Origin: Prevotella sp.
GTDB lineage: Bacteria; Bacteroidota; Bacteroidia; Bacteroidales; Bacteroidaceae
Assembly: GCA_017478025.1 (NCBI GenBank)
Contig: JAFVGZ010000017.1
Coordinates: 44,329 to 108,328, forward strand
DNA length: 64,000 nucleotides
Direction: 5' to 3'
The notes under the pieces were generated by a model. It made no database searches, was not told the DNA's origin, and saw only the letters and a program-made list of their open reading frames with translations. Numbering within the stretch: position 1 is the stretch's first letter; each line of letters opens with the position of its first letter. Position numbers and translations under genes: made by a program. Of this stretch, positions 1 to 64,000 are shown one piece after another.

Positions 1-487
1 TCTCCACCTTTCCGGAAGCCTCACCCACCGTGACACCTTCATTCGAATAGGTATAAACGCCGTCAAACATTCTGTAGTCAATGACAAGATACTTCTCATA
101 GCCGGCCTTCGCAAGTTCAGAACCTTCCTCTACGGGCTTTACCTGACTCTTCACTGCGCCATAGGCCTGCTGAACCAGAGCTGCTACGAGGTTCCTATTG
201 GGGAGCAATATCTTGACAAACTCTGACAAGATGTCGGTGGACATATTGAGTGCAGCAAAGTTCATCTTAGTTGATGCGAGGCCATACAGGCTGTTGCGTA
301 CTTCAGTCATCATCGCTACCTTGGGTGACAGCGCGCCCTCTACGAACGTTACGCTCTCCACCTCGTCGGCATTGAACATTTCTACCTGGCCGTTGGTCTT
401 TGTGACCTGCATCATATACTGTGTCTGTGCGCTGGCTCCGAGGCAGAGTGCCGAAGCCGCGATAAGTGTAAGTAAACCTTTTTTCAT
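1..487 (-). CDS. Secreted protein, N-terminal part (runs off the window edge)
   Basis: The gene starts at 487 and is open to base 1, so about 162 codons are visible and the C-terminus lies outside the window. The first 20 residues (MKKGLLTLIAASALCLGASA) are a clear signal peptide. They are followed by a QYMMQVTKTNGQVEMF stretch and an EVESVTF motif, the opening pattern of many small Bacteroidetes secreted proteins. No enzyme motif is visible and I do not recognise the family further. It starts 36 bp after the stop of the upstream minus-strand secreted protein, so the two are probably cotranscribed and exported together. Confidence 0.7.
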   Translation of the reverse strand, partial: MKKGLLTLIAASALCLGASAQTQYMMQVTKTNGQVEMFNADEVESVTFVEGALSPKVAMMTEVRNSLYGLASTKMNFAALNMSTDILSEFVKILLPNRNLVAALVQQAYGAVKSQVKPVEEGSELAKAGYEKYLVIDYRMFDGVYTYSNEGVTVGEASGKVE

Positions 488-523
488 AGTTCTTCTTTGT
501 GTTTTAGGGGGTTGGTGTGTGTG

Positions 524-1000
524 TTACTCGTTTAATACTTTAATAGAGGTAGTAGGCGACTTAATGATATAGACGCCCTTTGGCAGCGTGGTCAGATCTA
601 TGTCCACACGTCCGTCGGCAGCAACACGCTGTGCGCTTACCCTGCGGCTGTCGGCACCATAGACCGTGATTGTCTCGCCGGCCTTTACATTACTCATGAA
701 TACATGACCCTCTGACAGGTTGTAGCCGTCTGCCAGGATTTCGCTGATGGCGGTAGCACGCTGGTCCTGGAACGTGTATTCCCTTACATTAGCAAGACTG
801 GTGGAGACTTTCTCCACACCACCTACGGACACCTTCAGCACGCCGCCCGAGACCGTCATCACCGGATTGTCGGCCAGTGCTATTACCTGCTGCCCGTCTG
901 TCGTGCTGAGTACCAGGTACTTCACCACATCGGCTCGCGCGCCCATCGACACTCCCAAAAGAAGAGCGAGGACTGCAAATAGCTTCTTTTTTAGTTTCAT
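524..1000 (-). CDS. Small secreted protein with C-terminal sorting-like tail
   Basis: This 158-residue protein opens with a lysine-rich signal peptide ending near residue 23 (GARA). It then has an N-terminal KYLVLSTTDGQQ / VREYTF module common in Bacteroidetes surface proteins. The C-terminus reads GVYIIKSPTTSIKVLNE, a beta-strand tail resembling type A sorting domains of the type IX secretion system, and is preceded by a TVYGADSRRVS segment. The likely location is the outer surface or outside the cell; the molecular role is unknown. It is the first gene of a two-gene unit with the protein starting at 487. A promoter-like sequence for this strand lies at 1185-1192. Confidence 0.75.
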   Translation of the reverse strand: MKLKKKLFAVLALLLGVSMGARADVVKYLVLSTTDGQQVIALADNPVMTVSGGVLKVSVGGVEKVSTSLANVREYTFQDQRATAISEILADGYNLSEGHVFMSNVKAGETITVYGADSRRVSAQRVAADGRVDIDLTTLPKGVYIIKSPTTSIKVLNE

Positions 1001-1184
1001 AAAATGTTTTTTTATAATTAATAATAAAAATGTTTTTACAATTTAAGGATGCAAAGATTCTTGCATAACCCTGATATCTTAATGCTCGTAGGATGTATGC
1101 ACCCTTCACAACCAATCAGGATAACCAACCTTAAACCCTCAGTAGCGGACGTCAGAGAGACGCACCTCCCATTAAGAGTTGGCG

Positions 1185-1192
1185 CAAAGATA
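1185..1192 (-). promoter_or_regulatory. Promoter -7 box for the secreted-protein pair
   Basis: Read on the minus strand the sequence is TATCTTTG, matching the Bacteroidetes -7 consensus TAnnTTTG. A CTTG that could serve as the -33 element lies 20 bases upstream (1213-1216). The first gene downstream starts at 1000, implying a leader of about 180 nt. Confidence 0.5.
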
Positions 1193-1277
1193 CAACTTTT
1201 TTTTTACATACGCAAGAAAATCACCATAATTCTCAGAATAATTAGGCATTACGGAGTGTCCCAGCAGGCAGATGGGC

Positions 1278-1292
1278 GACCCTTTCAGGGTC
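1278..1292. repeat. Palindrome of the GCCCTTTCAGGGC family
   Basis: The sequence GACCCTTTCAGGGTC is an inverted repeat. Close relatives occur at 4258, 18761, 28685, 35285 and 35351, all intergenic, so this is a dispersed short palindrome rather than a single operator. Confidence 0.6.
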
Positions 1293-1542
1293 GATATACA
1301 GCGACCATTGCTATCCGGGGGTGCGGCTGTCGCCGTACCCCCGGTTCTTGGACAAGCCAAGCGAACAAGTTCTTTGTGGGCAAAGCGGCAAAGCCGAGCG
1401 CGAGTCCTGAGCGGTGACGCCTCCAGCGTCATAAGCTGCTGAACTGAAGACCCAGAAAGAGCGAGTACCCCCGAACAGAACGGAATTTTAACATGTTTCA
1501 TAATTCCGCTGATTTATATTTTGTCGTTTCGGGAATAATTCG

Positions 1543-1550
1543 TAATTTTG
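1543..1550 (+). promoter_or_regulatory. Promoter -7 box for the LacI gene
   Basis: TAATTTTG matches the TAnnTTTG -7 consensus, with TTTG 19 bases upstream (1520-1523). It would give a leader of about 200 nt containing the CCCTCATCC repeat array before the regulator's start codon. Confidence 0.6.
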
Positions 1551-1645
1551 CACGCAAAGAACTGTATATCTATTAGTCGATGACATCTCGCCCGATGATT
1601 TCGCCGCACTGATTCAGCATTAACGACCGCGACACCTGCAGCCCT

Positions 1646-1757
1646 CCACCAGCATCCAACCCCTATCAAACCCTCATCCCTCATCCATCACCCCTCATCC
1701 ATCACCCCTCATCCAACCCCTATCAAACCCTCATCCATCACCCTCACCCCTCATCCA
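1646..1757. repeat. CCCTCATCCATCA low-complexity array
   Basis: The unit CCCCTCATCCATCA (14 bp) and a longer unit CCCCTATCAAACCCTCATC recur several times directly upstream of the LacI start codon at 1760. The same words recur inside three coding genes of this window (34741-34800, 46165-46265, 48088-48165), so the repeat family inhabits both intergenic and coding DNA. Confidence 0.7.
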
Positions 1758-1759
1758 GC

Positions 1760-2809
1760 ATGATTCCAAGCAACAAACCTCTCACAATGAAGGACCTGGC
1801 GCGCGATCTCGGCGTGTCGGTCTCTACGGTGTCACGCGCCCTCAGCGGCTCTGCGATGATCTCGGCAGAGCTGCGCGAAAGGGTGGTGTCATACGCCGAC
1901 AGCAAGGGTTTCACACCCAATGCCCTGGCGTCGCGCCTGCGCAGGACGAATGTGCAGCCCACGAAGATGATAGGTGTCATAGTGCCAGAGATAGTACACT
2001 ACTACTTCTCCACCATCCTCTCGGGCATTGAGTCCGAGGCCCACAGCCACGGCTACAACCTGCTGGTGGCACAGAGCAACGAGAGCTATGAGCGCGAGGT
2101 GGAGATATGCCAGCGCTTTATGGAACTGCGTGTCTGCGGCGTCATAGTGTCACAGGCCAAGGACACGACGGAGTATGACCACTTCTGCCGGCTCATGGAC
2201 AACGGTTGCCGACTGGTATTCTACGACCGCATCTGCACGGGCATCAACGCATCGCGTGTGGTGGTGGATGACTATGACGCAGCCTTTCATGCTGTCAGCC
2301 ACCTCATAGAGACGGGCTGCAAGCGCATAGCGTTCTTCGGCAGCCGCCCCAACATGGAGATTACGAAGAACCGTTACAACGGTTACGCCGATGCGCTGCT
2401 ACAGGCGGGGCTGCCGATAGACGATGAACTCGTGATAAACTGTGACACCGGAGCCCAGGCCACGGAGCTGATTCCCACCATCTTCGGCCCTGAGAGCACG
2501 CTGTCAGCACCGCCCGATGCCCTCTTCTGCATCAATGACGACACCGCCGTCAGCGCCGTTCACGCCCTGAAGCGCATGGGGATAGCGATACCCCAGAAGG
2601 TCAGCATCTGCGGCTTTGCCAACGATAACCTCTCCAGCGCCTGCGACCCACAGCTGACCACCGTGGAGCAACGCGGCAAAGAGGTGGGACGTCTCGCCGC
2701 AGAGATTCTCATATCGCAGGTAGAGGGCGAGGACCCCGACCCGCGGCCCATCAAGCGCATCGTAAGGACAAACCTCATCATCAGGGGTACAACGCGCGAA
2801 ATCAAGTGA
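1760..2809 (+). CDS. LacI-family transcriptional regulator
   Basis: The 349-residue protein has a LacI-type helix-turn-helix at residues 10-60 (MKDLARDLGVSVSTVSRAL, then a hinge helix region with NALASRLRR). A periplasmic-binding-like sensor domain runs from about 70 (MIGVIVPEIVHYYFS) to the end, including the family's AVSHLIETGCKRIAFFG and DALFCINDDTA segments. Length is normal for the family. It probably represses or activates sugar genes in response to a carbohydrate ligand. The MFS transporter starting at 2848 follows 38 bp later, so that transporter is the obvious target. A second Met at residue 10 could be the true start. Confidence 0.93.
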   Translation: MIPSNKPLTMKDLARDLGVSVSTVSRALSGSAMISAELRERVVSYADSKGFTPNALASRLRRTNVQPTKMIGVIVPEIVHYYFSTILSGIESEAHSHGYNLLVAQSNESYEREVEICQRFMELRVCGVIVSQAKDTTEYDHFCRLMDNGCRLVFYDRICTGINASRVVVDDYDAAFHAVSHLIETGCKRIAFFGSRPNMEITKNRYNGYADALLQAGLPIDDELVINCDTGAQATELIPTIFGPESTLSAPPDALFCINDDTAVSAVHALKRMGIAIPQKVSICGFANDNLSSACDPQLTTVEQRGKEVGRLAAEILISQVEGEDPDPRPIKRIVRTNLIIRGTTREIK

Positions 2810-2847
2810 TCCCCGAATCGAAAACCAATCCTCCCAACAAACGAAAT

Positions 2848-4179
2848 ATGAAAACAAAACCTAATCTTTCCTTCAGGCAACTGTGGAATCTCAGTTTCGG
2901 ATTCTTCGGAGTGCAGATAGCATACGCTCTGCAGTCAGCCAACATCAGCCGTATCTTCGCCACCCTTGGCGCCGACCCTCACCAGCTCAGCTTCTTCTGG
3001 ATACTGCCGCCGCTGATGGGCATGGTGGTGCAGCCACTCATCGGATACTTCAGTGACCGCACATGGTGCCGCTTCGGGCGCAGAATACCATACCTCTTCA
3101 TCGGCGCCCTCATAGCCGTAGCGGTGATGGTGCTGCTCCCCAACGCCGGTTCCTTAGGCCTCACCACGCAGATAGTGCTGTGGGGACTGTCGGGCACGAT
3201 GCTCTTCGGACTCTTCTCGCTCATGCTGCTGGACACCAGCATCAACATCGCCATGCAGCCATTCAAGATGATGGTGGGCGACATGGTGAATGAGGAGCAG
3301 AAGGGCAAGGCCTATTCCATACAGTCATTCCTGTGCAACGCCGGTTCGCTCGTGGGCTATCTCTTCCCATATTTCTTCACATATATCGGCGTGAAGAACG
3401 TGGCTCCCGAGGGTGTCATACCCAATTCGGTAATCTATTCCTTCTATATCGGTGCCGCCATACTCATCCTCTGCGTCATCTATACCACCCTGAAGGTGAA
3501 GGAATGGCCGCCCCAGGAGTTTGCGGAGTACAATGATGCCTCGCTCACAGAGGCGTCACAGTCAGCACCGCAGAAGAAGAGCGGCAGCGTGGGGAGCACC
3601 TTCCTGACCATCGGACTGGTGCAGTTCTTCTGCTGGGCAGCGTTCATGTATATGTGGACCTACACGCCCGGTGCCATAGCCGACAACTGCTGGGGCACCA
3701 CAGACCCTGCCTCTGCAGGATATCAGGAGGCTGCCAACTGGGTAGGCGTAGTCTTTGCGATACAGGCCATCGGCTCCGTCATCTGGGCTGCCATCATACC
3801 GTCGTTCGGCACTAATTACCGTACCGCATACGTTGTCAGCCTCTGTCTCGGAGCTGTCGGCTTCATATCATGCCAGTACATACACAACCAGTATGTGCTC
3901 TTCCTGCCTTTCCTGCTCATAGGATGTGCCTGGGCCGCCATGCTTGCACTGCCCTTCACGCTCTTCACCAACGCCCTGCAGGGCAATCCGAAGATGGGTA
4001 CGTACCTCGGTCTCTTCAACTGCACCATCTGCCTGCCGCAGATAGTAGCAGCCGTGCTGGGCGGACAGATACTCAAGCACATTGCCGGAGGCTCACAGCC
4101 CATGATGCTCCTCATCGCAGGAGTACTGCTCCTGCTGGCAGCCCTCAGCGTGCCTATCATCAAGAGCAGCAAGGCATAG
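2848..4179 (+). CDS. MFS sugar transporter (SLC45/GPH-like)
   Basis: The start MKTKPNLSFRQLWNLSFGFFG fits the family; the frame is open upstream but that part is not hydrophobic. The 443-residue protein has about twelve hydrophobic segments. Between the second and third of them is a loop DRTWCRFGRRIPYLF, the MFS D-R-x-G-R-R signature seen in SLC45-like sucrose and maltose carriers. It should import a di- or oligosaccharide with protons across the inner membrane. It follows the LacI regulator closely, suggesting a small inducible sugar-uptake operon. No glycosidase is cotranscribed; the GH2 genes downstream converge on it. The substrate cannot be read from the sequence. Confidence 0.88.
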   Translation: MKTKPNLSFRQLWNLSFGFFGVQIAYALQSANISRIFATLGADPHQLSFFWILPPLMGMVVQPLIGYFSDRTWCRFGRRIPYLFIGALIAVAVMVLLPNAGSLGLTTQIVLWGLSGTMLFGLFSLMLLDTSINIAMQPFKMMVGDMVNEEQKGKAYSIQSFLCNAGSLVGYLFPYFFTYIGVKNVAPEGVIPNSVIYSFYIGAAILILCVIYTTLKVKEWPPQEFAEYNDASLTEASQSAPQKKSGSVGSTFLTIGLVQFFCWAAFMYMWTYTPGAIADNCWGTTDPASAGYQEAANWVGVVFAIQAIGSVIWAAIIPSFGTNYRTAYVVSLCLGAVGFISCQYIHNQYVLFLPFLLIGCAWAAMLALPFTLFTNALQGNPKMGTYLGLFNCTICLPQIVAAVLGGQILKHIAGGSQPMMLLIAGVLLLLAALSVPIIKSSKA

Positions 4180-4207
4180 CGACAACCATACAAGGGATAA
4201 ACGATAC

Positions 4208-4245
4208 AGCCCTGGCTCCCAATGCGGGAACCAGGGCTGTTTGCG
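4208..4245 (+). terminator. Hairpin terminator after the MFS gene
   Basis: AGCCCTGG (4208-4215) pairs with CCAGGGCT (4231-4238), with a further TCCC/GGGA pairing inside. The hairpin is followed by GTTTG, and it lies 28 bp after the MFS stop codon. Confidence 0.6.
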
Positions 4246-4257
4246 TATTCAAAGTTC

Positions 4258-4270
4258 GCCCTGAAAGGGC
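4258..4270. repeat. Palindrome GCCCTGAAAGGGC
   Basis: A perfect-arm inverted repeat of the dispersed GCCCTTTCAGGGC family, between the MFS terminator and the 22-bp array. Confidence 0.6.
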
Positions 4271-4337
4271 ATCTTCTACTTACGAAACATGAAATTCTTA
4301 TTCAATGCAACCCAAATACCAACACCTAACAAACCGA

Positions 4338-4420
4338 TTACCAACGCTTGGTAAACCGATTACCAAGGCTTGGTAACACGATTACCAACGCTTGGTAACT
4401 CAATTACCAAGGCTTGGTAA
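4338..4420. repeat. 22-bp-period array of palindromes (four units)
   Basis: Four 17-bp palindromes of the form TTACCAASGCTTGGTAA start at 4338, 4360, 4382 and 4404, exactly 22 bp apart. The central base pair alternates CG, GG, CG, GG. The spacers (ACCGA, CACGA, CTCAA) are only partly conserved. The array lies between the convergent MFS and GH2 genes. It lacks the 30-bp-class unique spacers of a CRISPR. Confidence 0.9.
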
Positions 4421-4454
4421 CACTGATGGTAATGGCCTATTGCATGATGTTTTT

Positions 4455-6287
4455 TTACCTCTCCGTGGCCGATGAGGTGCGGAGTGTCTTCTTGCCGTTG
4501 TGGATATACAGGCCCTGGCCGGGGGCTGATACGCGCTTGCCGTCAAGGGTGTAGTATCCGTCATCATCGTTGGTCACGCCCAGGCGATAGACCTTTGTGA
4601 TTGAAGTCTCATGGCCGTCATCCTCAAACACCATCTTCAAGGCGTCGTATTCCATGCGCTCCGTCGGCACATGCAGGTATGCCTGACCCTTTGGTATCGA
4701 CTGGCTCGCAGCCGCCATGCGGTCAAACTGCTCCTGTTCGCCGTTGGTGATGAAGTTCATGTATATCAGATCGTTGCCCTCCTTATGGAACGGCTCGCTC
4801 CAATCGTTCCAGTATTTCCTTATGCCCTCATCGCGGCAGTACTCCATCATCCACATCGGCTTGGTCTGCGACTTATTGATATAGAGCATCTCACCACCGT
4901 ATTCAGCCTCTACCACGTCCTTCATGCCGCGTGAACCCATAGCCCTGCCGCCGTTGGGGTCATACTCGTTGCGTATGGCAAGCATCTCGTTCATGTGTGC
5001 CACGCTGATGTCGGCATTGCCACACTCATAGAAGATGATGCTGGGGTAGTTGCGCAGATAGATGATAGCATCGCGCATCAGCTCCTTACGGTCCGTCCAT
5101 TGCTGACCTGTAGCATCGGCCTCGGCATCGCCGGCAGGCATGGCCTGTATCAGTCCCACACGGTCACAGGACTGCACATCCTGTATCCACGGCGTCACAT
5201 GCATCCATCTCACGAGGTTGCCGCCTGACTTTACCAGCAGGTCATTGCTATAGTCGCTGACCCATGCAGGCACGCTCATACCCACTCCGGGCCACTCGTT
5301 GGTGGTGCGCTGGGCATATCCGTGTACCATCATGACGCGGTCGTTGAGGTAGAACATACCGTTCTTGAATTCAGTCTTGCGGAAACCCGTGGTGGTGACA
5401 ACGGTGTCATTGGCAACGATGGTCTTGACATTATAGAGATATCCGTAGCCCCAAGACCAGAAATGCAGGCCGCTGACCTCCTTCTCAGCCTTCAGCACTG
5501 TACGCTTACCAGCAGGTAAAATCTGCCCCGAAACTCCGATGAAATGGGCGATTTCTGTGCCGTCAAGCTCGGTGATGATGACCTCCAGCGGCTCATCCTT
5601 TGCTGCTGCGCCGTCGTTCTGCACCTCGCTCTCCACGCAGATAGTGGCTTTGCGCGACGGAATGTCAAAGTCCTTGGCATAAACATACACGCCTGTGGTG
5701 CCGAGGTTGGAATAGAGCGGCAGCGTCTGGTGCACCTCCGGCAGTATGTGCAGCCATACATTCTTGTTCAGACCGCCATAGTTGGAGTAGAAATTGCTGC
5801 TGTTCCACTGCAGCGTGGTATTGGTATTTCTCTTGCGATAAGACCAGGAGTTGTTGGTTTTCACCTCAACGAGATTCTCACCCGCCTTGAGCAGGCCGGT
5901 GATATCAAGTCCGAATGCCATGACACCGTTCTCGCTGTAGCCGGCAGTCTTGCCGTTCACCAACACGTCGGCAGCCAAGCGGCAGCCCTCAAACTCCAGG
6001 ATTACGCGCTTACCCTGTGCCGACTCGGGCAGGGTGAACGTCTTGCGATACCATACTATACCGTCGCTCTGGTCGGTGATATAGACCTTGAAGGCCTCAT
6101 CCTCGTTCCAGGCATGGGGCAAGGTGACACGCTCGGTACCGGTCTTCACGCCCGATGCCAGCTCAGAATAGTCTATCTCCCAATCGCTGTTGAAGTTATA
6201 CACCTCGTGCGCCATTGCCGGGACTGACAGCAGGTGGCAGATGACAAACGAAAGGTTTATCAGAAGTATTCTATATATCTTGTTCAT
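4455..6287 (-). CDS. Chimera: GH2 glycosidase N-terminal two thirds plus foreign C-terminal tail
   Basis: Residues 1-26 are a signal peptide. Residues 27 to about 500 are a GH2 sugar-binding, immunoglobulin-like and TIM-barrel N-terminal part (WYRKTFTLP, GVYVYAKDF, NLVRWMHVTPW). The expected acid/base region reads YECGNADIS, lacking the usual N-E pair, while a candidate nucleophile E sits in WMMEYCRDEG. After HKEGN near residue 501 the sequence changes to a different domain (GQAYLHVP, ALKMVFEDDG) ending in GYYTLDGKRV and GLYIHNGKK, a Prevotella-type secreted tail. The rest of the GH2 is in the upstream gene 6324-8606. As encoded it is a truncated glycosidase and probably not a normal enzyme. 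Confidence 0.75.
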   Translation of the reverse strand: MNKIYRILLINLSFVICHLLSVPAMAHEVYNFNSDWEIDYSELASGVKTGTERVTLPHAWNEDEAFKVYITDQSDGIVWYRKTFTLPESAQGKRVILEFEGCRLAADVLVNGKTAGYSENGVMAFGLDITGLLKAGENLVEVKTNNSWSYRKRNTNTTLQWNSSNFYSNYGGLNKNVWLHILPEVHQTLPLYSNLGTTGVYVYAKDFDIPSRKATICVESEVQNDGAAAKDEPLEVIITELDGTEIAHFIGVSGQILPAGKRTVLKAEKEVSGLHFWSWGYGYLYNVKTIVANDTVVTTTGFRKTEFKNGMFYLNDRVMMVHGYAQRTTNEWPGVGMSVPAWVSDYSNDLLVKSGGNLVRWMHVTPWIQDVQSCDRVGLIQAMPAGDAEADATGQQWTDRKELMRDAIIYLRNYPSIIFYECGNADISVAHMNEMLAIRNEYDPNGGRAMGSRGMKDVVEAEYGGEMLYINKSQTKPMWMMEYCRDEGIRKYWNDWSEPFHKEGNDLIYMNFITNGEQEQFDRMAAASQSIPKGQAYLHVPTERMEYDALKMVFEDDGHETSITKVYRLGVTNDDDGYYTLDGKRVSAPGQGLYIHNGKKTLRTSSATER

Positions 6288-6323
6288 AGTTCACTCGGAA
6301 AATTATTAGTTGTCTTTTATTCG

Positions 6324-8606
6324 TTATTCGTTTCCTGCATCTTTAAGGAATTCTATCTCGGCAATGTTCAGCACGTAGCTGCTACCTGACACTGCTGCCG
6401 TTGAGCCGCTCAACTCCACGATATCCCCGAAGGCATCGCCCGTGGTGCTCTGGTTCAGCATCTTGACCGTATAAGTCTCAGAGGCAGGTGCCTCGCTGAG
6501 CTTCATGCGCACATATCCGAGCGACTTTGGGGTCCAGCCGCGCCACACCTCAGTCTCGCCTGCATAGATGGCGAGAGGATAGCTCGTGGTGCGGAAGTTG
6601 GTGCCGCCCATCTTGCATGAAATCTCCTTCAGCTTCACCGGTTCGTTGAAAGTAAACTCTATCCACGAGGTGTTGAGCGTGTTGCCGCTTGACCATGAGG
6701 TGGTCTCTTTGTCATCGTAGCATGTCTTCGGGTCACCTCCGCTGCCCGCCTTGGCACTCTTCACTGGAACGCCTACGAGACTCTGCACGAATGAGGGCTC
6801 AGAAGGTGTCTCGCCGCGGTCCAGAACAGGTTTCAGACCGTCTGACGGCTTGAATGTTGACAGTCCGCCGACAGTCTCGACGGGGATGGTGGTGAAGTCA
6901 ATGCTTGCTGATCCCAGTCCCTCAGCGCTTGCCGTGAGCTTTACCTCACCTGCCTCAGGGAGCGAGCGCAGCATGACACGGTTGATGCCGCACTCCACCG
7001 GCAGCGTGGTGGCACGGACATAGTTATCGTTGGTCCAGCGGTTGCCAATGGGCTTGGTAGAGCCATGAGCCACGCCGCCGAGCCATTCTGCCGGTCCGTC
7101 AAGAGTGAAAGTCACATCGCGGTTGTCCAACGGGCAGCGACGGCCTTTGCTGTCCAATATCTCCACATCAACCAGAACCAGATCGGCACCGTCGGCCTTC
7201 CAGCCCGTAGGATGCTTCATGGCAGTGAGAACCAGCTGAGCGGGCTCGCCTGTGGTCTCCAGAGAATAGCGTGACTGCTCGCTGTGCTGCTCGTCATAGC
7301 CGATAGCGGTGAGCGTACCTGCCACGTATGGCACATCGGTGAAGGTGTACAGGAAGTCACCTTCCTTGCTTGCAGGCTGCAGAATGTTGTCGCCCGGGAG
7401 CACCAACTCAACCGCAGGGCTGGTGGAGACCACGTAGATGCGAGGTATGGTCATGCCCTCATCATAGTTCCAGTGGCCGCAGATGTAGGTGTGGGGCTTC
7501 AGGTCATCAACCCATCCGTCCCACATTGCCTGGTGAGTATAGAACGCATCCTTAGGCAGACGCATGGGATCGACAATGCCGCTGGTACGGAAATTCTCCA
7601 CTCCGCGGCTGTGGGTCTGCGAGTCACTGAAGATAATCTTCACACCACCGGCATTCACACGAGTGCCCTGACCGGGGCGCTCCTGCCAGTATTCCTGCCA
7701 GCGGCGAACCAGCTCGGCAGAGAAATTATCTCCGTTATGGTGGTAAGAGGCTGATCCATCCACTGCCTCCTCACTCTTTGCCTTTCTCGCAGTCATGGCC
7801 GGATAGAGCATGTTATTGCCTATTTCACCGGCTGTTTTCATCACTGGCACGGTGTATGTCTGCCCCGCCTTGCCGCGCATCACTACGCCGGTCTGTCCCG
7901 GAACGGTCTCAATGCGCTTCATGTTCACCTTGTCGTCCTTGACAGACTCAGCGACGTATGCCCTGAGTTCTGACTTGCTCAGGTCGAGATTGAGCGGTGA
8001 GGCAAAAGAGAAACAGTCAGCCGGAGCCATAATGCTATACTCTTTTACATCAGGCACGAAGCGTACTGCCAACAGGCTATAGGCTCTGTCAGAGGTGAAG
8101 AAGTACACGCCTTCAGTGGTGGCCGTGTGCTTCAGCTCTTTAGGCGACGTAGAGGTAGGGAACTCCTGCACTGTCTCTCCGTTGAACTTCATGACCATTT
8201 TACGTCCATCGTAGTTGCTGGAGTTCTTCATTATGACATACAACGTACCGGGAACGGCCACGTGGATGGCAAAACAGTCATCGGTTGTTTTGCTTACCGT
8301 ACTCTGCGAAGCCGTCATGCCCTTAGAGTCAAAGATATTTCCTGCTACGTTTGTTCCGATGCGCTGCACGCTCCACTTACTGCCGTCGCTGAAGGTTCCC
8401 TCGTATGAACCCGACTCAATGGTCAGAGTTCTGGCGCTGGAGGCTCGGAGGTAGAGGCCGTTAAAGGGGGTCAACGTCTGGAAGGTGCGGCCAGCATCAA
8501 ACTGGTCGAAGCACCAAAAGGACGGTTCGCTGACCAGTACATCAGCCGCAAAGCTTGCCATCGCACACAGCGACAGCAAGCAAGACACAATAAAATTTCT
8601 CTTCAT
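6324..8606 (-). CDS. Chimera: secreted-protein head fused to GH2 C-terminal part with F5/8-type domain
   Basis: Residues 1-20 are a signal peptide. Residues 21 to about 286 form a secreted protein that ends inside a common Prevotella domain (LRAYVAESVKDD, PGQTGVVMRGKAG, YTVPVMKTAGEIGNNMLYPA). From ELVRRWQEYWQERPG near residue 293 it becomes the C-terminal part of a GH2 beta-galactosidase-like enzyme (IIFSDSQTHSRG, PKDAFYTHQAMWDGWVDD), then DUF4982-like and immunoglobulin-like domains. A final discoidin-type carbohydrate-binding domain covers about residues 610-760. The GH2 N-terminal part and the missing end of the head domain are both in the next gene, 36 bp downstream. A -7 promoter box lies at 8669-8676. 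Confidence 0.75.
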   Translation of the reverse strand: MKRNFIVSCLLSLCAMASFAADVLVSEPSFWCFDQFDAGRTFQTLTPFNGLYLRASSARTLTIESGSYEGTFSDGSKWSVQRIGTNVAGNIFDSKGMTASQSTVSKTTDDCFAIHVAVPGTLYVIMKNSSNYDGRKMVMKFNGETVQEFPTSTSPKELKHTATTEGVYFFTSDRAYSLLAVRFVPDVKEYSIMAPADCFSFASPLNLDLSKSELRAYVAESVKDDKVNMKRIETVPGQTGVVMRGKAGQTYTVPVMKTAGEIGNNMLYPAMTARKAKSEEAVDGSASYHHNGDNFSAELVRRWQEYWQERPGQGTRVNAGGVKIIFSDSQTHSRGVENFRTSGIVDPMRLPKDAFYTHQAMWDGWVDDLKPHTYICGHWNYDEGMTIPRIYVVSTSPAVELVLPGDNILQPASKEGDFLYTFTDVPYVAGTLTAIGYDEQHSEQSRYSLETTGEPAQLVLTAMKHPTGWKADGADLVLVDVEILDSKGRRCPLDNRDVTFTLDGPAEWLGGVAHGSTKPIGNRWTNDNYVRATTLPVECGINRVMLRSLPEAGEVKLTASAEGLGSASIDFTTIPVETVGGLSTFKPSDGLKPVLDRGETPSEPSFVQSLVGVPVKSAKAGSGGDPKTCYDDKETTSWSSGNTLNTSWIEFTFNEPVKLKEISCKMGGTNFRTTSYPLAIYAGETEVWRGWTPKSLGYVRMKLSEAPASETYTVKMLNQSTTGDAFGDIVELSGSTAAVSGSSYVLNIAEIEFLKDAGNE

Positions 8607-8668
8607 GTGTTGCTTTTTGTTGTTTAGTTTATGTAGATTGATAATCGTTTAGGATATAAAATCTGCGA

Positions 8669-8676
8669 CAAAGGTA
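8669..8676 (-). promoter_or_regulatory. Promoter -7 box for the GH2 pair
   Basis: Minus-strand TACCTTTG matches TAnnTTTG; the coding start is 63 bases downstream at 8606. No clear -33 element is seen. Confidence 0.5.
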
Positions 8677-8760
8677 CAAAAACCTTTGTAAATAGGATAC
8701 ATTTAACACACAGAAATTCAATTTTCTGCGTCCAATCTTCTCAGTTCCATAAAAAAGTAT

Positions 8761-8768
8761 TACCTTTG
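8761..8768 (+). promoter_or_regulatory. Promoter -7 box for the SRPBCC gene
   Basis: TACCTTTG matches the -7 consensus and lies 36 bases before the chosen start codon at 8805. This supports that start rather than the in-frame codon at 8766, which would sit inside the promoter. Confidence 0.6.
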
Positions 8769-8804
8769 CAGCCTAATAATAAGAAACTACCCAAAGAAAC
8801 AACA

Positions 8805-9281
8805 ATGACACAATTCGAAAGTGAAGTAAAGTATATCTCAGCCCCTGTGGAGCGTGTTTACGCCATGCTGAGCAATCTTGAGAACCTGCGTCCGCTGCTG
8901 TCATCAGCTCAGGATAACGACACCATTCGCCAGCAAATGGAGCAAGCAGGGCAAGACCCGTCAATGCTTGACAGCCTGAAAGACGTGCAGCTCACAGAGG
9001 ATCGCATCGCCGTACCCGCACCGATGATAGGCGAAATATCTCTCTGCATCATTGAGCGCGAGGAGAACAAGACCATCAAGTTTGCCACGGAGCAGTCACC
9101 CGTAGAGGCTAATATGTGGATTCAGGTGCTCCCCGCTGCCAGCAATGAGAGCCAGGAGGCAACGAAGATGCGCCTCACACTGAAGGCCGACCTCAACCCA
9201 ATGCTGAAGATGATGCTCGGCAACAAGATAAAAAGCGGACTGGATAAGTTTGCCGACATGCTCTGCATGATAAACTATTGA
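8805..9281 (+). CDS. SRPBCC-like (START/Bet v 1 fold) small protein
   Basis: The 158-residue soluble protein begins MTQFESEVKYISAPVERVYAML, a pattern typical of SRPBCC lipid- or ligand-binding domains, and ends with a long amphipathic helix (GNKIKSGLDKFADML) that closes that fold. No catalytic motif is visible and there is no signal peptide, so it is probably cytoplasmic. It is followed 91 bp later by argH but has its own promoter, and a link to arginine synthesis is not implied. Ligand and role are unknown. Confidence 0.75.
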   Translation: MTQFESEVKYISAPVERVYAMLSNLENLRPLLSSAQDNDTIRQQMEQAGQDPSMLDSLKDVQLTEDRIAVPAPMIGEISLCIIEREENKTIKFATEQSPVEANMWIQVLPAASNESQEATKMRLTLKADLNPMLKMMLGNKIKSGLDKFADMLCMINY

Positions 9282-9372
9282 AACTAATTCGTAATTTCGT
9301 TATCCCGACATTTCGACATATCGACATATCGACATCACGTTAATTTGTTAACTCGTTAATTCGTCAATTTGA
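9282..9372. repeat. AT-rich low-complexity spacer before argH
   Basis: Short words recur (CGACATATCGACATATCGACATC, then TTAATTTGTTAACTCGTTAA with ATTCGTCAATTT). Similar TTAATTCGTTAATTTG words occur at 36834-36873 and 56565-56600, so this is a dispersed low-complexity repeat rather than an operator. Confidence 0.5.
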
Positions 9373-10713
9373 ATGAAACTCTGGTCAAAAGGATTTGAAA
9401 TCAACAAGGAGATAGAGCGTTTCACCGTTGGGCGTGACCGCGAGATGGACCTCTATCTGGCAAAATACGACGTGCTGGGCAGCATGGCCCACATCACAAT
9501 GCTCAACAGCATAGGCCTCATCGCCGATGACGAGCTGCCCCAACTGCTGCAGGAGCTGCGCAACATCTACGCCCTCTGCGAGCGTGGAGAGTTTGTCATT
9601 GAGGACGACATCGAGGATGTTCACTCTCAGGTGGAGCTGCTGCTGACCCGCGCCCTGGGCGATATGGGCAAGAAGATACACAGCGGACGCTCCAGAAACG
9701 ACCAGGTATTGGTTGACCTGAAGCTCTTCACCCGCGCCGCTTTGCGCGAGATAGTGGAGGAGACAAAGACTCTCTTCGACGAGCTCATAGCCCAGAGCAA
9801 CGCCACAAAGGACGTGCTCATGCCCGGCTACACACATCTGCAGATTGCCATGCCGTCAAGCTTCGGACTGTGGTTCGGGGCATACGCCGAGTCGCTCACC
9901 GATGATATGCTCTATCTTCAGGCGGCATATCGCATGACAAACCGCAACCCTCTGGGCTCTGCTGCGGGCTACGGCTCATCCTTCCCCCTCAACCGTCAGA
10001 TGACGACTGACCTGCTGGGCTTTGACTCCATGAACTACAACGTGGTCTATGCCCAGATGGGGCGCGGCAAGATGGAGCGCAACGTGGCGTTCTCCATAGC
10101 CGGTCTGGCGGGCACAATGGCCAAGATGGCGTTTGACGCGTGCCTCTTCAACTCACAGAATTTCAGCTTCATCAAGCTGCCAAAGGAGTGCACCACGGGC
10201 TCAAGCATCATGCCCCACAAGAAGAATCCCGATGTCTTTGAGCTCATCCGCGCCAAGTGCAACAAGCTGCAGGCACTGCCCACACAGGTGACACTCATAC
10301 AGAACAACCTGCCATGCGGCTACTTCCGCGACCTGCAGATTATCAAGGAGTGCTTCCTGCCAGCCTTCGACGAGCTGAAAGACTGCCTGCGCATGTGTGC
10401 GTATATAATAAATAAGGTGGAGGTGAAGCGCGACATTCTGGACAATCCGATGTACGATGCCATCTTCTCCGTAGAAGAGGTGAACCGCCTTGCAGCTGCG
10501 GGCATGCCGTTCCGCGATGCCTACAAGAAGGTGGGACTGGACATTGAGGCGGGCAATTTCACCCCCAACAAGGAGATACACCACACCCACGAGGGCTCTA
10601 TAGGCAATCTGTGCAACGACCGCATCACCGCACTGATGGACCAGATACTCAAGGATTTCCACTTTGAGCGTGCTCTCGAGGCTGAAGAGAAACTTATCAA
10701 GGGAGGCAATTGA
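9373..10713 (+). CDS. argH: Argininosuccinate lyase
   Basis: This is the final enzyme of arginine synthesis, splitting argininosuccinate into arginine and fumarate. The 446-residue length fits the Bacteroidetes form. The fumarase/aspartase-superfamily signature GSSIMPHKKNPD is at about residue 276 and carries the catalytic serine loop. Other conserved parts are KIHSGRSRNDQV, MPGYTHLQIAMPSSFG and NPLGSAAGYGSSFPL. No other arg gene is in the window. The lipoprotein gene after it begins 38 bp past the stop and may be cotranscribed. Confidence 0.97.
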   Translation: MKLWSKGFEINKEIERFTVGRDREMDLYLAKYDVLGSMAHITMLNSIGLIADDELPQLLQELRNIYALCERGEFVIEDDIEDVHSQVELLLTRALGDMGKKIHSGRSRNDQVLVDLKLFTRAALREIVEETKTLFDELIAQSNATKDVLMPGYTHLQIAMPSSFGLWFGAYAESLTDDMLYLQAAYRMTNRNPLGSAAGYGSSFPLNRQMTTDLLGFDSMNYNVVYAQMGRGKMERNVAFSIAGLAGTMAKMAFDACLFNSQNFSFIKLPKECTTGSSIMPHKKNPDVFELIRAKCNKLQALPTQVTLIQNNLPCGYFRDLQIIKECFLPAFDELKDCLRMCAYIINKVEVKRDILDNPMYDAIFSVEEVNRLAAAGMPFRDAYKKVGLDIEAGNFTPNKEIHHTHEGSIGNLCNDRITALMDQILKDFHFERALEAEEKLIKGGN

Positions 10714-10751
10714 TTCGCTTCGTCAGAGAAGAAAAAACTTATCAAAGGAAT

Positions 10752-11309
10752 ATGAAAACATTACTGAGACACCTCCCTACCCTACTCGTTGCACTGCTGA
10801 TGATATGCGGTTGCGGCAAGCTGGAGGATGAATACAACAACAGATACCGTTGCCGCTTCTTCTTCAACAACGCCATCCACAACAATACAAAGGTACAATC
10901 GGCGTGCTCCTCATGGGGTACATTCATACATATCACGCTCACGGGCAACCGAACAGTGAAGATTGAGGCCTTTGGACAGGATGCTGATTTGGTGCAACCC
11001 GTTGCCAGCGAGCAGCCGGAGCTTTGGGCTCTCGGTATAGACAACGGCAGCGGACTATTCATTGGCAGCTCAAGTTTTAACACAGGAACCATCTATGCCT
11101 TTGACGGACAGTGTCCGAACTGCTACAGCGGGGGCATGACGTCTCACCGTCTGGCCTTCAGTCAGAGCGGACAATGGGTGACCTGTCCCACGTGTCATCG
11201 CTCCTATGACCTGAACAACGGCGGCCTTGTGGTGCAAGGTGAGGCAGGATCAAAGCTCTACAGGTATCGTGCCTCATACAGCGGACAGATACTTCAGGTG
11301 AATAATTAA
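10752..11309 (+). CDS. Lipoprotein with two CxxC-type motifs (Rieske-like)
   Basis: The start MKTLLRHLPTLLVALLMICGCGK gives a lipoprotein signal with a lipobox ending at Cys 20 or 22. The mature part carries CPNC near residue 131 and WVTCPTCHRSYDLNNGG near residue 151. Spacing and the trailing YDLNNG recall Rieske-type cluster loops (CxH then CxxH), but the first pair is C-x-x-C without histidine. It could therefore be a zinc ribbon or a modified iron-sulfur site. It probably faces the periplasm. The next gene (11333) begins 23 bp later and may encode a membrane partner. Function unknown. Confidence 0.65.
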   Translation: MKTLLRHLPTLLVALLMICGCGKLEDEYNNRYRCRFFFNNAIHNNTKVQSACSSWGTFIHITLTGNRTVKIEAFGQDADLVQPVASEQPELWALGIDNGSGLFIGSSSFNTGTIYAFDGQCPNCYSGGMTSHRLAFSQSGQWVTCPTCHRSYDLNNGGLVVQGEAGSKLYRYRASYSGQILQVNN

Positions 11310-11332
11310 CAACTCAACAGCAACACAACGTA

Positions 11333-12544
11333 TTGATTTCCCGTGTCGTGTGGTGTGCCACTGTATGGCGCACACTTATCACCTCCCTCCTTTTCATTAC
11401 TGTCCTACCCCTGCAGGCACAGATGGACAGCACGCTCTTCACGTCCCGCTATGCCATAGATAGCACAGCGGTGGGGGAGTTGCGGCTGCACATTGACAAC
11501 CTTTCTTTCTTCAAGGACAACGAATGGGACGGCGAGATGGCTAAGGGCTACACTCTGCCGGGACTGTGGATACAGCCCACCGTGAGCTATACCCCGCTCC
11601 GCAACGTACAGCTGCAGGCCGGACTGCACGCCCTGCTATATGCCGGCACCATCAAATACCCTTCGCTGATGTATCAAGATCTGCCCTCGTGGAAGGGTGA
11701 CCAATACCAGAAGGGTACGCATCTGCTGCCTTTCTTCCGCGCCAAGGCAAAGCTGGGAGCGGTGCATATCGTCCTCGGCGACATCTATGGCGGCAGCAAC
11801 CACCTGCTGCCAGACCCGCTATACGCCCAGGAACTGAACCTCACGGCCGACCCGGAGATGGGTGCGCAGGTGCTCATAGACCTGAAGCGATGGCATTTTG
11901 ACGCGTGGATCAACTGGCAATCCTTTATCTTCCGCGGCGACCACCACAGCGAGGCCTTCTGCTTCGGACTGTCAAACCGCCTCAGCCTGCTCTCCACGCG
12001 TTCCTCAATGACCCGCAAGGGCTATACGCTCACGCTGCCCGTCAGCCTGATAGCACAGCATGTGGGCGGAGAACTGGACACCGTAAAGGCCGTCACAACA
12101 CACTTCAACGCCTCCGTAGGCATAGAGCTGCAGCGACAGATGCCGTCGTCATGGCTCCGGAAGTGGGCCGTGGAGGCTCATCTCGTGGGCTATGACCAGA
12201 ACAAAGGCGAGAAATGGCAGGTGACACAGGGCTGGGGTGCCTATGCCGCAGCAAGCGCACAGCTGAAATGCAGAGTAGGCCTGAAGGCGGGATATATGTA
12301 CAATCACGACTTTCAGACGCTGCTGGGCTACAGCTATTACGGCACGATGTCTGAGACAAAGGCCTATCGCTACCCCTCAGTCATCAATCTCAAAGCCGAC
12401 TGGACCAAGGCTTTCACGCCACAGTATGCCATCGGAGCAAGGGTTGAGGCATTCGCTTTCTTCGCCGACCAGAACTCTTTCAACGTCTCATTCGGCGTCT
12501 TCTTCCGCGCCACGCCAAGCTTCCGGCTGAAGAAATTCAAGTGA
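11333..12544 (+). CDS. Secreted or outer-membrane barrel-like protein, unknown function
   Basis: The only start that keeps the hydrophobic leader (TLITSLLFITVLPLQAQ) is the TTG at 11333; the frame has a stop at 11303-11305 and no ATG in between. The 403-residue protein shows many alternating hydrophobic strands and ends in an aromatic-rich C-terminus (NSFNVSFGVFFRATPSFRLKKF), consistent with an outer-membrane beta-barrel. Family is not recognised. It follows the cysteine-motif lipoprotein by 23 bp, so the two are probably one operon. Confidence 0.65.
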   Translation: MISRVVWCATVWRTLITSLLFITVLPLQAQMDSTLFTSRYAIDSTAVGELRLHIDNLSFFKDNEWDGEMAKGYTLPGLWIQPTVSYTPLRNVQLQAGLHALLYAGTIKYPSLMYQDLPSWKGDQYQKGTHLLPFFRAKAKLGAVHIVLGDIYGGSNHLLPDPLYAQELNLTADPEMGAQVLIDLKRWHFDAWINWQSFIFRGDHHSEAFCFGLSNRLSLLSTRSSMTRKGYTLTLPVSLIAQHVGGELDTVKAVTTHFNASVGIELQRQMPSSWLRKWAVEAHLVGYDQNKGEKWQVTQGWGAYAAASAQLKCRVGLKAGYMYNHDFQTLLGYSYYGTMSETKAYRYPSVINLKADWTKAFTPQYAIGARVEAFAFFADQNSFNVSFGVFFRATPSFRLKKFK

Positions 12545-12637
12545 GACAGCACGCCTGAATGCTCCTCATTACAGGAATTAAAGCACGCCAGCATGTTAAA
12601 TTGTGTGAAGAGGTTTGCCCATATCGGTAATTATCCT

Positions 12638-12645
12638 TACCTTTG
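12638..12645 (+). promoter_or_regulatory. Promoter -7 box for tRNA-Leu
   Basis: TACCTTTG with TTTG at 12614-12617, a 20-base spacer, is a full consensus Bacteroidetes promoter. It lies 50 bases before the tRNA. Confidence 0.75.
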
Positions 12646-12695
12646 CACGCTGAAATACCGGCACCTCGCACACGCCGGTGCATAGCATTCCCACT

Positions 12696-12781
12696 GCCGC
12701 AATGGTGGAATTGGTAGACACGAGGGACTTAAAATCCCTTGACCCGAAACGGTCGTGCGGGTTCGAGTCCCGCTCGCGGCA
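12696..12781 (+). tRNA. tRNA-Leu (anticodon TAA)
   Basis: The 86-nt sequence folds with anticodon loop CTTAAAA (anticodon TAA, reading UUA). It has a long variable arm (GACC/GGTC) and a T-arm GCGGG TTCGAGT CCCGC. The acceptor stem GCCGCAA pairs with TCGCGGC except for an A6-C67 mismatch. CCA is not encoded. Confidence 0.93.
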
Positions 12782-12794
12782 CTATTATCACGGT

Positions 12795-13709
12795 ATGATG
12801 ATTATGAGATTTTTTCATAACTACATACTCCCCCTCCTATTCATCCCGGCACTACTGCTGTCCGTTTCATCGTGTGGCAGCGGCAGTTATGACGTGACTA
12901 TTGACGGCCACCTGCTTCACATGAACCAGGGAAAGTTCTTCGTATTCTCTCCCGATGGAGCCATTGCTGCCATCGATACCATCACCGTGACGGGAGGACG
13001 CTTCACCTACGAGACAGACCTGCGCCACGACGGCACACTCGTCATTGTGTTCCCCAACTTCAAGACCCTTGCCGTCTTTGTGGAGCGTGACTGCGACATA
13101 GACATCAAGGGCGATGCATCGCAGCTGAAAGATGTGGAAGTGAAAGGCACGAAGCTCAACGAAGAGTTTACGGAATGGCGTAAGGAAATGTCAAGCAAAG
13201 CTGACAAAGAAGTGGAGAAGAATGCCCGCCAATATGTCAGGGAGCACCCGGATTCACCCGTTGCGCGCTGGATGCGAATGAAGTACATGCGCGAAGAGGA
13301 CCATCCGGCCATAGGAGAACCGCTGCCAAGGTTTACTACGGTAGATGTGGATGGCCACCTGGTGAGCCATGAGCAGCTGACACAGGGCAATACGCTCATT
13401 GTGGTATGGTCTTCATGGAACTACGATAGCCAGAACGCGGTGCGCAGAGCATCAAACATCATGCGCGGCGCCGATGGAAGAAAGATAGACCACACCTTGG
13501 CAATATGCCTCGATGCAGAGGTGAGTAAGTGCCGCAGCATACGCAGAAGCCAGAACACGGACAATGTGATACACATCTGCGACGGCAAGATGCTGGACTC
13601 TCCGTTGCTGAAGACCTTTGGACTTTCGTCGTTCCCAGCAAACATTTTGCTGAAGAACGGCGTTGTAACAGCACGCAACGTACCTACTGCAAAGCTCAGC
13701 TCATTATAG
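12795..13709 (+). CDS. DUF4369/thioredoxin-fold lipoprotein without CxxC
   Basis: The frame is open back through tRNA-Leu, but the first Met after the tRNA (12795, or 12804) begins a lipoprotein signal with Cys in SVSSCGSG. Residues about 30-130 resemble the DUF4369 N-terminal domain of Bacteroidetes thiol-disulfide lipoproteins. The second half is a TlpA/AhpC-like thioredoxin fold (IGEPLPRFTTVDVDGH, TLIVVWSSWNYDSQ, FGLSSFPANILLKNG). At the usual redox position the sequence is WSSWNYDS, with no CxxC, so ordinary disulfide exchange is unlikely. It may be a structural or binding paralogue on the periplasmic face. Confidence 0.75.
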   Translation: MMIMRFFHNYILPLLFIPALLLSVSSCGSGSYDVTIDGHLLHMNQGKFFVFSPDGAIAAIDTITVTGGRFTYETDLRHDGTLVIVFPNFKTLAVFVERDCDIDIKGDASQLKDVEVKGTKLNEEFTEWRKEMSSKADKEVEKNARQYVREHPDSPVARWMRMKYMREEDHPAIGEPLPRFTTVDVDGHLVSHEQLTQGNTLIVVWSSWNYDSQNAVRRASNIMRGADGRKIDHTLAICLDAEVSKCRSIRRSQNTDNVIHICDGKMLDSPLLKTFGLSSFPANILLKNGVVTARNVPTAKLSSL

Positions 13710-13797
13710 TTTAACCGGGGCAACTCCTATCATGAGTAAGGCTCCAAGTAGTCAACTGAAATCGTTAGACTAAAGCAGTCCTGTTGTTTCTCAATGG

Positions 13798-13880
13798 GAA
13801 ACACTTTGTTTCCACCTGCGAAACAAAGTGTTTCAACCTACGAAACAAACTGTTTCGACCTGCGAAACAAAACCGAAACA
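13798..13880. repeat. 22-bp-period array (GAAACA..TGTTTC units)
   Basis: Units start at 13798, 13820, 13842 and 13864, each 22 bp apart. The first (GAAACACTTTGTTTC) is the exact reverse complement of the second (GAAACAAAGTGTTTC), giving a 15-bp-arm hairpin. The third is GAAACAAACTGTTTC and the fourth is degenerate. The array lies downstream of the thioredoxin-fold gene and before the terminator shared with hup. Confidence 0.85.
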
Positions 13881-13916
13881 ACTCCGAGAATGCCATAAAT
13901 GCCCCCGCATAGGCAA

Positions 13917-13973
13917 TAAAAAAACTCCCGCAGCGCGGCTGATAGAAGCCATACTGCGGGAGCTTTTTTATCT
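13917..13973. terminator. Bidirectional terminator between the lipoprotein gene and hup
   Basis: CTCCCGCAG (13925-13933) pairs with CTGCGGGAG (13954-13962). An A-run lies before and a T-run after, so it can serve both converging genes. Confidence 0.8.
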
Positions 13974-13984
13974 CTTACGACTGA

Positions 13985-14245
13985 TTAAATCAGTGAAGAG
14001 CTTGCCTTAAACTTAGCGACCTTCTTTGCTGGAACCTTAACTACCTCACCGGTACGTGGGTTCTTAGCGGTGCGTGCGCTGCGCTCTGCAACACTGAATG
14101 TGCCGAAACCTAAGAGCTGAACGCTATCGCCACCCTTCAGAGCTTCCTGGATAGAGTCAAGTACTGCGTCAACTGCTTCCTTAGCAATTGCCTGAGAAAC
14201 TTCAGCCTTAGCTGCTACTGATTTTGCAAGTTCTGTCTTGTTCAT
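13985..14245 (-). CDS. HU-family DNA-binding protein
   Basis: The 86-residue protein is a single HU/IHF domain: helical start MNKTELAKSVAAKAEVSQAIA, the GFGTFSVAERSARTAKNP arm with the conserved G-F-G-x-F and the R-x-x-x-NPRTG tip that inserts into the minor groove, then VPAKKVAKFKA. It binds and bends DNA in the nucleoid as a dimer. It is monocistronic, with a consensus promoter at 14316-14323. HU rather than IHF is inferred from the lack of an IHF partner here. Confidence 0.95.
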   Translation of the reverse strand: MNKTELAKSVAAKAEVSQAIAKEAVDAVLDSIQEALKGGDSVQLLGFGTFSVAERSARTAKNPRTGEVVKVPAKKVAKFKASSSLI

Positions 14246-14315
14246 AGTTTTAATGGATTAAAATTGTAAGTTAGTTATTGTATATTAGGAATATAGGCGC
14301 ATATTCTTATGGTTG

Positions 14316-14323
14316 CAAAATTA
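14316..14323 (-). promoter_or_regulatory. Promoter -7 box for the HU gene
   Basis: Minus-strand TAATTTTG, with minus-strand TTTG at 14343-14346 (19-base spacer). The gene starts about 70 bases downstream. Confidence 0.75.
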
Positions 14324-14428
14324 ATTATTTTCTGAGAACTACCAAACATTTTTGCGCAAAAAATGCGAAAATTACCTAAAAATAATAGTAAAAAGGGCCA
14401 AATTGCCCCCTTTCTTGCACTTTTTTAG

Positions 14429-14436
14429 TAATTTTG
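14429..14436 (+). promoter_or_regulatory. Promoter -7 box for the rhomboid gene
   Basis: TAATTTTG lies 72 bases before the rhomboid start codon, facing away from the HU promoter. Confidence 0.55.
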
Positions 14437-14508
14437 CGCTGCAATTAAACGCACTTCTAAGAATATATCTAACATATACAACATTATATAGAAACCACTT
14501 CGTCAACT

Positions 14509-15465
14509 ATGCGCGAAATACCTGTCATAACGAAAAATCTTCTCATCATCAATGTCCTCTGCTTCTTGGCAGCCGTTGTCCTGGAGCCGCGAGGCATTGA
14601 TTTCTCATCTATCTTCGGCCTGCACTACATCCAGGCTGAGAACTTCCACGTGTGGCAGTTCCTCACCTACATGTTCATGCACGCCGGATGGATGCACCTC
14701 TTCTTTAACATGTTCGCGCTATGGATGTTTGGCGGACTGATAGAGCGCACCTTCGGCCAGCGCCGCTTCCTCATCTATTACCTCGTCTGCGGACTGGGTG
14801 CAGCGCTCTGTCAGGAGGTGTCACAGGCCGTTCAGATATACAGCATGCTGGCTCCACAAGGCGTGACACTGAGCGACATGATGTCGCTCTCTGCCGCTGA
14901 CCGCCACGTGCTCAATGCATTTACCACCGTCGGAGCATCAGGAGCGGTCTATGGAATACTCCTCGCCTTCGGCATGACATTCCCCGAAGAGCGGTTGTTT
15001 ATATTCCCCCTGCCCGTGCCCATCAAGGCAAAGTGGTTCGTGGTAGGCTATGCAGCCATTGAACTCTGGTCTGCCATCGGCAATGCCCACGGCGCAGCAG
15101 ACGGCGTGGCACACGTGGCACACCTCGGAGGCATGTTGTTCGGATACATACTCATACGCATGTGGCGCAAAACCAGCTACAGCTTCAACGGCTGGGACGG
15201 CTATGAGATACGCGAAGACGGCTTCTTCACACGCCTGAGCAACAAGCTGCGCAACCTCTTCAAGGGCGGCAACGGCGGCAGTTCAAGCCAAAACAGGAGC
15301 AACCGGAGCAGCAATAGCCAGAATGCACACAGTGCCGACTGGGACTATAACGCGCGCAAGAATGAGAAAGAGAAGGAGATAGACCGTATTCTGGACAAGA
15401 TAAAGCACTCCGGATATGACAGCCTGACCGACGAAGAGAAGAAGAAACTCTTCGACTCAAAGTAG
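14509..15465 (+). CDS. Rhomboid-family intramembrane serine protease
   Basis: The 318-residue protein cleaves transmembrane substrates in the inner membrane. Six hydrophobic segments cover residues about 10-225. The catalytic serine is in GASGAVYG (about residue 146) and the catalytic histidine in AHLGGMLFGY (about 205). MHAGWMHLFFNMFALWMFG matches the L1/TM2 rhomboid signature. The C-terminal 90 residues are soluble and Asn/Ser-rich, then charged, ending ILDKIKHSGYDSLTDEEKK, a small helical module found at the end of many Bacteroidetes rhomboids. Substrate unknown. Confidence 0.93.
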   Translation: MREIPVITKNLLIINVLCFLAAVVLEPRGIDFSSIFGLHYIQAENFHVWQFLTYMFMHAGWMHLFFNMFALWMFGGLIERTFGQRRFLIYYLVCGLGAALCQEVSQAVQIYSMLAPQGVTLSDMMSLSAADRHVLNAFTTVGASGAVYGILLAFGMTFPEERLFIFPLPVPIKAKWFVVGYAAIELWSAIGNAHGAADGVAHVAHLGGMLFGYILIRMWRKTSYSFNGWDGYEIREDGFFTRLSNKLRNLFKGGNGGSSSQNRSNRSSNSQNAHSADWDYNARKNEKEKEIDRILDKIKHSGYDSLTDEEKKKLFDSK

Positions 15466-15562
15466 TTTTATCAAGCCATATCCAACTTCATAAACTCCCA
15501 AAAGCGCATCACGACCCGCCGTTGGAGAGATAGATAACAAAACAGAGACCAAGCACAAGAAT

Positions 15563-15961
15563 ATGAAAACGACAATCCTAAGACTGTCACTGCTGCTCGC
15601 CTTTGCCCTGCCGCTGATGAGCGCAGGAAAGGCAGACGACAGCGTTATGACAAAATCAGGCAGCGTGTATGTAGTAAATACCACCACCCTGGGCAAGAAA
15701 GTGAGCGGATACGTAGGAGCAACACCGCTGAAAGTCTATATCGAGAAGAACAAGATCACTCGTGTGGAACTGCTCAGCAATCAGGAGACGCCTAAGTATA
15801 ACGCAATGATAAAGCGCAAGATGCTCCCGCTCTACGAGGGTAAGACAGTGAAGGAAATAAAGAAAAGCAACGTAGATGGCGTGACCGGCGCCACCTTCAC
15901 ATCCAATGCAGTGAAGGAAAACGTAAGACTTGCAGTGGAATACTACAACAAGAATAAGTAG
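15563..15961 (+). CDS. Secreted FMN-binding domain protein
   Basis: A 132-residue protein with signal peptide (MKTTILRLSLLLAFALPLMSAG) and one FMN-bind domain. The segment DGVTGATFTS matches the D-x-x-S/T-G-A-T-S/T motif at which a threonine receives covalent FMN from an ApbE-type transferase in NqrC/RnfG-like proteins. It is probably a periplasmic flavoprotein for electron transfer. No partner oxidoreductase or ApbE is in the window. It sits between the rhomboid and EEP genes on the same strand, about 100 bp from each. Confidence 0.85.
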   Translation: MKTTILRLSLLLAFALPLMSAGKADDSVMTKSGSVYVVNTTTLGKKVSGYVGATPLKVYIEKNKITRVELLSNQETPKYNAMIKRKMLPLYEGKTVKEIKKSNVDGVTGATFTSNAVKENVRLAVEYYNKNK

Positions 15962-16082
15962 TACAAGGATCCCTGACTGGAACAGTTGAAAGTTTTGAAT
16001 ACAGACCACAAGCCATTCAATACATATCATACGTAAGATAAGATACATACTCATATTCCTCAATGTCCTCATCGCCATTGCG

Positions 16083-17207
16083 ATGCTGGCAACGGGCTAC
16101 GCAGGGATACTGAACCCCACGAAGTGGCCGTTGCTGGCTTTGGCGGGATATACCTTCCCCGTGTTTCTGATAGCAACGGTGATATTCATGCTGATGTGGC
16201 TGTTCGTCAAGAAGCGATTTGTACTCATATCGTTCATTGCACTCATTGCAGCATACGGTCCGACAACGCTCTACTGCCCTGTGGCATGGGGCAAAAACAC
16301 CGATGGAACCGCAGAAAATCGACTTAAAGTGCTGACGTATAACACCTGCAATTGGGGCAAAGGGAGCAGAGGTGGCACAGACCGTGAAGACTTCAGACAC
16401 ATGCTGGATTACCTGCACAGCCAGAAGGCCGACGTGATGTGTCTGCAGGAGTCGGCACCATCCACACAGATATATGAACTCTTTGACAGCATCTTCAGCG
16501 ATGGGCCGCGCTACCACATGGACACCATCTGCTCACCCGTCAGCGGTGGACTGACCGTAACGCTTATCTCACGCTTCCCCATAAAGCGCAAGCAGCGCAT
16601 CGACATACAGTCAAAGGGCAACAACGCAGCAGCCTTTTGGGTGGAGATACCCAAGGAGGAAGGCGGCGGAAAGCCCGTCACGCTTTGCATCGTGAACTGC
16701 CATCTGGAGACGATGGGAATGTCTGTGAAGGAGAAGGATGAGTTCTCTACAGCCATGCACAGTATGGCACACGGCAACGCAGAGAAGGATAGCCTGCGCT
16801 CCCTATCGCACCATCTGATAGGAAAGATTTCTGCGGCGTCACAGATACGCGCACTCCAGGCCGACATAGTGTCTGACTTCATTGCAAGGCAGATGACGGA
16901 ACACCCCGAGATGCCGCTGCTCGTATGCGGTGACTTCAACGACATACCGCACAGCTACACGCACTACCGCATTCAGCACCCGCAAAGGCTTGACACAGAG
17001 GGGACTGCGGACATCGCGCCCCTCACCGACTGCTACCAGGAGGCGGCAACAGGACCGGGATATACTATATATCAGAACGCTATGCGCGTGAGGATAGACA
17101 ACATCCTGTGCTCGCAACAATTCACCCCAATCCACACCATGACAGACCGGTCCGTACGCATGTCTGACCACTTCCCGGTAATAGCCTTACTCGAGTTTTA
17201 CCGTTAA
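16083..17207 (+). CDS. Membrane-anchored endonuclease/exonuclease/phosphatase-family protein
   Basis: From the first ATG the product has 374 residues: hydrophobic segments in the first 75 residues and an EEP catalytic domain. Visible motifs are VLTYNTCNW, DVMCLQESA (metal-binding Glu), VCGDFNDIPHS and a final MSDHFPVIALLEF (catalytic Asp-His). Members hydrolyse phosphodiester or phosphoester bonds; substrate unknown. The frame stays open upstream to 15999 and encodes IIRKIRYILIFLNVLIAIA, a very plausible first membrane helix. The real start may therefore be a non-ATG codon near 16026, and 16083 is the conservative choice. Confidence 0.85.
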   Translation: MLATGYAGILNPTKWPLLALAGYTFPVFLIATVIFMLMWLFVKKRFVLISFIALIAAYGPTTLYCPVAWGKNTDGTAENRLKVLTYNTCNWGKGSRGGTDREDFRHMLDYLHSQKADVMCLQESAPSTQIYELFDSIFSDGPRYHMDTICSPVSGGLTVTLISRFPIKRKQRIDIQSKGNNAAAFWVEIPKEEGGGKPVTLCIVNCHLETMGMSVKEKDEFSTAMHSMAHGNAEKDSLRSLSHHLIGKISAASQIRALQADIVSDFIARQMTEHPEMPLLVCGDFNDIPHSYTHYRIQHPQRLDTEGTADIAPLTDCYQEAATGPGYTIYQNAMRVRIDNILCSQQFTPIHTMTDRSVRMSDHFPVIALLEFYR

Positions 17208-17256
17208 TAAATCTTAAATATGATTAGCATTCGGTAATTTGTTACATAAAAAACAG

Positions 17257-17264
17257 TACCTTTG
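17257..17264 (+). promoter_or_regulatory. Promoter -7 box for tRNA-Arg
   Basis: TACCTTTG lies about 110 bases before tRNA-Arg. TTTG at 17238-17241 is closer than usual (15 bases). Confidence 0.55.
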
Positions 17265-17374
17265 CATTTAGAAACAGACGGGAGGCAATTGCCCTACGAT
17301 AGTAACAGAATGCATTTACTTGCCAGCAGCGAAGCAACGCACCTGGCATTTGGTAGCTGCAAAATTCTGCTTAA

Positions 17375-17446
17375 GGCCTGATAGTTCAATGGATAGAACA
17401 AGTCTCTCCTAAAGATTAGATCCGAGTTCGATTCTCGGTCGGGCTA
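17375..17446 (+). tRNA. tRNA-Arg (anticodon CCT)
   Basis: The 72-nt cloverleaf has acceptor GGCCTGA/TCGGGCT (with wobble pairs), D-stem GTTC/GAAC, anticodon loop CTCCTAA (anticodon CCT, reading AGG) and T-arm CCGAG TTCGATT CTCGG. A small hairpin GGAGG/CCTCC follows at about 17454-17470. Confidence 0.92.
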
Positions 17447-17517
17447 CAATCTGTGGAGGGCATTGCCTCCCATCTGCTCATAACATAACCTAAATTCATT
17501 CTCCTAACCTCAGTATT

Positions 17518-18732
17518 ATGAAAAAGAATTCATATAGAGTGAAATGTGCATTATGCTTTGTCTTTGCATGTATGGCACTGGCATCATGTAAGGACAACGA
17601 CTATGATTTGTCATATACCGACGCTACCGTCGGTGTGGGCGGTGATACCCTGCAGGTACCAACCAGCAGTACCAAGTACATCACAATGGGCGATCTGATA
17701 GACCTAAGAGGTAATGACCTGGTTCACATAGACCATGCTACGGGCAATTACCTCATGGAGAAGTCGGACCACAACGTCAAGCCGATTACCATTACGGTGC
17801 CCGGTGGCGCAACAGCCGCACCGGGCGGGGGCAACGGCACAGGATACCAACCCGAATCGGCGGTATGCAGCTTTGGAGAGGTGACGATTGAGCACGCTCC
17901 GGAGTTCCTGGCACACAAGGATGCAGTCCTGAAGCTGGACAATCCGCAGTTTATTCTGACCATAAAGAGCGACATGCCTGTGGGCGGAACAGTCAGCGGA
18001 GACCTGAATTCCTACGACGAGGCGGGCAAGAAGATTGCCACTGTGCACATAGACGGGCTGAGAATAGAGAAGTCCGGCACATCCACAATCTGCATCTGTC
18101 GTCATGCCGACGGCATCGATGCCACCGGATATACGCAGGTGAAAGAGGTCAGCAACCTGGCAGACATCATGCCCGTTGTGCCCCATCGCATCCGTTTCGA
18201 TGCCTCGGTAAAGGCCGATGACATGACGGGACAGGCCATAGCAGCAGGCAAGACCTATACCATAACGCCCACACTACGCTTCACTGCGCCGCTGACATTC
18301 CAAGAAGGCACCACACTGGTGTTTGTCTTTGTAGAAAACGGATGGAACCGGGACTTCAGAAAGCTCAGCCTCATGGACGATGCCTATATGTCGGCAACGG
18401 TGAATGCGGACAACGGCATGCCTCAGGAGATGGAGGTTTCAGTCGTCGCAATAGACGTGGAGGGCAACCCCATCAGCCGCGACAGGATAGAGATAAACGT
18501 GGATCGCAACGTGGCAGCATCGCCTGACGGCGTAAAGCGAGTGGTGACACCGGCAAAACTGAGAATGGACGAGAAAGTGGATCGCGCCATGCACGACATA
18601 GACGGAATGCAGTTCACATTCAAAGGACACCCAAGCGCAGGCATTCAGCTAAACGCTATCACCCACACCCTGAAGATGGATGACATCAAAGTATATTTCA
18701 TTGGCAAGCTCGTAGCCGACTTTAACATCTAA
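17518..18732 (+). CDS. Large lipoprotein, unknown function
   Basis: A 404-residue protein whose signal ends in a lipobox (LASCKDND, Cys about 24). The mature region is beta-rich and contains a Gly-rich stretch (PGGATAAPGGGNGTGY) near residue 100. No catalytic motif is recognised. It is followed 77 bp later on the same strand by a DUF5723-like outer-membrane protein. Such lipoprotein/barrel neighbours often work together at the outer membrane, but the function is unknown. Confidence 0.75.
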   Translation: MKKNSYRVKCALCFVFACMALASCKDNDYDLSYTDATVGVGGDTLQVPTSSTKYITMGDLIDLRGNDLVHIDHATGNYLMEKSDHNVKPITITVPGGATAAPGGGNGTGYQPESAVCSFGEVTIEHAPEFLAHKDAVLKLDNPQFILTIKSDMPVGGTVSGDLNSYDEAGKKIATVHIDGLRIEKSGTSTICICRHADGIDATGYTQVKEVSNLADIMPVVPHRIRFDASVKADDMTGQAIAAGKTYTITPTLRFTAPLTFQEGTTLVFVFVENGWNRDFRKLSLMDDAYMSATVNADNGMPQEMEVSVVAIDVEGNPISRDRIEINVDRNVAASPDGVKRVVTPAKLRMDEKVDRAMHDIDGMQFTFKGHPSAGIQLNAITHTLKMDDIKVYFIGKLVADFNI

Positions 18733-18760
18733 GCGCAAGCCTTGCGAACAAGCAGGAAAT

Positions 18761-18772
18761 GCCCTGAAGGGC
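18761..18772. repeat. Palindrome GCCCTGAAGGGC
   Basis: A perfect inverted repeat of the dispersed GCCCTTTCAGGGC family in the gap between two probably cotranscribed genes. Confidence 0.5.
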
Positions 18773-18809
18773 AACAGAACAACATAATGACAATCAACAA
18801 TAGCAAGCT

Positions 18810-20231
18810 ATGAACCACAGACAACATACATTCTCCCTCCGACTGGCACCGGCCCTGACGCTGATAATAATGCTTCTTTGCAGCTCTGCCACAGTGATGG
18901 CACAGGGACTGAACACCGGTTACTTCAGTGATGACCTGAAGACACGCCACACGATGAACCCCGCCATAGGCAATGAGCAGTCGTATGTGGCCATTCCTGT
19001 CATAGGCAACGTCAACGTAAAGTCGATGGGTAACTTTGGATTGGAGGACATCATGTTTGACAATCCGCTCTACGGCATCACCAGCGACAGAAAGAAGACC
19101 ACGTTCATGAACCCCTATCTGACCGGAAACGTGCTGAGCGGACTGAGTGAGACAAACCGTCTCCGCGTGCAGGAGAATATCAGCCTCGCCTCCGTAGGCT
19201 TCAAATCCTTCGGCGGATACAACACCGTGGAGCTGAACGTGCGCACCGATGCCGCCATGAAACTGCCTTACGAGCTCTTCGCCTTTGCTGCCAATCAGGG
19301 CAACAAGCACTACAATATCGGCGACATCAACGGCGAGGTGCAGAGCTTTACAGAGCTGGCCTTCGGACATTCTCGCCAGATAAACGAGAAATGGCGCGTG
19401 GGAGGAAAGGTGAAACTGCTGTTCGGCATAGCTGAAGGCACGCTGGACCTGAACAATGTCACAGCCGACTTACAGAGTGATAACCAATGGGTTATGACGC
19501 TCAACGGCGAGGCGAACGTGTCGATGAGGGGCTTTAAGTACAAGACTGAGGTACGCGACTATAAAAGAGGCGGCACCTATGAGCGCGTAAACGGTGCCGA
19601 TGTAGATGGCGCAGGGCTGGGAGGCTTCGGCGTCGGAGTAGATCTGGGTGCCGTGTATAAGATAAACGAGGACTGGGAGGTGAGCGCTTCTCTGCTCGAT
19701 TTGGGCTTCATATCATGGAGCAACCAGATAGTAGCACGCAATGATAGCAAGCCTTTCATATTCAGAGGCTTCCACGACATCGACGTGCACGACCGTCATG
19801 CTCCTGAGGGATTCGATACCCAGGTAGAGCGATACAGCGACCAGATAGCCGACTTTGCATCACTTGTGGATCAGGGAGACCAAGGTGGACGCACCACAGG
19901 GATTGGCGCAACCTTCACAGCAGCAGGCAAATACACCCTGCCGGCATACAGACGGCTCTCCTTCGGCGTGCTCAGCACCACCCGCCTGGGACGCTTTGCA
20001 TGGACAGAGGCACGCCTGAACGCAAATATCTCACCGCTCGACTGGCTCGACGGAGCGCTGAGCTTTGCATACAGCACCTACTCCACCAGCATGGGATGGA
20101 TGATCCACATACACCCAAAAGGATATAATTTCTTCTTCGGAATGGATCATATCATGGGCAAATTCTCCAAAGAGATGATACCGCTGAGCAGCAATGCCAG
20201 CGTCTCAATGGGTATGAGCATCACATGGTAA
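18810..20231 (+). CDS. DUF5723-like outer-membrane protein
   Basis: A 473-residue protein with signal peptide ending at VMAQ and a mature start GLNTGYFSDDLKTRHTMNPA, the pattern of Bacteroidetes DUF5723 proteins. It has repeated amphipathic strands and ends SVSMGMSITW with a C-terminal aromatic residue, as in outer-membrane beta-barrels. Probably located in the outer membrane. It pairs with the lipoprotein gene upstream. No substrate is evident. Confidence 0.8.
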   Translation: MNHRQHTFSLRLAPALTLIIMLLCSSATVMAQGLNTGYFSDDLKTRHTMNPAIGNEQSYVAIPVIGNVNVKSMGNFGLEDIMFDNPLYGITSDRKKTTFMNPYLTGNVLSGLSETNRLRVQENISLASVGFKSFGGYNTVELNVRTDAAMKLPYELFAFAANQGNKHYNIGDINGEVQSFTELAFGHSRQINEKWRVGGKVKLLFGIAEGTLDLNNVTADLQSDNQWVMTLNGEANVSMRGFKYKTEVRDYKRGGTYERVNGADVDGAGLGGFGVGVDLGAVYKINEDWEVSASLLDLGFISWSNQIVARNDSKPFIFRGFHDIDVHDRHAPEGFDTQVERYSDQIADFASLVDQGDQGGRTTGIGATFTAAGKYTLPAYRRLSFGVLSTTRLGRFAWTEARLNANISPLDWLDGALSFAYSTYSTSMGWMIHIHPKGYNFFFGMDHIMGKFSKEMIPLSSNASVSMGMSITW

Positions 20232-20740
20232 TTTGCTCACACCATGCTGTGCCAGCCTTGACATTTATCATTAAATTCTGTGCACGTGCACAATTTGTTA
20301 TTAACATAGTTAAGTAGTTAAAAAAATATACCTAATTTTGCACCCAGCGTTCCAATCTCCGAGATACACTAAGGCCGCTATAACAGTGGCAAGAAATGCA
20401 AAGACAACAAAAAAACCGACACGGAAAGAGAGAAAAATAGCGCGACAACAAGCGCTACCAGAAGTGAAAATCAGGCAAGACGAAAACAACAACGCACCTT
20501 TGCTCCACGGCACTCAGACTTGAAGAGCAGCGTACAACAGAATGGAAACATGTGCGGCAGCACATCAGAGAAAGCCTGACGGACACCGAAAACTGACAAT
20601 AACAACGCTACAACGCAACACAAACGACACAACAACACAACGCTAACAACGCTGACAACCGGCACCGATAATGCCGGGAACGCAGTACTGAGTAACGCTG
20701 ACACACTGGGAAAATTAAGTAGAGAAAATAAAATAGACGT
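20232..20740. other. Long leader region of the BspA-like gene
   Basis: No convincing gene lies in these 509 bases. A -7-like box TAATTTTG is at 20333-20340, which would give a leader of about 400 nt that is rich in A and AACAACAA-type words. The one plus-strand frame here (20338-20523) starts inside the promoter and is lysine/arginine-rich low-complexity, so it is not called. Confidence 0.5.
20333..20340 (+). promoter_or_regulatory. Promoter -7 box for the BspA-like gene
   Basis: TAATTTTG followed by GC matches the -7 consensus. No TTTG is found at the usual -33 spacing. The next start codon is 400 bases away. Confidence 0.45.
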
Positions 20741-23700
20741 ATGAACAAGATTAAACTTCTTCTGCTGCTTCTTATGGCAGTAACAGGAATGGCGGCATTT
20801 GCAGATGACGCCAGCTTTGAGTTTGTAGAATCCGATGGTGGCAAGACGCTCACCATCAAAGGTTATGGCGACCTGACAACCCTGAGCCAGACCAGCACCA
20901 AGAAGGTGTTTGCCGCCGCTGCCAATGGAAACATCTTTTATGACCAATGGGGAAATACCACTGCAAACCAGGGGGAAGACTACACGCTTAGCGCAACTTA
21001 TTATCGTAAAGAACCTGCATACATGCAGCTGTTTAATGGTGGTGTTCCTGAAAATTCTGATTACACATATTCCGTAAATACATCCCAAGGCTGGAACGAG
21101 GTGGCCAGTGCCAACGACACTTTCATCTTTGAAGTTGAGTACACATGGGATGACGCTAATTACAAAACAGTCATTAAGATTAAAGGAGACCGTATAACTT
21201 CAGGTACCCGTACCAATACTGAAATTTATTGGAAGGACAACATTGGTTATACATATTACGTCAAGTTGAACGAACCTGCTAATAATGGAGATGTTTTTGA
21301 TTTTGATGCGAGCATACTTCTTACAGAGACGCAATTGGCAAATTATATCAGTACAACAACAACATACGTTGCTAAGGAAAACCTCTATCGTTCACAAAAC
21401 GACGGCACTACAAAGGAACTACTCATTAAAGATCAGCAATACACCTACCATACAGGAGATTTGTTTTACGCTCCTCAGAATTGGTTTACATACACTCAGA
21501 TAGCTGACAATGCTGCATACTTCGCAGCTAACCCATCATATCTTGAGGATGCAGAGATAGTAACGACCTTCAAGGACGCTCTGCTTGCACAACTCTCTTC
21601 TGATTCATACACCAAGGTAGTGTTTGAGAACACCGGCACAAAAGGTGAAATGCTGATAGACCCACAGATTGCGCAGGAAATTCTCTACAACGGAACTGCG
21701 CCCAGAACTAATATCACCACTGTTGATTTGGGTGAAGCAACACTGAAGCTCACGGGAGAACAGACATTCAAAGATATACTCATAAATCCTAACGCAAACT
21801 GGAATGTACCTACGGTTACAGACCTCACCATCCCCATGATGCCGCAGGTTGGAAATGAGATGACATTGCCCGCCTCTGCGCTGGTAGATGGAATCAATAA
21901 TAAGAGTCCTCTCAAGACGCTGACAGTACCCTCAGGATACACGAGGATTGGCAATAGTGCATTATCAAATGCTTCTGTCATCACAACAGTAAACCTGCCA
22001 GAGGGACTGAAAGTGATTGGCGATAATGCATTCAGCAATTGCGCCGCCCTCACCAATCTTAATATCACGGGCGCGCCCGTAGAAGGTCGCAGCATCGTGC
22101 TCCCATCTTCATTGGAGGAGATCGGCAAGGAGGCTTTTGGCGGCTGCAACAAGCTGGCAAGCACAGAAGAGGACCCCTTCATCCTGCCCAGCGGGCTGAA
22201 GAAAGTAAAGGCATCGGCATTTGTCAACCTCACGAACCTGAAGTTCCTTGAGTTGAACGAAGGTTTGGAGTACGTAGGCAACAGTGCCTTCGGCCTCACA
22301 AGTGAGCTTCACGACCAGACGTCAATCATATTCCCTTCCACAATCAAGTATCTTGGCCCTGGCAGCTTCATCAGCCGCTGGTATCAGGACATCTATTTCA
22401 CGGGCAAGACAGCTCCGGTATGCCCAGTGGGCACTCCGTATGGTGTAAGTTCCGATTGGGGTAACGTCACCGCTTTCAGCGCTAACACCCAGATGGGTAA
22501 CAATGGATTCAACCCTTATTTAACAGAAGGCAGCACCGCCGACAATGCTCAGCAGGGATATGCTAATCGTGAGAATTATATCAACAACGGCTATTATTTC
22601 ACCATCCTCCATTTCCCAGCTGGTCTGACGAGTGAACAGGCTAAGACCTATCGCGATATCACACGCCGCTATGTGACAGGTAACTTTACCGAAGACGGCG
22701 AGTTCCAGTTTGCCGGATATAGTGCAAACATTGCAACTCTTACTGACCCAGTAACTAATGCGACTTTCGGCAGTGCGTTTAAGGAAGGTACGACAGGCGG
22801 AAAGAGTAATCTGGTGTACTATATGAGCGGAGAAGGTGCACTGACAGAATCAGTAAATGCAGAAAACGTCCAGCCCGGCTACATAGACACTTACCTCGGC
22901 TCACAGCAGGTATGGCCATCACAGACACAGTGGACACGTAACTTCGTCACAGTGGCAAACGGTGTAGAGTGGGACGGCGTCACAGAGTATCGCCCAACTC
23001 TCACCGAGGAGATGTTTGAGTGGATGAAGGAGGACGCACTGTATGTCAATGCAAACAGTCTGGACTACAGCACCAATAGGGTTGCAGACGCAAATAATAG
23101 TCATGGTTATGGTAAAGAGCTTAAACTTGCAGAAAAGACATGGGGAGAGCTGACCGAAGATGAGAAAGACTATCTCTCACTCATCCTCTATCAGGGAACC
23201 CGCCGCTTCGTACTTGGCAATGACAGCCCATACGAAATACCTTTCAAGCTTGAATACGAAAGTGGTCATTGGTATTCTATCTGCTTGCCATTCAACATGA
23301 CAAAGAAACAGATTGATGAAGTATTCGGTGAGGGCACACACGTATGTCTCTTCTCTCGCGTGATTCGCACCACAGAGACAGACGGTAAACTTCTTCGCCT
23401 GGAGTTCACCAACGACGTATATCATCACAAGACTGAGAGAAAAGTACAGAATAATGGTAGTTCTATTATTTACACCTATGGTGCTAACTACAGCAAGGCA
23501 AATCCAGAACCTGCAGATAATGATATCGTCATCTACGCACGCGAATCTTATATGATTTATCCTATGGAGGAAAGCGATGACCCTTCAGGCGTAGCCATTC
23601 GTAACTTCGGCATACCAGAGTTCACCGTCGGTGATCCACTGCCTACAATGATACAGGCAAACTCTGAGACACCTTATACAATAAGCGGCTCAGGCGTAGC

Positions 23701-24139
23701 TTACCGCTTCATTGGTAACTTCAACACTACCGCATCCTATGACGCCGACGGCAACTCTGTTCCTGTTAAGATACCTCGCTACTCCTACGCTTACGGTCAG
23801 AGCGGCGGTGTGACCAAGTTCTTTATTCTGAACAAAGACAACGCAGTATGGACTCCGTTCAAGAGTATCGTACAGAACCTTGGACGCGACGGTGGCCTGG
23901 ATGACTGGAATAACTACTTCAACAAGGTTTCAGCCAACGTAAAACAGATGTCTGTATTCGGGCTGGAAGAAGATATCACCGGTGTTGAGAACGTAATCAT
24001 CGAGGCAAGCTCTGACAATGGCGCAGACAAGGCCGTTTACAATATCAACGGCACACAGGCAGGCGACAGCCTGCAGGGTCTGGCTCCCGGCGTTTACGTA
24101 AAGCAGGGCAAGGCATACATTGTGAAGCCAGAGAGATAA
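20741..24139 (+). CDS. BspA-like leucine-rich repeat surface protein
   Basis: The 1132-residue protein has a signal peptide (LLLLLLMAVTGMAAFA). A central BspA/TpLRR block covers about residues 370-540, visible as repeats such as IGNSALSNAS, IGDNAFSNCAALTNL, EIGKEAFGGCNKL and VGNSAFGLTSEL. Long beta-rich regions follow. The end is AVYNINGTQAGDSL, GLAPGVYVKQGKAYIVKPER, a sorting-type tail. Such proteins are displayed outside the cell and often bind host or neighbouring-cell ligands. A Thr/Asn-rich segment precedes the repeats. It is followed 49 bp later by a tiny acidic protein. Confidence 0.9.
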   Translation: MNKIKLLLLLLMAVTGMAAFADDASFEFVESDGGKTLTIKGYGDLTTLSQTSTKKVFAAAANGNIFYDQWGNTTANQGEDYTLSATYYRKEPAYMQLFNGGVPENSDYTYSVNTSQGWNEVASANDTFIFEVEYTWDDANYKTVIKIKGDRITSGTRTNTEIYWKDNIGYTYYVKLNEPANNGDVFDFDASILLTETQLANYISTTTTYVAKENLYRSQNDGTTKELLIKDQQYTYHTGDLFYAPQNWFTYTQIADNAAYFAANPSYLEDAEIVTTFKDALLAQLSSDSYTKVVFENTGTKGEMLIDPQIAQEILYNGTAPRTNITTVDLGEATLKLTGEQTFKDILINPNANWNVPTVTDLTIPMMPQVGNEMTLPASALVDGINNKSPLKTLTVPSGYTRIGNSALSNASVITTVNLPEGLKVIGDNAFSNCAALTNLNITGAPVEGRSIVLPSSLEEIGKEAFGGCNKLASTEEDPFILPSGLKKVKASAFVNLTNLKFLELNEGLEYVGNSAFGLTSELHDQTSIIFPSTIKYLGPGSFISRWYQDIYFTGKTAPVCPVGTPYGVSSDWGNVTAFSANTQMGNNGFNPYLTEGSTADNAQQGYANRENYINNGYYFTILHFPAGLTSEQAKTYRDITRRYVTGNFTEDGEFQFAGYSANIATLTDPVTNATFGSAFKEGTTGGKSNLVYYMSGEGALTESVNAENVQPGYIDTYLGSQQVWPSQTQWTRNFVTVANGVEWDGVTEYRPTLTEEMFEWMKEDALYVNANSLDYSTNRVADANNSHGYGKELKLAEKTWGELTEDEKDYLSLILYQGTRRFVLGNDSPYEIPFKLEYESGHWYSICLPFNMTKKQIDEVFGEGTHVCLFSRVIRTTETDGKLLRLEFTNDVYHHKTERKVQNNGSSIIYTYGANYSKANPEPADNDIVIYARESYMIYPMEESDDPSGVAIRNFGIPEFTVGDPLPTMIQANSETPYTISGSGVAYRFIGNFNTTASYDADGNSVPVKIPRYSYAYGQSGGVTKFFILNKDNAVWTPFKSIVQNLGRDGGLDDWNNYFNKVSANVKQMSVFGLEEDITGVENVIIEASSDNGADKAVYNINGTQAGDSLQGLAPGVYVKQGKAYIVKPER

Positions 24140-24188
24140 TCATAATAGCGACTAATAACTCCCTAAGAGATACTATAACATTCAGACA

Positions 24189-24377
24189 ATGGATAAGAAA
24201 GTATATATCATACCGCGTATAGAGTTCGACCCCATCGAGAACGATGATGAACTGATGGCTGCCAGTGGTCCCGCAGAGTACCGCGTAGGTGAAGACAGCT
24301 ATGGTGACTACAACGGCAACGAGGACGCAGGAGGCATAGGTGTCGTTGGTGAGGAAGACGACTTCATCATCAACTAA
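24189..24377 (+). CDS. Small acidic protein (62 residues), unknown
   Basis: The protein starts MDKKVYIIPRIEFDPIEN, has DELMAASGPAEYRVGE in the middle and finishes in an Asp/Glu/Gly-rich stretch (GNEDAGGIGVVGEEDDFIIN). Similar short proteins with a KKVYIxPxxE start and an LMAASG centre are common in Prevotella, but I know of no assigned function. It lies 49 bp after the BspA-like gene on the same strand and a hairpin region follows it. The LMAASG step looks like a leader/core boundary, which is only a suggestion. Confidence 0.6.
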   Translation: MDKKVYIIPRIEFDPIENDDELMAASGPAEYRVGEDSYGDYNGNEDAGGIGVVGEEDDFIIN

Positions 24378-24555
24378 GGCCACGCCCAATACATAGACCC
24401 TCCGTCGGCGCATGCTCCTGGGATTGCAGTTCCCTGGGTTACTGCCGATTAAGAGTCTCTGTGGTCGCACTCTCACAATAGCGCCGGCAGTGAGGCAAAA
24501 CCTCACTGTCTGGGTACAGATGTGAAGGTCATACCATAACATAATAATAGGAAAG

Positions 24556-24594
24556 GTGTTCTCCCCTATACTTAAGGGGGGAACACTTTTTTTG
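24556..24594 (+). terminator. Rho-independent terminator
   Basis: GTGTTCTCCCC pairs over 11 bp with GGGGGGAACAC and is followed by TTTTTTTG. It ends the BspA-like/small-peptide unit. Confidence 0.85.
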
Positions 24595-24664
24595 TTTTTT
24601 AACCGCATTTTCGCGTTTTACCTACATTTTTCATGCAACGTATTATGATTCAATGCGTTATCCT

Positions 24665-24710
24665 ATGTAGGTTACCTACATAAACCTACATGAACCTACA
24701 TAAGCCTACA
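24665..24710. repeat. 10-bp-period ACCTACATRA repeat with palindrome
   Basis: ACCTACA recurs at 24674, 24684 and 24694 and GCCTACA at 24704, exactly 10 bp apart. The first unit also forms the palindrome ATGTAGGTTACCTACAT (24665-24681). Confidence 0.75.
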
Positions 24711-24830
24711 CCGAGCTGAATACATGGGGACCTGTCACAAATCCAAAAGCATCACAGTTCCTGTGTAGCATAGAGTTGGATAGGATTTTCTGCGTTTATC
24801 GGACAGAAACAAATAAAATTGCCAATTTCC

Positions 24831-24862
24831 TTTGGTGGTATAAAAAAAAAAGCGTAACTTTG
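24831..24862 (+). promoter_or_regulatory. Consensus promoter for the lipoprotein gene
   Basis: TTTG (24831-24834), a 20-base spacer and TAACTTTG (24855-24862) match the Bacteroidetes -33/-7 pattern exactly. The start codon is 81 bases downstream. Confidence 0.8.
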
Positions 24863-24943
24863 CACACAGATTGTACTATGTATATAGCACAACTGTTAGT
24901 GACAAAACATAACAATAAAAAAAATTTATACAAATCATTACTT

Positions 24944-26047
24944 ATGAAGAATGTTAAATTCCTTGCCATGCTTGCCTTTGTGGCAGCTGGTCTGTTCACT
25001 ACCACAAGCTGTAGTGACAGTGACAACGACGACCCAACAGGCGGTGCAGTCGTAAATGTTTATGATTACGTATTGGTAGTCAAGTCTAATGTAGCTGCCA
25101 CTGTCACCTTCAATGGTAAGACTCAGACAGGCACAGAGGTGACATTCGCTACCAGCGAGAACGTCAACTCTTACTCTGGCTCTCTGTCAGTAACCGCTAA
25201 CGGTTACCTGCCTTACAACGCTGACGTGAATTTCTCTGAGAACAACACCGTAAAAATTGTCAACGTGACAATGGTTAAGGAGTCAACCAACACTGTTGCT
25301 CAGGATGCTGCAAAGGGTAACACCGTTGCCAACGATGCAGCAAACCAGGCTGCTATGGGTACCGTAGCTCAGATTGAGGTACCATCAGACGTAAACATCA
25401 GCGGTAACACCACCGATCCATTCTCTGTAACAGTAGTTAATCCAGATGCTGACGTAGTCGGTGCTGACGAGCTGGAGAAGGGTGAGGAAGTTAGCGCAGC
25501 CGTTATGGAGCTGCTCTGTAAGCCTAACGGCGCACAGTTCGACAAGGCCCTCACACTGTCTATTGCACTAGCTGACGGCAATGGTTGCGAGTTCACTTCC
25601 GACGAGGCTGAGCAGGTATATTGGCAGAATGGCCGCCTCTATGCTAAGGCAAAGCACTTCTCTACCATTGAGGCAGAGATGGTTGTTGAGGTTGTAGATG
25701 TTAAGGAGAGCACCGTAACACGTGAGATTTCACAGCAGGCTAAGGCTGGTGAGAACAGTTTCAAGTATGCACACCAGACTGGCTTCACCTCAAACGTAGT
25801 TGCCGACGGCGCTAAGTACCTCTTCCTGAAGAACAAGTTTGGCGCTCCCGGTTCTATCAATCGTGAGGCCACATTCACTATCGACAAGAACGGCTACGTT
25901 GTCATCCGCCTCGTACAGAAAGTGTATGACTACACCTTCAAGTCTGGCACAGCTACCTTCACCGCCCGTGTTTACGGCGACATCGACGCTGCTATCGTAA
26001 GAACCAGCACAGAGCCTATCAACATCCACTCTGGTGGTAGCAACTAA
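24944..26047 (+). CDS. Lipoprotein with carboxypeptidase-regulatory-like repeat
   Basis: The chosen ATG gives a lipoprotein signal with Cys in TTTSCSDSDNDDP. The open frame extends upstream, but that part covers the promoter. The 367-residue protein has a beta-sandwich-like N-terminus (VKSNVAATVTFNGKTQ, SLSVTANGYLPYNADVNF), an Asn/Ala-rich middle and a C-terminal beta-rich part. The codon choice is uniform and the promoter strong, suggesting high expression. It probably sits on the outer membrane. Function unknown; the YjbH pair follows immediately after its terminator. Confidence 0.75.
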   Translation: MKNVKFLAMLAFVAAGLFTTTSCSDSDNDDPTGGAVVNVYDYVLVVKSNVAATVTFNGKTQTGTEVTFATSENVNSYSGSLSVTANGYLPYNADVNFSENNTVKIVNVTMVKESTNTVAQDAAKGNTVANDAANQAAMGTVAQIEVPSDVNISGNTTDPFSVTVVNPDADVVGADELEKGEEVSAAVMELLCKPNGAQFDKALTLSIALADGNGCEFTSDEAEQVYWQNGRLYAKAKHFSTIEAEMVVEVVDVKESTVTREISQQAKAGENSFKYAHQTGFTSNVVADGAKYLFLKNKFGAPGSINREATFTIDKNGYVVIRLVQKVYDYTFKSGTATFTARVYGDIDAAIVRTSTEPINIHSGGSN

Positions 26048-26105
26048 TCACCTGTGTGGCAGAAATAGATTATAAGTGTGAGCCACTCACATAGACCATA
26101 ACAGC

Positions 26106-26146
26106 AACTCCGCTCGGCTGCCCTACAGCTGGGCGGAGTTTTTTTG
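26106..26146 (+). terminator. Terminator abutting the next start codon
   Basis: AACTCCGC (26106-26113) pairs with GCGGAGTT (26133-26140), with inner pairing, then seven T. The T-run ends three or four bases before the ATG of the YjbH-like gene at 26149. Confidence 0.8.
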
Positions 26147-26148
26147 TC

Positions 26149-27246
26149 ATGCTGAAATACCTCATCACCCTTCCCCTCCTCATGCTTGCCGTCACTGTCA
26201 GCGGCAGTCCTACGGACTATGTCATCGGCGGTGTTGCTGCCGATACCATCGTCGCGCGCGCTAAGCCAGATGTCGTCATCCCGCGTGATACAACGTACAT
26301 GGACAGCACTGCAGACACGGAAAGCGCCGACATAGCACCAGCCATCGCAGCCCCAGCTATGGTCGCCACGGATTCTGACGCCCCATCTTTCCCACGCGGA
26401 GCATGGGACCTCAGCCTGCAGCCACGCCCACATCAGGTGGCAATCTTCTGCGGTGCAGAGCTGAACTACGCCGACCGCAACTTCCTGCGCCTCTATGACG
26501 TGCTCCTCAATCTCACCCCGGGAGCCAAATGGCACATCGGCAATGACCTGATGCTGGCAGGACAGATACACGTACCCGTCGCCAACTACGGCTATGGCGA
26601 GCGCATGAGCATGGTACGCCTCAACATGACGGTGCTATCCAAACAAGTCCACTTCACCAATACACGCCAGCACTTCAAGTTCTCCGCAGGTCTGTTCAAC
26701 CGCGAGCGCATGGGTGCCGACATCAAGTGGATGTGGCCCGTCAACAGCTGGCTGCTCTTCATGGCACAGGCAGGCGTGACAGGACACTGGGCGCTGGGCT
26801 TTGACTTCAAGGGCAATCACGAGGAGACCTTCGGCAAGGACTGGCTGTTCACAGGCATAGCAGGCGCTAAGTTCTATCTGGAGAAATGGGAGACGGAGTT
26901 CGTCCTCTCCGGTGGACGCTACCTGAACAAGAAGATGGGAGCCCAGCTGGAGATCATGCGCCACTTCACCTACTGCACGGTGGGCATCTACGGCCAGATA
27001 CACCAGAAAGACCCGTCCAACACCTACAGCAACCACACGGAGGCCGGAGGCTTCAAAGTCGTCATGATGATACCGCCATACAAGCGCAGCAAGCGCAAGG
27101 TGGCATTCAGACCGGCATCCAATTTCCGCCTGACATACAATGCTCAGAGCGACGGCATATCAATGAAGATGTATGACACCGACCCAGAAGACAACGAGCG
27201 TCAGTATCCTATAGACGTCAACTGGGGCGCAATGCGTAAGAAATAA
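26149..27246 (+). CDS. YjbH-like outer-membrane protein, C-terminal-type half
   Basis: A 365-residue protein with a signal peptide (MLKYLITLPLLMLAVTVSG), a Pro/Ala-rich linker (IAPAIAAPAMVATDSDAP) and a beta-barrel-like domain. That domain resembles the second half of YjbH-family exopolysaccharide proteins: GAKWHIGNDLMLAGQIHVPVANYG, FNRERMGADIKWMWP and EFVLSGGRYLNKKMGAQLE. The domain assignment rests on similarity I recall rather than a search. It starts 3 bp after a terminator and ends 2 bp before the second YjbH gene, so the two are one unit. Confidence 0.65.
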   Translation: MLKYLITLPLLMLAVTVSGSPTDYVIGGVAADTIVARAKPDVVIPRDTTYMDSTADTESADIAPAIAAPAMVATDSDAPSFPRGAWDLSLQPRPHQVAIFCGAELNYADRNFLRLYDVLLNLTPGAKWHIGNDLMLAGQIHVPVANYGYGERMSMVRLNMTVLSKQVHFTNTRQHFKFSAGLFNRERMGADIKWMWPVNSWLLFMAQAGVTGHWALGFDFKGNHEETFGKDWLFTGIAGAKFYLEKWETEFVLSGGRYLNKKMGAQLEIMRHFTYCTVGIYGQIHQKDPSNTYSNHTEAGGFKVVMMIPPYKRSKRKVAFRPASNFRLTYNAQSDGISMKMYDTDPEDNERQYPIDVNWGAMRKK

Positions 27247-27248
27247 CC

Positions 27249-27989
27249 ATGCGCAGACACCTTATTATATATATAGCATTGCTCCTGCTGAGCATCCCCG
27301 TGATGGCACAGCAGCATGTGGGCATGGCAGGCATGATACACGTGCCGACGGCTGAGCTGGACTCTGCCGGCGTGGCGCGCGTGGGAGCACAGTACGTGCC
27401 CAAGGCGATGATCCCCGACAGAATGACCTGTGACGGAGAGAAATTCAATTCGCTCACCAACTATCTCAGCATCACTCCCTTCTCATGGATAGAGATAGGC
27501 TATGGCTACACACTGTGGAAACTCCATAGGAACAAGGACGTCACCCAGCCCACCGGCTTCTACGCCAAAGACCGTTACTTCTCCGTTGCCATACGCCCGC
27601 TGAAGGAAGGGCGCTACTGGCCCGCTGTCGCCATAGGCGGCAACGACGTGTGGGGCAGCAGCGACAGTGGCGCATCAGGCAGTAAGTATTACCAAAACTT
27701 CTACCTGGCACTCACCAAGCATTTCGAAATGAAGCGCAATAGACTGGGAGTACACGTGGCATACCGTAAGTGGACGCGTGACTACAACCACAAATGGGAG
27801 GGCGTGGTAGGCGGCGTGACATTCAATCCTGCCTTCTACCGCCCACTGCGTGTGATGGCCGAATGGGACGGCACAGAGGTGAACATAGGCGCTGACTGCC
27901 GGCTGTTCAAATACTTCCTGGTGCAGACGGCGCTCGTGAACTTCAAGTATTTCACTGGCGGACTATGCCTTTACATCGACCTCTTCTGA
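27249..27989 (+). CDS. YjbH-like protein, N-terminal-type half
   Basis: A 246-residue protein with signal peptide ending at PVMAQ. The mature sequence starts QHVGMAGMIHVPTAELDSAGVARVGA, the YjbH N-terminal pattern (G-x-x-G-x-I-x-x-P-T/S-A-E). ISITPF-type and IAIGGNDVW-type motifs of the family follow. In E. coli YjbH is a single long outer-membrane protein linked to exopolysaccharide production. Here the two halves appear as separate adjacent genes in reversed order. The gap to the previous gene is only 2 bp. Confidence 0.75.
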   Translation: MRRHLIIYIALLLLSIPVMAQQHVGMAGMIHVPTAELDSAGVARVGAQYVPKAMIPDRMTCDGEKFNSLTNYLSITPFSWIEIGYGYTLWKLHRNKDVTQPTGFYAKDRYFSVAIRPLKEGRYWPAVAIGGNDVWGSSDSGASGSKYYQNFYLALTKHFEMKRNRLGVHVAYRKWTRDYNHKWEGVVGGVTFNPAFYRPLRVMAEWDGTEVNIGADCRLFKYFLVQTALVNFKYFTGGLCLYIDLF

Positions 27990-28047
27990 CGGGAAAATCC
28001 ACCGTCAGACAACCCGAAAAACTGACCCAAAAACTGCCAATCGTGGT

Positions 28048-28205
28048 CTGCCATTTTGTCAGCATAACTATTACGTTCTAATAGTAGGTCTTTTACCGCC
28101 TAATAGTAGGTCTTTTACACGGTAATAGCAGGTCTTTTACCGCCTAAAAGACCTACTATTGCAACACACTGATAGTCAGCATGTTTCGGGCTGACAAATT
28201 GTCAG
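28048..28205 (+). repeat. 158-bp element A with 22-bp-period array and near-palindromic ends
   Basis: The left end is CTGCCATTTTGTCAG (28048-28062) and the right end CTGACAAATTGTCAG (28191-28205). Inside, TAATAGTAGGTCTTTTAC-type units start at 28079, 28101 and 28123. At 28145 a fourth unit is inverted (TAAAAGACCTACTATT), forming a 16-bp-arm hairpin with unit three. A second copy of identical length and layout, reversed, is at 47461-47618. It lies 59 bp after the YjbH gene. Confidence 0.88.
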
Positions 28206-28230
28206 TCCCCTAAATTGGACATTAAACACA

Positions 28231-28674
28231 ATGAAGACCATTCTACGACAATACCCCCTCACCATCCTGCTTGCTCTGGCGATATGGGTGGTGTGCCTCA
28301 TACCCGTGCCCGAGACACCGCTAAACGAAATCTCGTTCATCGACAAATGGACGCACTTCGTCATGTATGCCGTGCAGACACTGGTGCTACTCTATGAGTA
28401 CAGGAGGGCCAGCGGAAGCAGCAGTGCCAAGGCTGACGGCATGGGCACCAAGGCTGACGGCATGGGCACCAAGGCTGAAGGCACCGCCGCAGGCAACAAA
28501 AAAAGCAACAGCAACAGCGCGTGGCTGTTACTGTTGCCTATATCTCAGGGATGCCTGGTAGAGTTAGCCCAGGCCTATCTCACCACCTGCCGCTCCGGCG
28601 ATTGGTTTGATGCACTTTGCAACACCCTCGGCGTGCTTATCGGAGCGGGAATAGGGAAATTGATAATTAAATAA
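28231..28674 (+). CDS. VanZ-like membrane protein with a repeat-expanded loop
   Basis: A 147-residue protein with about four membrane segments. The VanZ-type features are IPVPETPLNEISFIDKWTHF with a conserved K-W-x-H-F and CLVELAQAYLTTCRSGDWFD with E-x-x-Q and R-x-x-D-x-x-D. VanZ-like proteins sit in the inner membrane and can affect glycopeptide or cell-wall phenotypes, but most are uncharacterised. Between the second and third helices, residues about 62-88 contain two and a half copies of KADGMGT, encoded by a 21-bp tandem repeat (28429-28490). This loop is longer than usual and is probably tolerated because it is extramembrane. Confidence 0.85.
   Translation: MKTILRQYPLTILLALAIWVVCLIPVPETPLNEISFIDKWTHFVMYAVQTLVLLYEYRRASGSSSAKADGMGTKADGMGTKAEGTAAGNKKSNSNSAWLLLLPISQGCLVELAQAYLTTCRSGDWFDALCNTLGVLIGAGIGKLIIK
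28429..28490 (+). repeat. 21-bp in-frame minisatellite in the VanZ-like gene
   Basis: The unit AAGGCTGACGGCATGGGCAC begins at 28429, 28450 and 28471, encoding KADGMGT repeats. Confidence 0.9.
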
Positions 28675-28887
28675 TTCGGCTTTTGCCCCTGCAGGGCGCA
28701 CTAACGAAAGTAGAATTAATTAATCGCAGTCGCATTACAAATCCGCCTGAGCAGGAGGCTAACAGCGAGCTGCCACATAGAGGGGACGTGGGCGTCCTCG
28801 CCCGCGTAAAATAATGTTCGACCTCTTTTAATTCTCAACTCTCAATTCTCAACTCTCAATTCTCAACTCTCAATTCTCAATTCGTCA
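28675..28887. repeat. Repeat-filled intergenic spacer
   Basis: It contains the palindrome GCCCCTGCAGGGC (28685-28697), an inverted GGACGTGGGCGTCC-type block near 28783-28805, and a tandem array of CAATTCTCAACTCT words (28829-28880) ending at the GH35 stop codon. No gene is seen. Confidence 0.6.
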
Positions 28888-31050
28888 TTACTTTGCCCCC
28901 GGCGCGGCATCGTTAGCCTGTGACGCTGCTGGTGCAGCAGATGGTTTCGCTGGTGTGCGGACGGCCTTCATCACTTTTGGCATACGGTCCTTGCGCAGCA
29001 TATCGTTGACTGGTGCTGCAACACCGCGGATGACGGGATACTTCGCCTTGGCACCCTTTGCCGATGGTGCCGCCTCCGCTGTGGGGCCTACGATGTCAAG
29101 CACCACAATCTCGTTCTTACCTTTCTTCAGCCAGCAGCCCGGCAGATAGAGTGTCTGCTGCGGTCCTACTTCCCAGAAGCGGCCCAGGCAGTGACCATTG
29201 ACCCACACAAGGCCCTTGCCCCACGATGACATATCGAGGTAAGTGTCACCAATCTTCTTCACATTGAAGGAAGAGCGGTAGTAGGCGGGGCATTGTTTCT
29301 GTGCCTGCGATAATATCGCAGGCTCTCGGTCAGGCTCGCTGACAGCCTCCTTGACGGCAGGCTGAGCAGCGGCAGTAGGCACGGGGATAGCGCTCATGTC
29401 GCTGAGCAGGGTGTCAAGGGCAGCGCCTTCAACGATGGGGAACAGGCACACCTCCCAATCCTTTAGGTTGTATGTCAGCTCGTCTTTGCCGCTCGTTGTG
29501 GCAAGTGTCACGCTGCCGGTGATGCCCTTCGGGTCGTTGATGAGCTTGCTATAGTTTATGCGTCCCATCGCCTCGACAAAGATATCGAGCGTAGCACCCT
29601 CCTTGACATCGCGCTCCAGACGCAGCGCGCTGCCGCCATTGTCGCGGCGATACAGGCGTCCGGCCTCCTCGCCGTCTATGTATATGATGCCATAGTCACA
29701 CAGGTTGCTGATGCTGAGCACCGCACCGGCCTTCACTGCGGGCAGCGTGGTGGTGTACATTATGCTGCCATAGCCCTGGTCAAACAGCTCCATCGGCTGT
29801 ATGTCGCGGCATTTGCGGGCCTCGGGCACATTGCCGGCCCTGAGCAGCGGCATCATCTCGGTAAAGGTGATGGCAGGCAGCGTGATGACAGGTATCGCCT
29901 TGGGCACGGCGGGAAGCTTCACATCGCTGTATTGCTGCAAGAGGTTGCGCAGCTCATAATACTTCGGCGTTGCGGCGCCCTGCTCGTTGATAGGCGCGTC
30001 ATAGTCGTATGACGTACAGTCGGGCGCAAACCCTTTGTTGTTTGCTCCGGCCCACTGTGCGAACGAGGTGCCGCCGTGGGTCATGTAGAGCGAGAAGGAT
30101 ATGTCGTTGTCCAGCATCGTCTTGATGCCTTTGACCATTGCCGTCGAGGGGCGTGTCTGGTGCTCCGTGCCCCAGCCGTCAAACCAGCCGCTCCAGTATT
30201 CGGAGCACATCATGGGGCTCTCAGGGCGCAGCTCCTTCAGGCGCGTGAACTGTTTCAGCACGTCGGCATTGGTGCCGAAGTTCATAGTCCACAGCAGGTC
30301 GGGCAGCGCATTGAGCTCAAAGTTGGTGGACCAGTCACACTGGAACAGCAGCACTTTGTCAAATCCCACCTTTCTTAATATATCACGCACGTGAGAGACG
30401 TAGGGCTTATTCTGTCCGTATGAGCCGTATTCGTTCTCCACCTGTACCATGACAATCGGTCCGCCCTTGTCGGCTGTCAGCGGTGCAAGCTGCTCGCCCA
30501 CCTTCTCCTCGAAGCGCTTCACACGCTCAATGAAGTACGGGTCTTCCTCGCGCAGCTTGATGTCGCGCTTCTTCAGCAGCCACCACGGCAGTCCGCCCAT
30601 CTCCCACTCGGCGCAGACATACGGCCCGGGGCGCACGATGACCTTCATGCCGTGCTTCTGACAGAGGCGCACGAAGGCAGCGATGTCGTTCTGTCCGCTG
30701 AAATCGAAGACGCCCTCCTGCTGCTCGTGGATATTCCAGAACACATACATGCAGACGGCATTCATGCCCAGGGCCTTGCACATCTTGATGCGATGCTCCC
30801 AATAGGGGCGTGGGATGCGGGGATAATGCAGCTCTGCGGCGCGTATGCCCTTGGCAACGCTCATCTGCTCGGCTGTCAGTTCCGGCAGGCTTGACACCTC
30901 CTTGCTGAGCGGAGCAGCGGTGCTTTCGGTCTCCATAGTAACGGGGCTGGAGGTGCCGCCCATAGCCGTTGTAGCAACTAAAAGGAGGACAGGGAGAAGG
31001 TGCCTGCGATGACATCGCAGACCAATAGACGAAAGGACTTTAGTTATCAT
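28888..31050 (-). CDS. GH35 beta-galactosidase, secreted
   Basis: The enzyme should remove terminal beta-galactose from glycans outside the cytoplasm. The 720-residue protein has an N-terminal export signal (LLPVLLLVATTAMGG) and a GH35 TIM barrel from about residue 65 (MCKALGMNAVCMYVFWNIHE). The acid/base Glu is in VQVENEYGSYG (about 205) and the nucleophile Glu in MCSEYWSGWFDGW (about 285). Galactose-binding-like beta domains follow (SSWGKGLVWVNGHCLGRFW). The last 70 residues are Ala/Pro/Lys-rich. The genes 31121 and 32381 lie upstream on the same strand, but no regulator is close. Confidence 0.93.
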   Translation of the reverse strand: MITKVLSSIGLRCHRRHLLPVLLLVATTAMGGTSSPVTMETESTAAPLSKEVSSLPELTAEQMSVAKGIRAAELHYPRIPRPYWEHRIKMCKALGMNAVCMYVFWNIHEQQEGVFDFSGQNDIAAFVRLCQKHGMKVIVRPGPYVCAEWEMGGLPWWLLKKRDIKLREEDPYFIERVKRFEEKVGEQLAPLTADKGGPIVMVQVENEYGSYGQNKPYVSHVRDILRKVGFDKVLLFQCDWSTNFELNALPDLLWTMNFGTNADVLKQFTRLKELRPESPMMCSEYWSGWFDGWGTEHQTRPSTAMVKGIKTMLDNDISFSLYMTHGGTSFAQWAGANNKGFAPDCTSYDYDAPINEQGAATPKYYELRNLLQQYSDVKLPAVPKAIPVITLPAITFTEMMPLLRAGNVPEARKCRDIQPMELFDQGYGSIMYTTTLPAVKAGAVLSISNLCDYGIIYIDGEEAGRLYRRDNGGSALRLERDVKEGATLDIFVEAMGRINYSKLINDPKGITGSVTLATTSGKDELTYNLKDWEVCLFPIVEGAALDTLLSDMSAIPVPTAAAQPAVKEAVSEPDREPAILSQAQKQCPAYYRSSFNVKKIGDTYLDMSSWGKGLVWVNGHCLGRFWEVGPQQTLYLPGCWLKKGKNEIVVLDIVGPTAEAAPSAKGAKAKYPVIRGVAAPVNDMLRKDRMPKVMKAVRTPAKPSAAPAASQANDAAPGAK

Positions 31051-31087
31051 AATTTATTGGCTTGATTAGTTAATTCTTTATTATGGT

Positions 31088-31128
31088 CTCTCCCCCTTAG
31101 GGGGGAGCTGGAGGGGGGCTTTACTTCA
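31088..31128. repeat. CTCCCCCTTAGGGGGGAG-type dispersed repeat
   Basis: The block CTCCCCCTTAGGGGGGAG with GCTGGAGGGGGGC belongs to the same family as 48519-48590, 48826-48893 and 49122-49172. Here it is intergenic, between the secreted protein and the GH35 gene. Confidence 0.65.
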
Positions 31129-32332
31129 CCCTCACTTTTCCATCCTTGATATACATCTGCCCTGGCATTGGATTGGGACAAGGACGCCCAAGCAGGTCTG
31201 TAGCAGGGCGCAGGGAAGGAGCAGACGTGGCAGCATCATCGCTTACATTCACGATGCCTGTGGGGTCAATGCCGCCAAAGTCTAACGTCACGCTCTTCGC
31301 TCCAGCCACTTTTGGGGCTGGCAGGTACATCCTGTTCTGCGGTATGGTGACGCCAGCACCGACGTAATAGAAACCTGCCGCACCGTTCTTCACGCCCAAT
31401 GCTAAGGCATCGGCAGCGGCTGCGGAGGTATAGTTGACATTGCTTGTAGCGACAAAGGCATTGTCGCTCAGCATCAGCGTGCAAGCTTCGGCCTGCTCTT
31501 TCGTTGCAATAGGTATGCAGACGGGAGTAGTAACGTCCTTAGGAGCGCAGAGCAGCAGACCGAAATTGGCTGGCACAACGCCCATAGCCTTCGTCAGATG
31601 CAGCGCGCCACCGGCGTAACTGTCGGCATAGTATGCATTGCAGTCCGTGACATTCGTAAAGTCCAACGCAGACGTTGACGAGAATGCAGCGAAGCCGTAA
31701 GTGCCGATGGAAGTGGTGTTGGAAGATAAGCCGACTTGGATGCCGTTAAATTCAACACCACCATTGGAGCTATTTGAACTCTTTACTTGTTTATTATTTA
31801 CATACAAATCACTTCCATTATTCAAACTCCCATACAAGCGAACCGTCTTGACGTCATCCCAATCAGACAAGTCGAAACTTATCCAAGTATAATCGTCGCA
31901 TCTCTCATGGGACACATTCTTGTAATAATCAGCTGTAGTACTTGCCGTACCTTTCCAACCTACAATTAAAAAATAAATTCTATAATTATCTTTTTTTATA
32001 TACAAATTTATCCGTTTAATAGGAGTCTCAGTTGAGTAAATCTGAAAATAATTTGTATCGTACGAATTATTACCAGTATTACATGAACTTTCACGCCACA
32101 TATAATGAGTTTTAGCATCATTAGGGCTTCCCCCGACAAATCTATTATCTGATGACGTTAATGTTATCTGGTTAGGATCCGTAACATTCAAGAATGAAGA
32201 AGTAGCCGCTTCTGGTGAGACATAAGTAACTGTTGCAAACTCCGTCTTCTCCGTAAAGTTCACCTGCGCCATTGCTGGCATTATAGCACCAAGCAGTATG
32301 AATGTCAGCAGTACTGTTCTTATTGTTTTCAT
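31121..32332 (-). CDS. Secreted protein with C-terminal sorting-like tail
   Basis: The chosen start MKTIRTVLLTFILLGAIMPAMAQ gives a clean signal peptide; seven more residues lie upstream in frame. The 403-residue product has an Asn/Ser/Thr-rich N-terminal half (VYLYGSLNNGSD-like beta segments) resembling a carbohydrate- or adhesion-type beta sandwich. A second half has the Prevotella pattern GLLLCAPKDVTTPVCIPI and FYYVGAGVTIPQNRMYLPAP. The tail reads LLGRPCPNPMPGQMYIKDGKVRVK. It is therefore exported and probably anchored at the surface. No catalytic residues are recognised. Confidence 0.75.
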   Translation of the reverse strand: MKTIRTVLLTFILLGAIMPAMAQVNFTEKTEFATVTYVSPEAATSSFLNVTDPNQITLTSSDNRFVGGSPNDAKTHYMWRESSCNTGNNSYDTNYFQIYSTETPIKRINLYIKKDNYRIYFLIVGWKGTASTTADYYKNVSHERCDDYTWISFDLSDWDDVKTVRLYGSLNNGSDLYVNNKQVKSSNSSNGGVEFNGIQVGLSSNTTSIGTYGFAAFSSTSALDFTNVTDCNAYYADSYAGGALHLTKAMGVVPANFGLLLCAPKDVTTPVCIPIATKEQAEACTLMLSDNAFVATSNVNYTSAAAADALALGVKNGAAGFYYVGAGVTIPQNRMYLPAPKVAGAKSVTLDFGGIDPTGIVNVSDDAATSAPSLRPATDLLGRPCPNPMPGQMYIKDGKVRVK

Positions 32333-32380
32333 TGTGTATGTATGTTTTGTCATGTTAAATTCATTGGAAATACGGGGCTT

Positions 32381-34441
32381 TTACCACAGGTTCAGGCGCT
32401 TGTCCTCGGGCAGGTAGAGCTTGTCTGTCGGCTTTACTCCGAAGGCTTCATACCATGCCTTGATGTGTGGCAGGGCTCCCTTCACGCGCCATTCTCCCTG
32501 CGAATGCACGTCGGTCTTCAGGCGGGTGCGGCGCTCCTGGTCGGTGATATTCTGTGCCCACACGCCGGCATAGGCCACGAAGAAGCGCTGCTGGGGCGTG
32601 AGACCCATCTTCACGCTGTCCGTATCGCCCGCTGCACCGGCCTGCATCACGTTGCTGAAAGCCTGATAGCTCACCATCAGACCACCGTGGTCTGCCAGGT
32701 TTTCACCCAAGGTCAGCTTGCCGTTGGCATGCAAACCGGGCAGTATCTCTATGCCGTCAAAGAAGTCCGCATACTGGTTGCCAAGGGCCTTGAACTGCTC
32801 CACGTCGCTCGCCTGCCACCAATCGCGCATGTTGCCGTCCTTATCGTAATGGCTTCCCTGGTCGTCAAAGCCGTGAGTCATCTCATGACCTATCACAACA
32901 CCGATGGCACCATAGTTGAAGGCATCGTCAGCATCGTTGTCAAAGAACGGGTATTGCAGTATTCCGGCAGGGAAACAGATTTCGTTTGTCGTGGGATTAT
33001 AGTAGGCGTTGACGGTCTGCGGATACATGTGCCACTCGTCACGATCCACCGGTTTGCCTACGGTCTTGCTCAGTCGCAGCTGTATGCGGAACTTCGCCGC
33101 GTTGCGCATGTTCTCGTAATACGTCAGTTCGGGGTCTATGGTCAGGCCGCTGATGTCGTCCCACTTATCGGGATAGCCTATCTTGACATAGAATGTGCTC
33201 AGCTTCTCGTGTGCCACCTTCTTCGTCTCAGGCGTCATCCACTGCTGCGCGTCAATGCGCTGACCCAGTGCCGTCTGCAGGTTCTTCACCAACTGCTCCA
33301 TGCGTTCCTTGGCAGAAGCAGGGAAATACTTCGCTACGTATATGCGTCCCAGCGCCTGCCCCAGCACGCTCTGCACCTGGTCCGTGGCGGTACGCCAGCG
33401 CGGATGCTGCTCCTTACGGCCGCGGCGCACCTCGCCATTGAAGTGGAAATCCTCATCGCGCAGGTCATCACCCAGCAGCGTGGCGGCATCATTCAGCAGC
33501 TGCCACTCGAAGTAGTCACGCCATTGCTCTGCGGACAGCGACTGCAACAGGGCGTTAAGACCTTCAAGATACTCCGGCTGACCAACCACGATCTGCTCGA
33601 TATTGCTGCGTGAGACACCCACCGTCTGCATCAGATCGGCCAACAACAGCTGCGGATAACGCGCCTCAAAGTCGGTGAGCGACATCTTGTTGTAGTTGCG
33701 CTCCGTGTCGCGCAGCTCCACCGAAGTGCGTGAGAACTGTGCCATGCGCATCTCCGTGTCCATCACATGAAGCATCTTCTGCTCTGCCACCTCGCTGCTG
33801 AAGCCGGCAATGACAAACATCCGCACGATGTGGCGACGGTATTCCTCAAGCAGAGCGAGCGAGGCAGAGTCCGTGGAGACATAGAATTCCTTCTGCCTCA
33901 GCGTCAGTCCGCTCTGGTATATGTTCAGGATATTGTTGCGAGAGTCCTTCTCATCAGCGCCAAAGTACGTGCCATAGACATAGTCCGTACCGTAGGGCAC
34001 CTGCTGCAACACCCATTTCTGCACGTCAGACATGGTCTTTACGGCCTCCAGCTGCCTGAGATAAGGCTGTATCGGTGTCAGCCCATCGCTGTTGCGGCGA
34101 ACGGAGTCCATCGCGAGGAGGTACAGATCGCGCACCTTCTGCTCCACCGTTCCGTTGGCATAGCTGCCCTCAGTGAGCGTGGTGAGGATGTCATTTATCT
34201 GCTTGTTGACCGCCTCGCCTACCATGTCAAAGGCTCCATAGCGCGAATAAGCCGCTGGCAGGGGGTGGCTCTTCATCCATCCACCGCAGGCATACTGATA
34301 GAAATCATCGCCGGCGCGGGCTGAGAGATCCATGTTTTCTGCCTTTATGCCGGCGCTGAGCACCTGAGCCGAAGCAGGGATGGGGTTACTGAATGATGAT
34401 AGCATTATTGCAATAAATGATGAAATGAATAGTTTTTTCAT
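32381..34441 (-). CDS. M13-family zinc metallopeptidase (neprilysin-like)
   Basis: A 686-residue exported protease. The start MKKLFISSFIAIMLSSFSNP is chosen over one 16 residues upstream because it begins the signal peptide. Catalytic motifs are VIGHEMTHGFDDQG (zinc HExxH, about residue 520) and LGENLADHGGL (third zinc ligand Glu and neighbouring Asp, about 583). NAYYNPTTNEICFPAGILQ is the substrate-binding N-A-x-Y region. The N-terminal ARAGDDFYQYACGGW also matches the family. It should cut oligopeptides in the periplasm or outside. Length is normal. Confidence 0.95.
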   Translation of the reverse strand: MKKLFISSFIAIMLSSFSNPIPASAQVLSAGIKAENMDLSARAGDDFYQYACGGWMKSHPLPAAYSRYGAFDMVGEAVNKQINDILTTLTEGSYANGTVEQKVRDLYLLAMDSVRRNSDGLTPIQPYLRQLEAVKTMSDVQKWVLQQVPYGTDYVYGTYFGADEKDSRNNILNIYQSGLTLRQKEFYVSTDSASLALLEEYRRHIVRMFVIAGFSSEVAEQKMLHVMDTEMRMAQFSRTSVELRDTERNYNKMSLTDFEARYPQLLLADLMQTVGVSRSNIEQIVVGQPEYLEGLNALLQSLSAEQWRDYFEWQLLNDAATLLGDDLRDEDFHFNGEVRRGRKEQHPRWRTATDQVQSVLGQALGRIYVAKYFPASAKERMEQLVKNLQTALGQRIDAQQWMTPETKKVAHEKLSTFYVKIGYPDKWDDISGLTIDPELTYYENMRNAAKFRIQLRLSKTVGKPVDRDEWHMYPQTVNAYYNPTTNEICFPAGILQYPFFDNDADDAFNYGAIGVVIGHEMTHGFDDQGSHYDKDGNMRDWWQASDVEQFKALGNQYADFFDGIEILPGLHANGKLTLGENLADHGGLMVSYQAFSNVMQAGAAGDTDSVKMGLTPQQRFFVAYAGVWAQNITDQERRTRLKTDVHSQGEWRVKGALPHIKAWYEAFGVKPTDKLYLPEDKRLNLW

Positions 34442-34514
34442 GTGAAAAGGAGTGGTTGTAGTAATGGGTTTATTAAGTAACGGGCACAAAAAAAGCCGGC
34501 TCCATCCGTCTGTG

Positions 34515-35210
34515 TCAGGTCAGATAGATGTCATCTGACCGCCACGAAGGATGTGTCGGCTCATGTTCACTGCGTGACATACGCAGGATATTTGATATAT
34601 GCCATATCGCTATGCCAGCCGTAACGGCGACATTCAGCGAGTGTTTCGTGCCATATTGCGGTATCTCAAGACAGTCATCACACATGTCAACGACCTCTTG
34701 TCGCACTCCCTTCACCTCGTTGCCAAGGATGATGGCCAGGGGGGAAGATGGAAGAGGGGTGAGGGATGAGGGGTGAGGGTTGGTGGATGAGGGCTCAAAG
34801 GACAAGGGTATGAAGTCCTGCAGCATTGTGGAACCGTGGCATTGCTCCATCGCAAGCACTGTGTATCCGTCGCTTTTCAGCTGCCTGACCGCCTCACAGG
34901 GGTCTTTGAAGTAACGCCAACTGACGCTCTCCTCAGCTCCGAGGGCCGTCTTGTGTATCTCTTGCGAGGCCTTCAGCGAGCTGTCGCGCACCACCGTAGT
35001 GCCGTCATCAGCCATCACCGGTTCAGGTGTGGCAGTGATGCCGCAGAGGTAAAGCGCCTCAATGCGAAAGGCATCAGCCGTGCGGAATATGCTTCCGACA
35101 TTATAAAGCGACCGCACATCATCGAGCACGACGATGAGTGGCAGCTTCTCCGACTGCTTGAATTGCTCCACCGACAAGCGGTGCATCTCTATGGCTGAGG
35201 TCTTTTTCAA
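34515..35210 (-). CDS. TrmH/SpoU-family RNA methyltransferase with in-frame repeat insertion
   Basis: A 231-residue SPOUT enzyme expected to 2'-O-methylate rRNA or tRNA using AdoMet. Motif 1 is NVGSIFRTADAF, motif 2 LAIILGNEVKGV, and motif 3 EIPQYGTKHSLNVAVTAGIA with the trefoil knot. Directly before motif 2, residues about 143-160 are a Ser/Pro/Thr-rich low-complexity piece (SSTNPHPSSLTPLPSSP). It is encoded by the CCCTCATCC repeat family and absent from ordinary relatives as I know them. The insertion lies in a loop, so activity is plausible. The target nucleotide is unknown. Confidence 0.9.
   Translation of the reverse strand: MKKTSAIEMHRLSVEQFKQSEKLPLIVVLDDVRSLYNVGSIFRTADAFRIEALYLCGITATPEPVMADDGTTVVRDSSLKASQEIHKTALGAEESVSWRYFKDPCEAVRQLKSDGYTVLAMEQCHGSTMLQDFIPLSFEPSSTNPHPSSLTPLPSSPLAIILGNEVKGVRQEVVDMCDDCLEIPQYGTKHSLNVAVTAGIAIWHISNILRMSRSEHEPTHPSWRSDDIYLT
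34741..34800 (-). repeat. CCCTCATCC low-complexity insertion inside the TrmH-like gene
   Basis: GAGGGGTGAGGGAT / GAGGGGTGAGGGTT units of 14 bp, the reverse complement of the intergenic array at 1646-1757, read through in frame as Ser/Pro-rich sequence. Confidence 0.8.
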
Positions 35211-35284
35211 ATTGAAAGTTGATGAATTGAGAATTGAAAGTTGGTTTGATAAACCCCGTCATTGGGGGCGTATGCTGCTCTGTT

Positions 35285-35363
35285 GCCCTTTCAGGGCGTA
35301 ATTACTGACTGTGTTCAGACCCAGGGCGCTGCCCTGGGCTATAAGCTTTTGCCCTTCCAGGGC
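35285..35363. repeat. Two palindromes of the GCCCTTTCAGGGC family
   Basis: GCCCTTTCAGGGC (35285-35297) and GCCCTTCCAGGGC (35351-35363), separated by a GCGCTGCCCTGGGC block, between trmH and the sufS 3' repeats. Confidence 0.6.
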
Positions 35364-35374
35364 GCGTTTTCATC

Positions 35375-35549
35375 AAAACATCGCGGCCACCCGCTTGATG
35401 CCATTGACGAGGGTTCATAAAACATAGCGGCCACTCGCTTGATGCCGTTGACGAGGGTTCCTAAAACATCGCGGCCACCCGCTTAATGCCATTGACGAGG
35501 GTTCCTAAAACATCGCGGCCACTCGCCTTATGCCATTGACGAGGGCATC
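35375..35549 (-). repeat. 44-bp tandem array made of the sufS 3' end (four copies)
   Basis: AAAACATCGCGGCCACYCGC and its continuation recur at 35375, 35419, 35463 and 35507. The last copy is the 3' end of sufS itself with its TAG stop; three further copies follow the stop. The period is 44 bp, twice the 22-bp spacing of other arrays here. Confidence 0.9.
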
Positions 35550-36725
35550 CACCTCTTCTTTGGTGTTATAGAGGGCAAAGGAGGCTCTCACGGTGCCGTT
35601 GATGCCAAGGCGTTGCATCAGCGGTTCAGCGCAATGGTGGCCTGTTCGCACTGCTATACCGAGGCGATCGAGCAGCGTTCCCATGTCCAGGTGGTGTATA
35701 TCACCCACCAGAAACGAGATTACAGCGTCACGCCGGTCTGCATCCAGGGGTCCGAAGATGCGCATTCCCGGAACCGTCTGCATCTGTTCAAGGGCATATC
35801 GAGTCAGTTCGCGCTCATGTCGCTCGATGTTTTCCATACCGATGGACTCCATATAGTCTATTGCCTGCGCCAGACCGTGGGTGGCGATATAGTCGGGAGT
35901 GCCTGCCTCAAACTTATACGGCAGGTCTGCGAAGGTCGTTTTCTCAAATGATACCGTTCCTATCATCTCGCCTCCCCCCTGATATGGCGGCATGGCATCA
36001 AGGTATTTCTCCTTGCCATAGAGCACGCCGATGCCCGTAGGACCGTACATTTTGTGGCCTGAGAAGGCGTAGAAGTCGCAGTCCAACGCCTGCACGTCAA
36101 CCTTGATATGGGGTGCTGACTGTGCTCCGTCAATCATACAGGGCACTCCGTGACGGTGCGCCGTAGCCACAATGTCCTTCACGGGGTTCACTGTACCAAG
36201 GACATTGCTCACATGTGTCACGCTGACAAGGCGCGTCCGCTCATTGAACAGCCCCTCGAAAGCCTGCAAATCCAGCAGTCCTTCATCGCTCATGGGTATC
36301 ACCCGCACCTTGATGCCATTGCGTTCAGCCTGCAATTGCCACGGCACGATGTTGGAATGGTGCTCCATTGCCGACACTATTACCTCGTCACCCTCGTGCA
36401 TGAAGGCAGCAGTAAAGCTGGAAGCCACAAGGTTTATGCTCTCCGTGGTGCCTCGGGTGAAGATGATTTCTCGCGTGGAACCGGCGTTTATGAACCCTCT
36501 GACGCGCTCACGGGCCGCCTCATGCAGGTCCGTGGCCTGCTGCGACAGGTAGTGTACGCCCCGATGCACGTTGGCATTGACGTTCAGATACTCCTCACGC
36601 ATGGCGTCAAGGACGCACAATGGCTTCTGCGTCGTAGCGCCATTGTCAAGGTATATCAACGGATACTTACCGTAAATGGTGCGTGATAGTATGGGGAAAT
36701 CCTTGCGGATGGAGGCTTGATTCAT
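35505..36725 (-). CDS. sufS: Cysteine desulfurase SufS
   Basis: This PLP enzyme takes sulfur from cysteine for iron-sulfur cluster assembly. The 406-residue length is usual. The PLP lysine is in FSGHKMYGPTGIGVLYG (about 225) and the catalytic cysteine in VRTGHHCAEPLMQ (about 362). TRGTTESINLVA and VSAMEHHSNIVPW are the cofactor-binding parts of the group II (SufS/CsdA) type. It is the last gene of the sufB-sufC-sufD-sufS run. Its partner sufE lies apart at 53114. The 3' 44 bases are tandemly repeated past the stop codon. Confidence 0.96.
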   Translation of the reverse strand: MNQASIRKDFPILSRTIYGKYPLIYLDNGATTQKPLCVLDAMREEYLNVNANVHRGVHYLSQQATDLHEAARERVRGFINAGSTREIIFTRGTTESINLVASSFTAAFMHEGDEVIVSAMEHHSNIVPWQLQAERNGIKVRVIPMSDEGLLDLQAFEGLFNERTRLVSVTHVSNVLGTVNPVKDIVATAHRHGVPCMIDGAQSAPHIKVDVQALDCDFYAFSGHKMYGPTGIGVLYGKEKYLDAMPPYQGGGEMIGTVSFEKTTFADLPYKFEAGTPDYIATHGLAQAIDYMESIGMENIERHERELTRYALEQMQTVPGMRIFGPLDADRRDAVISFLVGDIHHLDMGTLLDRLGIAVRTGHHCAEPLMQRLGINGTVRASFALYNTKEEVDALVNGIRRVAAMF

Positions 36726-36865
36726 TGCGGTTTGAGGTTAAGTCCCCGCGGAGCGCTCGGCACTTGTGACGCTTTGCTCAGCAAAGAACCACGGGGCACG
36801 GTGGCTGTTCGTTATGCTCTGAAGCGGCGGGCGTTAATTCGTTAATTTGCTAGTTTGTTAATTTG
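36726..36865. repeat. sufD-sufS spacer with low-complexity repeat
   Basis: The spacer holds a CCCCGCGG / CCACGGGG-type inverted pair (36742-36796) and a TTAATTCGTTAATTTG low-complexity stretch (36834-36873) running into the sufD stop codon. Confidence 0.5.
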
Positions 36866-38116
36866 TTAATTCGAACATATCCTGCATGAGCCGCAACGGT
36901 CCTCTTTTGACAGGCGTTTCTCTGCAAGGATGTGTATTCTGTCACGCAGTCCGTGCCAATGCAGCTCATCCACTACCTGCGATATGAAGGCATTCTTAAG
37001 CAATGTGCGAGCTGTTTCGAGGGGTATTCCGCGCTGTTGCATATAGAATAGCGCGCTCTCATCCATCACCCCGACCGTGGAGCCGTGGGCACATTTCACG
37101 TCATCGGCATAGATTTCGAGCATGGGCTGGGTGTACATCCTCGCCGTGTCAGAGGCACACATATTGTTGTTTGTCTCCTGAGAGTAGGTCTGTCCGGCCC
37201 CCTCCCTGACTAGAATACGGCCTGCAAAGGCACCTACAGCCTCGTCATCTACCACATATTTATATAACTCATTGGATGAACAGCGCGGCACCTGATGGTC
37301 TATCAGCGTATTGTTGTCCACGTGCTGGTGTCCGTCGGCAATGACAGCACCGTTCATAGTCACGTCACTACCCTCCCCCGCCAGCATGATATCGGTGCCA
37401 TTTCGGGTGATGCCATTAGAGAGAGTGATGCTGTTATGACGCACCACGGCATCGCGGTCAGCCTTCACATACAGGTTGCTGAAGCGACGACAACGGCTGT
37501 CTGTCTCCTCCACCTCATACATATCAAGGTGCGCATTGTCCTTGCAGAACACCTCCACGACCTGCAACGTGAGGTATTGGGGAGCTGCAGAGCCCTCCTC
37601 TGATGCTGATTCTCCTGCGGCACTAGCCTGCTTTGCATGGTCAACGAAGAAGATTGTGGCCTCACTACTCTCTTCCATAATGATGAGAATGCGCCTCAAT
37701 ATCATTGTATCCTGAGCGCCGCTGAGGATATTTTCTATGCGTATGGGGTTCTTGCACACTGTTCCTTTAGGGATATATACCACCAGAGCATCATACGCCA
37801 GCGCCGTATTGAGCGCCGTCAGAGCATCGTTGCCGTCGGCAATGCGGTTGTAATAGGGCGTGACATCAATGGGCGCGGCGCTGACAGGATACACATAGTC
37901 CGCACCCTTTATGGTGTAAGGCGATAGCGACATCCCATAATTGGGGGCAAAAGCCTCAGCCACATCAGTGTAACGGTAGCGCTCCACCTTGCGCGAAGGG
38001 AAGCCAAGAGCCTTGAAAGTCTCCATCGCTGCCTCGCGCTGAGCATTCAGCACGGCGCTGCACCGCTCACCGAGCAGCGGTAGAATGTCGTTATATAGTT
38101 GTACGTATTGGTTCAC
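36866..38116 (-). CDS. sufD: SufD, Fe-S cluster scaffold subunit
   Basis: The 416-residue protein is the SufB paralogue of the SufBC2D scaffold. The start MNQYVQLYNDILPLLG is followed by an LGFPSRKVERYRYTDV segment seen in SufD. The beta-helix core carries DIMLAGEGSDVTMNGAV, and the C-terminus has DDVKCAHGSTVGVMDESALFYMQQRGI with the conserved His that helps build the cluster. It ends in CGSCRICSN, an extra Cys cluster typical of some Bacteroidetes forms. It lies between sufC and sufS, about 110-140 bp from each. Confidence 0.95.
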   Translation of the reverse strand: MNQYVQLYNDILPLLGERCSAVLNAQREAAMETFKALGFPSRKVERYRYTDVAEAFAPNYGMSLSPYTIKGADYVYPVSAAPIDVTPYYNRIADGNDALTALNTALAYDALVVYIPKGTVCKNPIRIENILSGAQDTMILRRILIIMEESSEATIFFVDHAKQASAAGESASEEGSAAPQYLTLQVVEVFCKDNAHLDMYEVEETDSRCRRFSNLYVKADRDAVVRHNSITLSNGITRNGTDIMLAGEGSDVTMNGAVIADGHQHVDNNTLIDHQVPRCSSNELYKYVVDDEAVGAFAGRILVREGAGQTYSQETNNNMCASDTARMYTQPMLEIYADDVKCAHGSTVGVMDESALFYMQQRGIPLETARTLLKNAFISQVVDELHWHGLRDRIHILAEKRLSKEDRCGSCRICSN

Positions 38117-38225
38117 AATTGCGGATTGTCATTATTATCTGTCTGCAATGGTATTGCAGACTCTTTAACGAAATAACTCTGTGTTCTGCAATGGCATTGC
38201 AGGTCTTTAACGAACTGATTATGCC

Positions 38226-38972
38226 TTATGCATTCTGAATTATAAACTCAAAGCCCTCTTCCTCAATCTTCTGTGCCAGTTCCGGGCCTCCGGTCTTCAC
38301 TATTCTACCGTCTATAAGCACGTGCACCACATCGGGTTTGATGTAGTCCAGCAGTCGCTGATAATGTGTGATGATGATGCCCGATGTCTCCGGAGTACGC
38401 AGTTTGTTGAAGCCGGTCGCCACAATGCGCAGGGCATCCACGTCCAAACCAGAGTCTGTCTCGTCGAGAATGCAGAACGTTGGCTCCAGCATTGCCATCT
38501 GGAATATCTCATTGCGCTTCTTCTCACCGCCTGAAAAGCCCTCATTCACTGAGCGGCTCATCAGCTTCTGGTCCATCTCCACCATCTGTCTCTTCTCCTT
38601 CATCATCTTAATGAAGTCGGCAGCCTTGATGGGTTCCTCCCCTTTTGACTTGCGTTTGGCATTCACAGCGGCCTTGATAAAGTTGGTCATTGACACTCCG
38701 GGAATCTCCACAGGCATCTGAAACGACATGAATATGCCGGCATTAGCGCGCTCATCGGGCGTCATTGCCAGCAGGTCCTCACCGTTGAAGGTTATCGTTC
38801 CCTCCGTCACTTCGTATGCGGGATTACCCACTATCACATTGCTCAAGGTGCTCTTTCCTGCACCATTGGTGCCCATCAGTGCGTGCATCTCACCGTCGCG
38901 GATGGTCAGACTCACACCTTTTAATATCTCTTTATCGCCTGCCTTGGCGTGCAAATTCTTTATCTCAAGCAT
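38226..38972 (-). CDS. sufC: SufC, ABC-type ATPase of the SUF scaffold
   Basis: A 248-residue ATPase that drives SufB-SufD movements during cluster assembly. Walker A is GTNGAGKST, the signature motif region is NEGFSGGEKKRNEI, Walker B is CILDETDSGLDVDALR and the switch histidine is in IIITHYQRLLDYI. No membrane segments are present, as expected for this soluble ABC protein. It follows sufB by 97 bp. Confidence 0.97.
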   Translation of the reverse strand: MLEIKNLHAKAGDKEILKGVSLTIRDGEMHALMGTNGAGKSTLSNVIVGNPAYEVTEGTITFNGEDLLAMTPDERANAGIFMSFQMPVEIPGVSMTNFIKAAVNAKRKSKGEEPIKAADFIKMMKEKRQMVEMDQKLMSRSVNEGFSGGEKKRNEIFQMAMLEPTFCILDETDSGLDVDALRIVATGFNKLRTPETSGIIITHYQRLLDYIKPDVVHVLIDGRIVKTGGPELAQKIEEEGFEFIIQNA

Positions 38973-38984
38973 TTATATATATTG

Positions 38985-39068
38985 AAAAATGAGAATTAAA
39001 ATTTAAAATTGTACATGGTACATTGTAAATTGTAAATTGTACATGGTAAATTGTACATGGTACATCTC
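38985..39068. repeat. TTGTACATGGTACA / AATTGTAAATTG low-complexity spacer
   Basis: Short words TGTACATGGTACAT and TTGTAAATTG recur between sufB and sufC. This is a dispersed Bacteroidetes-type spacer repeat; no promoter is obvious. Confidence 0.55.
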
Positions 39069-39069
39069 C

Positions 39070-40524
39070 TTATCCCACGCTGCCTTCCAAGCTTACGCTG
39101 AGCAGTTTCTGGGCTTCTACGGCAAATTCCATCGGCAGTTTCTGCAGCACTTCCTTGGCATATCCGTTGACTATCAGCCCTATGGCATCCTCTGTTGAGA
39201 GTCCTCGCTGGTTGCAGTAGAGCAACTGCGCCTCGCTGATTTTGGATGTAGTGGCCTCATGCTCCACCACCGCGCTGTCGTTCCTGATGTCCATGTAGGG
39301 GAAAGTATGGGCTCCGCAGTTGCTGCCCAGGAGCAAAGAGTCGCACGACGAATAGTTTCTTGCGCCCTTGGCCTGCGATGTAGCACGCACCAGACCGCGG
39401 TAGGAGTTCTGCGAATGGCCCGCCGAGATGCCCTTTGAGATGATTGTCGATGTGGTATTGCGCCCCATGTGTATCATTTTCGTGCCCGTATCGGCCTCCT
39501 GATAGTTGTTGGTGAGGGCTACGGAATAGAACTCTGCCGATGAACCGTCGCCTCTGAGGACACATGACGGGTACTTCCACGTGATGGCAGAGCCGGTCTC
39601 TACCTGCGTCCATGACAGTTTGCTGTTCACTCCCCTCAGGTCTCCGCGCTTCGTCACAAGGTTCAGCACGCCGCCTTTTCCCTCTTCATCACCCGGGTAC
39701 CAGTTCTGGACAGTAGAGTATTTCACCTCTGCTCTGTCCTTTACCACTATCTCTACGATGGCGGCATGCAGTTGGTTCTCATCGCGCATAGGTGCTGTGC
39801 AGCCCTCTAAATATGACACGTATGAGTCATCGTCTGCTATTATCAGCGTGCGCTCAAACTGTCCTGTGCCTGCTGCATTGATGCGGAAGTAGGATGACAG
39901 TTCCATAGGACACCTCACTCCTCGCGGTATATAAACAAATGAGCCGTCAGAGAAGACGGCACTGTTGAGGGCAGCGAAGAAGTTATCACGATATGGAACG
40001 ACGCTGCCGAGGTACTCCCTCACCAGGTCGGGGTGCTCCTTTACCGCCTCACCGATAGACATAAAGATGATTCCCTTCTCCCTGAGCTTGTCCTTGTAGG
40101 TGGTCTTCACCGACACGGAGTCCATGATGGCATCTACGGCCACGCCTGCAAGAGCCAGACGCTCTTCAAGCGGAATGCCCAGTTTCTCAAATGTTTTCTC
40201 CACCTCAGGGTCTATCCCACCCTTTCCGTCGCCCATGGCGTTGTTGCGTTTGGTCATTGGGTCTGCGTAATAGGAAATGGCCTGATAGTCTATTGGCGGC
40301 ACATGGACATGTCCCCAAGTGGGTTGCGTCATTGTCTGCCAGTGACGGAAAGCCTTCAGGCGGAAGTCCAAAAGCCAGTCCGGCTCACCCTTCTTTGCCG
40401 AGATGAGCCGCACGATGTCCTCTGTCAGTCCTGCCGGAATCTTCTCTGTCTGCACATCGGTGATGAAGCCATGCTCATACTTCTGCTCCGCCACACGTCG
40501 CACAAATGCGTTGTTATCTGACAT
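39070..40524 (-). CDS. sufB: SufB, Fe-S cluster scaffold subunit
   Basis: The 484-residue protein is the main scaffold of the SUF system. Conserved segments are [57 protein letters not shown] and [20 protein letters not shown], which contains the candidate cluster or sulfur-accepting cysteine, then [21 protein letters not shown]. The start codon is 3 bp from the stop of the upstream histidine kinase, so the two genes are translated from the same message. Confidence 0.97.
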
Positions 40525-40527
40525 TTT

Positions 40528-42486
40528 CTACATTGAATCAATAGGGTGAATAAATACGAAGCGCGCTCCGTTCTTGTATGACGTGTCGAGCTTCACCTCT
40601 CCTCCCAGTGCCTTTGAGATGTTACGGCAGATAGACAGTCCCAGTCCGGTGCCGTTCTTAGAGTTCTCCAGCTTCTCAAAGCGCTTGAAGATCTTCTCTT
40701 CCTGACCTGCGGGCACGCCTTCTCCGGTATCTGTCACAGACAGTGTCAGCTTGCCCGGCGTCTCTGTCAGCGATGCGTGGATGTGTATCTCGCCTTCGCG
40801 GGTGTGCTTGATAGCATTGGTAAGGAAGTTTATTATCACCTGTCCGCAGCGGCGTGAGTCGGTCATAATCTTCATGTGGTCGGGCACATCAGTGGTGAAA
40901 TACAGCTTTATGTTGTTCGGACAGCGGTAAGACACCGTGCTCTGCGCCTGCTTGCATATCATGTTTGGCGATGCAGGCTCAAGGAACACCTTGTACTTTC
41001 CGCTCTCCATCTCTGATATGTCAAGTATATCGTTCACCAGTGTCAGCAGCAGTTCCGTGTTGCTGTTTATTATCTGGCCATATTTCGTCATCTCCTCGTC
41101 GGTCACCATCTCCCTCATCTGGGGCTCGCAAAGTATCTGTGAGAAGCCGCAGATAGCGTTCAGCGGCGTACGTATCTCGTGACTCATGTTCTGAAGGAAG
41201 AGCTTCTGCGTTGCGTTCGACTTCTTCAGGTTCTCTACTTCCTCCCTGTCCTTCTTCCTTCTTCCCTCTTCTTTCTTCAGTTCCTCATTCTTTTTACGGA
41301 AAAATATGGTGGTTATTATACATCCCACCACCAGCAGGAGCATGATGATAAAGGCCGTAATCCACAGTGTCCGCATCTCTTCCTTATGCTTCACGGCCTT
41401 CTGTTCGTCCAGCCTCGACTTTGCCGCTACCTCTTCCAGGGCTACATGGTTTGCTGCGGTCTGTATGGAGTCAAGGTACGTCAGTCGTGCCACCTCGGCG
41501 CTGTTCTCCAGCATCTTGTTGCCAGACTGCCTGCCGATGAAGGCTAACATGGAGTATTTCTCCACCACATCGCTCAGCGTTCGCGCTGCTTTCTCGGCTG
41601 CGCCCCACTGCTTGTTGGCGATGTTTCTATACGCCTCCATCCTCGCCTGCCTCTCTTCGCCTGCGTCATAGCTATGCGTCTGGCAGTAGTCGCTCCACAT
41701 GGCGCAGTACCTTTCCGTGTTTGCCTTGTCCATCTGCTTGGCATAGAGCTCCGCATATCGCTCATAGAGCTGCAGCGTATCCTGCATGGACCGAGCCACG
41801 GCCATACCCTTATCAAGGTATATCAGGGCTGAGTCTGACTCTGCGTCATACAGTTTTGAAAGGCTTATACACGTCGGTGCGAGCGACATCTGCGGTATGT
41901 GTGGCTGCTCAGCCAGTGCCAGCTGATAGTAGCTCTTCGCCTTGTCATAGTCCCGACGGTCTGCATAAAGCAATCCGTAGTTGGAGTAAGCCTGGAATAT
42001 ACCGTAGTGATCACCCGCCGCCTTCGCCTCGTTATAGGTGCGCAGCACCATGTCAAAGGCAGCTGCCGTGAGGTGCTTGCGGCGATAGTGGTCACAGAGC
42101 ATGGCTACGGACTCCTGGAAAGAGCTCATGTCGCCTACCTCCTGACACACATCGCGCATGTTTCCGACGGCCTTCTCCATATTCTCTGTCGTGCCGTGGT
42201 CACGGAAATACTCCAGCAGCATCCTTGCTGCCAGCACTCTTCCTGCCGCCTCGCCGCTCTTCTGCGCCATGCCGTCAAGCTTCTCTGAATAGAAAAGCAC
42301 AGAGTCATAATTCTCCGCGCTTTTTTTCGAAGCCTGATAGATAGCCATCAGCTCCTTAGACAACCGTTGTTCCTTAGCACGCTGCGGCCCTGCACCAGCG
42401 CCGTATGCCACAGAAAACACCCCACACATCAGCACCGTAAGCACGTCGCGCCACGTATGGTGTATCATGGATATTGTTTGTATCAT
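40528..42486 (-). CDS. TPR-containing sensor histidine kinase
   Basis: A 652-residue sensor. The N-terminal hydrophobic leader is followed by a helical TPR-type periplasmic region (YSNYGLLYADRRDYDKAKSYYQLALAEQP). A membrane helix lies at about 375-398 (TAFIIMLLLVVGCIITTIFF), then a coiled-coil and HisKA with the phospho-accepting His in NMSHEIRTPLNAICGF (about 436). The HATPase domain has INFLTNAIKHT, DTGEGVP and GTGLGLSI. There is no receiver domain and no response regulator nearby. It is the first gene of a unit running into sufB 3 bp later. A second Met at 42468 is an alternative start. Confidence 0.93.
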   Translation of the reverse strand: MIQTISMIHHTWRDVLTVLMCGVFSVAYGAGAGPQRAKEQRLSKELMAIYQASKKSAENYDSVLFYSEKLDGMAQKSGEAAGRVLAARMLLEYFRDHGTTENMEKAVGNMRDVCQEVGDMSSFQESVAMLCDHYRRKHLTAAAFDMVLRTYNEAKAAGDHYGIFQAYSNYGLLYADRRDYDKAKSYYQLALAEQPHIPQMSLAPTCISLSKLYDAESDSALIYLDKGMAVARSMQDTLQLYERYAELYAKQMDKANTERYCAMWSDYCQTHSYDAGEERQARMEAYRNIANKQWGAAEKAARTLSDVVEKYSMLAFIGRQSGNKMLENSAEVARLTYLDSIQTAANHVALEEVAAKSRLDEQKAVKHKEEMRTLWITAFIIMLLLVVGCIITTIFFRKKNEELKKEEGRRKKDREEVENLKKSNATQKLFLQNMSHEIRTPLNAICGFSQILCEPQMREMVTDEEMTKYGQIINSNTELLLTLVNDILDISEMESGKYKVFLEPASPNMICKQAQSTVSYRCPNNIKLYFTTDVPDHMKIMTDSRRCGQVIINFLTNAIKHTREGEIHIHASLTETPGKLTLSVTDTGEGVPAGQEEKIFKRFEKLENSKNGTGLGLSICRNISKALGGEVKLDTSYKNGARFVFIHPIDSM

Positions 42487-42514
42487 CCCTTATAGGTATT
42501 GTTAAAAATCGCCA

Positions 42515-42522
42515 CAAAGTTA
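42515..42522 (-). promoter_or_regulatory. Promoter -7 box for the kinase-suf operon
   Basis: Minus-strand TAACTTTG, with minus-strand CTTG at 42543-42546 (20-base spacer). The kinase starts 29 bases downstream. Confidence 0.6.
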
Positions 42523-42710
42523 CAATAATTTCCCAACAATAGCAAGCGAAAGCCGGAAAAATGTTTATTTTCTCACTTTTCTGATGATACATGACAGAAA
42601 CGTCCTTTACGAAAGAGATAGAATTGGGTCTTTCATTTTATTATATCTGACGATGTAACAGTGTTCATCAGTAATGACATAAACGCAGGTCAGCAGCCTA
42701 CAGTATAAGC

Positions 42711-42755
42711 ATTACGATAAATCTCCGTTGCGAATTTGCGGAGAATTATCGTAAT
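42711..42755. repeat. Long hairpin-forming inverted repeat
   Basis: ATTACGATAAATCTCCG (42711-42727) pairs with CGGAGAATTATCGTAAT (42739-42755) with one mismatch in 17, leaving an 11-base loop. It stands in a 365-bp gene-free gap between the kinase promoter and the duplicated AMP-ligase 3' end. No other gene is seen in 42523-42851. Confidence 0.85.
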
Positions 42756-42851
42756 TACCAAATGTATTAATGATTTTTTTCAGAATTATATGCGGCTCAA
42801 CTTGTATGCAGCGCCACTTTGCCTATGTAGTTGTACCGGCACGCACGGCTA

Positions 42852-43002
42852 CGTCAGTTTCTGTTCAGGCACTCCAGTATGCGGCGCTGTACATCGGCGG
42901 CGAGGGATTCTGCTGCGGCTTCCCCATTCTTTTCTGCGAGCGGACTGGGCTGGGCCTGCACCGGTGGCAGGTATTCCACGGTGATGTGATGAGGTGTGGG
43001 GA
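42852..43002 (-). pseudogene. Detached copy of the AMP-ligase/acyltransferase 3' end
   Basis: This stretch encodes, in frame, PTPHHITVEYLPPV, then a divergent piece (QAQPSPLAEKNGEAA), then ESLAADVQRRILECLNRN and a stop. It duplicates the C-terminus of the gene 43945-46686 (copy at 43943-44081). Both copies begin two bases past the stop codon and run in the same direction. There is no start and no upstream domain, so it is a fragment. Together the copies flank the HepT/MntA pair as direct repeats. Confidence 0.85.
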
Positions 43003-43147
43003 TGTGCTGACCGCGCAATTCGTCCAGTTTTGACTAGCCGAAGGTTCCATCCTCCCACATGCGGTCTATCTCATTCCGTGGTCTCTCTGCAAAGAGTAGC
43101 GAAAAAGTAAGGCGAAGAGTTACCATTCAATCGCACAACACGGAAAT

Positions 43148-43501
43148 TTATACTGGGTCTTTGTAAGAGTCAATAATCTCCTGAATTTGTGTTATCAGAG
43201 TGGGAATTATATTCTTTGCTACGTCCCATACAATGTAGTAGTTGACCCCCATATAGTCATGAACCAAACGATCACGCATACCTGCCATCTGTCGCCATGA
43301 TATACTTTGCCAAGAATATTTCACATCTGCAGGTATTTTTTTAGTAGCTTCTCCTATTATGGAAAGGCTTCGCGTTACAGCACGCTTTAAGGTTTCATCA
43401 CAAAGAAATTGCTCTATTTGCATTTCATCAGTGATTACAGAATGAACGTACAAACATTCATCAAGGATATGCAGAAGATATGGAATGTATGACTTATACA
43501 T
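43148..43501 (-). CDS. hepT: HepT-like HEPN toxin (DUF86)
   Basis: A 117-residue HEPN RNase-type toxin with the R-x4-H-x-Y catalytic motif in RDRLVHDYMG (about residue 79) and the family's AVTRSLSIIGEATKKIP segment. It normally cuts RNA until its MntA partner AMPylates the tyrosine near this motif. The start overlaps the end of mntA by 8 bp, the usual antitoxin-first order. Local sequence is AT-richer than neighbours, suggesting acquisition. The module lies between two copies of a neighbouring gene's 3' end. Confidence 0.92.
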   Translation of the reverse strand: MYKSYIPYLLHILDECLYVHSVITDEMQIEQFLCDETLKRAVTRSLSIIGEATKKIPADVKYSWQSISWRQMAGMRDRLVHDYMGVNYYIVWDVAKNIIPTLITQIQEIIDSYKDPV

Positions 43502-43787
43502 ATTCTACTTCTCCTAAGATTGTCTGGCCGATATAAGGACTTAGCCCCTTCCGGGTGACGACATCGAGTTTATTATGCTTGAAATTATCTTCAAGAATCT
43601 GGCAAGCTATAATGAAATTAGGGTATGTTTCCTGACCAGAATTGAAGTCTATGAGAATATCTATGTCACTCTTAGAGGTATTCTCTCCACGTACTGTTGA
43701 GCCAAAAAGACCTATCTGACTAACTCCTACGATGCTGAGTTGGTCCTTCAGTGATTGCAAGCGCTTAAGTACAGATTCTTTCTTCAT
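43494..43787 (-). CDS. mntA: MntA-like nucleotidyltransferase antitoxin
   Basis: A 97-residue minimal nucleotidyltransferase. The start MKKESVLKRLQSLKDQL is chosen over a Met ten codons upstream because that part overlaps the spacer after the promoter. The catalytic pattern G-S-x10-D-x-D is present in GLFGSTVRGENTSKSDIDIL. It transfers AMP to the HepT toxin to silence it. A consensus promoter is at 43807-43814. Confidence 0.92.
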   Translation of the reverse strand: MKKESVLKRLQSLKDQLSIVGVSQIGLFGSTVRGENTSKSDIDILIDFNSGQETYPNFIIACQILEDNFKHNKLDVVTRKGLSPYIGQTILGEVEYV

Positions 43788-43806
43788 AACTTTTATTATT
43801 TGTTGG

Positions 43807-43814
43807 CAAAGATA
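43807..43814 (-). promoter_or_regulatory. Promoter -7 box for mntA-hepT
   Basis: Minus-strand TATCTTTG with minus-strand TTTG at 43834-43837 (19-base spacer), 20 bases before the chosen mntA start. Confidence 0.75.
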
Positions 43815-43944
43815 CAACTTTTATGTAATATCTCCAAAAAAACAACAAAAAAAAGATATAAACTCGATTTCTACAAATAGAAAAGACGCTCTGCTCAGAT
43901 CTTTTTTCTTAGCATGGGCGTCTTTCCTGCGTTGTATGACTCCG

Positions 43945-46686
43945 TCAGTTTCTGTTCAGGCACTCCAGTATGCGGCGCTGTACATCGGCGGCGAGGGATT
44001 CTGCTGCGCCCTCTCCCTTCTCTTCGGGCTTAGCCAGCACCGGTGGCAGGTATTCCACGGTGATGTGATGAGGTGTGGGGAGTATTCTGCCGCGTGGCAT
44101 TGCCTCGTATGCGCCCTTGATGCACACAGGCACGATGGGCACATTGAGTTCTGTTGACAGGATGGCGAAGGTCTTCTTGAACTCTCCTAACGAGCCGTCA
44201 TGGGTGCGCGAGCCCTCGGGGAATATGACGAGTCGCTTGCCTGCACGCAGCACGTCAGCCATCTGCAGGATGGATGTTTTCAGGTTCCTGCGCTCCATGA
44301 TGACCACATTGTGGCGGCTTGCCATCCAGCGACGTGCGTCGCTCTTCACGTGTTCCTCGGTGGCATAGAAGTAATAGTCTCTCACGCCACGCCATGACAG
44401 GCCGCAGACAGCCAGCGCTCCGTCGAAGTAGCTCTGGTGGTTGGGGGCTATGATGACCGGTCCTGTAGCCGGAATATTCTCCATGCCGCGTATGGTGAGG
44501 CGGTTGTTGGAGCGGAAATAGTAGCGGAACAGACGTGCATAGAGCGAGTGCATGAAGGCGCTGACGCCGTGAGTGGTGGGCAGGGCCTTCCCTGAGGGGA
44601 GAGAAGAGGAATTATGGAGGACGGATGAGAGTTTGCTTGTGTTGGTGGATAAATCCTGCAGACCATCATCCTTCATCTCTCTACTCTCATCCATACTCTC
44701 TTCCACCTTCTTGCACATGTCGCCGATACAGCGAAAATCCGCCATTTCATCGGCGTTTATGGTCACCCCGAAGGCATCCTCTATGTAGCTCTGCAGGCTC
44801 ACTTTGTCGAGCGAATCGAGCGCGAGGTCGGTCTCTATATGGTCCTTCAGGCGCACGGGACATTTCTTCTCAGAAGCGATGAAGGCGATGATAGCCTTCT
44901 CTACAGGAGTAGTCCCCTCCATCTCTTTACCATCACCTCTCATCTCTCTGCCATCACCCTTCATCTCTCTGCCGTCACCTTTTCTCCCTCCTGATTCTTC
45001 ACTCTTCACTCTTAACTCTTCACTTAATATGTCCTTGAGTTTGAATCGCTGCAGCTTGTCGAGCTTCGTGCGGGGCAGGTCACCCTCAAAGACCACGATG
45101 CGCATCACCTTCTTATAGTTCTCCACCGTACGGTTATACGGTCTTATGACGTTCTCCTTCAGCAGCTGCTCCATGTCGGAAGTGCTCTTGCCCTGCGCCC
45201 ATGCCTCCTGCGGCACTATGATAGCCACCAGCTGGTCTCCGTCTTCGGTCACTGCAGCCTCCTTCACGTAGGCATCATACTTCTCCAGCTGGAACTCTAT
45301 CTCGTTGGGCTGCACGTTCTTACCGTTGGAGAGCACTATGATTTCCTTCGTTCTGCCAGTGATGGTGATGCGTCCTTCGCTGTCAATGCTGGCCAAATCG
45401 CCGGTGTGCAGGAATCCGTCCTCGTCTATCACCTGCGCCGTCTCCTCAGGGCGGTTATAGTATCCCAGCATCAGGTTCTTGCCCTTGGCACACAGTTCGC
45501 CGTTCACCAGCTTCACCTCCACCGACGGCAACGGCTTGCCAGAGCAGCCCGGGATGTAGTCTCCAGGGCGTGTGAAGGCTATGATGGGCGCTGTCTCGGT
45601 CATGCCATAGCCCTCCAGCACGTCGAGGCCCAGCGTCTTGAGGCCGTTGCCTATCTCTCTGTCCAGCGCCGCACCGCCTGAGACGCAGTAGTCCAGATGG
45701 CCGCCCATCTTGTCTCTGACGCTCTTGAAGATGAAACGGCTGAGTGCGCGGCTCTGCACACGGGCGCAGAGGTTGAAGAGCGCACGCGTAATCCACTTCT
45801 CGTCTATCTTCTTCTTTATACCCGTGAAGAGCGTCTGCCACAGTCTGGGCACACCGATGAAGATTGCCACCTGACCCTTGCAGAGCGTCTTCATGATGTC
45901 CGGGCCCGTCATGGAGGGGCTGATGGCTATGCCGCCACCGCGCGTGATAGGCGCTACGACAGAGCCCATCAAGGGCAGCACATGGTGCACGGGCAGCAGC
46001 ATCAGCGTGCGGCGCTGCTCATTGAAGATAGGCACTTCGTCTGCCACACCGCGGATGTTGGCCTCCATGTTCTCGTATGACAGCATGACACCCTTCGGCG
46101 AACCCGTTGTTCCTGAGGTATATATGATGAGCGCCGTCTCGTCGGCAGGGCCCTCGAAGGTCATTGGGGATGAGGGGTGAGAGAGGAGGGAGGAGGGATT
46201 GTTTGTGCTGGAGGAAGAGTCAAGCAAACTCTCATCTCTCATCCTTCCTCCATCATCCATCATCTTTCTGCCCTCTTCTATACTGAGCACCTTCATCTGC
46301 TGACCCGTTTCGCTGAGTGCCTGGCGTGCTACAGCCTCCGTGCCGGGTGACACCCAGACGGCGTCGGCCCCGCTGTCGCGCATGATGTATGCCACGTCGG
46401 CAACCGTCGATGTGGCATCTACCGTGATGACAATGGCATCGCAAAGCCAGATGGCGTAGAAGGCATAGACCCACTCTTCTCTGTTCTCAGAGAAGATGAG
46501 AACCTTTTTTTTCTCATGCTTTGCATTGGTTGCCGCATCTTTCTCCGCTCCTGTTTTAGGGAGAGCCTTGTCCAACTCCCTCTTCAACACGTCGGCATAG
46601 ACGCGGATATACTGCATCAACTCGGTGTAGCTCACCTCATGGTCAGGCGTGATTATCGCCGCTTTGTGGTAATCTTTTATCGTCAT
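43945..46686 (-). CDS. Fused AMP-ligase, acyl carrier and PlsC-type acyltransferase
   Basis: About 913 residues in three parts. The AMP-forming fatty acid ligase has YTSGTTGSPKGVMLSYE near 188, GYGMTETAP, and LHTGDLASID. An acyl carrier domain has its phosphopantetheine Ser in DLALDSLDKVSL near 625. A PlsC acyltransferase has NHQSYFD near 752 and FPEGSRTHDG. The protein probably activates a fatty acid and transfers it to a lysophospholipid or glycerol phosphate, like the LPL/Aas type. The start is set at 46686 because a promoter -7 box occupies 46695-46702, excluding the Met at 46719. Repeat-derived insertions interrupt linkers in three places. Confidence 0.88.
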   Translation of the reverse strand: MTIKDYHKAAIITPDHEVSYTELMQYIRVYADVLKRELDKALPKTGAEKDAATNAKHEKKKVLIFSENREEWVYAFYAIWLCDAIVITVDATSTVADVAYIMRDSGADAVWVSPGTEAVARQALSETGQQMKVLSIEEGRKMMDDGGRMRDESLLDSSSSTNNPSSLLSHPSSPMTFEGPADETALIIYTSGTTGSPKGVMLSYENMEANIRGVADEVPIFNEQRRTLMLLPVHHVLPLMGSVVAPITRGGGIAISPSMTGPDIMKTLCKGQVAIFIGVPRLWQTLFTGIKKKIDEKWITRALFNLCARVQSRALSRFIFKSVRDKMGGHLDYCVSGGAALDREIGNGLKTLGLDVLEGYGMTETAPIIAFTRPGDYIPGCSGKPLPSVEVKLVNGELCAKGKNLMLGYYNRPEETAQVIDEDGFLHTGDLASIDSEGRITITGRTKEIIVLSNGKNVQPNEIEFQLEKYDAYVKEAAVTEDGDQLVAIIVPQEAWAQGKSTSDMEQLLKENVIRPYNRTVENYKKVMRIVVFEGDLPRTKLDKLQRFKLKDILSEELRVKSEESGGRKGDGREMKGDGREMRGDGKEMEGTTPVEKAIIAFIASEKKCPVRLKDHIETDLALDSLDKVSLQSYIEDAFGVTINADEMADFRCIGDMCKKVEESMDESREMKDDGLQDLSTNTSKLSSVLHNSSSLPSGKALPTTHGVSAFMHSLYARLFRYYFRSNNRLTIRGMENIPATGPVIIAPNHQSYFDGALAVCGLSWRGVRDYYFYATEEHVKSDARRWMASRHNVVIMERRNLKTSILQMADVLRAGKRLVIFPEGSRTHDGSLGEFKKTFAILSTELNVPIVPVCIKGAYEAMPRGRILPTPHHITVEYLPPVLAKPEEKGEGAAESLAADVQRRILECLNRN
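44585..44700 (-). repeat. Low-complexity insertion between ACP and acyltransferase domains
   Basis: The linker reads SREMKDDGLQDLSTNTSKLS / SVLHNSSSLP. Its DNA uses the same GGATGAGAG and CTCATCC words as the insertion near 46165-46265 in the same gene, so the gene carries two related insertions. Confidence 0.7.
44920..44982 (-). repeat. 21-bp in-frame minisatellite in the AMP-ligase gene
   Basis: CATCTCTCTGCCATCACCCT-type units start at 44920, 44941 and 44962, encoding GDGREMK, GDGREMR and GDGKEME. Next to it a GAAGAGTTAAGAGTGAAGAG stretch (45001-45025) encodes SEELRVKSEE. Confidence 0.88.
46165..46265 (-). repeat. CCCTCATCC-type insertion in the adenylation domain
   Basis: In-frame low-complexity sequence (MMDDGGRMRDESLLD, SSSSTNNPSSLLSHPSSP) precedes the P-loop-like YTSGTTG motif. 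Words GGATGAGAG and CTCACCCCTCATCC match the intergenic array at 1646-1757 and the TrmH insertion. Confidence 0.8.
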
Positions 46687-46694
46687 AGTGGGTA

Positions 46695-46702
46695 CAAAGT
46701 TA
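46695..46702 (-). promoter_or_regulatory. Promoter -7 box for the AMP-ligase gene
   Basis: Minus-strand TAACTTTG with an ATTG 19 bases upstream (46722-46725). It ends only 9 bases before the ATG at 46686, so the transcript may be nearly leaderless. Confidence 0.65.
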
Positions 46703-46743
46703 CTGCTTTCTGATGACATGACAATAAAATTGTTCTATTTTTC

Positions 46744-46775
46744 TTTGCCTAAATGGAAAGATATCAGTAACTTCG
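46744..46775 (+). promoter_or_regulatory. Promoter for the M15 peptidase gene
   Basis: TTTG (46744-46747), a 20-base spacer and TAACTTCG (46768-46775, one mismatch to TAnnTTTG), four bases before the ATG at 46780. The leader would be extremely short. Confidence 0.6.
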
Positions 46776-46779
46776 CAGC

Positions 46780-47373
46780 ATGAAAGATAAAATTATCCTA
46801 TCCCTTGCACTTTTTGTGCTATGCTCCGTCGCTATTATGGCGCAGACTTTCACACAGTCCCCGGTGGAGGGACAGCCGCACCTCAGGCTGCTGAAACTGT
46901 CGCATTATGACCGCAACGGCAACCCGCAGGTGGGCGAATTGGTATGCAATAAGTCAATCGCCAACGACCTGATAGAGATTTTTCGTGAGCTCTATAAGGT
47001 CCAATACCGCATAGAGCGCATGGAGACGATAGACAAATATAGCGGCGACGACGAGCGCAGCATGACTGCCAACAATACATCGTGCTATAACTATCGCCCC
47101 ATGACGGGTAGCCAGACGAAGCTGTCAAAACACGCTCTGGGCCTAGCCATAGACATCAATCCGCTCTACAACCCCTACATCCACCACCGCACAGGGCGCA
47201 TAGCACCCCTCGCCGGAAAGCCATACACCACCAACCGCGACAAGGCGAAGGAGCCCTGGCCCGGAGCTTTCATCAAGAAAGGCGACCTCATCTACAGGCT
47301 CTTCACCAGCCACGGCTTCACCTGGGGCGGCAACTGGAAAAGCTGTAAGGACTATCAGCACTTCGAAAAATGA
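46780..47373 (+). CDS. Secreted M15-type peptidase (D-Ala-D-Ala carboxypeptidase/endolysin-like)
   Basis: A 197-residue protein with signal peptide (MKDKIILSLALFVLCSVAIMAQ). The M15 zinc site is visible as SKHALGLAIDINPLYNPY (His and Asp ligands) and the C-terminal WGGNWKSCKDYQHFEK (third His). NNTSCYNYRPMTGSQTKLS also matches the M15-4 subtype. It probably trims peptidoglycan peptides in the periplasm. It stands alone and is followed by the second 158-bp repeat element. Confidence 0.92.
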   Translation: MKDKIILSLALFVLCSVAIMAQTFTQSPVEGQPHLRLLKLSHYDRNGNPQVGELVCNKSIANDLIEIFRELYKVQYRIERMETIDKYSGDDERSMTANNTSCYNYRPMTGSQTKLSKHALGLAIDINPLYNPYIHHRTGRIAPLAGKPYTTNRDKAKEPWPGAFIKKGDLIYRLFTSHGFTWGGNWKSCKDYQHFEK

Positions 47374-47460
47374 AACCACGGATAGCATTTCGAGAAATAA
47401 GACGACCACGAATTACACTAATTTCCCGAATTGGTGCAAACAACCACCCGCAACAGGGGA

Positions 47461-47618
47461 CTGACAAAATGGCAGGCTCAAACCTTCTGATAATCAGAGC
47501 GTTGCAATAGCAGGTCTTTTAGGCAGTAAAAGACCTACTATTACTGAGTAAAAGACCTACTATTAGGAGGTAAAAGACCTACTATTAGAACGCAATAGTT
47601 ACTCTGCCATTTTGTCAG
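47461..47618 (-). repeat. 158-bp element B, reversed copy of the element at 28048
   Basis: The ends are perfect 15-bp inverted repeats, CTGACAAAATGGCAG (47461-47475) and CTGCCATTTTGTCAG (47604-47618). Read on the minus strand it contains three TAATAGTAGGTCTTTTAC units and one inverted unit at the same 22-bp spacing as element A, then CTCTGATTATCAGAAGG in place of CACTGATAGTCAGCATG. On the plus strand units start at 47527, 47549 and 47571, with the inverted one at 47505. Length is identical to element A. Confidence 0.9.
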
Positions 47619-47671
47619 TCAGTTTTCACACATCTCCGGCAGGCATTTTTCTCGTTAATATTCAGTATATG

Positions 47672-47707
47672 GCAAAAAAAATCGGGCAGCCTATTAGACT
47701 ACCCGAT
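47672..47707 (-). terminator. Terminator for the C1 peptidase gene
   Basis: On the minus strand ATCGGGTAG pairs with CTGCCCGAT (one G-T wobble) and is followed by eight T. It lies about 100 bases past the C1 peptidase stop, beyond a 21-bp array. Confidence 0.75.
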
Positions 47708-47724
47708 AATATACCTTCAATAGT

Positions 47725-47788
47725 ATGAAACGCCTTGCTCCAAACATGGAACGCTCTGCTCCAAACTTGAAACGCCTTACTCTGAGCC
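47725..47788. repeat. 21-bp-period array (three units) after the C1 peptidase gene
   Basis: ATGAAACGCCTTGCTCCAAA, ATGGAACGCTCTGCTCCAAA and TTGAAACGCCTTACTCTGAG start at 47725, 47746 and 47767. The array lies between the stop codon at 47804 and the terminator. Confidence 0.85.
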
Positions 47789-47803
47789 TGCCACTGCACT
47801 CCA

Positions 47804-48925
47804 TTATTCCGGAATGCCTACGTTGCACGTTGTCTTGAGGAACTGTTCCGGCGTGACGGTGAAGTATCCCTTGTCACCCCATCCGGAGCCGTAGGAGTTG
47901 AGGCATAGCAGCAGATCCTTCCCGTTTTTGTCTTTTTGCAACCCCACTATCGCCACGGCATGCTGGGAGCGATGGCGCCTGCCATACTCCCAATAGACGG
48001 CATGGCCCTGCCTGAGTGCCCGCATGACACGATGCAGGATTTCCTCAAGCGAAGCGTAGATGTACTTGTGATGGCCGTAGTTGTCCGGATCGTCAAGGAC
48101 GTAGGAGGGAGAAGGGGTGAGGGAGATGGAGGGATGGGAGTAGGAGGATGATCTATGGGGGATGATGAGCGCCATTGGCGGGGCGTACCAGTGGAAGTGT
48201 ATCCAGTACATCAGGCTTTCGGCAAACAGTTGCGGCGTGTAGCGCATGGAATAGAAATAGAACGATGCCGGTGAACCATGCCAGCCTTCCTCCACCGGCG
48301 GCATGGCAAAGGAGAAGGACGGCAGCAGCTCCGCCATACGTTGCCGCAGCGTGCGCATGTCACGGCTCTGCTGTGCCAGGAGAGTCAGCTTGCGCTCCAT
48401 AACGCGGCTGTTGTTTACCATTGTTTCCTCAAAATGATAGGGCACCAGCCCGTAGTCGTCGATAAGCCTCAGCGCCTCGGGACCCAAGCCGCGCGTAGTG
48501 AGCCTAAGCCCCTCAAGCCCCCTCCCGGCATCACCATGAGAGAGAAGCCCCCTCCCGGCCTCCCCCTTGGGGGAGGTGGATTTAACTGACGAAGGCGAAC
48601 TGTGTATGGTGGTGAATAACGCCTCCGTCTGTTCCTGCAGGTGGCGAGCAAGGAGCCACTGCCGCGACAATGCCACGCTGTCACCGCGCCGCACGGACTC
48701 ATGTTCTATGCACGCACACATGGCATAAATCCAGCAGGCAGAGGTATGGCCCTGGTCCGTGCGCTCTTGTCGGTCACAGGAAACAAGAAGCATAAGGCAT
48801 AAAAGAAGAAAGCCTACTCGCAGCCTACAGCCCCCTCCCGACCTCAATCTGAAGGGAAAGCCCCCTCCCAGCCTCCCCCTTGGGGGAGGAGTACTAAATT
48901 GAGATATAAGAGGATTGTTATTCAT
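47804..48925 (-). CDS. C1-family (papain-like) cysteine peptidase, lipoprotein, with repeat insertions
   Basis: A 373-residue peptidase. The catalytic Cys is in QGHTSACWIYAM (about 65), His in RSQHAVAIVGL, and Asn in LCLNSYGSGWGDKGYF. This layout resembles bleomycin-hydrolase-like C1 proteins of Bacteroidetes. A lipobox lies in LLLCLMLLVSCDRQ (Cys about 50). It is preceded by an unusual N-terminal extension (STPPPRGRLGGGFPFRL) encoded by the dispersed CCTCCCCCAAGGGGGAGG repeat. Two more repeat-derived insertions are at about residues 112-140 and 260-280. The start at 48925 is chosen because upstream sequence is a 32-bp tandem array. Activity is uncertain. Confidence 0.8.
   Translation of the reverse strand: MNNNPLISQFSTPPPRGRLGGGFPFRLRSGGGCRLRVGFLLLCLMLLVSCDRQERTDQGHTSACWIYAMCACIEHESVRRGDSVALSRQWLLARHLQEQTEALFTTIHSSPSSVKSTSPKGEAGRGLLSHGDAGRGLEGLRLTTRGLGPEALRLIDDYGLVPYHFEETMVNNSRVMERKLTLLAQQSRDMRTLRQRMAELLPSFSFAMPPVEEGWHGSPASFYFYSMRYTPQLFAESLMYWIHFHWYAPPMALIIPHRSSSYSHPSISLTPSPSYVLDDPDNYGHHKYIYASLEEILHRVMRALRQGHAVYWEYGRRHRSQHAVAIVGLQKDKNGKDLLLCLNSYGSGWGDKGYFTVTPEQFLKTTCNVGIPE
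48088..48165 (-). repeat. CCCTCATCC-type insertion in the C1 peptidase
   Basis: In-frame low-complexity sequence encodes HRSSSYSHPSISLTPSPSYV, using GGAGGGATGGGAG and GGGGTGAGGGAGATGG words similar to those in trmH and the AMP ligase. Confidence 0.65.
48503..48590 (-). repeat. CCCTCCCGG-type insertion in the C1 peptidase
   Basis: AAGCCCCCTCCCGGCCTCCC, CCTTGGGGGAGG and a partial second copy read through as STSPKGEAGRGLLSHGDAGR and GLEGLRL. This is the family also seen at 31088, 48826 and 49122. Confidence 0.8.
48826..48893 (-). repeat. CCCTCCCAGCC-type insertion in the C1 peptidase N-terminus
   Basis: GCCCCCTCCCGACC and GCCCCCTCCCAGCCTCCCCC followed by TTGGGGGAGG read through in frame as TPPPRGRLGGGFPFRLRSGG. 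Confidence 0.8.
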
Positions 48926-48955
48926 AATGTCCCTTCTTTCGTTCGCCGCGATTGC

Positions 48956-49116
48956 ATCGCGGAATGACTGCTTCACGTCCTGTTTTCATCGCGGAATGAC
49001 TGCATCAAGTTCTGTTTTTATCGCGGAATGACTGCATCACGTTCTGTTTTCATCGCGGAATGACTGCTTCACGTTCTGTTTTCATCGCGCAATAACTGCT
49101 TCACGTTCTGTTGCCG
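48956..49116. repeat. 32-bp tandem array (five units)
   Basis: ATCGCGGAATGACTGCWTCA plus CGTTCTGTTTTC recurs at 48956, 48988, 49020, 49052 and 49084, exactly 32 bp apart. The copies are direct repeats with no unique spacers. The array fills the gap between the SNF2 helicase 3' end and the C1 peptidase start. Confidence 0.92.
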
Positions 49117-49121
49117 TTCAC

Positions 49122-49172
49122 GTCCCCCTCCCCCAGGGGAGGGCTGGGGTGGGGCTTCGGGGTGGGGCCTCA
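49122..49172. repeat. CCCCTCCCCCAGGGGAGGG-type repeat
   Basis: An inverted CCCCTCCCCCAGGGGAGGG block with GGGGTGGGGC words runs up to the helicase stop codon, the same family as 31088 and the C1 peptidase insertions. Confidence 0.6.
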
Positions 49173-52100
49173 CCCTCTCACCATCTCCAGCAGCTCTTCG
49201 CCGGTGAGCTTGTGACTCATGTCCGTACCGTCAAGGATATTCTCCACCATGTCCTGCTTGCGTCGGTGCAGGCGCTGTATCTTCTCCTCTATGGTGCCCG
49301 AGGATATAAGGTGATAGACGGTGACAGCGCGGCGCTGTCCTATACGGTGTGCGCGGTCTGTGGCCTGCGACTCAATGGCGGGGTTCCACCATGGGTCGGT
49401 GTGTATGACATAGTTGGCGCGCGTGAGGTTCAGTCCCAGACCGCCGGCCTTGAGCGAGATAAGGAACACGGCGGGGGAGTCCTTGCCGCTCTGAAACTGT
49501 TCAACAAGGCGCTGACGCTCCTTGATAGGCACGGAGCCGTCTATATATAAATAAGGTATATCAGCATCGGCAAGGGCCTCGCGTATCTGCGACAGGTAGG
49601 TGGTGAACTGTGAGAACACCAGCACGGCGGCTTCGCTGTTGCCCTCCACAATGGTGGAGAGCAGTTCCAGAAGCGCCTGCGTCTTGGAGGGGCAACAGGC
49701 CGTCATGCGCAGACGTGTTATCTCGGCAAGCGTGTTGATGCCTACGGACGTGCCGAGGTCTTGCAGCAGCAGCGTCTCAGCACGCTGACGGATGGCTTCA
49801 TAGCGCGCTATCTCGTCGGCTGAGAGCGTCACATGCTGGTAGATTTCCTCCTTCTCAGGCAACTCCTGCGCCACTTTCTCCTTCGTGCGGCGCAGCATGA
49901 AGGGCTTGATGAGGCGGTCGAGGGATCGCTGGGCCTCCTCGTCGTGCAGCAGTTCTATGGGCTGTATGAAGCGGCGGTTGAAGTCTTCAAACGTGCCCAG
50001 CAGTCCGGGGTTGACAAATTGGAAAAGGTTCCACAGTTCGCCAAGGTGGTTCTGCACCGGCGTACCGGTGAGCATGATGCGATAGTCACTCTTCAACCGC
50101 ATGGCAACGGCGCTCGTCTTGGCGCCGCGGTTCTTGATGATGTGCGCTTCGTCAAGGCAGATGGTCTTCCATTGCTTCTTCGTTATGAAGTCCTTCACGC
50201 TCAGCAGCAACATGTATGTCATCACCACCACGTCTCCGGCCTTTGCCTTCTCAATGGCAGCACGGCGGTCAGTCTCAAAATTGAGCATCGTGACACGCAG
50301 CGACGGAGCAAATTTCTCCATCTCCGTGCGCCAGTTGGGTGCTACGGAGGCCGGTGCTATGACCAGCGTAGGGCCTTCGTCGGCCTTTGACAGCAGGAAG
50401 GCGATGGTCTGTATGGTCTTTCCCAAACCCATATCGTCGGCCAGCAACGCTCCCGCACCCCAGCTGTTGAGGCGCGATATCCAATAGAAGCCTTCCTTCT
50501 GGTAGCCGCGCAGCGTAGCATTGAGCGTCGGGGGGATAGGTGCCTGCCAACTGCCGCTCCGCAGTATCTTCTCGCGCAGGGCGCGCAGCTCCGCATCTTC
50601 CTCTATGTGCATCTCACCATCAAAGAGGTCTGCGCTGAGCACGGCAGCGGAGAACTTGGACATCTGCACCTTGCCGTGGTGGTGTGTGGCGATGGTGCTG
50701 AGCTGATAGAGCTGGCGGCGCAGGCTGTCAGAGAGTGCCAGGAACTCACCGTCACTCAGCTGTATGTAGTTCCCCTGAGCCTTACCGGCGAGGTCAAGCA
50801 GCTGTGACATTGTGAGGACACGGTCACGATCCACCTCCACAGAGCCTTCCAACTCAAACCATCCGTTCTCATTCTTCTTGATAGTGCCGCTCCATGAGGA
50901 TGCTGATGCACTCTGACGACGCACCCGCAGCTGCGCTCCCTCAGGCCATTCGCATTGCAACTGACTGGGGTTGATCTGCACATACTCTAAGAGTGACAGC
51001 AGTTCGGCAGTATCAAGTTCCACCTCTGTCTCTCCTAACAGGCCATTATCCTCAATGAAATGGGAGAAAATTGCCGCTTCCTCAGCCAGGTGTCGCCTTA
51101 CTCTGGTGCGCTGACGATGCTCCTCACCGGCCTCATTGACGATGACCTGTTCGTCTGTCACCATCTCCTCACCCTGCCCTGGCACGCAGTGCAGGCGTCC
51201 ACCGTCGATGGGGCGTATGAAGAACTCAGCCAGATAGTGCTGCTTTCCAGCCGGGCGTGCCTGCATGATGAGCGTTGCCGTACCCTCGGCAGTAGGCAGC
51301 GTGGAGCCTCCTGGCAGCAGGTCGCTGTGGATTTCTATGCGTCCGTTGATGTCTGTCAGCAGTTCCTTGAGGCGTTGTCGCTCGCCCTCGGCATAGTGCA
51401 ACCTGCTGAACAAGCGTGCGAAGAGCGTCTTCTCCTCGTCGGTGAGGCTGATGAAACTGATGTCTGCCAGCCCCCGATTGATGATAAAGGCCGTCTGTGT
51501 GAGTGCCTCGGCAGGCACGTTGCTATGGATATGGTAGCCGTTGCGGTCATGAAGGATGTTGACATATGGCACTTCCTGAGTGACCTGCACCAGCGTGTAC
51601 GGCGAATAACGCCCTACGTAGAGGCGGCTTTCCTTCACCATCTGCGGCAGTATGGCCTCAACAGACATCCTTCCGCCTGCCATACGCTTGCCTGCTCCCC
51701 AGCGGCCATCCTTCAGCTGCGTCTGCTCGCGACGCTCAACATCACGTGAACGCATGTCGGGCATGAAGTAGGCAATGCGCGTAGGGCGCTGGACGGGAAC
51801 GATCTCAGGCACCGGAGGCAGATCGAACAGCAGGCTTCGCTGGCTGAAGATGTACCACTTGGACTGTATGTCGCTGAACTCTGTCACATCGGGCGTGATA
51901 TGCTGGAACTCAAACATCTGCTTGGCCAGCACACGGTCCATGAGGTGTTCGCTGGTCAGGAGGTTTGAGAGGTTCGTCTTAATCTGCCGCTCCGTCATGC
52001 TGCGGAAGAGTATGCCGTGCAGCACCTTGCCCGCCATAGTAGCCTGTCGCTCCAGCGATTTAGCCACTATCAGCGAGCGTTTGCGCCCCTCCTCCGTGCC

Positions 52101-52949
52101 GCTGCGGTAACAACCGAGGACGAAAAGGAAGTTCTCTATTATGTACGGGAAATGGCGTGCAAAGGAGTGATTGCGCATCACGGCACGCCTGAAATGGTCC
52201 TGCGCCAGCTGCTCGTGGCCCATCAGCTCCTCGTGAATGGCCGCAATAAAACGGTGTGCAGACACTTCGGGATAGAGCGTAGCGGGCACGGTGCCGTTGC
52301 AGAAGTAGTCATAAAGGTCTATGGAATGATTGAATGCCATCAGGGAATGGAACTCCGGGTGGCGGTCCTGCCCGCTGTAACGGTTCAGGAGTTGGCGAAG
52401 ATACGCCACATCGACAGTCAAATGATTGTCGAAGATATTCTTCATTGCATACTCCATCAGCGTCACAAAAGTGTTGTGATTGAAGAGTAGCAGCAATGAA
52501 GCAAAGTCGGGATTGGGCACTACCTCTACAAGAATGTCGTAGTGGTGGCTCAATTGATAGTCGTCTATTTCCTCAATGTTGACGTCCTGATAGTTGCTGC
52601 TGATGTATTTCCACAGCAGGCGCTGTATGTAGGTAGGCTTCAATATGCCTGCCGCAGCCTTCAGCACTTCGATGGTCATGCCCGGAGTGTCCCTGACGAG
52701 CGATATCATCGTGGGTACCATCAGCCTGTCGGCGATGCGATACTCATAGGTGTCCGAGCGCCAATTGTAGTCATACTGCATCAGCAGACCCGCATCAACG
52801 AGGGACTTGAGTACGAATTTCAAGTCCGTGCAAGGCTCACCGGAGAGTTTTTCCAATACTTCTCTGGTTCTTCCCACCTGATGCCCCTCGGTATCGAAGA
52901 GGGCAAAGATGGTGAGCAGACGCTGCTGCTGTGGTGACAAGGAGGTCAA
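49170..52949 (-). CDS. SNF2-family DEAD/DEAH-box helicase
   Basis: A 1259-residue protein. The first 800 residues hold a winged-helix-like start (MTSLSPQQQRLLTIFALFD) and long regions of unknown role. The SNF2 ATPase core begins near 820: LLADDMGLGKTIQTIAFLL (Walker A), ICLDEAHIIKN (DEAH), MLTGTPVQNHLGELWNLF. The C-terminal lobe has VLVFSQFTTYLSQIREAL, LISLKAGGLGLNLTRANYVI and ATDRAHRIGQ. It should move along or remodel protein-DNA complexes. It is the only SNF2 gene here and no restriction or defence partner is adjacent, so a housekeeping role is as likely as defence. Confidence 0.93.
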   Translation of the reverse strand: MTSLSPQQQRLLTIFALFDTEGHQVGRTREVLEKLSGEPCTDLKFVLKSLVDAGLLMQYDYNWRSDTYEYRIADRLMVPTMISLVRDTPGMTIEVLKAAAGILKPTYIQRLLWKYISSNYQDVNIEEIDDYQLSHHYDILVEVVPNPDFASLLLLFNHNTFVTLMEYAMKNIFDNHLTVDVAYLRQLLNRYSGQDRHPEFHSLMAFNHSIDLYDYFCNGTVPATLYPEVSAHRFIAAIHEELMGHEQLAQDHFRRAVMRNHSFARHFPYIIENFLFVLGCYRSGTEEGRKRSLIVAKSLERQATMAGKVLHGILFRSMTERQIKTNLSNLLTSEHLMDRVLAKQMFEFQHITPDVTEFSDIQSKWYIFSQRSLLFDLPPVPEIVPVQRPTRIAYFMPDMRSRDVERREQTQLKDGRWGAGKRMAGGRMSVEAILPQMVKESRLYVGRYSPYTLVQVTQEVPYVNILHDRNGYHIHSNVPAEALTQTAFIINRGLADISFISLTDEEKTLFARLFSRLHYAEGERQRLKELLTDINGRIEIHSDLLPGGSTLPTAEGTATLIMQARPAGKQHYLAEFFIRPIDGGRLHCVPGQGEEMVTDEQVIVNEAGEEHRQRTRVRRHLAEEAAIFSHFIEDNGLLGETEVELDTAELLSLLEYVQINPSQLQCEWPEGAQLRVRRQSASASSWSGTIKKNENGWFELEGSVEVDRDRVLTMSQLLDLAGKAQGNYIQLSDGEFLALSDSLRRQLYQLSTIATHHHGKVQMSKFSAAVLSADLFDGEMHIEEDAELRALREKILRSGSWQAPIPPTLNATLRGYQKEGFYWISRLNSWGAGALLADDMGLGKTIQTIAFLLSKADEGPTLVIAPASVAPNWRTEMEKFAPSLRVTMLNFETDRRAAIEKAKAGDVVVMTYMLLLSVKDFITKKQWKTICLDEAHIIKNRGAKTSAVAMRLKSDYRIMLTGTPVQNHLGELWNLFQFVNPGLLGTFEDFNRRFIQPIELLHDEEAQRSLDRLIKPFMLRRTKEKVAQELPEKEEIYQHVTLSADEIARYEAIRQRAETLLLQDLGTSVGINTLAEITRLRMTACCPSKTQALLELLSTIVEGNSEAAVLVFSQFTTYLSQIREALADADIPYLYIDGSVPIKERQRLVEQFQSGKDSPAVFLISLKAGGLGLNLTRANYVIHTDPWWNPAIESQATDRAHRIGQRRAVTVYHLISSGTIEEKIQRLHRRKQDMVENILDGTDMSHKLTGEELLEMVRG

Positions 52950-53002
52950 GGCGGTGGTTGGTTATTATGCGCGCCACCCTGTGGCACAAAATAAGACACT
53001 TA

Positions 53003-53116
53003 GATTACTAAACGAATGGGCCCAGGTTGCTAAACGAAGGCACTCCGGTTGTTACGTAGAATACTCAGGTTACTCTGCTGAGACGCTCAAGTTACTCTGC
53101 TGTGGTGCTCAAGTTA
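53003..53116. repeat. Degenerate 22-bp-period array before the sufE stop
   Basis: Units beginning GATTACTAAACG, GGTTGCTAAACG, GGTTGTTACG, GGTTACTCTGCTGAGACGCT, AGTTACTCTGCTGTGGTGCT and AGTTATGATAC start at 53003, 53025, 53047, 53068, 53090 and 53112. Spacings are 22, 22, 21, 22 and 22. The last unit overlaps the sufE stop codon region. Confidence 0.75.
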
Positions 53117-53530
53117 TGATACAGAAAAAGCCAGGGCATAGGCCTTGATGCGCTTTACCATAGCCAGCAGACCATTGGAACGCGTGGGCGAAAGGTGGTC
53201 TTTCAGGCCTATGGCCTCAATGAAATAGAGGTCGGCATCAAGGATATCCTTGGCTGTCTGGTTGTTTATGACGCGTATGAGAAGCGTTATTATGCCCTTC
53301 ACGATGAGCGCATCGCTCTCTGCACGGAAGCAGAGACGGTCACCGTCACGGTCGCATTGTAGCCATACGCGGCTCTGGCAACCGTCTATCAGGTTCTGTT
53401 CGGTCTTATATTCATCGGGCAGCGGCTCCTGCTCATTGCCCAAATCGATAAGCATCTGGTACTTATCCATCCAGTCATCAAAGCAATTGAACTCTTCAAT
53501 GACCTCGTCTTGGATCTCGTTTATTGTCAT
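53114..53530 (-). CDS. sufE: SufE, sulfur-transfer partner of SufS
   Basis: A 138-residue protein that accepts persulfide sulfur from SufS and raises its activity. The accepting cysteine is in NLIDGCQSRVWLQC (about 51), and the EEFNCFDDWMDKYQMLIDLG start and GLKDHLSPTRSNGLLAMVKRI end fit the family. It is 12.6 kb from the sufBCDS genes, on the same strand, so it has its own control. Its 3' end merges with a degenerate 22-bp array. Confidence 0.95.
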   Translation of the reverse strand: MTINEIQDEVIEEFNCFDDWMDKYQMLIDLGNEQEPLPDEYKTEQNLIDGCQSRVWLQCDRDGDRLCFRAESDALIVKGIITLLIRVINNQTAKDILDADLYFIEAIGLKDHLSPTRSNGLLAMVKRIKAYALAFSVS

Positions 53531-53575
53531 ATCTACTGTGTTTTATCGTTCATTAAGCTGTTGTTGAAACCTTGT

Positions 53576-53703
53576 CTGTGCCGCGATTAAATCGCGGCGC
53601 AATTGACGAAGGAAGGGGATTGCATTTTTAAGTGTCTCCTGTTAAATCGCGGTGCAATTGACAAAGGAAGGGGATTGCATTTTTTAAATTGACGAAGGAG
53701 GGC
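53576..53703. repeat. 55-bp direct repeat between sufE and the U32 gene
   Basis: TTAAATCGCGGYGCAATTGA followed by CRAAGGAAGGGGATTGCATTTTT occurs at 53587 and 53642, with a partial third copy at 53687 (AATTGACGAAGGAG). The first also pairs with an upstream CCGCGATTAAATCGCGG palindrome. Confidence 0.75.
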
Positions 53704-55065
53704 TCAGGCATTCTGAATTACAAAGACTTTGTCGTTTGGTCGCACCTTTTCGGGGACTGCAATGCTGATGCGCTGACCCTTGAGGGCGGTCTGAACGGGC
53801 TTTAGGTCAAAGCGTATCTCCTCTACCTTATTTATATAAAGGGCTCCCGTCGTGGGTCCGGTGATAAGCAATTTGTCGCCTACATGGATGTCATGGGCCT
53901 CAACTTGGAACTCTGCAACACCGATTTTTGAGAAGTATTTGATTGTCTTTGCAGCATAGACCTTCTTCTCCGTAGCCTTAGAGCCATAGGCATCGTTCCA
54001 CTCTCCGAGCGTCTTGCCTTGGTAATAGCCGTCCCAGAAGCCCCTGTTGAAGACTGCCGCGAGGCGCTTGTCCCACTCGTCGCAGAGGCTGTTCCAGCGC
54101 TCCCGTGCTGCCTCCGTGGCCTTTTCGCTGCCCTCCGGGAACAGTATCGAAGCCTCGCGGATGGCCTCTTTATAACATCTCACGACGGCATCAACGTACT
54201 CCGGACCGCGGGCACGCCCCTCAATCTTGAAGACACGCACGCCGGCAGCCATCATTTTGTCTATGAAACGGATGGTCTTGAGGTCCTTAGGCGACATGAT
54301 ATACTTGTTGTCTATCTCCAATTCGTTGCCCGTCTCAACGTCGGTAGCAAGGTATTGCTCGTCATACTGAGGCGCATCGTTCTGCGAATGTATCTCGCCG
54401 TCAGCCGGCAGAGCCTCCACCCTATATCCCCTGCGGCATATCTGCACGCACTCACCACGGTTGGCGCTGCGATTGGCATTGTGCAACGACAGGTAACACT
54501 TGCCGCTGACAGCCATGCAGAGGGCTCCGTGACAGAACATTTCTATGCGGATAGGCTTGCCATTGGGGCCGCAGATGCCCTCGGCGACAGCCTGTTCGTG
54601 GATTGCCTTCACCTGATCCAGGCGCAGTTCGCGGGCTAATACCACCACGTCGGCAAACTGCGCATAGAACCGCAGCGCCTCTATATTGGAGATATTGAGC
54701 TGTGTGGATAGGTGAACCTCCTGCCCCACCTGGCGGCAATACATCATCACAGCCACATCAGAGGCTATGACAGCAGAGATCTCCGCCTCCTTTGCAGCGT
54801 CTATTATCTCACGCATCTGCTCCAAATCCTCACCATAAATGATGGTATTGACCGTGAGATAGGACTTCACGCCCCGCTCCCGGCAGGTCTGCGCTATCTC
54901 CTTCAGGTCGCTGATGGTAAACGTAGAAGCGGAGTGAGCACGCATATTCAGCTTCTCAATGCCGAAGTATATGGAGTCGGCACCGGCATTAAGGGCCGCT
55001 GCGAAACTCTCACGGGAGCCCACCGGAGCCATGACTTCAAACGTATTATCGCTCATGCTATTCAT
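53704..55065 (-). CDS. U32-family peptidase-like protein (RlhA/TrhP type)
   Basis: A 453-residue protein with the U32 signature region EMFCHGALCMAVSGKCYLS (about 160-180), plus RELRLDQVKAIHE and NRGECVQICRRGY. Members of this family are now known mainly as RNA hydroxylation factors (for example prephenate-dependent tRNA or rRNA hydroxylases) rather than proteases. Conserved cysteines are present (C in FCHGALC, SGKC, GECVQIC). The start overlaps the upstream symporter stop (ATGAATAG), implying translational coupling. A second Met three codons later is possible. Confidence 0.9.
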   Translation of the reverse strand: MNSMSDNTFEVMAPVGSRESFAAALNAGADSIYFGIEKLNMRAHSASTFTISDLKEIAQTCRERGVKSYLTVNTIIYGEDLEQMREIIDAAKEAEISAVIASDVAVMMYCRQVGQEVHLSTQLNISNIEALRFYAQFADVVVLARELRLDQVKAIHEQAVAEGICGPNGKPIRIEMFCHGALCMAVSGKCYLSLHNANRSANRGECVQICRRGYRVEALPADGEIHSQNDAPQYDEQYLATDVETGNELEIDNKYIMSPKDLKTIRFIDKMMAAGVRVFKIEGRARGPEYVDAVVRCYKEAIREASILFPEGSEKATEAARERWNSLCDEWDKRLAAVFNRGFWDGYYQGKTLGEWNDAYGSKATEKKVYAAKTIKYFSKIGVAEFQVEAHDIHVGDKLLITGPTTGALYINKVEEIRFDLKPVQTALKGQRISIAVPEKVRPNDKVFVIQNA

Positions 55066-56554
55066 CTGATTTATCTTTTTGTAACTGTATATTTCCCTTT
55101 GGCAGCAGCAATGTCATTGCAAATCCCACGAGGAAGATGGTCAACGTGCCGAGGACTATGGCCAGATACTCGTGTATTCCGCTCTCCGGCAGCCCTACCC
55201 AAGTGTCGGCACTGATCCATGCAATAACGAGAAAGCCGCATATCACGCCTATCATCGCCGCCATCCTGCGCCGCTCCATGCCTGCCTTGCCAGTGCCGAT
55301 GATGGCAAGCAGGAACAGTCCGAGCATGCCACCGCTGAAGATACTGGACAGTTTCCACCATGCATCTAGTATGCTCTCCACATTGACAAGCGCCAGAGCC
55401 ACCGTCGATCCGAGCACTCCGACAATGAGACAGGAGCCTTTCAGCACCGTGATATCCTCACGCTCGGAGGTCTGTGAGCGCAGACGCTTGTAGTAATCAG
55501 TCAGCACTATCGTTGCCGAACTGGTGATGCTGGTCGCCACGGTGCTCATTCCGGCAGCGAAGATGCTGGCTATCAGCAGTCCCGTCAGACCTACCGGCAA
55601 CTGATTGACAATGAAATAGGGGAACACATAGTCGGGCAGCAGGCCGTCAGGCAACTGTCCGGGTTGCAGTTTGTAGTAGGCATAGAGCGCCGTGCCTATC
55701 ATGAAGAACACGAGAGAGACGGGTATGAAAAGGTATCCACCGAAGAGCGCGGCCTTCTTTGCCTCGCGGTCAGACGTGGCGGTGTGGTATCGCTGCACGT
55801 AGTTCTGGTCGATGCCATAGTTCTGCAGGTTGATGAAGATGCCATATATCATGCAAACCCAGAAGGTGCTGGTGCTCACATCAGTCAGCGAGAAGCTGCC
55901 GAGCGACATCTTTCCGTCTGTAACGGCAATGTCAAGAGCCGCCTTCGGACCTCCGGGCATATATATCAGAAGCAATGCGAGGCAGAGCAACGCACCTCCG
56001 ATGAGGATTATTCCCTGCACCGCCTCAGTCCATACCACAGCGCGTATGCCTCCGGAGATGGCATAAAGCAGTATGGCGATGCTGGTAACGAGGATGACAA
56101 CGTGTATCTCCCAACCCATCAAGACGTTCATTGGCAATGCGAGCAGATAGAGAATGCTGCCCATTCTGGCTACCTGCGTGAGCAGATAGCAGGCCGAGGC
56201 GTACATCCTGGCCCATACGCCGAAGCGTTCTTCCAGAAAGGAGTAAGCGGAAACGGACCACTGCTTGCGGTAGAACGGCACGAAATAGCGCGCCGCCACA
56301 TAGGACGCAATGGGTATGCTGAGGCTGAAGACAAACGCATTCCAGTCGCCGGCGTATGCCTTTCCCGGGTATCCCAGGTAGCTGATGCTGCTCACATAGG
56401 TGGCAAAGATGCTCATCCCCACCACCCATCCGGGCAGGCTCTGACTGGCAGAGGTGAACTCCTTAGCAGATACCAACCGCCTCGCAAACGACAATCCATA
56501 AAGGACTATGCCGCCTGTGAAGAGGAAGAAGATGATCAGATCAATGTAATGCAA
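55058..56554 (-). CDS. Sodium/solute symporter (SSS family)
   Basis: A 498-residue membrane protein with about 13 hydrophobic segments, starting MHYIDLIIFFLFTGGIVLYG. SSS family features are GWVVGMSIFATYVSSISYLG (sodium site region), SGGIRAVVWTEAVQGIILIGG and IFAAGMSTVATSITSSATIV. Transport of a sugar, amino acid or carboxylate with sodium is expected; the substrate cannot be fixed, though the family members with SSISYLG are often sialic-acid or sugar carriers. It is coupled to the U32 gene downstream. Confidence 0.9.
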   Translation of the reverse strand: MHYIDLIIFFLFTGGIVLYGLSFARRLVSAKEFTSASQSLPGWVVGMSIFATYVSSISYLGYPGKAYAGDWNAFVFSLSIPIASYVAARYFVPFYRKQWSVSAYSFLEERFGVWARMYASACYLLTQVARMGSILYLLALPMNVLMGWEIHVVILVTSIAILLYAISGGIRAVVWTEAVQGIILIGGALLCLALLLIYMPGGPKAALDIAVTDGKMSLGSFSLTDVSTSTFWVCMIYGIFINLQNYGIDQNYVQRYHTATSDREAKKAALFGGYLFIPVSLVFFMIGTALYAYYKLQPGQLPDGLLPDYVFPYFIVNQLPVGLTGLLIASIFAAGMSTVATSITSSATIVLTDYYKRLRSQTSEREDITVLKGSCLIVGVLGSTVALALVNVESILDAWWKLSSIFSGGMLGLFLLAIIGTGKAGMERRRMAAMIGVICGFLVIAWISADTWVGLPESGIHEYLAIVLGTLTIFLVGFAMTLLLPKGNIQLQKDKSDE

Positions 56555-56643
56555 GCCGGACGAACTGTCAAATTAACGTATTAACGAACTAATGAATTAT
56601 GCAAAATCTTGCCCCACAGATGTGACATGCATTATGCATTAAA

Positions 56644-58161
56644 CTAAATTTCCCACACGGCGCCATCGGGAGTATCCTTCACTATGATGCCAGCGTCGTT
56701 GAGATCATCACGTATCTTGTCGCTGGTGGTCCAGTCTTTGTCGGCCTTTGCCTTTGCTCTGATGTCGAGAACCATCTGCATCACCTTCTCCATTGCACCG
56801 CCTGCGGCCTGCTGACCGTTACCGTCGGTGAGTCCCAGGATGTCCTCTATCCAAAGATGCATAATCTTAGAGAGCTGCTCCAGGTCGTCGGCACTTATCT
56901 TCTGCTTACGATCCACAATCAGATTTACCTGATGGCAGGCCTCAAACAGCAGGCTGATGACGATAGGAGTCTGCAGGTCATCGTTCATAGCGTCGTGCAA
57001 CTGGGCATCCAGCTGGCTGACATACTTCGTCACCTCAGGCGACGAACCCTTTGCGGGCTGTATGCGTTTCAGGTCTTTCAAACCCTGCATCAGTCGCGCC
57101 ATACCCTTCTCTGCAGCCTCCAGAGCCTCTGACGAGAAATCCACCGTGCCGCGATAGTGGGCAGAAAGGATGAAGAAACGTATCGTCATGGGGGCAAACG
57201 GCTTTGTCAGCAACTCATGATTGCCAGTGAAGAACTGGTCCAGGGTGATGAAATTATTGTATGACTTACCCATCTTCTGACCGTTGATGGTAATCATATT
57301 ATTGTGCATCCAGTAGCGCACAGCCTGATGTCCCATAGCTGCCTGTGCCTGAGCTATCTCACATTCATGGTGTGGGAAGACGAGATCCATGCCTCCACCG
57401 TGTATGTCAAACTCCTCGCCGAGGTATTTCCTACCCATCGCGGTGCACTCACAGTGCCATCCCGGGAAGCCCTCGCCAATGGTATCGCAGGCGCCGTCGT
57501 GGCTGAATGTGCCCATGAGCCACGGCCATCGCATGATATGCTGAGGCTGTGCCTGCTTCCACAGGGCAAAGTCGGCCTGGTTTTTCTTCTCACCCACACC
57601 GGCCAAAGTGTCTCGGCTGGCATCCTTGATATTCTCTAATGAACGGCCCGAAAGGATACCATACTTATAGTCCTTATTATATTTCTCAATGTCGAAATAC
57701 ACGGACCCGTTGCTGACGTAGGCATATCCGCGGTCCAGTATCTCCTTCACGAGCTGCTGTTGCTCTATGATGTGGCCCGTAGCATGGGGCTCTATGCTTG
57801 GAGGAAGCACATTGAGCTTCTCCATAGCGCTGTTGAAGCGGCGTGTATAGTAGCCGGCAATCTCCATCGGCTCCACCTGTTCCAGCCTTGCCTTCTTGGC
57901 AATCTTGTCCTCACCCTCGTCTGCATCATGCTCCAGGTGGCCCACATCGGTGATGTTTCTGACGTAACGCACCTTATATCCCAGGTGCTGCAGATAGCGA
58001 TACAGTATGTCAAACGTGATGGCTGGGCGTGCATGGCCCAGGTGTGCATCACCGTAAACGGTAGGTCCGCAGACGTACATGCCCACTCTGCCAGGGTTGA
58101 TACTCTTAAATGCCTCCTTCTTGCGAGTGAGGGTGTTGTATATAAGTAGTGTCTGTTCCAT
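56644..58161 (-). CDS. cysS: Cysteinyl-tRNA synthetase
   Basis: A 505-residue class I synthetase charging tRNA-Cys. The zinc cysteine is in [11 protein letters not shown] (about 31), HIGH appears as [14 protein letters not shown] (about 40), and KMSKS as [12 protein letters not shown] (about 293) with a Gly instead of the usual Ser. The C-terminal helical domain ([20 protein letters not shown]) is complete. Length is usual for Bacteroidetes. The broken toxin remnant lies 7 bp upstream of its start. Confidence 0.96.
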
Positions 58162-58168
58162 TATTCTT

Positions 58169-58472
58169 TTATGATGTTAAATATCTCATCAACCTCTCAG
58201 GAGCACGTCGCGTGTCCCAGACGGTAATGATGAATATCGTTTCGTTTTCTATCCTATATATTATCTTGAAATATGGTTTTACTAAAAGAAACCTGTATTC
58301 ATATTTCATTCCAAACAATGCGGGCTCCAGAGAACCCATAAGGGAATTATGCTTCAACAGCTCACATTTACGCTTTATCTCAGCTCTCAACAGTCTTACA
58401 ATACCCTTTGAGTAAATATCCCCTGCATTTAATGCTATAGACCTCAGGCTTCCATAGTAACGATTAGTTCAT
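58169..58472 (-). pseudogene. RelE/ParE-family toxin, frameshifted
   Basis: The open frame 58169-58390 encodes the C-terminal part of a ParE-type toxin (YRFLLVKPYFKIIYRIENET, VWDTRRAPERL). Upstream, the same strand still encodes YELIVTMEA in one frame and LRSIALNAGDIYSKGIVRLL in another. Adding one base at about 58443-58446 would join them. No start codon is in the right frame after the antitoxin stop. The toxin is therefore probably inactive, or a sequencing error hides one or two bases. Confidence 0.7.
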
Positions 58473-58473
58473 A

Positions 58474-58719
58474 TCAATCTCTTAACCATGGAAACTCCTC
58501 CTCCAGTTTTTCCCAACCTTCTTCTGCCGTGCAACATCGTCCTGCTACGATGTCTGCCTCGGCCTCTCGTACCATATCATGGATTTCTTCCGGGGTATAA
58601 GGTTCCATCACATTCTCCTCTTCATAAAGGGAATCAAGCAAGCGCAGCCTATCATCATGCGACAATTGCATCGCCAAGCCATACACTTGCTGATACGTTG
58701 GTCTTGTTGTAGTTTGCAT
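58474..58719 (-). CDS. Antitoxin-like protein paired with the ParE remnant
   Basis: An 81-residue acidic protein starting MQTTTRPTYQQVYGLAMQLS, with HDDRLRLLDSLYEEE and a Glu-rich end (AEEGWEKLEEEFPWLRD). This layout fits antitoxins of RelE/ParE systems in Bacteroidetes, which bind the toxin with the C-terminal helix and the promoter with the N-terminal part. It overlaps or abuts the toxin remnant downstream. The shorter start is chosen because 13 upstream residues (MITSQTNNKTSTY) look like spacer. Confidence 0.7.
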   Translation of the reverse strand: MQTTTRPTYQQVYGLAMQLSHDDRLRLLDSLYEEENVMEPYTPEEIHDMVREAEADIVAGRCCTAEEGWEKLEEEFPWLRD

Positions 58720-58797
58720 ATAAGTAGAAGTTTTATTATTCGTCTGCGAAGTTATCAATTAATTTGTAGACATTGTCATTACTTTATTATTCCCCTT

Positions 58798-59778
58798 TCA
58801 GCTCATTTCCAGCATTCTGTTGATTGGCTTCACGGCGTCTTGTGCTATGTCGGGGGCTACTGTCACCTCCGGAGCTTCGTCTCTGAGGCAGTCAAGGAGC
58901 TTCTGCAGCGTGTTGAGCTTCATGTATTGACACTCGTTGCATGCGCATGAACCTTTTGATATATCGCTGTCCGTCGCCCCGGCACTCTCTGTAACCTCAG
59001 GCGGTACGGGCAGGAAGGTACACTCCGGGCAGGTGCGCTGCAGCTCAAAGAGTATTCCCGCCTCCGTTGCCACGATGTATGTCTGGGGCGGATGGTTCTG
59101 CGCATACTTCAGCATGTCAGCCGTAGAGCCCTTCACGTCAGCCACAGCCAGCACCGGAGCCTTACACTCCAGGTGTGCCATCACGGTAGCTTCAGGGTGC
59201 TCCTGCTTCATCTTCACAATGGCATCAACAGAGAAGCGTTCGTGCACGTGACATCCACCGTTCCACAATACCATCTCCCTGCCGGTGACGCTGTTGATGT
59301 ATGAACCCAGGTTAAAGTCCGGACCGAAGAGTATCTTCGCATCCTGCGGCAGCTGGTCAATCACCTTTCGTGCGTTGCCCGAGGTCACCACGACATCCGT
59401 CAGCGCCTTCGTTGCCGCAGTGGTGTTGACATACTGCACCACCATATATTCGGGATGCGCCTCCTTCCAACGCTTCAGGTCGGCGGCATCACAGCTGTCA
59501 GCCAGCGAGCAGCCAGCCTCCGGATCGGGCACCAGCACCTTCTTGTCGGGCGAGAGGAGCTTACACGTTTCTGCCATAAAGTGCACGCCGCACATCACGA
59601 TGATGTCGGCATCGGTATTAGCAGCCTTGCGAGCCAGCGCCAATGAGTCGCCCACAAAGTCCGCACACTCCTGTATGTCGCCCGTAGTATAATAGTGGGC
59701 AAGCACAACAGCATTCTTCTCCTTACACAATCGGCGTATCTCCTCTTGCAGGAACTTGGTATTCTTCACATTTTCCAT
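58798..59778 (-). CDS. nadA: Quinolinate synthase
   Basis: A 326-residue iron-sulfur enzyme that condenses iminoaspartate with dihydroxyacetone phosphate in NAD synthesis. Features are VVLAHYYTTGDIQECADFVG, VMCGVHFMAETCKLLSPDKK (first cluster Cys), GGCHVHERF with the second, and CACNECQYMKLNTLQKL near the C-terminus with the third. VPPEVTESAGATDSDISKG before the third ligand is an extra loop. nadB and nadC are not in the window. A promoter box lies at 59831-59838. Confidence 0.96.
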   Translation of the reverse strand: MENVKNTKFLQEEIRRLCKEKNAVVLAHYYTTGDIQECADFVGDSLALARKAANTDADIIVMCGVHFMAETCKLLSPDKKVLVPDPEAGCSLADSCDAADLKRWKEAHPEYMVVQYVNTTAATKALTDVVVTSGNARKVIDQLPQDAKILFGPDFNLGSYINSVTGREMVLWNGGCHVHERFSVDAIVKMKQEHPEATVMAHLECKAPVLAVADVKGSTADMLKYAQNHPPQTYIVATEAGILFELQRTCPECTFLPVPPEVTESAGATDSDISKGSCACNECQYMKLNTLQKLLDCLRDEAPEVTVAPDIAQDAVKPINRMLEMS

Positions 59779-59830
59779 ATCTATCTTCGTTCTTAATTCC
59801 TCTGTCAGAGCCGAGGCAACATTGAATGTG

Positions 59831-59838
59831 CAAAGTTA
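59831..59838 (-). promoter_or_regulatory. Promoter -7 box for nadA
   Basis: Minus-strand TAACTTTG with CTTG 20 bases upstream (59859-59862). The start codon is 53 bases downstream. Confidence 0.7.
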
Positions 59839-59932
59839 AACATTTTTGTTCTACTTCGCAAGAAAAGAGCACATTTTTTTCTCTTACCAAGACTTAAAAC
59901 CTACTTTCACAAGTCGTATGAATTATGCCATC

Positions 59933-60166
59933 TTAATCCTTTAAGCAGCCTATGGGGATGACATATACACCATCCGGCCTTTGATAGGCATATTTGCCCA
60001 CACCGATTATAACTGCCATAAATGATGGTGCAGGCATTTTATCAGTATCTATATTCCTGGCAAGTTCTATCATGTTAGCTGCACCAGCATTGATATGGTC
60101 TTCTCCTCCCAGTTTCACCTCAAGCAGAGCATAGCTGCCATTACGACGATGAAGTTTACTTTCTTC
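59933..60166 (-). pseudogene. C-terminal fragment of an AAA ATPase (DUF4143 type)
   Basis: The frame encodes LHRRNGSYALLEVKLGGEDH, then a stretch ending MPAPSFMAVIIGVGKYAYQR and PDGVYVIPIGCLKD with a stop. This is the C-terminal nuclease-like end of Bacteroidetes ATP-binding proteins with DUF4143. No ATPase part is upstream; the frame closes at 60167. It is a remnant of a deleted gene. Confidence 0.7.
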
Positions 60167-60512
60167 TTATAGGTGCTCAGGCGCTTCGCGTAGTCCTCCG
60201 ATTTGGGCGTAACCGAAAGATTTTCACCCTTTTTCTTTGTTGTTTCAAAAATAATTCCTAAATTTGCAGCATCGCACGTTCTTGCTAATGCAAGCGACCT
60301 TCAAGGTCGAGTGAGCCCTCTGTGGGTCAAGCGGGCGGTCTTATTTTATGAGAAAGACGTTTTCTAACGTCTGTCGTTGTGAATCACGAATCTCGCAAAT
60401 TCCAATCATCACAGCAGACAGATGGCAACGAAGCGTCTGCGTTGTACGTTTCTATATACCTTATTATATATAGTCCGTACTGGCGTGGGCTAACTGGCGT
60501 TGTCTATCCTGT
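60167..60512. other. Remnant-rich intergenic region with a promoter
   Basis: No intact gene. A plus-strand promoter-like pair (TTTG 60236-60239, TAAATTTG 60259-60266) precedes a leader with inverted words CGACCTTCAAGGTCG (60297-60311) and AGACGTTTTCTAACGTCT (60355-60372). A minus-strand frame (about 60136-60230) looks like another fragment. The leader could hold the missing 5' part of the gene that starts at 60513. Confidence 0.5.
60259..60266 (+). promoter_or_regulatory. Promoter -7 box upstream of the UDG-like pair
   Basis: TAAATTTG with TTTG at 60236-60239 (19-base spacer). The first coupled gene starts 246 bases later. Confidence 0.6.
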
Positions 60513-60785
60513 GTGATGAGGGCAATGCGAGAGCCTGTGATTCCAGGATGGGCAGAAGAACAGACACCTACGCCTTTTTTTTGCCTTCCCATCATGCAAA
60601 GCCTACGGCTGCGCTTCATCCTCTATGACGAACCCGTCAGCGAGGATCTGAGCGATGCCATCCGTGCTGACGAACAGACGCTTATCAAATATTTTCAGCC
60701 TGCGTTCAACAATCCCAAGAGAAACAGCTGCGAATTGGAGATATGCGATGATAGAGATAGAACATTATTAACAAACACCAAATGA
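60513..60785 (+). CDS. Hypothetical protein (GIY-YIG-like end?), coupled to the UDG-like gene
   Basis: The frame starts with GTG at 60513 (ATG at 60516 and 60525) and gives about 90 residues. The middle reads LRLRFILYDEPVSEDLSDAI and ADEQTLIKYFQPAFNNPKRN, which resembles the last helix of GIY-YIG nucleases (E-x-x-L-I-K-x-F-x-P-x-F-N). The N-terminal catalytic GIY and YIG strands are not visible, so it may be a truncated remnant or another family. Its stop overlaps the start of the next gene (ATGA), which argues that it is translated. Confidence 0.45.
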   Translation: MMRAMREPVIPGWAEEQTPTPFFCLPIMQSLRLRFILYDEPVSEDLSDAIRADEQTLIKYFQPAFNNPKRNSCELEICDDRDRTLLTNTK

Positions 60786-61504
60786 TTATGAACAACAAAA
60801 ACAATCAACAAAAATCCGACTTGGTTTTCCAAGAGCAAATCATTCAGCTATTGGAAAAGTTCTTCGATACTTCGTTTAAGAAAGATATCGATGGACTAAT
60901 GCATGGAGTGAAACACCCCACACAACTGATGAACAATCGAATGAAGCAGCTCATTAGTCCTAACAAACAATGCTTGCCCGTAGGCATCGACATCCCTGTG
61001 TTCATTCAGTCAAAGACGGAACCAAAGGCGACCGTGGTATTGTTGGGGCAAGACCCTTTGCGGAAGTACAAGGATATAGATGAAACCAAGGTCCCCGATT
61101 ACGCCTTTATAGGCACACCTTATAGTATACACCATACGGCTGGACTGCCGAGTGCTACGAGGGTCTATCCTAAATTAATAGACTGTCTTTTGGCTGATGG
61201 TTATAATGTATATCTGACTGATGTGAAGAAATACTATCCTTCTTCTAAGAAGATAACACAAGAAGATATGGATTTGCTGGTTGAGGAGTTGAATTGTCTT
61301 GAAGGTAAGCGTATTCTCATTCTGTCTGGCCATCGGGCACAAGAATTCTACAAAAAAAATGAAAACCTGCTGAGTGGTGTCCGTGATATCCCACTGCCTC
61401 ATCTATCAGGCTTCGGGCCTTCCAGCAAATGGAAAAAGCTGGCTGGATCCGCCAAGCATGACGCAAAAATAGAATATGTAATGGAACAGATAAACAAAAT
61501 ATGA
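60782..61504 (+). CDS. Uracil-DNA-glycosylase-superfamily-like protein
   Basis: A 240-residue soluble protein. TVVLLGQDPLRKYKD resembles motif 1 of the uracil-DNA glycosylase fold (G-Q-D-P-Y/L), and DIPLPHLSGFGPSSKWKK resembles the second motif (H-x-S). The gap between them contains LILSGHRAQEFYKKN, the usual strand. The exact activity is unknown and the specific Asp/His substitution pattern differs from canonical UDG. ATGA overlap with the preceding gene suggests cotranslation. Start at 60788 is also possible. Confidence 0.65.
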   Translation: MIMNNKNNQQKSDLVFQEQIIQLLEKFFDTSFKKDIDGLMHGVKHPTQLMNNRMKQLISPNKQCLPVGIDIPVFIQSKTEPKATVVLLGQDPLRKYKDIDETKVPDYAFIGTPYSIHHTAGLPSATRVYPKLIDCLLADGYNVYLTDVKKYYPSSKKITQEDMDLLVEELNCLEGKRILILSGHRAQEFYKKNENLLSGVRDIPLPHLSGFGPSSKWKKLAGSAKHDAKIEYVMEQINKI

Positions 61505-61538
61505 AATGAAAACGAATGAATTATAAATCAAGACAATT

Positions 61539-62333
61539 ATGAAGACGAAGAAATTTCTCATGCTGCTGGCAGCGGTGCTGCTGAGCTGCGCAAGTACAAT
61601 GGCACAAAATTCCCCTCTGAAGGGCGACGTAAACGGTGACGGCAAGGTGGACGTTGCCGATATCGTTGTTATTCTTGAAATCATGAAGAATGGTACTAAG
61701 GAATTACAGTCAATAAAGTGGGCCTCTACTACCGCAGTAAATGGTACAACAGGAACTACACCGTCATTAGGAGACATTACTCTAACGTATAATGATGGTA
61801 CTACGGGAACAGTTGCTTATAATGCTTCGGGAGTTACATTATTTACTGATGCCGCTGGAAATACTCCATTTAGCAATGCTAACCCAGGAACATTTAATGT
61901 TTGGGCAAAATATTGTGGAATGATGACTGCTAATAGTAAACAAGTTACATTAAGCACACCAGTACCAGCAACTATTACATCTTATTATTATTATGCCGGT
62001 TGGACTCAACCTACAGCATCTAATGTAGATACTATTATAGATGAAACATATCCTACATCAAGTAGTGATTCGACACAACATGCCGCTGGTAAAAAAACAA
62101 CATCTAAATCATTATTTAGTTTAGCATCTGTTAACTTATATAACTCTGTGGCTAAAACAAATTACTATGTATTAGTACCAATAGGACATGCAATTTACGA
62201 CACTGTATTTAACCTACAAATGGGTACGGCTTCATTTACTTCACAAGGTACAATAACTGTTGGTAATCAAACTCACACAATTTATAAGTCAGTAGATACG
62301 ACAAGAAATATTGGATCAATTGAAATAAAATAA
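61539..62333 (+). CDS. Dockerin-bearing secreted N-terminus fused to an AT-rich phage-like protein
   Basis: Residues 1-22 are a signal peptide (FLMLLAAVLLSCASTMAQ) and residues 28-50 a single dockerin-type repeat (GDVNGDGKVDVADIVVILEI). After about residue 51 the DNA becomes strongly AT-rich and the codon choice changes. The protein then continues as a Thr/Ser/Asn-rich sequence with SYYYYAGWTQPTASN, KTNYYVLVPIGHAIYDTVFN and NQTHTIYKSVD, which looks like a phage structural or surface protein. The frame is continuous across the join. The AT-rich block includes the next gene and ends near 62620. Confidence 0.6.
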   Translation: MKTKKFLMLLAAVLLSCASTMAQNSPLKGDVNGDGKVDVADIVVILEIMKNGTKELQSIKWASTTAVNGTTGTTPSLGDITLTYNDGTTGTVAYNASGVTLFTDAAGNTPFSNANPGTFNVWAKYCGMMTANSKQVTLSTPVPATITSYYYYAGWTQPTASNVDTIIDETYPTSSSDSTQHAAGKKTTSKSLFSLASVNLYNSVAKTNYYVLVPIGHAIYDTVFNLQMGTASFTSQGTITVGNQTHTIYKSVDTTRNIGSIEIK

Positions 62334-62625
62334 AATAAATATTTTATGGCAAGTTTTAAACAAGACGAAATACAATTTACATCAGTATTAAAAGGTAAAG
62401 GATTACCTGGTAAATATGGAAATGCTGTAGATCAAAGATGGACTGCTGGCGATATTAGTACTTCTTTAAATACACAAAAAAATATAAATGCAGTTCAAAT
62501 TGACTGGAATGGTGCAGAAATCACTTCTACAGCATTTCCTTCAATGGACAGAACAATCAATACAACTGGTGATTTATTATCTTGGACTAAAGAAGGTATT
62601 GAAGAAGCAGCTGTTTCAGGAAGAA
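61685..62625. mobile_element. AT-rich foreign (phage-like) segment inside the dockerin locus
   Basis: Base composition drops sharply between about 61690 and 62620, and codons become TTA, AAA and AAT-rich, unlike host genes on both sides. Both edges carry GAAGAA (61685-61690 and 62620-62625). Removing the DNA between them would join the dockerin frame to downstream sequence reading KFVDQLTEFTEVGEEK before a stop. The segment holds one partial and one complete phage-like frame. It may be an insertion or an assembly chimera. Confidence 0.55.
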
Positions 62626-62663
62626 CTTCAGAAGTCGTTCGCCGAAGTTTGTGGATCAACTGA
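62346..62663 (+). CDS. Phage-like small protein (possibly crAss-like virion protein)
   Basis: A 105-residue frame starting MASFKQDEIQFTSVLKGKGL, then PGKYGNAVDQRWTAGDIS and INAVQIDWNGAEITSTAF, ending in TINTTGDLLSWTKEGIEEAA. This Asn/Thr-rich, AT-rich style resembles small structural proteins of Bacteroidetes phages; a crAss-like origin is a guess. The last 14 residues are encoded by GC-richer host-like DNA, so the natural C-terminus is probably lost. It starts 12 bp after the previous gene, the tight spacing usual in phages. Confidence 0.5.
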   Translation: MASFKQDEIQFTSVLKGKGLPGKYGNAVDQRWTAGDISTSLNTQKNINAVQIDWNGAEITSTAFPSMDRTINTTGDLLSWTKEGIEEAAVSGRTSEVVRRSLWIN

Positions 62664-62710
62664 CTGAATTCACAGAAGTTGGCGAAGAAAAATAGAAAGG
62701 TAAAGAAAAC

Positions 62711-64000
62711 ATGATGAAACGAAGAATAATGCAAACGATAGTTGCGCTGTTGGCGATAGTCAGTAGCGCAACGGCTCAGACGCTCAGCATCGCTTCGGTT
62801 GAAGTGAAGGCGGGCGAGCCGGCAGAACTGGTGGTCAATGCCAGCGGCATAAGTGGCGTGACGGCCTTGCAGTTCAACCTCACTCTGCCTCAAGGCATCA
62901 CACTCAACGAGAGCGCCATCACAAAGGGCTCAGCGGCCAGCGGTCACACGCTGTCTGTGCAGACCATGAATAATGGCGACCGCCTCATCGTGCTCTATCA
63001 CATGGATTTGGGGCTGTTCACGAACGGCACGCTGCTGCGTCTGCCCATCACCATAGGACAGCAGACGGGTACTTTCATTGGAAGCCTCAACAACATTCGC
63101 ACGGCAACGACGGATGCGGTAAGCCAGAAGTGCGCCAATGCTACTTTTAACATTACGGTAGCTGCAGAAGAGCAGCCTGTCACGATCACCGCTGAAAACA
63201 AGTCGATGGTCTATGGTGATAATGTGCCTACGTTGACATTCACAACTACGGGAGCCATGCTGAATGGCACTCCAAAGCTATCAACGACTGCCACAAAGAC
63301 TTCGGCTGTGGGAACCTATCCCATCAACGTGGGCGTGGGCAGCGTGACGAACACCAAGACAACCTACGTTGCCGGTACGCTGACCATCACGAAGGCTCCG
63401 CTGACCGTTAACGCCAAGAGCTATACCATAAAGCAAGGCGATGCCCTGCCAACGTTTGAGGCTGAGTATAGCGGTTTCAAGAACAATGAGACTGCCAGCG
63501 TGCTGAGCAATCAGCCGGCTGTCAGGACTACGGCAACATCAGCAAGTGCTCCCGGAACATACGACATCATTGTCAGCGGTGCTGCTGCAAACAATTATGA
63601 TATCTCGTATGTAAAGGGAACGCTGACGATTACTAAGGCTGACGAAGTTGTAGTAACGGCTAAGAGCTACAGCCGTCAGTACGGTGAGGCAAATCCGAAC
63701 TTTGAATACACCACAGCCGGGGCAACACTGAGCGGCACACCTGCAATCTCATGTGCTGCAACTGTTGCATCTCCTGTAGGTGAATATGACATTGTAGCAA
63801 GTAAGGGTAGCGTTACAAACTACAACGTGACCTACGTGAACGGTAAACTGACCATCACTAAGGCTCCGCTGACCGTTACCGCTAAGAGCTATACCATAAA
63901 GCAAGGCGATGCCCTGCCAACGTTTGAGGCAGAGTATAGTGGCTTCAAGAATAATGAGACGAAGGCAGTATTGACTACTCAGCCGACTATCAAGACTACG
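62711..64000 (+). CDS. Cohesin- and MBG-domain surface protein (runs off the window)
   Basis: The first 430 residues are visible. A signal peptide (MMKRRIMQTIVALLAIVSSATAQ) precedes a cohesin-like domain at about 24-155 (SVEVKAGEPAELVVNASGIS, LQFNLTLPQGITL). From about 160 there are MBG-type repeats of about 78 residues, each with Y-S/G-D and LTITKAPLTV-type strands (AKSYTIKQGDALPTFEAEYS occurs twice). The cohesin could bind dockerin proteins such as the one upstream, and the MBG repeats would extend it from the surface. The repeats at 63401 and 63869 are nearly identical, 468 bp apart. Confidence 0.85.
   Translation, partial: MMKRRIMQTIVALLAIVSSATAQTLSIASVEVKAGEPAELVVNASGISGVTALQFNLTLPQGITLNESAITKGSAASGHTLSVQTMNNGDRLIVLYHMDLGLFTNGTLLRLPITIGQQTGTFIGSLNNIRTATTDAVSQKCANATFNITVAAEEQPVTITAENKSMVYGDNVPTLTFTTTGAMLNGTPKLSTTATKTSAVGTYPINVGVGSVTNTKTTYVAGTLTITKAPLTVNAKSYTIKQGDALPTFEAEYSGFKNNETASVLSNQPAVRTTATSASAPGTYDIIVSGAAANNYDISYVKGTLTITKADEVVVTAKSYSRQYGEANPNFEYTTAGATLSGTPAISCAATVASPVGEYDIVASKGSVTNYNVTYVNGKLTITKAPLTVTAKSYTIKQGDALPTFEAEYSGFKNNETKAVLTTQPTIKTT

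Follow-up and report, generated by a model that had tools for sequence, protein, structure and literature searches.

Two copies of a 158-bp element in the window

The window, a 64-kb stretch of Prevotella DNA, carries two copies of a repeat element on opposite strands. Copy A (28048..28205, + strand) has a YjbH-like gene on one side and on the other a VanZ-like gene, named from a match just under the Pfam cut-off; copy B (L008; 47461..47618, - strand) is flanked by genes for an M15 peptidase and a C1-type peptidase. Copy A begins with a 15-bp quasi-palindromic end, CTGCCATTTTGTCAG (28048..28062), and a spacer. Units 1 (28080..28095), 2 (28102..28117) and 3 (28124..28139) are direct and follow one another at 22 bp; unit 4 (28145..28160, - strand) is inverted, with its dyad center 22 bp beyond that of unit 3. 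There follow a terminal dyad, GCAAC...CTGATAGTCAG...GTTT (28161..28186), of a kind enriched next to arrays, and the right quasi-palindromic end, CTGACAAATTGTCAG (28191..28205); everything but unit 4 is on the + strand. Copy B runs the other way, with its right end (CTGACAAAATGGCAG in + strand reading, 47461..47475), the terminal dyad (47481..47505) around CTGATAATCAG (47487-47497), unit 4 (47506..47521, + strand, inverted relative to its other three units), units 3 (47527..47542), 2 (47549..47564) and 1 (47571..47586), and the second end (47604..47618), all on the - strand except unit 4.

A first-pass annotation of this DNA had given the layout correctly: both copies are 158 bp long and lie in opposite orientation, and both have 15-bp ends of the form CTGnCAwwwTGnCAG, a CTGATnnTCAG block, and a spacer ending in GTTC(T) followed by three direct units at 22 bp and one inverted unit. 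The three direct units stand as a layout but not as exact repetition in copy A, where the third is a C variant (AATAGCAGG...), one base off. As the annotation also stated, no protein is encoded: neither copy is overlapped by a listed ORF of at least 80 aa. No Rfam family reaches its cut-off at A or B. The unit AATAGTAGGTCTTTTA, allowing up to three mismatches, has nine matches in the window, where chance would give 0.22, and eight of the nine fall inside A and B; the end pattern CTGACAAANTGNCAG, at zero mismatches, is confined within the window to these two copies.

Dispersed arrays in the source genome

Copy A has at least 81 matches in its own assembly (G000, 85% complete), as judged from the best 40 of 73 first-look candidates. 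The same 40 candidates contain at least 39 distinct arrays with the A/B unit, amounting to 159 units (loci L001-L040 were inspected, with L010 omitted as identical to L009). Absence of other copies, or copies found only within a larger duplication, would have told against the first-pass reading; instead, these arrays lie at different sites, although five copies with ends of the A/B kind do have some 130 further bases in common to one side. Four units are present in 26 of the 39 arrays, five in 8 and three in 5. We refer to elements with CTGnCAwwwTGnCAG ends as type I. Fourteen arrays are 158-bp type I elements, one (L027) has type I ends and measures 136 bp, that is, 158 minus exactly one 22-bp unit, and the other 24, classed by eye, are without type I ends. 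Some of these 24 have other inverted ends, such as CCGAAAAATAGGACA, with the complement at the far side. Arrays with different ends carry one common core.

A simple ORF caller (at least 90 aa) places all 39 arrays in intergenic DNA, two of them touching an ORF edge by 2-3 bp. Of 37 arrays with both neighbors available, 22 lie between tandem, 11 between convergent and 4 between divergent genes, and 2 more are at locus edges; the gaps of at least 150 bp in the window, taken for comparison, are 12 tandem, 4 convergent and 2 divergent. Placement as a promoter or terminator was rejected for want of a clear orientation preference relative to these gaps. A regulon of one gene type was likewise discarded: among 291 array-adjacent proteins, no family stands beside arrays in more than three organism labels (with G000, G170 and UBA2718 pooled as one label, and L102, L116, L126 and L132 left out), the top family being read as FtsY-like.

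Phasing and fixed architecture

Measured between unit centers, all 120 distances in G000 and 125 of 126 in the congener G170 (71% complete) are multiples of 22 bp, the sole off-register distance being 65 bp; units were called by consensus likeness (up to four mismatches) and arrays by their resemblance to copy A, a procedure that favors conserved ones. Inverted units hold the same 22-bp register as direct ones. Within the repeat, core positions 7-12 are 99-100% conserved over the 159 units, and connector positions 18-20 carry about 0.2 bit. The first-pass proposal of a defined miniature element with fixed architecture is borne out in the two species: of 26 elements identified with both type I ends, 25 span 158 bp and 1 spans 136 bp (11 of 11 at 158 bp in G170, where no length filter was applied), and 24 of the 25 have the layout +++-. 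With this fixed length and layout, the element is not a product of random tandem growth. The 15-bp quasi-palindromic ends flank the 25 copies in the manner of MITE-type terminal inverted repeats, and an end may occur in either orientation.

Conservation between two congeners

G170 contains at least 40 arrays with the A/B unit, counted in the best 40 of 82 candidates, and its matching stretches with G000 are mostly 75-93% identical. We aligned 20 array pairs as likely orthologues, 11 of them with gene-level synteny. L025/L197 and L033/L192 fall outside the set of 11, since they match over short stretches around the array only; L001 (inverted layout) and L003 and L031 (orthology doubtful) were left out of all pair counts, and L188 was dropped as the same array as L183. 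In the 11 syntenic pairs, 39 of 784 positions (5.0%) differ in the 16-bp units, which were recognized by consensus likeness and so favor conserved ones, as against 64 of 221 (29%) in the connectors and 302 of 1354 (22%) in the flanks. Moreover, the flanks contain 25 gap events, a rate that predicts 18.6 for the arrays, which have none; for the connectors alone, in a weak test, the count is 0 against 4.1 expected (P 0.017). A 13-pair count with wider flanks for differences gives 5.2% for units, 29% for connectors and 25% for flanks, and 17 pairs, doubtful ones included, agree with this, their sole array gap being one unit, exactly 22 bp. Sites and spacing are held, and the letters of the connectors change no more slowly than those of the flanks. 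That units are kept while connectors diverge disfavors gene conversion of whole stretches, since the connectors would be homogenized too.

The quasi-palindromic pieces turn over in place. The G170 counterpart of copy A, L183, keeps its place and end type with units 2 and 3 inverted, giving +---, and L004 and its G170 partner, L182, have their left ends in opposite orientations. Such in-place flips would fit template switching or recombination in folded DNA.

Genome-specific cores across Prevotellaceae

When the four-unit pattern was scanned with free cores over GTDB species genomes, at least 117 stretches were recovered. Among the 80 listed, 73 are from Prevotella, Prevotellaceae, Hoylesella or Xylanibacter records, and the other seven are from Bacteroidales bins (three loci), an uncultured bacterium (two), a Christensenella bin (one) and the AT-rich symbiont Stammera (one). 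The commonest cores include GATGCCC in P. histicola, CAGGCAC in P. aurantiaca and GGTAACC in P. bivia. Across 87 arrays under 38 labels, the mean match of the 7-nt core is 6.24 of 7 within an organism versus 2.98 between organisms, and none of 300 label shuffles reached the within-organism value; these loci were picked via the 22-bp pattern and thus carry no independent information on the period. With copy A itself as the query, six others among 150 congeners matched weakly, presumably because their core is different, and among 398 congeners (its own genome included) only G170 besides itself passes E 1e-12. In these Prevotellaceae relatives, the 22-bp scaffold is shared and the 7-nt cores are genome-specific. 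Recent copying or gene conversion could be an alternative source of core likeness inside a genome.

Relation to PINSR

The first-pass annotation knew of no described element with this layout. That holds for the exact layout: our search of the open-access PMC literature turned up no account of 22-bp phased arrays in Prevotella, and the nearest elements found there were only PINSR and BrickBuilt. It very probably does not hold for the kind of element. PINSR of P. intermedia is described as a 188-bp intergenic repeat of 177-184 copies, with function not known, without terminal inverted repeats and confined to one clade (PMC4755523); section 3.4 of that paper, where the element is described, makes no mention of 22-bp units. 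By PCR, P. falsenii JCM 15124 was positive for PINSR, and P. aurantiaca, P. pallens and P. nanceiensis were negative (PMC4755523).

Elements of the window architecture are abundant in genome G084 (two contigs, 2.7 Mb), as seen in the best 40 of 283 first-look candidates. These 40 copies have 22-bp phased units and a terminal dyad; the end-to-end distance is 188 bp in 36 of them and 173, 175, 175 and 189 bp in the others, and no row is gapped in alignment columns 26-205. The element L108 of P. falsenii JCM 15124 is identical to the G084 consensus at 164 of 206 positions, and L068 of P. aurantiaca at 154 of 208. Arrays are present in P. aurantiaca, P. pallens and H. nanceiensis despite the negative PCR results given for PINSR in that report (PMC4755523). 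Like PINSR, the window copies are intergenic, non-coding and of high copy number, with no protein; unlike it, they are 158 rather than 188 bp long, and their ends and unit cores are other than those of the G084 relatives. PINSR is very probably the same kind of element as the window repeat, a comparison drawn on features other than the PINSR consensus letters, and P. falsenii and G084 would then be PINSR carriers.

In two G084 copies, L256 and L276, the cores of units 2 and 3 are swapped relative to the other copies, and the connector between them stays put.

A proposed phased array of protein-binding sites

The element family is real, non-random and widespread; what appears to be new is the phased architecture and the core dialects of what is very probably kin to a named, unexplained repeat. 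The best explanation, to which we would give an even chance, is that these are dispersed, helically phased arrays, present family-wide, that are bound by a genome- or species-specific DNA-binding protein and act as DNA. The observed base for this explanation is the sites themselves, their strict phasing, a conservation that resembles selection on sites and spacing and does not extend to the connectors, the genome-specific cores and the intergenic placement. The working part would be the sites, usually four or five of about 16-19 bp each, with a period of 22 bp or roughly two helical turns; in many cases an IHF-like dyad adjoins them, and in many they are enclosed by quasi-palindromic ends. A putative sequence-specific protein would bind these sites on one helical face, and binding may be cooperative, building a compact nucleoprotein complex as replication initiators do on plasmid iterons, with IHF or HU presumably bending the adjacent dyad. 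In a scan with an IHF consensus, an IHF-like match lies within 50 bp of 25 of the 39 arrays in G000 against 5 of 696 background windows, and of 14 of the 40 in G170 against 4 of 679; the sites are shared by descent, and 14 of 39 and 26 of 40 arrays, respectively, have none nearby. Taken together, near-dyad sites on one face, connectors of fixed length and free sequence, a genome-specific core and the IHF-like consensus point to a protein-DNA assembly. Counting against this reading are the occurrence of both unit orientations, the shared descent of the copies and the lack of a match to the iteron-binding Rep_3 family in the incomplete G000 and G170 assemblies.

More tentatively, and as a possibility rather than a probability, the arrays may belong to a chromosome-wide nucleoprotein system of the Prevotellaceae, with dozens to hundreds of phased 22-bp arrays in each genome, one fast-evolving reader protein and species-specific core dialects. 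If PINSR is regarded as one dialect of a phased-site array found across the family, there is something concrete to test, namely a protein that reads the core, and with it a clue to chromosome organization or regulation in a main gut and oral bacterial family. The genome-specific cores could also be used as species tags.

Alternative explanations

A possible but rather doubtful alternative is that the elements are selfish, non-autonomous MITE-like DNA with no host function, and that a transposase recognizes the ends and/or the 22-bp units as docking sites. Dispersal, as a mobile element would require it, is clear: type I copies lie at different sites with ends in common, these ends are quasi-palindromic, and copy B is missing from between the same two genes in G170. 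However, the copy B site is one of turnover rather than a clean empty site, the aligned sides being separated by 441 bp in G000 and by 15 bp in G170, a difference that is not 158 bp. No clean empty site was found among eight whole flank pairs in the 71%-complete G170 (best 40 of 217 candidates), where 7.6 kb, including another type I element, separates the flanks of L006 on a single contig. Target duplication is not consistent, since by eye no common flanking bases of constant length occur in the 14 type I copies of G000. Nor was a cognate transposase found: of 29 end-like matches in G000, 5 lie outside arrays, and inspection by eye of about 200-250 bp on each side of these in the incomplete genome revealed none; a Y1 transposase was not found in the 85%-complete G000. 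Moreover, at least 11 arrays remain at syntenic sites in the two congeners, and 9 of the 11 conserved pairs are not type I elements in G000, which on a partial view means that arrays lacking the ends are conserved too; elements with different ends have one core in common. The first-pass suggestion of a mobile element therefore stands for dispersal but finds no target duplication, clean empty site or transposase behind it.

Two exact type I end sequences in G000, at G000:C41:10126-10140 and G000:C42:120418-120432, are not part of a complete 158-bp element; a mixed-core array lies some 110 bp from the second.

An improbable alternative is a structured RNA, such as an sRNA or a 3'-end or terminator hairpin, in whose transcript the inverted unit and the ends would pair. 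The predicted folds of copy A are very stable relative to shuffles (z -8.2 as DNA; -7.6 and -9.8 for the two strands as RNA). In an alignment of 24 type I copies, which does not include L183 with its inverted units 2 and 3, 88.7% of cells can pair, compared to 28-43% in slid versions. In addition, 5 of the 14 type I copies in G000 (L002, L003, L009, L011 and L012) share about 130 further, similar bases on the right-hand side; read toward the element, all five of these extensions keep the motif TAnnTTTG together with a leader, about 70 nt long, that is conserved, whereas L014 shows the likeness for the first 65 or so bases only and has no such motif. This promoter-like extension, seen in G000 only, suggests that some elements may be transcribed. 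In contrast, covariation does not exceed that of shuffles: over 41 pairs in the 24 copies, 9 pairs show double changes versus 7.6 when shuffled, and 115 of 500 shuffles were as high, so that RNA pairing is not favored. The T/C-variable site in unit 3 does not pair with its partner in 7 of the 24, 10 of the 39 G000 arrays have no oppositely oriented unit, and neither an Rfam match nor a clear gene-orientation preference was found. A stem, moreover, would need no connectors of fixed length and free sequence. The RNA structural module entertained in the first-pass annotation is thus not supported, well as the sequences pair; given the strong folding and the 88.7% of pairable cells, they may still have a structural role.

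Least probable is a neutral minisatellite of intergenic DNA that grows and shrinks by slippage and owes its conservation to gene conversion: the whole-unit gain in the likely orthologous pair L024/L201, the length of L027, shorter by exactly one unit, and the internal inversion of copy A between species would suit it, but the unit number is 3 to 5 in 39 of 39 arrays and 4 or 5 in 34 of 39, and connectors diverge like flanks while units in the same 22 bp do not, unlike the outcome of whole-tract conversion.

Comparison with known repeats

In its design, a phased protein-binding array most resembles plasmid iterons. At R6K, an IHF site lies alongside the iterons. The iterons of R6K and pPS10 are 22 bp long, sequence-specific and set in rows of four to seven, and their binding is cooperative, the cooperativity being lost at half a helical turn (PMC4980987). 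Rows of 22-bp sites are common to both systems, and phase-dependent cooperative binding is, in that account, a feature of the iterons. Iterons differ in forming single origins with an initiator gene, whereas the window family occupies at least 39 dispersed chromosomal loci with both unit orientations. No match to the Rep_3 initiator (PF01051) was found in G000 (85% complete) or G170 (71% complete), and one was found in G084, on the second, 708-kb contig. An iteron origin with a Rep_3 initiator was accordingly rejected, and the likeness to iterons is one of design only. Carriage by plasmid or phage was also discarded, with no match in plasmid or phage collections; the exact unit has 15 single matches in viral contigs, one per contig, which by a rough estimate is near chance.

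REP, BIME and REPIN sequences are short, dispersed intergenic repeats with species-specific sequence and paired hairpins. They differ from the window family in having those hairpins rather than 22-bp phased arrays, and a RAYT/REP origin was rejected, as the Y1 transposase (PF01797) was not found in G000 (85% complete); 5 of 14 control genomes gave a positive signal. The Correia elements of Neisseria are similar in being small intergenic inverted-repeat elements that have an IHF site and can invert, but neither a phased unit array nor a genome-specific core is mentioned in the sections concerned (PMC10969869). BrickBuilt, a MITE of Porphyromonas gingivalis, has 23-nt units in 1 to 22.8 copies, a leader and tail of up to about 300 bp, and IS5-type ends such as GAGACCTTTGCA (PMC4596501). 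It is alike in being intergenic, in its short tandem units and inverted ends, and in coming from a related bacterium; the window element falls outside BrickBuilt as there described, with its 22-bp unit, CTGnCAwwwTGnCAG ends and fixed, phased array of four units.

Other repeats in the source genome

A second unit core, AAAAGTTACTCTATTA, is mixed with the main core in one G000 array, L234 (G000:C42:118000-123000), and is also present in L026, L028, L037, L038 and L040. G000 has further intergenic repeats, since a separate dispersed repeat, about 50-120 bp long, turns up repeatedly in the flanks of L004, L009, L012, L020, L021, L026 and L029.
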